A DNA stretch of 25,651 nucleotides, from IMG/VR virus record IMGVR_UViG_3300032296_002896, positions 1-25,651 of that record. One strand, written 5' to 3'. The position numbers and the translations under genes are program-made. The notes under the pieces were generated by a model, which was not told where the DNA came from, did no database searches, and worked only from the letters and a program-made list of their open reading frames with translations. Numbering within the stretch: the first letter of the stretch is position 1; every line of letters starts with the position of its first letter. Shown one piece after another: positions 1-25,651 of this stretch. Source of the stretch: a virus.

Positions 1-32
1 ATGTTATTACAACACTTAAAAGAGTCATTAAT

Positions 33-152
33 ATGATATTGACTAGTCCAACAGGAGAAATGGTTGAAAACCCACTTGTTATAAGTATAGGTATAGCGTA
101 TTTGCTATTTATAGTTGGTTATATTTGGTGGAATGATCGTAAAGAAAAATAA
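33..152 (+). CDS. Micro membrane protein A (39 aa, possibly partial)
   Basis: The reading frame from the ATG at 33 encodes 39 residues: a short polar N-terminus, one hydrophobic segment (about residues 15-31) and a C-terminal tail with two tryptophans followed by charged residues (WWNDRKEK). This fits a single-pass membrane protein with a cytoplasmic basic tail. The same frame is open back to position 3, so the real start may lie outside the window and the protein may be longer. Alternatively, an upstream gene in frame 1 ends at 36 (TGA), giving an ATGA overlap with this start, typical of coupled phage genes. The next gene is a shorter relative with the same tail. No function is recognised. 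Confidence 0.45.
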   Translation: MILTSPTGEMVENPLVISIGIAYLLFIVGYIWWNDRKEK

Positions 153-155
153 ATT

Positions 156-260
156 ATGGGAAGTCATGTAATTCCAATATCGGTAGTGCTAATTATATTT
201 GCGGTGTATTTGTCTCTTTTAGTTGGGATAAATTGGTGGAAAAATCGCAAACAAAAGTAG
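156..260 (+). CDS. Micro membrane protein B (34 aa), relative of its upstream neighbour
   Basis: This 34-residue frame starts three bases after the stop of the preceding microprotein. It has a hydrophobic stretch from about residue 5 to 25 and ends in INWWKNRKQK, closely matching the upstream tail (YIWWNDRKEK). The shared VG-xx-WW-xx-RK-x-K pattern and adjacent position suggest a tandem duplication. A single membrane span with a basic C-terminus is visible. Family and function are not recognised; accessory lysis or superinfection-exclusion roles are possible but unsupported. It is too short to be called with confidence except for the similarity to its neighbour. Confidence 0.45.
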   Translation: MGSHVIPISVVLIIFAVYLSLLVGINWWKNRKQK

Positions 261-276
261 ATACGTATATACGTAT
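261..276. repeat. 16-bp perfect palindrome, two tandem ATACGTAT units
   Basis: Directly after the stop at 258-260 lies ATACGTATATACGTAT, a perfect 16-bp palindrome made of two 8-bp self-complementary units. It sits between the microprotein pair and the GNAT-like gene, so it could be an operator or a weak hairpin. No regulator binding it is known from the sequence. Confidence 0.5.
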
Positions 277-284
277 TAAGATGT

Positions 285-323
285 AAGAGGGTAAGGTCCA
301 TATGTGGGCTCTTCCTTGTTCTT
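285..323 (+). terminator. Possible weak terminator-like hairpin
   Basis: AAGAG (285-289) can pair with CTCTT (309-313), and the loop contains a smaller GGTCCA/TGGGCT stem around TATG (295-310, two G-U pairs). A broken T-rich stretch (CCTTGTTCTT) follows. The stem is imperfect and the T tract is interrupted, so this is only a candidate terminator between the microprotein pair and the next gene. Confidence 0.3.
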
Positions 324-327
324 AAAA

Positions 328-336
328 TATTTATTA
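328..336 (+). promoter_or_regulatory. TATTTATWA motif (late-promoter candidate)
   Basis: TATTTATTA ends two bases before the ATG at 339. The same motif lies just upstream of seven other genes here. It may be the -10-like element of the phage late promoter read by the gp55-like sigma. The very short spacing to the start would require a leaderless message or a start further downstream. Confidence 0.35.
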
Positions 337-338
337 CT

Positions 339-1265
339 ATGATAAAACTAATTGACCTACTTAAGGAAATACATGTTGACGAATTAGAACTTCGTTCTGG
401 TGAGTTAAGTCAAAGGGATATAGATATTTATTACTCGTTTTTAGAGAACTTTAATTACTCTGTTGACGATTACTATAATGAAGAAAGTAGTCAAATTCAA
501 GATGGACCATTTACTCCTACCACGGTTAGAGGAAAAACATTATGGGGAGGTGAAGGTTGTAAATTAGTTCAACCTATGGAGTCCGTTGGGGAACTTTATT
601 TAATAAATCCTGATGGAAGAACATTATTTGATTATGTTATTGGCTTTGTGAGATTAACTTTTATTGATAAAGAAGTAATCAATGGTCTTAAATTATCTGG
701 AGCTAAGATCTTTATGATTAGAATTGCTTCACCTTGGAAAGGAAAAGGGTATGGTCTTAAATTATATCAAGGTATATTAGAAACATTTAAAACTATTTTC
801 TCAGACGAAATTCTATATGAAGGAAGCTACAGTATATGGACTAATAAATTAGCCCCGTTAGGTCAAGAATCAGGTAACTTCTTTGGTCTTCAAGCTGGAA
901 AGGTTGTTATTCCTTTAACAGTTGAAGACTCTAAAAACACAGATGTTCTTGGAGACGTAGGATCAGAAGAGTTTATTATATCAGTTAATCCACCATCACA
1001 GTTATTGAATTTAAAGGCGAAATTAAATGGTTTATCAATCAGTAATGGCGATTATGGCGTATTTGAAGCAGATGACTCAATATCAGTAAATACCCTAAAA
1101 ATGGTAACTGATAGTCAAACTACACTCTCTGGTGTAGAAAGTGAGTTAGATTTGTATCAAGTAGTAGGAGTCGGAAAACAATACAATACTATAATGATTC
1201 CAATAGATAGTGGGATAGCTATACTTAAACAGGAAAATAGTAAAGTAAACGTGGATATTATCTAA
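339..1265 (+). CDS. Hypothetical protein with GNAT acetyltransferase-like motif
   Basis: The protein has 308 residues. The N-terminus is a short amphipathic helix (MIKLIDLLKEI). Around residues 131-149 the segment ASPWKGKGYGLKLYQGIL follows the acetyl-CoA-binding motif A of GNAT N-acetyltransferases (R/Q-x-x-G-x-G/A then a helix), preceded by a strand (IFMIRI), as expected for that fold. The C-terminal half (about 180-308) is rich in serine, valine and acidic residues, with no recognised domain. There is no signal peptide or membrane segment. The ATG is preceded by TATTTATTA and no Shine-Dalgarno sequence. It could modify a protein or small molecule, or be a non-enzymatic member of the fold. 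The GNAT assignment rests on one motif. Confidence 0.5.
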   Translation: MIKLIDLLKEIHVDELELRSGELSQRDIDIYYSFLENFNYSVDDYYNEESSQIQDGPFTPTTVRGKTLWGGEGCKLVQPMESVGELYLINPDGRTLFDYVIGFVRLTFIDKEVINGLKLSGAKIFMIRIASPWKGKGYGLKLYQGILETFKTIFSDEILYEGSYSIWTNKLAPLGQESGNFFGLQAGKVVIPLTVEDSKNTDVLGDVGSEEFIISVNPPSQLLNLKAKLNGLSISNGDYGVFEADDSISVNTLKMVTDSQTTLSGVESELDLYQVVGVGKQYNTIMIPIDSGIAILKQENSKVNVDII

Positions 1266-1303
1266 CTTGTTAATTTTCAACGTTCTAGCCCTTTTTGTAA
1301 CCT

Positions 1304-1332
1304 TTCCGGGTGAATGCTTGGCTTCCGGGTGA
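1304..1332. repeat. Direct repeat TTCCGGGTGA, two copies 19 bp apart
   Basis: TTCCGGGTGA occurs at 1304-1313 and again at 1323-1332. The second copy fills the start of the spacer of the promoter at 1318-1348, and the first lies just upstream of the TTGGCT box. The spacing of about two helical turns and the overlap with promoter elements suit a repressor or activator site. Confidence 0.45.
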
Positions 1333-1348
1333 GCTGATGTTATATTTA
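1318..1348 (+). promoter_or_regulatory. Bacteroidota-type promoter, TTGGCT-N16-TTATATTTA
   Basis: TTGGCT at 1318-1323 is followed by 16 bp and TTATATTTA at 1340-1348. The second box contains TATATTTA, one base from the Bacteroidota -7 consensus TAnnTTTG, and the TTG lies at a suitable distance for the -33 element. The same pair of boxes with exactly the same spacing occurs at 1560, 2877 and, on the minus strand, 9905. It drives the microprotein gene starting at 1372 after a leader of about 20 nt. Confidence 0.75.
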
Positions 1349-1371
1349 GTCATAATTAAAAATTGAATAAT

Positions 1372-1551
1372 ATGAACGCACAAATTTTCATGACATTGAT
1401 CGCAGTAGTTTCAGTAATCCGTTTTATCAAAGGTTACATGACACGCAAAAGAGAGTTTAACTTTAATGATGAAGTAAATGGACTTATCGCACATACAACA
1501 GTTGTGTTTGGTGTTTATGGAATCACATATTTGATTGTGAGTCTTTTCTAA
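1372..1551 (+). CDS. Small two-TM membrane protein (59 aa)
   Basis: The ATG at 1372 gives 59 residues; an in-frame TTG at 1363 would add three, but ATG is the better start given the promoter position. Two hydrophobic segments are visible: residues about 4-19 (IFMTLIAVVSVIRF), then a basic loop (KGYMTRKREF), and about 43-58 (TVVFGVYGITYLIVSL). The inside-positive loop suggests both ends face outward or form a hairpin in the inner membrane. It sits alone between two host-type promoters, so it is expressed as a monocistron or with the DUF932 gene. No family is recognised. Small membrane proteins in phage early regions often act on host envelope processes, but that is not shown here. Confidence 0.65.
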   Translation: MNAQIFMTLIAVVSVIRFIKGYMTRKREFNFNDEVNGLIAHTTVVFGVYGITYLIVSLF

Positions 1552-1559
1552 CCAAAGGT

Positions 1560-1590
1560 TTGGCTCCACAGGATAAGTTAGTTATATTTA
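1560..1590 (+). promoter_or_regulatory. Bacteroidota-type promoter, TTGGCT-N16-TTATATTTA
   Basis: TTGGCT at 1560-1565, a 16-bp spacer, then TTATATTTA at 1582-1590. It begins nine bases after the previous gene's stop and lies 29 bp before the ATG of the DUF932 gene. Boxes and spacing are identical to the sites at 1318, 2877 and 9905(-). Confidence 0.75.
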
Positions 1591-1619
1591 AGTAATAATA
1601 AAAAATAAAAATAAAGGTT

Positions 1620-2426
1620 ATGCCACTAGATTTAAACAACACAACGTTTCTCGGAAAAGCCGAGATCAAAGAAAGAGCAAGTTCAGTATTCACAGCTCAA
1701 GGTTCACCAGACACAAGTCAAAAGTACTCACACATTTCAACTGATCGTATCATTGAAGATATGGAAGCACTAGGATGGGGTGTAATAGACGCTAAACAAG
1801 TACGTGCTCGTAAAGGTGAAGGTTATCAAAAACATCTAGTAGTGTTCCGTAACAATGACTTGTTTATTGAAGGTACAGATGGTGATGATGTGTTCCCACA
1901 GATCTTACTAACTAATAGTCACGACGGAAAAAATGCGTTTACATTCACAGCTGGTTTGTTTAGAATGGTTTGTGAGAACGGTTTAGTCATTTCAACTCAA
2001 GAGTTTGAAAATATGAAGATTCGTCACTACGGATACGATTTTACTAAACTACAAGAAGTAATTACAAGTATGGTTAATGCACTTCCACTAACAGTTGAGT
2101 CAATGAATAAATTTAAACAGACACAATTGGAGGAAGAAAAAGCACTTGAGTTTGCTAAGAAAGCACTTGAAGTACGTTTTGGAGAAGAACAAGCTCAAAA
2201 CATTACAATTGATTTAAGAGAGTTAATTACACCAACTCGTCCTGAAGATAGTGGTAATGATTTATGGAGTATTTTTAATGTAGTCCAAGAGAAATTAGTA
2301 CATGGGATGTTCAATTACCAAACAGGTGCTAAAATGAGAAAAGCTCGTAAAATTAAGAACTTTAGACAAGATATTGATTTGAATGCTAAGTTATATGAAT
2401 TAGCAAATGAGTATGCTGTGAACTAA
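1620..2426 (+). CDS. DUF932-family phage/plasmid protein
   Basis: The 268-residue protein matches the pattern of DUF932 proteins found in phages and plasmids: an N-terminal segment ending in a YSHISTDRIIEDMEALGW-type helix, a central region with ILLTNSHDGKNAFTFTAGLFRMVCENG, and a helical C-terminal half with charged residues (EEEKALEFAKKAL). The NSHDG-x6-GLFRMVCENGL core (about residues 98-122) is the most diagnostic part. The biochemical role of the family is unknown. It has its own host-type promoter, an AAAGG sequence just before the ATG (one of the few Shine-Dalgarno-like sites here) and a downstream hairpin terminator, so it is a single-gene unit, probably early. Its codon use is richer in C and G at third positions than the structural genes. 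Confidence 0.8.
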   Translation: MPLDLNNTTFLGKAEIKERASSVFTAQGSPDTSQKYSHISTDRIIEDMEALGWGVIDAKQVRARKGEGYQKHLVVFRNNDLFIEGTDGDDVFPQILLTNSHDGKNAFTFTAGLFRMVCENGLVISTQEFENMKIRHYGYDFTKLQEVITSMVNALPLTVESMNKFKQTQLEEEKALEFAKKALEVRFGEEQAQNITIDLRELITPTRPEDSGNDLWSIFNVVQEKLVHGMFNYQTGAKMRKARKIKNFRQDIDLNAKLYELANEYAVN

Positions 2427-2451
2427 CACGCCGCCCAGATATATAATGATT

Positions 2452-2476
2452 GAGTCGACTTAGGTCGACTCTTTCT
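2452..2476 (+). terminator. Rho-independent terminator after the DUF932 gene
   Basis: GAGTCGAC (2452-2459) and GTCGACTC (2464-2471) form a perfect 8-bp stem with a TTAG tetraloop, followed by TTTCT. The hairpin is strong and correctly placed 25 bp after the stop; the T tract is short. Confidence 0.7.
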
Positions 2477-2477
2477 A

Positions 2478-2486
2478 TATTTATAA
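2478..2486 (+). promoter_or_regulatory. TATTTATWA motif (late-promoter candidate)
   Basis: TATTTATAA begins six bases after the terminator stem at 2452-2471 and lies 23 bp upstream of the ATG at 2510. A new promoter is expected here because the preceding unit ends in a terminator. There is no TTGGCT box in this gap. Confidence 0.5.
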
Positions 2487-2509
2487 CAAACCAATTAAAA
2501 CACACACTT

Positions 2510-2818
2510 ATGATGAACTTTAAACAATGGGTTATAGACTTATTCAAAGACGAACGTGGTTCGACTTCTGTTAAACCAGTAATTGCTATTATTGGTACTT
2601 TATTTTTAAGTATAACAATGTCAATTAATTCATTCTCTCATGCTGACTTTGCTCCATCAGATAATTTAGTTGATGCTGTGCTGATTATAACAGCTATTGG
2701 TATGGGTGCTGATACATTAGATAAATTTTCTGCTCCAAGTGGTAGAAAAAATCCTCCAGCCCCTGCTCCAACTACTCCACCAGTTGAACCAACTCATGTT
2801 GAAGAAGAACAATATTAA
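2510..2818 (+). CDS. Holin-like small membrane protein (102 aa)
   Basis: Starting at ATG 2510 (an ATG follows at 2513) rather than the longer in-frame 2450, which would run through the upstream terminator. The 102 residues comprise a short amphipathic N-terminus with a charged KDERG turn, a first hydrophobic segment (about residues 22-40, VKPVIAIIGTLFLSITMSI), a short loop, a second segment (about 53-68, VDAVLIITAIGMG), a DKF motif, and a proline-rich acidic tail. Two spans plus a charged tail of about 100 residues is the usual holin architecture, and similar short DERG/DKF proteins occur in phage genomes. The role in lysis is inferred. The putative late motif upstream fits late expression; a terminator follows immediately. 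Confidence 0.55.
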   Translation: MMNFKQWVIDLFKDERGSTSVKPVIAIIGTLFLSITMSINSFSHADFAPSDNLVDAVLIITAIGMGADTLDKFSAPSGRKNPPAPAPTTPPVEPTHVEEEQY

Positions 2819-2837
2819 TATATAGTTAGGTAAAGTG

Positions 2838-2866
2838 AAGCCAGGTAAATCCTGGCTTTCTTTTTC
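2838..2866 (+). terminator. Rho-independent terminator after the holin-like gene
   Basis: AAGCCAGG (2838-2845) pairs perfectly with CCTGGCTT (2851-2858) around a 5-nt loop (TAAAT), and the stem runs into TTTCTTTTTCC. It is a textbook intrinsic terminator 20 bp after the stop codon. Confidence 0.85.
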
Positions 2867-2876
2867 CTTAAATAGT

Positions 2877-2907
2877 TTGGCTTATTAAAAAAATGATGTT
2901 ATATTTA
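2877..2907 (+). promoter_or_regulatory. Bacteroidota-type promoter for the 66-aa gene and RNA block
   Basis: TTGGCT at 2877-2882, 16-bp spacer (including a run of A), TTATATTTA at 2899-2907. It is 16 bp upstream of the ATG at 2924 and the only strong promoter seen before the tRNAs, so it probably drives the whole unit from 2924 to the terminator at 3610-3632. Confidence 0.75.
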
Positions 2908-2923
2908 GATATAATTATTTAAT

Positions 2924-3124
2924 ATGAAATTCACACATATAAATGAATTAAAAACAGTTTTAACTAACGAGTTAAAAACAGAACACTTAAACGAGAAAGC
3001 TTTGAATGAAATGTGGAATGTATTAAATTCACCATCAAACAAAGAACATGAAGTAACTAAAGAACATTTAGTTAACTATTATACAACTTGTTTACGTTTT
3101 GAACAATTAAAAGATAATATATAG
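2924..3124 (+). CDS. Small helical hypothetical protein upstream of the tRNA block
   Basis: The 66-residue protein is charged and predicted mostly helical (KTVLTNELKTEHLNEKALNEMWNVL, then a second helix after an SPSNKEHEV turn). It has no signal peptide, membrane segment or recognised domain. It lies directly behind a host-type promoter. Its TAG stop (3122-3124) shares two bases with the 5' end of the tRNA at 3123, so gene and tRNA must come from one transcript and processing of the tRNA would cut within the stop codon of the message. No function is proposed. Confidence 0.65.
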   Translation: MKFTHINELKTVLTNELKTEHLNEKALNEMWNVLNSPSNKEHEVTKEHLVNYYTTCLRFEQLKDNI

Positions 3125-3196
3125 CGGGGTGGTAGCAGTTGGTAGCTCGTCAGTCTCATAAGCTGAAGGTCGCAAGTTCGAGTCTTGCCCCCGCTA
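3123..3196 (+). tRNA. tRNA-Met (CAT), initiator-like body
   Basis: Acceptor AGCGGGG (3123-3129) pairs with CCCCGCT (3189-3195), discriminator A3196. The anticodon arm is TCAGT/CTCATAA/GCTGA (3150-3166) with anticodon CAT at 3157-3159, and the T-arm is GCAAG/TTCGAGT/CTTGC (3172-3188). CCA is not encoded. The body resembles bacterial initiator tRNA (GCGGGGTGG, TGGTAGCTCGTC, GAAGGTCG blocks as in E. coli tRNA-fMet). However, the initiator hallmarks are absent: 1:72 is an A-T pair instead of a mismatch, and the anticodon stem lacks the three G:C pairs. The D-stem (AGC/GCT, extendable to GAGC/GCTC with T3133 bulged) carries one extra base. It may act as an elongator Met tRNA, or as an isoleucine tRNA if C34 is modified to lysidine. 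Confidence 0.85.
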
Positions 3197-3420
3197 CAAT
3201 AAGTAAGGGATACTTAGCAGTCTTTTATCCAAGACTCATTTAACAATGGATAGGGTTAAAAAACGCCTCCCAAAGGTAATCGATTCGGGATAAAACAGTA
3301 GATAGGTTCATCACTGCCGACGTAAAGAACTGACTTTTTCATCGGGGATGCCCAGCAGGTTTTTCAAATAGCAAAAAAACCGATATGACTACTCATCTGT
3401 AATCTCAAGGTGAGGAATAC
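3197..3420 (+). ncRNA. Non-coding, hairpin-rich segment between tRNA genes
   Basis: No credible coding frame covers this 224-nt stretch. Several hairpins can be drawn: AGTCTT/AAGACT (3219-3224 with 3231-3236); a 7-bp stem CAGT-GAT/ATC-ACTG with one bulge (3296-3303 with 3310-3316); GGTTTTT/AAAAACC (3358-3364 with 3375-3381); and ATCGG/CCGAT (3341-3345 with 3380-3384), which would enclose the previous one. TATCC (3226-3230) can pair either with GGATA upstream (3208-3212) or GGATA downstream (3248-3252), suggesting alternative structures. No tRNA, tmRNA or group I intron core could be fitted. It may be a stable phage RNA, comparable in position to the species 1 and 2 RNAs within the T4 tRNA cluster, but that is only positional. 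Confidence 0.4.
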
Positions 3421-3518
3421 ACTCAAGTGGCGGAAGCGAGACTGTTGCAACAGTCCGATAGTAGACGCTAAGGAAACGAGTTCGAAAGAACATATTGGTG
3501 CGAGTCCAATCTTGAGTA
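3421..3518 (+). ncRNA. tRNA-like RNA, 98 nt, no normal anticodon arm
   Basis: The ends form a perfect tRNA-type acceptor: ACTCAAG (3421-3427) with CTTGAGT (3511-3517), discriminator A3518. ATTGG/TGCGAGT/CCAAT (3494-3510) is a T-arm with a 7-nt loop, although G replaces the usual T at position 55. After the acceptor, TGGCGGAA (3428-3435) and TAGACGC (3462-3468) match the two halves of a tRNA-Leu D-arm. Between them sits an insert containing the 16-bp palindrome GACTGTTGCAACAGTC (3440-3455). The rest includes a GTTC-GAAA-GAAC hairpin (3480-3491), like a class II variable arm. No 5-bp stem with a 7-nt anticodon loop can be drawn. It may be a decayed or rearranged Leu-type tRNA, or a tRNA mimic. 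Like the first tRNA, it is followed by CAATA. Confidence 0.5.
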
Positions 3519-3523
3519 CAATA

Positions 3524-3597
3524 GCGCTTTTAGCTCATTCGGTTAGAGCAACTGACTCATAATCAGTAGGTGCCTGGTTCGATCCCAGGAAGGCGCA
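3524..3597 (+). tRNA. tRNA-Met (CAT), elongator-like
   Basis: All four arms are regular: acceptor GCGCTTT/AAGGCGC (3524-3530 with 3590-3596, one T-G pair), a D-arm with GCTC/GAGC, anticodon arm ACTGA/CTCATAA/TCAGT (3551-3567) with anticodon CAT at 3558-3560, and T-arm CCTGG/TTCGATC/CCAGG (3573-3589). The discriminator is A3597 and CCA is not encoded. The TAGCTCA...GGTTAGAGCA body is that of an elongator tRNA. The CAT anticodon could read Met, or Ile (AUA) if C34 is converted to lysidine; AUA is frequent in the structural genes here. Confidence 0.93.
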
Positions 3598-3609
3598 CAA
3601 AGTATTTTT

Positions 3610-3632
3610 AGAGTGGCTTGCCACTCTTTTTT
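3610..3632 (+). terminator. Rho-independent terminator closing the RNA block
   Basis: AGAGTGG (3610-3616) pairs with CCACTCT (3621-3627) around CTTG, followed by a run of six T (3627-3632). It is a strong intrinsic terminator 13 bp after the last tRNA. Confidence 0.9.
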
Positions 3633-3641
3633 GTTCATATA

Positions 3642-3649
3642 TATTTATA
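3642..3649 (+). promoter_or_regulatory. TATTTATWA motif (late-promoter candidate)
   Basis: TATTTATA, followed by TAC and the ATG at 3653, lies just downstream of the terminator at 3610-3632, so the next gene needs its own promoter. As at 328, the motif is only three bases from the start codon, which would imply a leaderless transcript if it is a -10 element. Confidence 0.35.
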
Positions 3650-3652
3650 TAC

Positions 3653-4069
3653 ATGGATTTGAATAAATTGTTTAAACTATTTGACTCAGATGAACCTGAG
3701 GAGAAACCGGTAATTGTAAATGAACAACTAGCCGAACATCCTTATATCTACATGGGTCTATTTAAAAAATTAATCCTAAATTATAACACATTCAGTCAAC
3801 AATTATTTCAGTTCATGCGTAGTACTGATAGTGATTTAGACATTGATCAAATAGAGAAAGCCGGCGTTCATATGGTTTATTGGCGAGCATATAACCATAT
3901 TGAGAAAGTCGATTTAACCCAAGATTTCCATGTTGATACCCTACGAGCGTATGCGGATGATAACTTTATCTCAGCTTTAAATATGTGTCTTCAATATTAT
4001 GAAGATAATGAAGAATATGAAAAATGTGCATTTTTAAAAAAGATATCAGATATTGTAAACCTCTTTTAA
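3653..4069 (+). CDS. Hypothetical protein with UVR-like C-terminal helices
   Basis: The protein has 138 residues. The N-terminus is acidic (LFDSDEPEEKP), the middle is helical and aromatic (HPYIYMGLFKKLILNY), and the C-terminus (about residues 112-137) reads LQYYEDNEEYEKCAFLKKISDIV. This follows the spacing of the UVR helical hairpin of UvrB/UvrC and Clp proteins (an acid-rich helix, then E-x-C/A-A-x-L-K/R-x-x-I). That motif mediates protein contacts. No catalytic residues are evident. There is no signal peptide or membrane segment. It is a single gene between the RNA-block terminator and the next operon. The UVR similarity is weak and no function is proposed. Confidence 0.6.
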   Translation: MDLNKLFKLFDSDEPEEKPVIVNEQLAEHPYIYMGLFKKLILNYNTFSQQLFQFMRSTDSDLDIDQIEKAGVHMVYWRAYNHIEKVDLTQDFHVDTLRAYADDNFISALNMCLQYYEDNEEYEKCAFLKKISDIVNLF

Positions 4070-4200
4070 AAGTAGCTTGGTCTACACATTCCTTATTATT
4101 ATTATATTACTACGGGTTTTGAAGCAAATTAAAACATGTTGATAAACAGAATGTGATAAGGTAACTACGGGTTACGGATAATACTACTAAAATTAAAATT
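4070..4200 (+). promoter_or_regulatory. 131-bp intergenic region with promoter-like boxes and repeats
   Basis: A degenerate host-type promoter may be present: TTGGTC at 4077-4082 and TTATTATATTA at 4099-4109, keeping the 16-bp spacing of the clear promoters. ACTACGGGTT is repeated directly at 4109-4118 and 4164-4173, and the second copy lies in an inverted repeat GTAAC-TACGG-GTTAC (4161-4175). AACATGTT (4133-4140) is an 8-bp palindrome. The layout suggests a regulated promoter for the operon starting at 4201 (HD protein to late sigma). Confidence 0.4.
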
Positions 4201-4383
4201 ATGAAAAATAAAAACAACGTAATGCATCAATTAGATAAGATTGATGGAATTACAAATCAATTAAACTTTATTGTTAAAACACAACAACCAATTGAAGACT
4301 ACATTAAACTTTTAGATACACTGAGAGAAGTAGTAGATCAAATTAGAGGATTTGTTGATGTTGAACCAACAGAATATAACTAA
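4201..4383 (+). CDS. Small helical hypothetical protein (60 aa)
   Basis: The 60-residue protein is charged and almost entirely helix-forming (MHQLDKIDGITNQLNFIV, DYIKLLDTLREVVDQIRGF), consistent with a short helical hairpin or coiled coil. No cysteines, signal peptide or membrane segment are present. It is the first gene of a tight operon; its stop is one base before the ATG of the HD protein. The leader is A/T rich with no Shine-Dalgarno sequence. No family is recognised. Confidence 0.65.
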   Translation: MKNKNNVMHQLDKIDGITNQLNFIVKTQQPIEDYIKLLDTLREVVDQIRGFVDVEPTEYN

Positions 4384-4384
4384 C

Positions 4385-5155
4385 ATGAAATTAACAGCAG
4401 AACAAATCCAACAAAACTGGGTAGATTTTGAAGAAACAATTAAATTATATATCAGTGAACCACGTTGCTCACAGTTATTAGATTTTTACTCTAAATATTC
4501 AGAGCGTATTATGTTAATGCCTGCTGCTCATAAGAAGGAATATCATAATGCTTTCCCAGGTGGCTACATAGATCACGTATTACGAGTAGTAGATTGTGCT
4601 CTTAAGTTAAATAATGTTTGGGTTCAGATGGGAGTGGATTCATCTACTTACACTAAAGAAGAATTAGTATTTGCAGCATTAAATCATGACCTAGGTAAAA
4701 TGGGTGATGAACAACATGAAGCATATATCCCTCAGGATGACCAATGGAGACGAGATAAATTAGGTGAAGACTATAAATTTAACGATCGTTTAGAGTTCAT
4801 GTCAGTACCGGATCGTAGTTTACATTTATTATTTTCTCACGGCATCTCAGTGACTAAAAATGAATGGTTATCTATTAAATTACATGATGGTTTATATGAT
4901 GATGCTAATAAGCCTTATCTAATGTCTTGGTCACCAGAAACTAAACCTCGTACTTCATTAATTTATATCATTCATCAGGCTGACTTAATGGCAGCTCGTA
5001 TTGAGTTTGAACATGAATGGAACCCTAAATTAAAAGGTGAGGTTAAAAAGAAAGTAGATAATTTTAAGGTAGCTGAAAAGAAACCAACAATTAAAACCAA
5101 AGCATTAGGTTCAGTTAAAAGTGAAGGCTTAATGAATTTATTAGATAATTTATGA
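4385..5155 (+). CDS. HD-domain metal-dependent phosphohydrolase
   Basis: From ATG 4385, two bases after the upstream stop, the protein has 256 residues; the longer in-frame start at 4352 lies inside the previous gene. The HD superfamily signature is visible in order: H64 in GGYIDHVLRVVD, H101-D102 in ALNHDLGKMG, histidines at about 147 and 152 (LHLLFSH), and H197/D200 in IIHQADLMAAR. These supply the H...HD...D metal ligands of HD hydrolases that cleave phosphate bonds in nucleotides or nucleic acids. The C-terminal 50 residues are lysine rich. The substrate cannot be read from the sequence; nucleotide or cyclic-nucleotide hydrolysis is plausible for a phage protein. It overlaps the next gene by ATGA. 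Confidence 0.8.
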   Translation: MKLTAEQIQQNWVDFEETIKLYISEPRCSQLLDFYSKYSERIMLMPAAHKKEYHNAFPGGYIDHVLRVVDCALKLNNVWVQMGVDSSTYTKEELVFAALNHDLGKMGDEQHEAYIPQDDQWRRDKLGEDYKFNDRLEFMSVPDRSLHLLFSHGISVTKNEWLSIKLHDGLYDDANKPYLMSWSPETKPRTSLIYIIHQADLMAARIEFEHEWNPKLKGEVKKKVDNFKVAEKKPTIKTKALGSVKSEGLMNLLDNL

Positions 5156-5448
5156 TAACATTAATAGTGATATTAGGTTTGATGGTCGTGATCTTAGGAT
5201 ACACGACCTTTAACCTTCTTAGAAAACTTGAAAAACAAGAAGATGCTATGAATAACCAAGCTACAATTTTAGCATCTTATTTATCATACTTAAATAAACT
5301 ATCAGATATTATTGAGTTTTCAAGTAAAAAATTAAAAGAAGTAGATCGTAAAGGTTCATTTGAATCAGATGATGAAGTGGGTTTTTTCTTTGAAGAAATT
5401 AAACAAATACAAGAAACATTAAATCAATTTAGAGTTAAAAATCTATGA
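5152..5448 (+). CDS. Membrane-anchored coiled-coil protein (98 aa)
   Basis: Residues about 2-22 form a hydrophobic segment (LIVILGLMVVILGYTTFNLL) followed by a basic residue pair, indicating an N-terminal inner-membrane anchor. The remainder is charged and helical with heptad-like leucines (LEKQEDAMNNQA, LNKLSDIIEF, FFEEIKQIQETLNQF), suggesting a cytoplasmic coiled coil. A SFESDDEVGFF acidic turn separates the helices. Its ATG overlaps the HD gene's stop (ATGA), and its own stop overlaps the sigma gene's start in the same way, so the three are translationally coupled. An o-spanin-like or membrane-scaffold role is conceivable, but neither is supported. Confidence 0.65.
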   Translation: MITLIVILGLMVVILGYTTFNLLRKLEKQEDAMNNQATILASYLSYLNKLSDIIEFSSKKLKEVDRKGSFESDDEVGFFFEEIKQIQETLNQFRVKNL

Positions 5449-6167
5449 GTGAATTAACACAAGAGGTAATTAAAAAACCTAAAAGTAAAGGTGTACAATA
5501 TTTTACTCAAGATACTGAGGATGCTATTGTATTATATAATCATACTATAGATCAAACAGAACGAGATATATTATATAGAACTCGTATCCATTACCCGTTT
5601 TTTAAATTAACAGAAAACATTATTCATACTTTTAAATTTTATTATACAGAGGTAGATAACATTGAAGATTTACAACATGAAGTAATCACATTTTTGCTCT
5701 CTAAATTACATTTATTTAACCCAGATAAAGGTGCTAAGGCATATTCTTATTTTGGAACAATTGCTAAACGTTATTTAATTAATAGCAATAATAAGAATTA
5801 TAAGAAACGAGTTGAAAAAGCACCTGTTAGTGAGATAGAATCAAATGAGAATTTTTCATATAGAATAGATGAAGGTTCTGAAAGTGATAAATTAATTAAT
5901 TTTATTGATCAATATGTAGAATATTGCACAGAAAATATTAATGAACTATTTCCTAAGAAAACAGATGCTCAAATTGCAGACGCTATTTTAGAGTTATTCC
6001 GTAAACGTGAAAGTATAGATGTCTTTAATAAGAAAGCACTGTATATATACATCCGTGAAATCATTGACGCTAAAACCCCTAAAATCACTAAGATAGCCGA
6101 TAGATTATATGATATATTCAAACAACATTATTTCTATTATCTAGAAAATGGACATACAGATTTCTAA
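5445..6167 (+). CDS. 55: gp55-like late-transcription sigma factor
   Basis: The 240-residue protein contains a short sigma-70 region 2: residues about 69-120 run from VDNIEDLQHEVITFL through LFNPDKGAKAYSYFGTIAKRYLIN. The DLQ-x-V helix followed by F-x-P-x-K-G-x-K-A-Y-S-Y-F is typical of phage T4 gp55-type sigma factors, which bind the host core polymerase and recognise the short late -10 box. No full region 4 (helix-turn-helix) is evident, as in gp55; the C-terminal part (about 150-240) is helical. It is the last gene of the operon from 4201 and is followed by the first putative structural gene with a TATTTATAA motif. That order is consistent with it switching on late genes. Confidence 0.8.
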   Translation: MSELTQEVIKKPKSKGVQYFTQDTEDAIVLYNHTIDQTERDILYRTRIHYPFFKLTENIIHTFKFYYTEVDNIEDLQHEVITFLLSKLHLFNPDKGAKAYSYFGTIAKRYLINSNNKNYKKRVEKAPVSEIESNENFSYRIDEGSESDKLINFIDQYVEYCTENINELFPKKTDAQIADAILELFRKRESIDVFNKKALYIYIREIIDAKTPKITKIADRLYDIFKQHYFYYLENGHTDF

Positions 6168-6174
6168 TGTCCAT
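6148..6174 (+). terminator. 8-bp inverted repeat across the sigma gene's stop
   Basis: ATGGACAT (6148-6155) and ATGTCCAT (6167-6174) form a perfect 8-bp stem with an 11-nt loop that contains the TAA stop. ATTTAT rather than a T run follows, so termination would be weak. It may be an attenuator or RNA-stability hairpin, and its distal arm abuts the TATTTATAA motif. Confidence 0.4.
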
Positions 6175-6182
6175 ATTTATAA
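6174..6182 (+). promoter_or_regulatory. TATTTATWA motif (late-promoter candidate)
   Basis: TATTTATAA lies 12 bp upstream of the ATG at 6195, at the junction between the sigma-factor operon and the structural module. This spacing is compatible with a T4-type late promoter with a short leader. Confidence 0.5.
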
Positions 6183-6194
6183 AAAATAAATATT

Positions 6195-6533
6195 ATGGAA
6201 GGTTTAGATAATGTAATATTTGGTGGTAAAAAATTCTCTGATATATTAGAAGAAATATATAATAACCAAAAGAAAAAAGATAAACAAATATCTGCTTTGA
6301 TAGCAGAGTTAAAACCTCTTGTTCATGAAATAGGTGATGCTACTTTAATTGTTCCTTTAATTAAAGAATACTTAGAGATAAGTGTTAAAAATGATGAACA
6401 ATTAATTAAAATGGCTACTATTATCCAACGTGTAGTCAATAATTCAACTACTAATGCTGATGGTGGATTTGGTATCTCTGAAGAAGAAAAAGCACAATTA
6501 TTAGCAGAGTTAGATAAATTTAAAGGAGAATAA
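6195..6533 (+). CDS. Hypothetical protein, first gene of the structural module
   Basis: This 112-residue protein starts with a short hydrophobic-glycine segment (LDNVIFGGKKFSDILEEIY), followed by a long charged helix (NNQKKKDKQISALIAELKPLV) and further helices, and ends in an acidic EEEKAQLLAELDKF tail. It looks like a helical assembly factor or small virion component, without a recognised domain. It sits two bases upstream of the spike-like gene and shares its transcript; the last codons contain AAAGGAGA, a rare Shine-Dalgarno sequence for that next gene. The function is inferred only from position. Confidence 0.6.
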   Translation: MEGLDNVIFGGKKFSDILEEIYNNQKKKDKQISALIAELKPLVHEIGDATLIVPLIKEYLEISVKNDEQLIKMATIIQRVVNNSTTNADGGFGISEEEKAQLLAELDKFKGE

Positions 6534-6535
6534 TA

Positions 6536-7834
6536 ATGCCTATATTAAGTAATAATGGAGCTACAGGTATTCAACAAACCCAAGGTATTGGGGCAACTAT
6601 AGGCTCTATATATGATAATAATGTAAATAGTTTTATAATACCTGTTAGAGTATTAGATATTATTTTAGATAATACTCATCCTAAATTTGAAGAATTTGGA
6701 GAATGGAACAGTATAGGAGCAATATTTTATGAACCAGTAAATACACCTGTTAATATACCCCCAATTCCATCACCACGTCCAGCATATCCTTTACTTTCAA
6801 ATATAAAACAATATCCATTAATAAATGAGATAACATATTTAATGGTTTTACCAAGTAATGAAGCTACTACTAAACCTAACGCAGTAACAAATTATTACTT
6901 ACCTCCAACCAATCTTTGGAATAGTCAATTTCATAATGCTCTTCCTAGAGAATTTATTAATCCAAATAATACTAAAGATGATTATATATTTACTGAAGCT
7001 GGATCATATAGACAAATAACAGATTCAAGTACAGATATATATTTAGGAAAAACATTTAATGAAGCAAATGGGGCAAATAATTATCCATTACTTCCATATG
7101 AAGGAGATGTTATATATGAGGGTAGGTGGGGTAATTCAATTAGACTTGGATCCACAGTTAAAAACACAGCTAACCCTAATAGATGGTCAGACCCAAATGT
7201 TGGAGAAAATGGTGATCCAATTCTTATTATAAGAAATGGACAAGGTGAAACTGTTAAAGAACCATGGATACCTAAAGTTGAAAATATAAATAATGATCCA
7301 TCATCAATATATTTAACATCAACTCAAAAATTATCATTCTTTACTAAAAGTAATATAGTAGACTCATTTGAAAAGTCTCCTACCTCAGTACCAACTACAT
7401 CACAACAATACTCAGGTAACCAAATAGTTTTAAACTCAGGTAGATTAGTATTTAATGCTAAAAGTGATTCAATAATTTTAAGTTCAGAAAAATCTATTCA
7501 TCTATCATCTAATGATATGATTGGATTAGATGGAAATAAACAAATATCTATTTCTGCCCCTCAAGTATATCTAGGTTCAGCTATAGGAGTTGAAGGTGCT
7601 CAGATACAACCTCTAGTTTTAGGAGATAATTTAAATATAGTATTACAAAGTATAGCTACTTATTTAGATTCTTTAGGGGAAGCTTTCCAATTAGCTACAG
7701 CTAAGATAGGAGATGAAACAGCACCTATTATAGCTTTAAATAGTATAGCTCAAACAACTAAAACATTAAGTAAAGATCTTAATAATATTATCAAAGGAAA
7801 AAATTTATTATCAAAACAAGTTAAAACAGTATAA
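6536..7834 (+). CDS. Baseplate spike/hub-like protein (gp5/VgrG-type elements)
   Basis: The 432-residue protein has an N-terminal domain of about 180 residues with many prolines, then DVIYEGRWGNSIRLGST (about residues 188-204), a strand-rich OB-fold-like segment found in T4-type baseplate proteins. From about 293 to 347, alternating polar/hydrophobic strands (QIVLNSGRLVFNAKSDSIIL, then IHLSSNDMIGLDG) resemble the beta-helical needle of gp5 and VgrG spikes. A helical tail follows. No lysozyme domain is visible, unlike T4 gp5. It likely forms part of the central hub or spike that pierces the envelope. Preceded by AAAGGAGA, its start is unusually well supported. The exact T4 counterpart is uncertain. 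Confidence 0.6.
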   Translation: MPILSNNGATGIQQTQGIGATIGSIYDNNVNSFIIPVRVLDIILDNTHPKFEEFGEWNSIGAIFYEPVNTPVNIPPIPSPRPAYPLLSNIKQYPLINEITYLMVLPSNEATTKPNAVTNYYLPPTNLWNSQFHNALPREFINPNNTKDDYIFTEAGSYRQITDSSTDIYLGKTFNEANGANNYPLLPYEGDVIYEGRWGNSIRLGSTVKNTANPNRWSDPNVGENGDPILIIRNGQGETVKEPWIPKVENINNDPSSIYLTSTQKLSFFTKSNIVDSFEKSPTSVPTTSQQYSGNQIVLNSGRLVFNAKSDSIILSSEKSIHLSSNDMIGLDGNKQISISAPQVYLGSAIGVEGAQIQPLVLGDNLNIVLQSIATYLDSLGEAFQLATAKIGDETAPIIALNSIAQTTKTLSKDLNNIIKGKNLLSKQVKTV

Positions 7835-7836
7835 TT

Positions 7837-9495
7837 ATGGCTAATAAATTTACAGGTATAGTTAGAAACCAAACAGGAGAATTAGTCGTTAGTGCTAAAG
7901 TTATTTTAAATGAAAATGATAAATTTATAACATCAGGATCAACTGATAATAATGGAAAATTTGAATTAAATACCCCTGAATTAGATCCAAAAAAGTGTAA
8001 ATTGATAATCACTAAAGAAGGAAAAGAATTAAGATCCATAGATAATCCTCGTCCGACTGGAGAAATAACAACAGGAAACTTACAAATTACAGCTCAAGAA
8101 GGTGGTTTTTTAGAATTAAAAAGTCAATATCGTGGTGGAGAGTATTATTTCTCATCATTAGGTTTAGGTTCATCTACTGACCCGGATTTAGTAAAAGATA
8201 ATTTTGATTTAAATTTAAAAGAACTAGGTGGTCTTATAAAAATAAGCATAGATAAAACTATCCCAATAGAAATAATAATTACTGGATCAGAATCTAAAAT
8301 ACCTAATTTTGATCAAGAACAATTTTTAAATGATGGAAAAACAACAAATCCAAATAATGGTGAACAATTACCTGAAAAAGAATTAGCTATAAGAAGAGTA
8401 CAATATTTAAATGAACATATAACATCATCTATTTTTAAAGATCAAAATATTAGAAATAAATATAATAAAACTAAACAAGAATCTTTTATAATTAGTGGAC
8501 CAGACTATCCACCATCTTCAGGCAAACCTGATTATACTCAATATCAATATGTGAGTATAAAAGCCCTACCAAGTAAACCAACATGTACTCAAGTAAGTGT
8601 AGCACAAAAAGCAGGAGAAAACAAAATAATTCCATATGTAGCCCCTGGGTCAAAATATTGTAAATTTGCAGCTAATTATATACCTGATAGGTTTGGATTT
8701 AATGGTTATTACTCACCATACTATTATATAGATCCATCCTCACAAAGAACTTATAAAAATAAAATCAATGATTATATTCCAAAAGATGATAAAGGAGTAG
8801 AAATCCCAGGTGAAAGACTTCCAGTAATTCCATCAGTAGATAATTCAAGATTTTTTCCTTTAGATGTATGGGGATTTTTTATTTTCTTATTTTTATATAT
8901 TAAAAATAATAATAGTACAAAATTTTTAGATGAAACAAGACCTGGATTAAAATTAGATTATAAGCTTTTAACTCCAAAAGAGAAGGATGAGATTTTAAAT
9001 AAATTAAGAGAGACTTTAATTAGGTATAATGAGATTGATTTGAATAGATTTACTTATTCTTCTTATAAAAAATATGTTGAGAAAGTGACTGTGTTGTATA
9101 ACTCAACAATAAATAACTCTATAATAGAATTAATTGAAAAATACCCAAATGCTTTTCCTCCATTTAAATCATTTGATAAAGATAAGAACCCAATTAATGT
9201 TCCTATTACTCCAACAACAGGGATAGGAGGTATTAATAATAGTATCTCTCAATTAGTAAATAACATGGACAAAGTAGCTATTATTACAGTAAAAGCTGAA
9301 AATCCCACATTTGATATTACTTTACCAGAATATAATTTAAGAACAGATCCTGAACAACAAAGACTTAATCCTAATATAGCTAATGGGATTAGTAGTGTTC
9401 CGTTATTAGATAAATCTATTTGGAGTTATTGTATATGTGATGATGTAACAAAGATGACTGATTTAAATGGCAATTTATTATCAAAATTTGATTAA
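7837..9495 (+). CDS. Multidomain baseplate protein: CarboxypepD_reg-like plus OmpA-like domains
   Basis: The protein has 552 residues. Residues about 4-68 (FTGIVRNQTGELVVSAKVIL ... STDNNGKFEL) form a carboxypeptidase-regulatory-like beta-sandwich, common at the N-terminus of Bacteroidota surface proteins. Residues about 132-245 resemble an OmpA/MotB C-terminal peptidoglycan-binding domain: a strand (IPIEIIITGSES), the helix LAIRRVQYLNEHI, and a final strand (YQYVSIKAL). Residues about 385-440 include a FTYSSYKKYVEKVTVLYNS helix pair similar to FIVAR repeats. One aromatic segment near 345 (DVWGFFIFLFLYI) could be a buried strand. It is two bases downstream of the spike gene, so a role in contacting the cell wall is likely. 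Both domain calls rest on pattern reading. Confidence 0.55.
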   Translation: MANKFTGIVRNQTGELVVSAKVILNENDKFITSGSTDNNGKFELNTPELDPKKCKLIITKEGKELRSIDNPRPTGEITTGNLQITAQEGGFLELKSQYRGGEYYFSSLGLGSSTDPDLVKDNFDLNLKELGGLIKISIDKTIPIEIIITGSESKIPNFDQEQFLNDGKTTNPNNGEQLPEKELAIRRVQYLNEHITSSIFKDQNIRNKYNKTKQESFIISGPDYPPSSGKPDYTQYQYVSIKALPSKPTCTQVSVAQKAGENKIIPYVAPGSKYCKFAANYIPDRFGFNGYYSPYYYIDPSSQRTYKNKINDYIPKDDKGVEIPGERLPVIPSVDNSRFFPLDVWGFFIFLFLYIKNNNSTKFLDETRPGLKLDYKLLTPKEKDEILNKLRETLIRYNEIDLNRFTYSSYKKYVEKVTVLYNSTINNSIIELIEKYPNAFPPFKSFDKDKNPINVPITPTTGIGGINNSISQLVNNMDKVAIITVKAENPTFDITLPEYNLRTDPEQQRLNPNIANGISSVPLLDKSIWSYCICDDVTKMTDLNGNLLSKFD

Positions 9496-9861
9496 TTATT
9501 TTTTAACCATTCTTGCTTTAAAATATTCGTCTGCTTCCTTTGGACCCATTTTTAATTCTTTAATTTGTCTTTCTCCACTTTCATTGACCTCAAAATATGT
9601 GTATATAATATAATCAAATGTGTAATTAAAATTATCAATACCAACCCATTGAATCCCACTATTATAAGCATCCATTCCCCAAGAATATACCGCGACTGCT
9701 TCTACAAAGAACTCATAATATTCAATTCCGTGATCAGACGCTTCAATAACTGCATTTTGAAATCTATAAATTTCCTTTTTAGTAGTATCAGCATTTTGTG
9801 TAAATCCACTAATTGTATTTACCAATAATCCCAAAATCAAAATTGTCTTTTTCATATTCAT
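9496..9861 (-). CDS. Exported hypothetical protein on the opposite strand (moron-like)
   Basis: The only convincing minus-strand gene has 121 residues. It starts at 9861 (or ATG 9855). A classic signal peptide is present: MNMKK, hydrophobic core TILILGLLVNTI, and SGFTQ-NAD at the cleavage region, the form common in Bacteroidota. The mature part is acidic and aromatic (EYYEFFVEAVAVYSWGMDAY, IQWVGIDNFNYTFDYIIYTYF), without cysteines. It is inserted between two baseplate genes and meets the upstream gene tail to tail with no spacer. Its promoter is of the host type, not the late motif, so it may be expressed early, or independently like prophage morons. A periplasmic role, for example altering the host envelope, is inferred only from the signal peptide. 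Confidence 0.75.
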   Translation of the reverse strand: MNMKKTILILGLLVNTISGFTQNADTTKKEIYRFQNAVIEASDHGIEYYEFFVEAVAVYSWGMDAYNSGIQWVGIDNFNYTFDYIIYTYFEVNESGERQIKELKMGPKEADEYFKARMVKK

Positions 9862-9874
9862 TATTATTTATATC

Positions 9875-9905
9875 TAAATATAACATATCTTTTTCCAGAA
9901 GCCAA
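9875..9905 (-). promoter_or_regulatory. Bacteroidota-type promoter on the minus strand
   Basis: Read on the minus strand: TTGGCT at 9905-9900, 16-bp spacer, TTATATTTA at 9883-9875, then 13 bp to the ATG at 9861. Boxes and spacing are identical to the three plus-strand sites, although this copy lies inside the structural module. It gives the exported protein its own transcription. Confidence 0.75.
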
Positions 9906-9927
9906 ACAGAGCTCCATGGATTTTACA

Positions 9928-9936
9928 TATTTATTA
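9928..9936 (+). promoter_or_regulatory. TATTTATWA motif (late-promoter candidate)
   Basis: TATTTATTA lies 14 bp upstream of the ATG at 9951, in the divergent gap shared with the minus-strand promoter. It restarts plus-strand transcription after the inserted minus-strand gene. Confidence 0.5.
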
Positions 9937-9950
9937 ACAAATAACTGAAC

Positions 9951-10991
9951 ATGGCTGAAGGTACCATAAATCTAGAAGATCCTATATTAGATCCACAACC
10001 AGGAGTTGTAGATAATTCACAATTTAACATACCTAGGATCACATTAGTAGATACCCCAGATGTAGTAGCTTTAACCACATTACAAGTTAATAATGATTTA
10101 ACACAAAAACAAAACGAACAGTTAAAAGCTACTATTGAACCTGAACTATCAATTCAGACTAAATTAACTAATACAATAAATGTTAAAAAGGAAGATATTA
10201 AAAGAACATTAATACCTTTTGTTTTAACATTATTAGCAGCCTTTGGAACCTCAGCTGTTCAAGCAATAGCTAGTAAAAACCCAATTACTCCTGATCAATT
10301 AAAACAATTAATTAATTGTCCTACAGCATCTAAAATAAGTGATATAATTAAAAAAAGAAATTCAATAGTTAAACAGTTAAATAATATATATAAGATTATT
10401 AATATCTTAACTAAGACTCTAGGTATAACTAATACTGTAATATCCGCCCTAAATGTAGGAATTCAATTAGCTAAAGCGATACCATATCCAGCTACAGGTA
10501 TTCCTCCATTAGGATTACCCCCAGTAACTGTAGGTTTACAAAATACCGCTTCAGATGCCTTAACTAAACTTCAAAATCTTTTAAGATCAGCTGGTATAAC
10601 TGTAAGTGTATTAACTTTAACTGTAGGTACTTTTGGAGTATTTTTGGGAAAAATGATTGAGTTATTAAATTCATTAGATATAATGTTACAACAGTGTGCT
10701 GAAGATCAAAATATGGATTTTGAAGCTATAAATAATGAAATTAATGCTTTAGCGAATTCAACAGTAACTCAAACTCAAACACCAGAAGGAAATATTTATA
10801 AAGGATTTAAATTAGAAGTAGTTATAGATGAAAATAATACAAGTAAATACATTCAACGTTACGCACAAGCTCTAACTAAACAAGATGTTCCTGTTTTAAA
10901 AACAGAACCTTCATTTGCATCTGATCCAAGTATTTTAATTTCCCGATTAAAATTTATAATAGATTCAAATCCTAATTTAACAGCTGAATAA
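9951..10991 (+). CDS. Virion structural protein, baseplate region (346 aa)
   Basis: Residues 1-80 are polar and extended. A hydrophobic helix follows at about 88-106 (LIPFVLTLLAAFGTSAVQAI), then a CPTASK turn, long helices with heptad spacing (IIKKRNSIVKQLNNIYKIINILTKT), a proline-glycine loop (ATGIPPLGLPPVTVG) and another hydrophobic helix near 217-240. The C-terminal 65 residues (KGFKLEVVIDENNTSKYIQRYA) are typical of the ends of T4-like baseplate-region proteins. The mix of coils and hydrophobic helices could suit a tape-measure-like, hub or plug component, but the length is short for a tape measure. The assignment to the virion rests on location and the upstream late motif. Confidence 0.55.
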   Translation: MAEGTINLEDPILDPQPGVVDNSQFNIPRITLVDTPDVVALTTLQVNNDLTQKQNEQLKATIEPELSIQTKLTNTINVKKEDIKRTLIPFVLTLLAAFGTSAVQAIASKNPITPDQLKQLINCPTASKISDIIKKRNSIVKQLNNIYKIINILTKTLGITNTVISALNVGIQLAKAIPYPATGIPPLGLPPVTVGLQNTASDALTKLQNLLRSAGITVSVLTLTVGTFGVFLGKMIELLNSLDIMLQQCAEDQNMDFEAINNEINALANSTVTQTQTPEGNIYKGFKLEVVIDENNTSKYIQRYAQALTKQDVPVLKTEPSFASDPSILISRLKFIIDSNPNLTAE

Positions 10992-10996
10992 TCAAA

Positions 10997-11005
10997 TATT
11001 TATAA
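10997..11005 (+). promoter_or_regulatory. TATTTATWA motif (late-promoter candidate)
   Basis: TATTTATAA occupies most of the 18-bp gap between the stop at 10991 and the ATG at 11010, four bases from the start codon. An identical motif also occurs inside the previous gene (about 10794), so chance occurrence in AT-rich DNA cannot be excluded. Confidence 0.35.
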
Positions 11006-11009
11006 TTAT

Positions 11010-11363
11010 ATGAAAATTGACATTTTAAAAAAATTAATTAAAGAAACAGTACGTGAAGCAATCCAAGAAGAATTAAAAGACATTCTACTTGAAGCAGTTA
11101 AGTCACCTAAAACAGTAGTACAGGAAACTTACACACCAACTCCTACTTATCAACCACCAGTTACTTCAACTGTGAATCATGATGTTAGACGTAACTTAAG
11201 AAACATGATTGGAGGTGAATTTGACACAATGATTACTGCTAATTCATCACATGCTCAACCTGCTTACACTCCACCACCAGTTAATACAGCTAGTGAAGGC
11301 TCAAGTTTACCAGGTGGTGAAGTAAGTTTAGATCAAATAATGGGTATAATGAGTGGTAAATAA
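11010..11363 (+). CDS. Small hypothetical protein upstream of gp25 (117 aa)
   Basis: An N-terminal amphipathic, highly charged helix (residues 1-30, IKETVREAIQEELKDILLEA) is followed by a proline/threonine-rich linker (TYTPTPTYQPPVTST), a short conserved-looking segment (VRRNLRNMIGGEFDTMI), a second proline linker and a C-terminal helix with LDQIMGIMSGK. The pattern of short motifs joined by flexible linkers suggests an adaptor or chaperone in baseplate assembly. Its stop TAA overlaps the ATG of the gp25 gene by one base, so the two are coupled. No family is recognised. Confidence 0.6.
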   Translation: MKIDILKKLIKETVREAIQEELKDILLEAVKSPKTVVQETYTPTPTYQPPVTSTVNHDVRRNLRNMIGGEFDTMITANSSHAQPAYTPPPVNTASEGSSLPGGEVSLDQIMGIMSGK

Positions 11364-11803
11364 TGGCTTATAGAATAGTAAATAATGATCCATTAGATCT
11401 GGATTATAAATTAGCAATTGGGGTTAAAATTCCATTTGTTGGAGCAGGTAGCACTCCTGGCTCTGATGCTGTATTTAATTCTACTTTTACTACCACAGAA
11501 CAGATTCGTTCTGATCTAATTAATTGGACATTAACTAATAAAGGAGAAAGAATTCTTAATCCAAATTATGGTAGTGATTTAAGAAGATACTTATTTTCAA
11601 ATATAACTCAAGAATCTAGTGATATTAATGTTGGGTTAGTAGATCTACAAAAATCATTAACATCAGGAATACAACTTAATTTTCCTAATGTTAGTGTTAA
11701 AGATATTACCATCACCCCAGACTATGATTTAAATACAGTAAATATAAAAATAACATATTCATTTATGAATAGTCCTACCTCAACTATCAATATAACCCTT
11801 TAA
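11363..11803 (+). CDS. 25: gp25-like baseplate wedge subunit
   Basis: The 146-residue protein belongs to the GPW/gp25 family, which in contractile tails forms the wedge core linking the baseplate to the sheath. The diagnostic segment is residues about 45-80: TEQIRSDLINWTLTNKGERI followed by LNPNYGSDLRRYLFSN, matching the family's E/R-x-x-x-P-x-Y-G-S/T-x-L-x-x-x-L/F core. The C-terminal strands (VSVKDITITPDYDLNTVNIK) complete the fold. The length is close to T4 gp25 (132). It is directly followed by the gp6-like gene; the 25-6 pairing is conserved in many T4-like phages and related contractile systems. Confidence 0.9.
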   Translation: MAYRIVNNDPLDLDYKLAIGVKIPFVGAGSTPGSDAVFNSTFTTTEQIRSDLINWTLTNKGERILNPNYGSDLRRYLFSNITQESSDINVGLVDLQKSLTSGIQLNFPNVSVKDITITPDYDLNTVNIKITYSFMNSPTSTINITL

Positions 11804-11804
11804 T

Positions 11805-13658
11805 ATGGCACAAAATACCGATATCAAGTATATAAATAAAGATTTTAATGAGTTTAAAAATTCGTTAGTAGAATTTGCTAAAACTTATTTTCCTACAACA
11901 TATACTGACTTTTCACCTTCCTCACCAGGTACTATGTTTTTAGAAATGTCAGCTTATGTTGGTGATGTTTTATCTTTTTACTTAGATAATCAAATTCAAG
12001 AAAACTTTATTCAATATACTAGACAACAGAATAATATATATTCTTTAGCTTATATGTTAGGATATCGTCCTAAAGCTACAAGTGTAGCCATTGTAGATGT
12101 AGATTTTTACCAACAAATCCCAGCTAATGGAAGCGATCCTGATTATAATTATGCCTTACAAATTTTAGAAAATACAGTTGTTAACACAACTTTAAATCAA
12201 AACACCCCATTTTTAGTACAAGATTCAATTGATTTTTCATTTTCAAGTTCAACAGATCCTACTCAAGTTAGTATATATCAACTTAATGGAACTAATGTTG
12301 AATACTTTTTATTAAAGAAAACAAGAAAAGCAATATCCGCTGAAATCAAAACATCAACGTTTAGCTTCACTAATGTTGAAAGATACCCCACAATTGAAAT
12401 AGTTGATAATAATATTGTTAAAATATTAGATATCACAGATAGTGATGGAAATATATGGTATGAAGTACCATACTTAGCTCAAGAAATGATTTATGACACA
12501 ATCAAAAACACAAATCAGAATAATCCAAACTTATATGAGGATAGTGGTGACACACCCTATTTACTTCAATTAAGAAAAGAACCTAGAAGATTTGTAACAA
12601 GATTTATAGATAATACAACTTTACAAGTCCAATTTGGAGCTGGTACTAGTACACAAAATGTTGATGAAGAAATTATCCCTAATCCAAATAATGTGGGGTT
12701 AGGAATACCGTATAAACGCTCATTACTTAACACAGCGTTTTCTCCTACTAACTTTTTATACACTGACACATATGGAATAGCACCTTCAAATACTACTTTA
12801 ACAGTTAGATATTTAACAGGAGGAGGAGTCACATCTAATATAGCCTCAGGGATATTAAATACTATAACTAATCAAGGAAATATTAAATTTATCAATGCTG
12901 GATTAGATCCTACATTAGGAACATATGTAATTAACTCTGTAGAAGTTAATAACCCATCATCAGCAAATGGAGGTGGACCTGGAGATACAACAGATCAAAT
13001 AAGATTAAACTCTTTATCAACATACGCCAACCAATTACGAAGTGTGACTCAAGATGACTATTTAGTTAGAGCGTTGAGTTTACCATCAGATTATGGAACA
13101 GTAGCTAAAGCATATATTGAATCTGAAAAAATATCAAGTTTATTACCAGGTGAAACTCCATCTATATTAAATTTATTTGTTTTATCTTATGATCAAAATA
13201 AGTACTTAACTCAAGCTTCCCCAGCTTTAAAACAAAATTTAAAAACATATCTATCACAATATAGAGTAATAAATGATTCAATTAAAATAAAAGATGCGTT
13301 TGTTATTAATATAGGTGTGGATTTTGAAATAATTATATTACCTCAATATAATAGTAATTTAGTGTTAGCTAATTGTATAACATCTTTAAAAGATTATTTC
13401 CAAATTGACAAATGGCAAATTAATGAACCTATTTTATTAAAAGATTTATATATATTATTAGATAAAATTGATGGGGTTCAAACAGTTAAGAATGTTTCAA
13501 TAATTAATAAAGTAGGTGATATATTAGGGTACTCACAATATTCATATGATATAAATGGAGCTACTATTAACAATGTTATATATCCAAGTTTAGATCCAAT
13601 GATATTTGAATTAAAATATCCTAACAATGATATTAAAGGTAAGGTTGTAACTTTTTAA
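11805..13658 (+). CDS. 6: gp6-like baseplate wedge protein
   Basis: At 617 residues this is close to T4 gp6 (660). The N-terminal domain carries the family pattern: TDFSPSSPGTMFLEMSAYVG (about residues 37-56), then DVLSFYLDNQIQENFIQYT and YSLAYMLGYRPK. This is the same block seen in baseplate J/gp6 proteins of contractile tails. The central portion is beta-rich (Q-F-G-A-G-T at about 280). The region GDTTDQIRLNSLSTYANQLRSVTQDDYLVRAL (about 390-421) is the conserved J-like helix-strand preceding the C-terminal domain. gp6 dimers form the wedge ring around the hub. It lies one base after the gp25 gene. Confidence 0.9.
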   Translation: MAQNTDIKYINKDFNEFKNSLVEFAKTYFPTTYTDFSPSSPGTMFLEMSAYVGDVLSFYLDNQIQENFIQYTRQQNNIYSLAYMLGYRPKATSVAIVDVDFYQQIPANGSDPDYNYALQILENTVVNTTLNQNTPFLVQDSIDFSFSSSTDPTQVSIYQLNGTNVEYFLLKKTRKAISAEIKTSTFSFTNVERYPTIEIVDNNIVKILDITDSDGNIWYEVPYLAQEMIYDTIKNTNQNNPNLYEDSGDTPYLLQLRKEPRRFVTRFIDNTTLQVQFGAGTSTQNVDEEIIPNPNNVGLGIPYKRSLLNTAFSPTNFLYTDTYGIAPSNTTLTVRYLTGGGVTSNIASGILNTITNQGNIKFINAGLDPTLGTYVINSVEVNNPSSANGGGPGDTTDQIRLNSLSTYANQLRSVTQDDYLVRALSLPSDYGTVAKAYIESEKISSLLPGETPSILNLFVLSYDQNKYLTQASPALKQNLKTYLSQYRVINDSIKIKDAFVINIGVDFEIIILPQYNSNLVLANCITSLKDYFQIDKWQINEPILLKDLYILLDKIDGVQTVKNVSIINKVGDILGYSQYSYDINGATINNVIYPSLDPMIFELKYPNNDIKGKVVTF

Positions 13659-13664
13659 TTTTTA

Positions 13665-13673
13665 TATTTATTA
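13665..13673 (+). promoter_or_regulatory. TATTTATWA motif (late-promoter candidate)
   Basis: TATTTATTA sits in the 19-bp gap between the gp6-like gene and the ATG at 13678, four bases before that start. Confidence 0.35.
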
Positions 13674-13677
13674 ACAT

Positions 13678-14802
13678 ATGGCTATATACAAATTATTTCC
13701 TTCTAAAGATTCTACTATCTACTCTAGATATCCTAATAAAAATACAGGATTAGATGAAATACTAGATGTTAGTATTGAAGATGCTCAAGATAGTGGAAAC
13801 ACACAAGCTAGTAGATTTTTAATTCAATTCTCAACCTCAGAGATAAATGATATATTAACTAATAAAGTTAGTGATTCTCTTTGGAGTGCTTCATTAATGG
13901 TTTATTTAGCTTATGGAGATGGTTTAAATATTGACACTACTTTAAAATTTTATCCAATTTCTCAATCTTGGGAAATGGGAACAGGGAAATATGATTACTC
14001 TCCAGAATATACAAATGGAGTGAGTTGGACTTACAGAGGAGCATCTACTACTTCAGGATGGGCTACATCAAGTTTCTCATCATATGTAACTGCATCTTAT
14101 AGTTCGTCTGCTGGTGGAGGTACTTGGTATACTGGGTCTTCTAACACAGGGATAGTATCTACAGTGACAGCATCCCAAACATTTGGTTACTTCGATGATC
14201 TCGATATTAACGTTGATGTTACTAATATAATTAAAGCATGGACTAGTAGTTTAATTGAAAATAATGGTATTATAGTTAAACAAGATGTTGAATTTGTAGA
14301 TAGTTTAGAATATAATAATACTTTAAGATATTTTTCAAGAGATACTCATACTATATATCCTCCAAGTTTAGATATTAAATGGAGAGATTATGTTTGGGAT
14401 ACTGGGTCCTCAACTAATACAATTATAAGTGAACTCCCAGCTACTATAGCACTAAATGAAAATCCAGGAGTATTTTATCCTGAAAGTATAAATAGATTTA
14501 GAGTAAACAGCAGACCAGAATATCCATTTAGAGTATGGCAAACATCTTCTTACTATACTGTTAATTATTATTTACCTACTTCTTCATATTACGCTATAAA
14601 AGACTTGGATACTAATGAATTTGTTATTAACTTTGATAATCAATTTACCCAATTAAGCGCGGATGCTACTAGTAGTTATTTTGATTTATATATGAATGGT
14701 TTACAACCTGAAAGATATTATTCAATTTTAATTAAAACTACTATTAATGGTAGTACTTTAGTATTTGATAATGATTATAATTTTAAAGTTATAAATGGCT
14801 GA
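13678..14802 (+). CDS. Virion structural protein downstream of gp6 (beta-sandwich, DNRLRE-like)
   Basis: The 374-residue protein starts with AIYKLFPSKDSTIYSRYPNKNTGLDEILDV, the type of opening found in structural proteins next to gp6 in marine T4-like phages and in DNRLRE-type beta-sandwich domains (S-K-D-x-T-I-Y ... N-x-G-x-x-x-x-L). SASLMVYLAYGDGLNIDTTL and DINVDVTNIIKAWTSSLIENNGIIVK (about 180-205) continue that fold. The C-terminal part (about 240-374) has FRVNSRPEYPFRVWQTSSYY and FDLYMNGLQPERYYSIL. It is probably a peripheral baseplate or fibre-attachment component. Its last eight bases overlap the next gene. The precise role is unknown. Confidence 0.6.
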   Translation: MAIYKLFPSKDSTIYSRYPNKNTGLDEILDVSIEDAQDSGNTQASRFLIQFSTSEINDILTNKVSDSLWSASLMVYLAYGDGLNIDTTLKFYPISQSWEMGTGKYDYSPEYTNGVSWTYRGASTTSGWATSSFSSYVTASYSSSAGGGTWYTGSSNTGIVSTVTASQTFGYFDDLDINVDVTNIIKAWTSSLIENNGIIVKQDVEFVDSLEYNNTLRYFSRDTHTIYPPSLDIKWRDYVWDTGSSTNTIISELPATIALNENPGVFYPESINRFRVNSRPEYPFRVWQTSSYYTVNYYLPTSSYYAIKDLDTNEFVINFDNQFTQLSADATSSYFDLYMNGLQPERYYSILIKTTINGSTLVFDNDYNFKVING

Positions 14803-15139
14803 GTATAGATTAAATAAAACAGTTTATCCAAAGGGAATATATGAGAATGTTATTGATACATCATTCTCACAGAATTCTTCTACATCCCAAGAAAATACTA
14901 TATCTGTAGAACAATTTTTTAACTACTATAATAGTATATTTTATGATATTCCAATTGAAGGAGATATTAACTCTCATGCTTATTTAGTACAAAAAAGTGG
15001 AGATTACATAGGTACAACTGGATTAAATGATGATGTTCAAGTATTATTAGATGAAATATCATCATTACAACAACAAAACTTAGCGTTAAACCAACAACTA
15101 ACTAGTTTACAAATTTCAGGATCAACAACTAATATATAA
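14795..15139 (+). CDS. Small baseplate-region protein with C-terminal coiled coil (114 aa)
   Basis: The first half is polar and aromatic (QFFNYYNSIFYDIPIEGDIN), followed by a glycine-rich segment. The C-terminal 35 residues (VQVLLDEISSLQQQNLALNQ and on) form a glutamine-rich coiled coil ending at the stop. Such a tail suggests oligomerisation, perhaps docking to the large neighbour that follows five bases later. Overlap of its ATG with the previous gene's end indicates coupling. No family is recognised. Confidence 0.6.
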   Translation: MAEYRLNKTVYPKGIYENVIDTSFSQNSSTSQENTISVEQFFNYYNSIFYDIPIEGDINSHAYLVQKSGDYIGTTGLNDDVQVLLDEISSLQQQNLALNQQLTSLQISGSTTNI

Positions 15140-15144
15140 TTTAG

Positions 15145-18100
15145 ATGGCTATAAGTGTTTCCCAAATACAAACCCCAACCCCATATTCACCTAACGAAGT
15201 AAATTTACTCAACGCTTCATCAGTTGAATCAACATTTAATCCATCCTTCAATTATATAGAATATATTATAACTGATAGTGCTGAGTCTTTTAAATTAGTT
15301 GATTTAAACTACAACAGGTATTCTTTTCCTACAGATGGAACAGTAACATCTAATAATATATCCTCAATAATTTTTGACCCAGCAAGTGATATACAATCTA
15401 AAAATATTAACTCTGGAGAATATATTGTATATTATAATTTTTATCAAAATGAAGTTAATACTTCTCCAACTCAAAATAATTTCTTTATTAAAGAAATATC
15501 ATCTGACAGGACAGAAGTAACAGTTAGTCCCACAGTTTTATTTACAAGTTTAGAAAGTATTATATCTTCTTTAAAAGTTGATAATAGTCCTTATTTTAAA
15601 GAATTTTATTTAAATTTTGGTAATGGAATAGTATTACTAGCTAATAATATTCAAGTTGGAGCCAATAATACTTTAGTAATTAATCTATATGATCCATTAC
15701 CTTCTGATATTCAAACTAATGCCTCATTTTGGATAGTTACAAAAATAGCTGACACATTATCATTTAACATCAGTATCACACCTGAGACTATACTCCCAAC
15801 TGTTGTTAAATTTAATATAAAGGGCCCTAATTTAAATTTAAATATAAAAGATAGAACTAATAATTCTACAGATTATGTAGATTATAGTACATTATTTCAA
15901 AACCAATCCTCATCTTCAATATCTCAAATTGAAAGTCTTTTTAGTGAAAAACAATTAGAAATAAATATTGATTACACTGATTTTTCTAATTTTGTTCATT
16001 TCTCATCAGCTGTAACTAGAATAAATAATTTTTATTATAAAGTAAGTCAAATTGAATTACTTAATAATGAAATTAATATTTTAAATACAACACCATCAAC
16101 TACATATTCATCACAAAGTATTTATACACTTCAATTAAAAATTAATAATTATATTAAAAATTTTGATGGGTATGAATATTATCTTTATTATGATTCTGGT
16201 TCTTGGTCTTGGCCTAAATCCACCTCTACAGTTCCATATACTTTATATTCAACTGGATCAACTGAAGTCGAAAATTGGTTATCAGGAATATTAAGTAGTG
16301 CTTCCATATATGATAATGATAATCAAGACTATCTATATTATGCTATACCTGAATATTTAAGAGATGATACTAATAATAGTCCTTACTTCACATTTATTCA
16401 ATTAGTTGGACAATACTATGACAACATATATGTTTATTATAAAGATGTAACTAATCGATATAACGCTGATAATAGATTAGATTATGGTATCTCTAAAGAT
16501 TTAGTAGCTGAAGCCCTTAAATCATTTGGGGTTAAAATATACCAGAATAACTTTTCAGTTAATGATTTATATTCAGCCTTTTTAGGATTTGGGACATATA
16601 GTCCTGAAATTACAGGTTCACTTCCTGTAGCATCAAATTCTTTTCAAGAATATATTTCTAATTATGTGACAGCTTCTTATGAAGCTTCTGTAACACCATT
16701 AGATGATGTAAATAAAGAAGTATATAAACGTTTATATCACAATTTACCTTATTTACTTAAAACAAAAGGTACTATACCTGGTTTGCAAGCTTTAATCAAT
16801 TGTTTTGGTATATCAGATACTATTTTAAGAATTAGTGAGTTTGGAGGTAGAGATAAAGATACATCTACTTATGATTATTTCTATGATAGATTTAGTTACG
16901 CTTTTGCTGGCAATAGTGGAAGTGAAGGTAGAGCGTATGCTCAAATTCCTTGGGCTCCATTAGTTAATTCAATTTCCCAATCAGGAGAGGGAGTAGGATA
17001 TGTGGCATTACAATATGTTTTAGAAGATTATGTTTATAGAGAAGGTGGAGGAGGAGGAGCCCCAGCATCTGCTTCACTACCTAATAATCTTGAATTTAGA
17101 TTTAAAACAAATGGTATCCCTAATAATTATAATACTCAATCATTATTAATAAAAACAAATACTTCTTATGATTATTCTATTGATGATTGGAATATAGGTA
17201 TATTTTTAAATTATGATCAACCATTTAACGCTTCATCACCATATTATGATGGGAATGGATCAGTAGCATCAAATACTCCTACTCAAGGTAATTTATATTT
17301 TATTTTAAATAATATATCAACAGGAGCCATCATCCAATCCCCTAATATTCAACTTCCATTTTTTGATGGAGGATGGTGGTCAGTGATGTTACAAAGAGAT
17401 AAAAATGTTTTCCCTGGAGAAGGAAATGATGAAATTATAAATTATACTTTATATACTGCTAATAAACTATATGATAGTGAAGAGGGAAATACTATAGGAT
17501 TTATAGGTTCTTCTTCAGTCACAGTTGATGGAACAATTTTCCCAGAATTAAATGAAGCTTGGAACAGTTATGGAACTTATCTTGAGTATGAAGCGGGTAT
17601 ATATTTAGGAGGACATTACTCTGGCTCTAATTTATATGGGGATCCATACTCTTTACCAATTCCATTTGATGGATATTTACAAGAATTTAGATATTATTCT
17701 TTACCTTTAGATGTTAAAACATTTAAAGATTATACAATGAATCCTACTTCTATTGAAGGATTACAACTAACAGGAGTAAGTAGCTCATTTAATATTTTAG
17801 GATTTAGAGCACCTTTAGGTAATGAATTATGGGATTATACTGGAGAAAAAAGTGAAACTCCATTTATATCAAATCTTAATAATATACAAGACGATTCAAC
17901 AGGTCATATATCTATCCACCCAGCAATAACAGCATCATCTTACTTATTAATTACTCAATCTTTTATAGATTTAAATACTAATAATGAATTTAGTGATTAT
18001 GCTATTTTGTATCCATATAATCCTAATGCTAATGTTCCTGAAATATTTTATGTAGATCAACAAGAAGTATATTATTTTGATCAACCTATAGCAGGTATTA

Positions 18101-20052
18101 AAAATAGAGTAACAGATAAAATACAAATTGTATCGTCAAGTTATCCAACAGGAAGTGTATTATCACAATATCGTTCTTTAGCTCAAGATTATCCTTCATT
18201 AGGCAGTGAGGTTCCTAATATTAACTTATTAGAAGTAGCTTTTTCACCTCAAAATGAAATTAATGATGATATTACTAATCAATTAGGATATTTTAATATA
18301 GGAGAATATATAGGAGATCCAAGACAAGTATCTTCATCATCTACCACATATCCTGATTTAGTTAACTTAAGTAGTGATTTCTTTAAGAAATATTTTGCTT
18401 CATATGATTTATTTGATTATGTAAGACTTATTAAATATTTTGATAATTCATTATTTAAAATGATTCAAGACTTTGTTCCTGCAAGAACAAGTTTAACATC
18501 AGGTATAGTTATTAAACAACATTTATTAGAAAGAAATAAATACCCTCAACCACAAATTGAATGGGAAGACTTAGATTATAGTGGTTCTATACAAACTGCT
18601 TTTATGAGTGGTGGAACAGGTGGAACATTTGATTCTTACAATTTTACAGGGTCAACTATCCCACCTACATTTATTAATAATACTCAATCATGGGGTGAAG
18701 AAGTTAAAACACCTGTAGGACTATTAACTGTGAGTCATTCAACTCAAGATGAATTTTATAATGGTGAATTACCATATAGTGATATTTTAGTTAGTAATGG
18801 AGAATTAAATGAAGCTAATCCATTTAAAGAACAAAATGTTATTATTAATAATTATGATACTATTTTATATAAAAGAAGTATCCAATTTCCTTCCAATCTA
18901 CTTAAAAATATTACAAATTTACCTACATTTTTAAGTCCTAATACAATACCTAATTCTGGAGAGATTTATTTATGGTATGATGATTCTATGCTTAATGTTG
19001 GTGGCCCAACATATAGTGAATTCCCAGACCCATATAATCTATATAATAGACCTGTTGAAAAAGTTAAATATATAAAAATAAGTAGATATAATAGTGTTGG
19101 AGAAGATTTATTTAATAATTTAAACCAAGTAAATAATTTAACTATATCTTATCTTGATGGTACTTATACTTATCCTATAAATTCAATTCAAGCACAATCT
19201 TCATATTTTATATATGGTGTAGGACCTTATACTGAAGGAGCGTATTTTGCTGGTTATCCAAATACTTCTTCATTAGGAGAAATTTTAGATTATACAACTG
19301 TAGCTACTCAATCTAGTTTTACATATCCATATTTAACTTCAACATTATTAACAGCTTCTTTAACAGCTTCCTTAGGTAATAGTTTAGGATATTTTAATGA
19401 TAATACTTCAACATACACATTAGGAAATACACCAAATATAGCCATAACTTTTAAATTAAGTGGTTCAGCAGGAACCTCTACCCCACCAGGTGGAGCTGCT
19501 AATATTTATTTATTAACTACTAGAAATATACCTGGATCATCAATAGTTACAGCTCCATTATCCTCTCCAGGTTATATATACAAAATTTTATCATTATCTA
19601 TACCTCAAAATACATCAAACGAATCATCAATAACATTATATGATAATTCTGGATTAATAAATGGGGATAAATTTATAGTTGCTGTTGCTTCTACATTAGG
19701 AGAAGGTATAACTGTATCTAATTTAAAATTGACTGTTACACAATCTGTTGCTCCATTTGTCCCATCATCATCATTTATAATATGCGACCCAGATTTACCT
19801 CAAGGAATTCCATCATATGATTATGACACTTATAATCCATTAATTGATAATGCTGAAGAATCAATAACTTCTAATATATTTATGGATATAGATTATAGTC
19901 AAAATCCTTTAATTCCAGTAAACCAAAACTTACTTATAAATGGATCAGCAGATAGAGCCCCAGTACAAGACTCAAATTATACTTCTAAAGCTTGGTCTAA
20001 CATAAGATATAATGGAAGTAGATATAATTCAATAAATATAAAAACGTTATAA
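15145..20052 (+). CDS. Giant baseplate wedge protein (gp7-like) with tail-protein-I motif and LamG-like domain
   Basis: At 1635 residues this is the largest gene in the window, longer than T4 gp7 (1032). Residues about 525-562 (YKRLYHNLPYLLKTKGTIPG, then ALINCFGISDTILRISEFGG) follow the P2 gpI/tail-protein-I and gp7-type pattern L-P-x-L-L-K-x-K-G-T ... L-x-x-x-F-G. From about 645 to 868 there is a concanavalin/LamG-like jelly roll (LEFRFKTNG, WWSVMLQRD, IYLGGHYSG, FDGYLQEFRYYSLPL), a sugar- or ligand-binding fold. The N-terminal 500 residues and C-terminal 700 are beta-rich and serine/asparagine-rich. It probably spans the wedge periphery and may contact the cell surface. Homology to gp7 is inferred from motif and neighbourhood. 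Confidence 0.65.
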   Translation: MAISVSQIQTPTPYSPNEVNLLNASSVESTFNPSFNYIEYIITDSAESFKLVDLNYNRYSFPTDGTVTSNNISSIIFDPASDIQSKNINSGEYIVYYNFYQNEVNTSPTQNNFFIKEISSDRTEVTVSPTVLFTSLESIISSLKVDNSPYFKEFYLNFGNGIVLLANNIQVGANNTLVINLYDPLPSDIQTNASFWIVTKIADTLSFNISITPETILPTVVKFNIKGPNLNLNIKDRTNNSTDYVDYSTLFQNQSSSSISQIESLFSEKQLEINIDYTDFSNFVHFSSAVTRINNFYYKVSQIELLNNEINILNTTPSTTYSSQSIYTLQLKINNYIKNFDGYEYYLYYDSGSWSWPKSTSTVPYTLYSTGSTEVENWLSGILSSASIYDNDNQDYLYYAIPEYLRDDTNNSPYFTFIQLVGQYYDNIYVYYKDVTNRYNADNRLDYGISKDLVAEALKSFGVKIYQNNFSVNDLYSAFLGFGTYSPEITGSLPVASNSFQEYISNYVTASYEASVTPLDDVNKEVYKRLYHNLPYLLKTKGTIPGLQALINCFGISDTILRISEFGGRDKDTSTYDYFYDRFSYAFAGNSGSEGRAYAQIPWAPLVNSISQSGEGVGYVALQYVLEDYVYREGGGGGAPASASLPNNLEFRFKTNGIPNNYNTQSLLIKTNTSYDYSIDDWNIGIFLNYDQPFNASSPYYDGNGSVASNTPTQGNLYFILNNISTGAIIQSPNIQLPFFDGGWWSVMLQRDKNVFPGEGNDEIINYTLYTANKLYDSEEGNTIGFIGSSSVTVDGTIFPELNEAWNSYGTYLEYEAGIYLGGHYSGSNLYGDPYSLPIPFDGYLQEFRYYSLPLDVKTFKDYTMNPTSIEGLQLTGVSSSFNILGFRAPLGNELWDYTGEKSETPFISNLNNIQDDSTGHISIHPAITASSYLLITQSFIDLNTNNEFSDYAILYPYNPNANVPEIFYVDQQEVYYFDQPIAGIKNRVTDKIQIVSSSYPTGSVLSQYRSLAQDYPSLGSEVPNINLLEVAFSPQNEINDDITNQLGYFNIGEYIGDPRQVSSSSTTYPDLVNLSSDFFKKYFASYDLFDYVRLIKYFDNSLFKMIQDFVPARTSLTSGIVIKQHLLERNKYPQPQIEWEDLDYSGSIQTAFMSGGTGGTFDSYNFTGSTIPPTFINNTQSWGEEVKTPVGLLTVSHSTQDEFYNGELPYSDILVSNGELNEANPFKEQNVIINNYDTILYKRSIQFPSNLLKNITNLPTFLSPNTIPNSGEIYLWYDDSMLNVGGPTYSEFPDPYNLYNRPVEKVKYIKISRYNSVGEDLFNNLNQVNNLTISYLDGTYTYPINSIQAQSSYFIYGVGPYTEGAYFAGYPNTSSLGEILDYTTVATQSSFTYPYLTSTLLTASLTASLGNSLGYFNDNTSTYTLGNTPNIAITFKLSGSAGTSTPPGGAANIYLLTTRNIPGSSIVTAPLSSPGYIYKILSLSIPQNTSNESSITLYDNSGLINGDKFIVAVASTLGEGITVSNLKLTVTQSVAPFVPSSSFIICDPDLPQGIPSYDYDTYNPLIDNAEESITSNIFMDIDYSQNPLIPVNQNLLINGSADRAPVQDSNYTSKAWSNIRYNGSRYNSINIKTL

Positions 20053-20053
20053 T

Positions 20054-21595
20054 ATGGCAAATAATGATCCTAGTTATTTTTTAACTAATTTTAAAGGGGA
20101 TTTCAATACAAATTCAGATGATGGAAGTGGATATGGAATATTACCTGCTGCTGAACAAAATCAAACATATGTAGCTTATTTTAATGGAGTAGGAGGTACT
20201 GGTCCTGAATTAATAAATCAAACTGGATTTTTTATTAAATATTTAATTGATAAAGATGGTAATGTGACCAAACCTAAATCTGATAATATATCTTTAATTA
20301 ACTTATATAATAATTTTGAACAAGGAAAAATAGCAACTGTTTTATCACAAACTGCTACTCAAAACGCTGCTAATTTAATAGGTGATCAAACAATAACAGA
20401 TATAGGAACTATTCAACCTATAATAATAACTGAAACTGGTTCAAAGATAGCTAATTGGATACCAACTATGTCTTTTAATCAATACCCATACGTTCCACCA
20501 TCAGATGTAACACCTCCACCAAATTATGCTTTTTTAGCTAAAAAATCATCTACAGCAATATTTTCAGGTGGTCCTTCCACAGTTACTTTTGATACTGAAA
20601 TAAATGATCCTTTAGGAGCATATAGTACAGTGGCAAGCACATATACATTTCCTAGCAATACTAGTACTTATAGTATATATGCTTCTTTTCAAGTAGCTAT
20701 AGCTATAGGCAATAATGATTTTGACCAACCAAATAATAATGTTTACATATTATTTGAAAGATCATCAGATGGTGGATCAACTTGGAGTACATTACCAACT
20801 CAAGAGTTTACTCCCTCATATAATATAAACGTATCTCAAACTAATTTAGGTAGTATTAATAATACAAATGCCCCAGGACGATATCAAGTTAATATTGGAA
20901 CAGATAAAATGATATATATATATGATCTTTCTGAAACAGATACTTTATATAATTATTTACAAACTACCCCAACCATATTTAACTTAAATGATCAAGTTAG
21001 AGTTAGAATACAATCTGAGTATTCTATCAAAATATACGGAGGAAACAACTCTACAGAAACATATTTTAAAATGATTACTAACTATGATGATGCTTTATAT
21101 GTGACATCATCATACTGGAGTGGAGCAACTTATCCTATAAGTTATGGATCAGAAGATTATAATAAAGTACAATATTTAACAGCCTCATTACAATTTTCAA
21201 ATGTTATAAATAATAACTATATTCAAAATACTCCTACTGCTTCATTATCAATGAGCTTTAGTCCTATAATTTTACCAGCTAATATCCAACCAGGTGATTA
21301 TATTAGATTTGAATATGATTCAACTAAACAATCACGAATATATGAAGTTGAAAATTTAGATGATGGTAGAGTAACATTAAAAATATTCCCAGCTGTTCCG
21401 TATGGAACTGTATTAAATCATTTTGTTATATATAGAGTGATTAAAGATGGAAATTATATTATATTAAATGTACCTAAAAATTATAATGCTAACTTAACAG
21501 GATTTTTACAACCAAAATATATAACTAAAGAATTAAAAGATAATTTACCAAATATTATTAATAAACTTGAAGCAGATGGTTTATTAAACAATTAA
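20054..21595 (+). CDS. Virion structural protein with C1q/TNF-like segment
   Basis: This 513-residue protein starts one base after the giant gene. The N-terminal 160 residues hold GTGPELINQTGFFIKYLIDKDGNV, common in baseplate proteins. At about 160-290, AFLAKKSSTAIFSGGPSTVTFDTEINDPLG with ASFQVAIAIG and VYILFERSSDGGS follows the order of strands in C1q/TNF-like jelly rolls (F-D-x-E-x-x-D). Further beta-rich segments follow, with a conserved-looking GDYIRFEYDSTKQSRIYEVEN (about 415-435) and a helical C-terminus (KELKDNLPNIINKLEADG). It may correspond to a gp8 or gp10-like outer wedge or fibre-socket protein; the equivalence is not certain. Confidence 0.55.
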   Translation: MANNDPSYFLTNFKGDFNTNSDDGSGYGILPAAEQNQTYVAYFNGVGGTGPELINQTGFFIKYLIDKDGNVTKPKSDNISLINLYNNFEQGKIATVLSQTATQNAANLIGDQTITDIGTIQPIIITETGSKIANWIPTMSFNQYPYVPPSDVTPPPNYAFLAKKSSTAIFSGGPSTVTFDTEINDPLGAYSTVASTYTFPSNTSTYSIYASFQVAIAIGNNDFDQPNNNVYILFERSSDGGSTWSTLPTQEFTPSYNINVSQTNLGSINNTNAPGRYQVNIGTDKMIYIYDLSETDTLYNYLQTTPTIFNLNDQVRVRIQSEYSIKIYGGNNSTETYFKMITNYDDALYVTSSYWSGATYPISYGSEDYNKVQYLTASLQFSNVINNNYIQNTPTASLSMSFSPIILPANIQPGDYIRFEYDSTKQSRIYEVENLDDGRVTLKIFPAVPYGTVLNHFVIYRVIKDGNYIILNVPKNYNANLTGFLQPKYITKELKDNLPNIINKLEADGLLNN

Positions 21596-21612
21596 AAAAC
21601 GCAATTTTAATA

Positions 21613-21621
21613 TATTTATAA
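21613..21621 (+). promoter_or_regulatory. TATTTATWA motif (late-promoter candidate)
   Basis: TATTTATAA lies 18 bp upstream of the ATG at 21640, in the 44-bp gap that follows the run of tightly coupled genes from 13678 to 21595. It probably restarts transcription for the 21640-24374 group. Confidence 0.5.
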
Positions 21622-21639
21622 AAGATAATAATAAAAAAT

Positions 21640-22296
21640 ATGGGATATTTAAATAACCAAATAGTAACAGTAGACGCTATTTTAACAACAAAAGGAAGAG
21701 AATTATTAGCTCGTAATGACGGCTCTTTTAGAATTACACAGTTCTCATTATCAGATGATGAAATTGATTATACATTATTTAATCCAACTAACCCATCTGG
21801 TTCAGCATATTATGGTCAAGCAATTGAAAATATGCCTTTATTAGAAGCATTCGCTGATGAAACACAAATAATGAAGTATAAACTTACTACATTACCTCGT
21901 GGAACTGCTAAAATGCCTATTATTAATATTGGTTACACTAATATTATATTAAAACAAGGAGCTTCATTATCAATTACTCCTCAAACATTAAATTATTTAG
22001 GTGGCTCATCAACGTTTGAAGCCTCAGGATACAATTTTACTATTGGTGATGTTAGAACAATGAGTACATTTAATGGTGTAGGTGTTAATACAGCGGCTGC
22101 TACTTCATTAAATTCAACAACTACTCTTGGAACTAATGTGTCTAAAACAGTAATTGGTACTACATTAAACATGACTGGTACTACAATTAATACATTATTT
22201 GGTTCACAAACTCAACTACAAACTATATTAATTGTTGAAGGTAGAGATAGTGGAGCAAGAGTAACTATTCCAATCACTGTAACTAAAGTTAGTTAA
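21640..22296 (+). CDS. Virion structural protein (218 aa)
   Basis: The N-terminal half is distinctive: NNQIVTVDAILTTKGRELLA, FRITQFSLSDDEIDYTLFNP and PLLEAFADETQIMKYKLTTL (about residues 5-85). This block is familiar from structural genes in T4-like phages of marine bacteria. The C-terminal half consists of short beta strands rich in threonine, serine and asparagine, ending in TILIVEGRDSGARVTIPITV, an immunoglobulin-like finish. No signal peptide or catalytic motif is present. It begins a group of three structural genes behind a late-type motif. Its place in the virion is not known. Confidence 0.6.
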   Translation: MGYLNNQIVTVDAILTTKGRELLARNDGSFRITQFSLSDDEIDYTLFNPTNPSGSAYYGQAIENMPLLEAFADETQIMKYKLTTLPRGTAKMPIINIGYTNIILKQGASLSITPQTLNYLGGSSTFEASGYNFTIGDVRTMSTFNGVGVNTAAATSLNSTTTLGTNVSKTVIGTTLNMTGTTINTLFGSQTQLQTILIVEGRDSGARVTIPITVTKVS

Positions 22297-22316
22297 TAAA
22301 AATATTACAATAAAAT

Positions 22317-23381
22317 ATGTCATATAAATCATTAGACCCTCAAGATTTTCTAGTAAGTGCTGATTCTATAACAGCTCCATGTTGGAGTGATTATGATTCT
22401 TACTTAACTAGTATGTATACCTCATCTAACCAAGTGAGCGCTAACTCAGGTGATTATTATTTAAATATATATAATCTAAATGCTGATACTAATATTGCCG
22501 CTGAGCTACAATTTCAAATAGCTTATGGTAATAAACAAGGATCAGGGTCACTATTATATGACCCAGGTATTAATGGATTATCTCCAACTAGAACAGTTTA
22601 TGGTCAATGGAGAAATATGATTTATGGTGATGAAAACATTAATTTTGTTTTTGGAGATGTGACTTCATCCTTCCAAGATTTTTATGCTATAACAATAGAT
22701 AGAGCTAGATATAAACAAGCTTTATTTCCTGGAAGTTTAGATTTAAGATTATATAGTTCATCTAGAGTTATAAATTTAACAGATGACAGCCAATATACTA
22801 CTACTATTAATTATTGTGATGCTGGAAGGATATTCCAATTAATATCAGGAAGTGCGGGTGTGAGAACAAATACTAGCGCTTTAGGAGCTTTAACCAATGG
22901 TCAAACAATTTCAGGTTCATATGGTTTCTTTTTACCAGATATTGGTACTTTAATTTTAAACGCCGCTGCTTTAGATTTACCTTTTGCAAGTGGAGGAATA
23001 GCTTTAAATACCAAAAGAAATTCTAATACTCCTGATGATAATCCAATTCGTCTATGGTCAACAGCTTCTAATACAATAGGATTAACTACAGCGTCATTTA
23101 CAAGTTCATTCGCTTTAAATTCACAAGAAACAATTACTTCAGACTTTGTATTTGTAAGAGCTAGAAATGCTGAATTTAACTATACTGAAAATCCAAGTTT
23201 CATTTCAGGTAGTACAGGAGCAGTATTATATGATTTATTTGTTAATAGTCCAACTACTTATATCACAACTGTAGGTTTATATAATGATACTAATGAATTA
23301 TTAGCAGTAGCTAAATTATCAAAACCACTTAAGAAAGACTTTACTAAAGAAGCTTTAATACGCGTTAAATTAGATTTTTAA
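22317..23381 (+). CDS. Virion structural protein, first of two paralogues (354 aa)
   Basis: The N-terminus (PQDFLVSADSITAPCWSDYD) is followed by beta-rich sequence with an FGDVTSSFQDFYAITIDRAR segment (about 105-125). The C-terminal 70 residues (about 285-354) form a module shared with the next gene: R-x-x-E-F-N-x-x-x-N-P-S-x-I-S-G-S-T, then Y-x-T-T-V-G-x-Y-N and E-L-L-x-V-A-K-L-x-K-P-L. The module suggests the two proteins occupy equivalent positions or form a hetero-oligomer. A cysteine-containing motif (INYCDAG) lies in the middle. The short A/T-rich gap before its ATG lacks a clear late motif, so it is co-transcribed with 21640. Confidence 0.6.
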   Translation: MSYKSLDPQDFLVSADSITAPCWSDYDSYLTSMYTSSNQVSANSGDYYLNIYNLNADTNIAAELQFQIAYGNKQGSGSLLYDPGINGLSPTRTVYGQWRNMIYGDENINFVFGDVTSSFQDFYAITIDRARYKQALFPGSLDLRLYSSSRVINLTDDSQYTTTINYCDAGRIFQLISGSAGVRTNTSALGALTNGQTISGSYGFFLPDIGTLILNAAALDLPFASGGIALNTKRNSNTPDDNPIRLWSTASNTIGLTTASFTSSFALNSQETITSDFVFVRARNAEFNYTENPSFISGSTGAVLYDLFVNSPTTYITTVGLYNDTNELLAVAKLSKPLKKDFTKEALIRVKLDF

Positions 23382-23384
23382 TGA

Positions 23385-24374
23385 ATGGGTGCATTCAAAC
23401 AATTTTTAAGTACAGATGTAACTGTAGTTCCATTTGTTGTTAACAAAAGTTTTTCTTTTGAAGGAAGCGCATCCTGTGCTGAAGTAGGAATTAAAAGATA
23501 TATAGGAATTAATGTCCCATTTTCTTCTAGTGATAGTAATATAACTAGCATTGACACATTCCAATCTATCTCAGGTTCATTAATCTATAACTCAATAAAA
23601 CAATTATACTACACTAACTATATCAATAATCCAATTAGTAGTTCACCATATATTACTGATTTTACCAATCAAGTAGTTGAAGATGATTCATTAACTAATG
23701 TTTATAGTAGATTTTATAATTATGAACAAACTAGTTTGTTCCAAACTAACTCAGCAGGATACACATCAAATTATGGATTTAGTAGATATTTTCCTACACA
23801 ATCTGCTAATTTCACCAGTGGTGGTGAAGAAGGAATGATAGGTGTGTTATCTATACCTAAAAATTTATTTGGAGATTATATAAATCCAAATTCATTTTAT
23901 ATGTCTATAGATTTAGATGAATCTGGAACTCCATTTATTTTCACAGATAATGGTGAAGGTCTTTTAAATTTAGAAAACACAACTGGAACATATGGGATAA
24001 TTAATTACTCTCACGGTACAATAATAATTGATTTATATAGAACACAAGACCCAGCAACTGATTGGATAAGTACATATGATGTATTATCCCCATTTACATG
24101 TAGTTTTCAAAGTACAAGAACAATATTTGAAACACAATATAAATGTACTATTAGACCAGATGAATTTAATTTTAGTCTAAACCCATCATTAATTTCAGGA
24201 TCTACAGATGGAACAATCTATAATTTTGTGACAAGTTCATATTTTAGTCCATATGTTACAACAGTAGGTTTTTATAATGAAGCTCAAGAATTACTAATGG
24301 TAGCTAAATTAGCTAAACCACTCCCAACAAGTGCAACAACTGATACAACAATATTAGTTAATATAGATAAATAA
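23385..24374 (+). CDS. Virion structural protein, second of two paralogues (329 aa)
   Basis: This gene starts three bases after its paralogue. The N-terminal region differs (GAFKQFLSTDVTVVPFVVNK), with a beta-rich centre containing YGFSRYFPTQSANFTSGGEE (about 125-145). The C-terminal module (about 260-329) matches the upstream gene: DEFNFSLNPSLISGSTDGTI, then YVTTVGFYNEAQELLMVAKLAKPL. It ends in a short strand, ILVNIDK, instead of IRVKLDF. An ATG four bases upstream (23381) is out of frame. It is the last structural gene before the DNA-metabolism genes, and a link to fibre or baseplate periphery is inferred from context. Confidence 0.6.
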   Translation: MGAFKQFLSTDVTVVPFVVNKSFSFEGSASCAEVGIKRYIGINVPFSSSDSNITSIDTFQSISGSLIYNSIKQLYYTNYINNPISSSPYITDFTNQVVEDDSLTNVYSRFYNYEQTSLFQTNSAGYTSNYGFSRYFPTQSANFTSGGEEGMIGVLSIPKNLFGDYINPNSFYMSIDLDESGTPFIFTDNGEGLLNLENTTGTYGIINYSHGTIIIDLYRTQDPATDWISTYDVLSPFTCSFQSTRTIFETQYKCTIRPDEFNFSLNPSLISGSTDGTIYNFVTSSYFSPYVTTVGFYNEAQELLMVAKLAKPLPTSATTDTTILVNIDK

Positions 24375-24378
24375 GATT

Positions 24379-24831
24379 ATGAGTAAATGGTTATATAAAG
24401 GTAAAGAAGTTAATAACATTGAAGACTTCGGAGAACAAACTCCATTTGGATTTGTTTATCTTATAGGAAATACTATTACAGGTAAAATATATATAGGTAA
24501 AAAATTCCTACAACATAAAAAAACCAAAAAACTAGGTAAAAAAGCTATGGCTGAACAAACTGGTCCTGGTCGTAAGAAAACTAAAGAAGTTACTTACGCT
24601 GAATCAGATTGGAAAACATATTGGGGTAGTTGTAAACCATTACATGAAGATGTAGCATTGTTAGGTGAAGATAAATTCTATAAAGAAATTTTAGAATTAG
24701 CATGGAATTCAAAACATCTATCATACCTTGAAGCTAAATATCAATTTACATTATGTGTATTAGAAAAAGATAGTTACAACGATAATATACAAGCTAGATA
24801 TTTTAAAAAAGACTTGGCTTTTAATTCATAA
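24379..24831 (+). CDS. GIY-YIG-like endonuclease
   Basis: The 150-residue protein has the GIY-YIG core in a divergent form: FGFVYLIGNTITGKIYIGKK (residues 23-42) supplies the two tyrosines (Y27, Y38) and the IYIG strand. After a lysine-rich insert there is WKTYWGSCKPL (79-88) and YLEAKYQF (116-123), with E118 placed like the catalytic metal-binding glutamate. The usual arginine in the first helix is not obvious; lysines (41, 42) may substitute. Such small nucleases occur in T4-like phages as Seg-type homing enzymes or host-DNA degraders. It starts four bases after the structural gene and lies 16 bp upstream of the primase. No separate DNA-binding domain is visible. Confidence 0.7.
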   Translation: MSKWLYKGKEVNNIEDFGEQTPFGFVYLIGNTITGKIYIGKKFLQHKKTKKLGKKAMAEQTGPGRKKTKEVTYAESDWKTYWGSCKPLHEDVALLGEDKFYKEILELAWNSKHLSYLEAKYQFTLCVLEKDSYNDNIQARYFKKDLAFNS

Positions 24832-24847
24832 TCACTATATTACCATT

Positions 24848-25651
24848 ATGGTGAATCAAGCTTTAGTATCAACACTGAATTCTGTATTAGGTAATGGTAA
24901 GAAGACCTCTAAAGGTAATTTTGCTTATCATTGTCCATTCTGTAATCACCATAAACCTAAATTAGAAGTCAATTTAACTGAAAGTGAAAAAGGTGAACAT
25001 CCATGGCATTGTTGGGTATGTGATAAAAGAGGTAAAAGCTTAGTTAAACTATTTAGACTAATATCTGCTCCTGATGATAAAATAACTGAAATAAAATCAT
25101 TAGTTAAATATACATCAGGTAATTTTGAAATAACAATAACTGAGAAAAAAGTAGAGTTACCTAAAGAATTTAAATCACTTACTATAGAGGGTAATAGCAT
25201 TGAATATAAGCACGCTATTAGCTATTTAAAACGCAGAAATATCACTAATAACGACATTATAAAATATAATATAGGTTATTGTGAATCTGGTGTTTACTCC
25301 AACTGTATTGTAATACCATCATATGATGAACATGGAAGTTTAAATTATTTTACAGCTAGAAATTTTAGTAAATCATCATCTATAAAATATAAAAACCCAG
25401 ATGTATCTAGAGATATAATACCGTTTGAGTTATTTATTAACTGGAATTTACCAATTATTATATGTGAGGGACCATTTGACGCGTTAGCTATAAAACGCAA
25501 TGTTATCCCATTATTAGGTAAAAATATTCAAAAAAGTTTAAGAAAAAAATTAGTTACCTCTAAGGTACAAAAAATATATATTGCGTTAGATAAAGACGCT
25601 ATTAAACAAGCTCTATCATTTTGTGAAGAGCTAATCAATGAAGGTAAAGAA
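24848..25651 (+). CDS. DNA primase (zinc finger plus TOPRIM), cut by window end
   Basis: The frame opens at ATG 24848 and runs without a stop to the window edge (268 codons). Residues 28-58 form a zinc-binding domain: CPFC (C29, C32) and WHCWVC (C55, C58), followed by DKRGKSLVKLF. About 125-200 contain the primase core (YLKRRNITNNDIIKYNIGYC, IVIPSYDEHGSLNYFTARNF). TOPRIM begins at about 203: IIICEGPFDALAIK with the catalytic glutamate, then IYIALDKDA (about 244-252) with the two acidic residues. It makes RNA primers for lagging-strand synthesis, the role of gp61 in T4, although this architecture looks closer to DnaG/CHC2 primases. The remainder of the gene lies beyond the window. Confidence 0.88.
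   Translation, partial: MVNQALVSTLNSVLGNGKKTSKGNFAYHCPFCNHHKPKLEVNLTESEKGEHPWHCWVCDKRGKSLVKLFRLISAPDDKITEIKSLVKYTSGNFEITITEKKVELPKEFKSLTIEGNSIEYKHAISYLKRRNITNNDIIKYNIGYCESGVYSNCIVIPSYDEHGSLNYFTARNFSKSSSIKYKNPDVSRDIIPFELFINWNLPIIICEGPFDALAIKRNVIPLLGKNIQKSLRKKLVTSKVQKIYIALDKDAIKQALSFCEELINEGKE

What the first reader, a model, noticed from the sequence alone, without database searches (positions are those of the whole stretch)
3421..3518. tRNA-like RNA with intact acceptor and T-arm but a hairpin insert where a Leu-type D-loop should be
Seen: a perfect 7-bp acceptor, discriminator A, a T-arm with an odd TGCGAGT loop, and both halves of a tRNA-Leu D-arm (TGGCGGAA and TAGACGC) separated by an insert with the 16-bp palindrome GACTGTTGCAACAGTC. 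No standard anticodon arm can be drawn between the D-arm and T-arm halves. It lies between two tRNAs on what appears to be one transcript. It may be a rearranged tRNA, an intermediate of intron loss, or a tRNA mimic acting on processing enzymes or ribosomes.
Basis: partly seen in the sequence, partly recalled or inferred. Interest (0 to 1): 0.72.

Follow-up and report, generated by a model that had tools for sequence, protein, structure and literature searches.

The report
Anticodon-less tRNA-like RNA in phage
This phage gene makes a conserved RNA that folds like the body of a leucine tRNA but has no anticodon, so it cannot read codons; it belongs to a large, apparently undescribed set of such RNAs in phage tRNA clusters that seems to include T4's long-unexplained stable RNA C.

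Summary
At 3421-3518 there is a 98-nt RNA with a perfect 7-bp acceptor, discriminator A, Leu-type D-stem, T-arm and variable hairpin. The anticodon arm is reduced to an 11-nt linker and the D-loop carries a hairpin with a 16-nt palindrome. ARAGORN and Rfam find no tRNA there. Fourteen relatives give strong covariation: 98.7% of cells paired, 18 of 27 pairs with changes on both sides. The elbow contact also co-varies: D-loop GG goes with T-loop TTC, AG with TGC. No decoding tRNA can be recovered, even by removing an insert.

It sits 6 nt before a tRNA. At this locus 24 of 27 comparable phage loci carry such a 'shell', with different interiors. Beyond it, I found 162 shells with near-constant ends (AGTCAGG/CCTGACT, A73) and about 140 unrelated interiors, up to 11 tails per record. 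PAK_P3 sRNA2, a strongly expressed late RNA, and T4 RNA C share the plan (RNA C with an imperfect acceptor). I found no paper grouping them.

Best reading: a processed, non-decoding tRNA-Leu mimic acting in trans through its acceptor and elbow; its partner is unknown. Intron-loss and pseudogene readings fail. Its 5' neighbour (3199-3418) is a second conserved RNA absent from Rfam.

The parts
3421..3518 (+). anticodon-less tRNA-Leu-like RNA (the finding)
3421..3427 (+). acceptor stem 5' strand ACTCAAG
   Evidence: 100% paired, 5 of 7 pairs with double changes
3430..3432 (+). D-stem 5' strand GCG (pairs 3466-3468)
   Evidence: invariant in 14 sequences
3437..3457 (+). D-loop hairpin insert with palindrome GACTGTTGCAACAGTC (3440-3455) and self-complementary tip TGCA
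   Evidence: 6 of 8 pairs doubly changed; tip self-complementary in 14/14 class members
3460..3461 (+). A18 G19 equivalents of the D-loop (ordinary tRNAs: GG)
   Evidence: AG occurs only with T-loop TGC in the shells collected
3469..3479 (+). 11-nt linker TAAGGAAACGA in place of the anticodon arm
   Evidence: 11-17 nt in all 14 members, none with a 7-nt loop on a 5-bp stem
3480..3491 (+). variable-arm hairpin GTTC-GAAA-GAAC
   Evidence: all 4 pairs doubly changed across relatives, 100% paired
3494..3510 (+). T-arm ATTGG-TGCGAGT-CCAAT (U55 replaced by G at 3500)
   Evidence: 3 of 5 pairs doubly changed
3511..3518 (+). acceptor 3' strand CTTGAGT and discriminator A73; CCA not encoded
3524..3598 (+). 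tRNA with CAT anticodon immediately downstream
   Evidence: 66.2 bits
3123..3197 (+). tRNA-Met (CAT) upstream of the neighbouring RNA
   Evidence: 43.3 bits
3199..3418 (+). second conserved structured RNA ('up'), a separate element abutting the finding
   Evidence: no Rfam match
3610..3632 (+). intrinsic terminator closing the array

Best explanation
A conserved, non-decoding tRNA-Leu-like RNA. Shown from sequence: acceptor, D-stem, variable hairpin and T-arm are kept (all but the invariant D-stem by compensatory change), the elbow contact is kept in altered form, and the anticodon arm is gone in every member. Inferred: it is cut from the array transcript by the host tRNA-processing enzymes, receives CCA, may be charged by LeuRS (A73, U8, A14, A15 and U48 are kept; LeuRS does not read the anticodon, from memory), and acts in trans as a stable tRNA mimic. 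It would occupy or bait an acceptor- or elbow-binding partner (LeuRS, EF-Tu, CCA enzyme, RNase P, or a tRNA-directed host defence enzyme) without ever entering decoding. The self-complementary D-loop tip suggests it may also pair with a second copy.
For: Structure covaries. The class has its own covariance model; the best-scoring ordinary tRNAs are tRNA-Leu, so it probably derives from tRNA-Leu. Elbow: D-loop AG with T-loop TGC in this class, GG with TTC elsewhere. U8, A14, A15, U48 invariant in 14/14 and A73 in 13/14. 24 of 27 related loci with a tRNA-Met keep a shell, mostly 6-9 nt before the next tRNA. A comparable RNA in Pseudomonas phage PAK_P3, sRNA2, with 7-bp acceptor, T-arm and encoded CCA, is strongly expressed late in infection (PMC4933390). 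Loss of D-loop GG is also reported for S. aureus tRNA-Gly isoacceptors thought to escape translation (PMC4052509).
Against: No expression, processing, charging or partner data for this phage. Target unknown. One relative (L018) lacks the 5' half, so the RNA is dispensable there. T-loop TGC may weaken contacts that a mimic would need.
Confidence: 0.55

Rival explanations
1. tRNA body used as a stabilising scaffold for a displayed RNA element: the variable interior or D-loop hairpin is the working part (base pairing, protein bait or homodimer), the shell only gives processing and stability.
For: 162 AGTCAGG/GGTCAGG shells have near-constant ends but about 140 interior clusters; the class B interior also occurs in an AGTCAGG shell with a normal D-loop (L446), so modules swap; the D-hairpin tip is self-complementary in 14/14 class members and palindromes of 12 nt or more occur in 12/27 D-arms against 0.4% of shuffles.
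Against: Interiors of shells in three phage records show no excess of exact matches elsewhere in the same record; this RNA itself has almost no interior left.
Confidence: 0.22
2. Processing punctuation: the tRNA-like body is only a cleavage signal that lets RNase P and 3' nucleases release neighbouring RNAs from the array transcript.
For: Sits 6 nt from the next tRNA and directly next to RNA 'up'; shells flank 'up' more often than expected (23 of 63 flanks against 15% of array units, p about 4e-5, not independent).
Against: Ordinary tRNAs already do this; does not explain the conserved D-hairpin tip, the altered elbow, or the loss of the anticodon.
Confidence: 0.1
3. Leucyl donor for a non-ribosomal reaction: charged with Leu and used by a transferase rather than the ribosome.
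For: Leu-type body and A73 kept; altered D-/T-loop contact resembles the non-proteinogenic tRNA-Gly precedent (PMC4052509).
Against: No transferase identified in the window; few of its proteins were searched.
Confidence: 0.08
4. Decayed tRNA pseudogene or intron-loss intermediate.
For: tRNA-Leu ancestry; L018 carries a copy without its 5' half.
Against: 57 cells with compensatory double changes, conservation across many phages; no room for an intron.
Confidence: 0.03

Closest known systems
T4 species 1 RNA (RNA C, band C)
   Same: Stable non-tRNA RNA at the end of a phage tRNA cluster, with a tRNA T-arm that covaries in relatives (CCGGG/CCTGG/CCAGG) and no recognised anticodon; preceded by another stable RNA (D) as here by 'up'. 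Late RNA of unknown function (PMC9697503).
   Different: 139 nt, different D-side, acceptor imperfect (CG[A/G]TTCG with CGTT[T/C]CG, two T-T mismatches); no sequence homology found.
PAK_P3 sRNA2 (Pseudomonas phages)
   Same: Between two phage tRNAs; the annotated sRNA overlaps a 117-nt element with 7-bp acceptor GCTGTGT/ACACAGC, T-arm and CCA; four relatives keep the plan, three with 7 and one with 6 of 7 acceptor pairs; strongly expressed late (PMC4933390).
   Different: Larger interior; its authors noted only an 11-nt T-loop stretch; no homology to this RNA beyond the tRNA parts.
Bacterial tRNA-Leu
   Same: Acceptor, U8, A14-A15, GCG/CGC D-stem, U48, long variable arm, A73.
   Different: No anticodon arm, D-loop hairpin insert, A18/G55 instead of G18/U55.
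S. aureus non-proteinogenic tRNA-Gly
   Same: D-loop GG replaced; thought to leave translation (PMC4052509). A GTGC T-loop is recalled from memory, not checked.
   Different: Keeps an anticodon arm; type I tRNA.
GOLLD and ROOL RNAs
   Same: Structured RNAs near phage tRNA islands; homo-oligomers through kissing loops (PMC12286853).
   Different: Several hundred nt, not tRNA-like; no Rfam match here.

Membership tests
tRNA (RF00005) | covariance-model score above the gathering cut-off | tested here: not met
   no match at 3421-3518 at E<=5
tRNA (RF00005) | 7-bp acceptor, T-arm and D-stem | tested here: met
tRNA (RF00005) | anticodon arm with 7-nt loop | tested here: not met
   11-17 nt linker in all 14 members; ARAGORN none
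tmRNA | tRNA-like ends joined to a tag frame and pseudoknots, G3-U70 | tested here: not met
   98 nt in all; third pair T-A; no ARAGORN or Rfam tmRNA hit
T4 RNA C type (anticodon-less tRNA-like phage RNA) | T-arm plus acceptor pairing without anticodon, inside a phage tRNA cluster | tested here: met
T4 RNA C type (anticodon-less tRNA-like phage RNA) | homologous sequence | tested here: not met
   blastn of the 98 nt against phages found only chance hits
T4 RNA C type (anticodon-less tRNA-like phage RNA) | accumulates as a stable small RNA | not testable with these tools
   no transcriptome of this phage
Intron-containing or permuted tRNA | removal or rejoining gives a canonical cloverleaf | tested here: not met
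   25 nt between D- and T-stem, shorter than needed; no anticodon loop after removing the D insert
YrlA Y RNA | match to the Rfam YrlA model | tested here: not met
   no match at 3421-3518 at E<=5

The most novel reading that the evidence does not exclude
Phages carry a large, unrecognised class of non-decoding tRNA-shell RNAs: constant acceptor/T-arm ends with hypervariable or modular interiors, several per genome, used in trans against or with the host tRNA machinery. T4 RNA C and PAK_P3 sRNA2 are the first sighted members, and this RNA is a lineage with a self-pairing D-loop hairpin.
Probability: 0.4. Interest if true: 0.88.

Novelty: new variant of a known kind. Interest (0 to 1): 0.7.

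Why it matters
T4 RNA C has had no function since the 1970s. Showing that it belongs to a widespread class with a common plan (tRNA ends, no anticodon, swappable interior) would turn one curiosity into a comparative problem, with tractable models (T4, PAK_P3) and clear tests. It also means that annotation pipelines overlook or mislabel many phage RNAs: ARAGORN calls a tRNA in only 34 of 164 of the AGTCAGG-type shells, often with odd or 2- or 4-base anticodons.

Tried and rejected
Ordinary tRNA, tmRNA and group I intron: no ARAGORN or Rfam support. One RNA from 3199 to 3518: rejected, because the two parts occur in either order and can lie apart, and the joint fold is no better than shuffles. 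Known relatives in INPHARED phages: only T-arm matches inside ordinary tRNAs; Enterococcus hits are annotated tRNA-Gln. A bacterial origin of the AGTCAGG shell: the tail occurs in only 6 contigs of the 84,980-genome collection, all in MAGs and 4 of them Bacteroidota, which looks like binned phage DNA. Antisense targeting of the phage's own genome: no excess. Palindromic D-tip as a universal feature: absent from the L009/L020 variant. Literature searches for an existing description found none; preprints and most subscription papers are not in the library.

Full report
What is there. Window 3421-3518 reads as a type II tRNA body without an anticodon. Acceptor ACTCAAG/CTTGAGT, TG, D-stem GCG/CGC, a D-loop containing a hairpin (CG-A-GACTGT-TGCA-ACAGTC-CG), an 11-nt linker TAAGGAAACGA, a variable hairpin GTTC-GAAA-GAAC, AT, T-arm ATTGG-TGCGAGT-CCAAT, A73. 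The window is a 25.7-kb virus record with T4-type baseplate wedge genes. ARAGORN finds only the two flanking CAT tRNAs, and Rfam nothing at this place. An intrinsic terminator closes the array at 3610-3632.

Is it real. Related loci were collected through the HD-domain protein downstream and DNA patterns. Fourteen distinct class members align over the whole length. With the structure above, 98.7% of cells are paired, 18 of 27 pairs have a change on both sides, and there are 57 doubly changed cells; 500 shuffles average 83.5% and 14.4 cells, and sliding partners by 1-3 columns gives 27-44% paired. RNAalifold independently gives the same helices plus two invariant pairs next to the D-stem. A covariance model from the alignment scores full-length members at 87.7-112 bits (these are largely the sequences it was built from); the best ordinary tRNAs are tRNA-Leu at up to 37.6 bits. 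Fourteen related metagenomic sequences are not independent, but the changes hit the acceptor, D-hairpin, variable hairpin and T-stem alike.

The anticodon arm. In all 14 the stretch between D-stem and variable hairpin is 11-17 nt: either a nearly unpaired linker or a stub such as GGGT-AACT-ACCC. None offers a 5-bp stem with a 7-nt loop. The window's region between D- and T-stem is shorter than in a type II tRNA, so an intron cannot be hidden. This rejects the intron-loss idea.

The elbow. In sibling shells with the same acceptor type the D-loop reads GATGGTAGACGC and the T-loop TTC; in this class GATAGTAGACGC and TGC. TGC occurs in no other shell collected apart from one chance scanner hit in L127. 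A coupled G18-U55 to A18-G55 change, with G19-C56 kept, is what one expects if the D-loop/T-loop contact is maintained. This is inference from sequence, and it may be a single evolutionary event. U8, A14, A15 and U48 are invariant and A73 is present in 13 of 14, a Leu-like set (identity elements recalled, not tested).

The D-loop hairpin. Its tip is self-complementary in 14 of 14 members (TGCA, CATG or CGCG). Across 27 distinct D-arms of this family, 12 hold a perfect palindrome of 12 nt or more against 0.4% in shuffles. In L089 only CATG survives and in L148 AATGCATT survives while outer stem bases differ. That favours a role for the tip itself, such as a kissing dimer; the L009/L020 variant lacks it.

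The locus. Of 27 loci with a tRNA-Met upstream of the HD gene, 24 carry an anticodon-less shell, usually 6-9 nt before the next tRNA. The interiors differ: this class, the L009 type, and a class B with a conserved NNNN-ATGGTTATAGCA-NNNN hairpin whose loop could pair with CACTATAATGG (read by eye; not tested formally). L018 has lost the 5' half, so the RNA is not indispensable.

The wider set. Scanning all loci for acceptor + TGGYG + T-arm gives 281 distinct hits, ordinary type II tRNAs included, against 2 in shuffled DNA. Of these, 162 have AGTCAGG-like ends, mostly the T-loop TTCGAAT, with about 140 interior clusters. Total lengths run from about 70 to 170 nt, and up to 11 tails occur in one record, nearly always on one strand. 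ARAGORN calls a tRNA in 34 of 164, often with odd anticodons, and a few of these may be ordinary tRNAs that share the ends. Three such phage records also carry 27-28 tRNA calls and at least one tmRNA. The tails were partly selected by the search pattern, so constancy of the last 22 nt is biased; the 5' acceptor, D-arm and hypervariable interior were not part of the pattern.

Known relatives. T4 RNA C ends in a T-arm whose stem covaries in Citrobacter and Klebsiella phages, with a partly paired acceptor whose third pair changes A-T to G-C. In one Enterobacter phage its T-loop reads TGCATGC. PAK_P3 sRNA2 overlaps a 117-nt element with a perfect acceptor, T-arm and CCA, not called by ARAGORN or Rfam. 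Relatives keep it with changes on both sides. It is among the strongly expressed late transcripts, and its authors note the T-loop stretch and that T4 band C and D RNAs are unexplained (PMC4933390). T4 RNA C and D are late RNAs of unknown function (PMC9697503). T4 has the order tRNA - RNA D - RNA C; the window has tRNA - 'up' - this RNA. This is an analogy, since no homology was found.

The neighbour. 'Up' (3199-3418) occurs in 41 distinct copies, those with readable flanks mostly wedged between tRNAs or shells, with no Rfam match. Shells flank it more often than expected, though the copies are related. It may be a functional partner; this was not pursued.

Mechanism. Most likely the RNA is released and matured like a tRNA and works in trans as a non-decoding tRNA mimic. 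Steps shown: conserved fold, loss of anticodon, kept elbow, embedding in a tRNA array. Steps inferred: processing, CCA, possible leucylation, partner. Whether it is a decoy for a defence enzyme, a regulator of a tRNA enzyme, a leucyl donor or a scaffold cannot be decided here.

Limits. All relatives of this class are metagenomic contigs, the host is inferred only loosely (Bacteroidota), and the literature library lacks preprints and most subscription papers.

Noticed in passing
window 3199-3418: A second conserved structured RNA of about 215 nt, 41 distinct copies in phage tRNA arrays, in either order relative to the finding, no Rfam family. TGAGTA at its 5' end can pair either with TACTCA nearby or with the invariant CTACTCA near its 3' end, and its 5' loop AGAGAT is complementary to the invariant ATCTC: a possible switch or kissing contact.
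   Followed up: partly
L215, L394, L343 and others: Several AGTCAGG shells per phage with near-constant ends and hypervariable interiors; some interiors recur as modules in different shells.
   Followed up: partly
L466 12308-12424 (PAK_P3 86307-86423): PAK_P3 sRNA2 overlaps a tRNA-like element with perfect acceptor, T-arm and encoded CCA; its annotated start lies inside the element and its annotated end runs past it.
   Followed up: partly
L449 909-1047 (T4 rnaC): T4 RNA C has a covarying tRNA T-arm and a partly paired acceptor; it matches 718 phage records.
   Followed up: partly
window 3123-3197: The upstream tRNA-Met scores low (43 bits) and in relatives L016, L018 and L024 the tRNA at this place is read with a 2-base anticodon, so it may be decaying.
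   Followed up: no
L018 750-883: A copy in which the 5' half of the shell is missing next to an upstream tRNA; the 3' half is intact.
   Followed up: no
L038 2929-3297, L044 1158-1546, L045 3654-4042, L047 827-1215: tmRNA genes in related phages, some with the short tag AEYAVAA.
   Followed up: no
window 24379-24831: ORF with a GIY-YIG-like motif (GFVYLIGN...KIYIGKK), read by eye.
   Followed up: no
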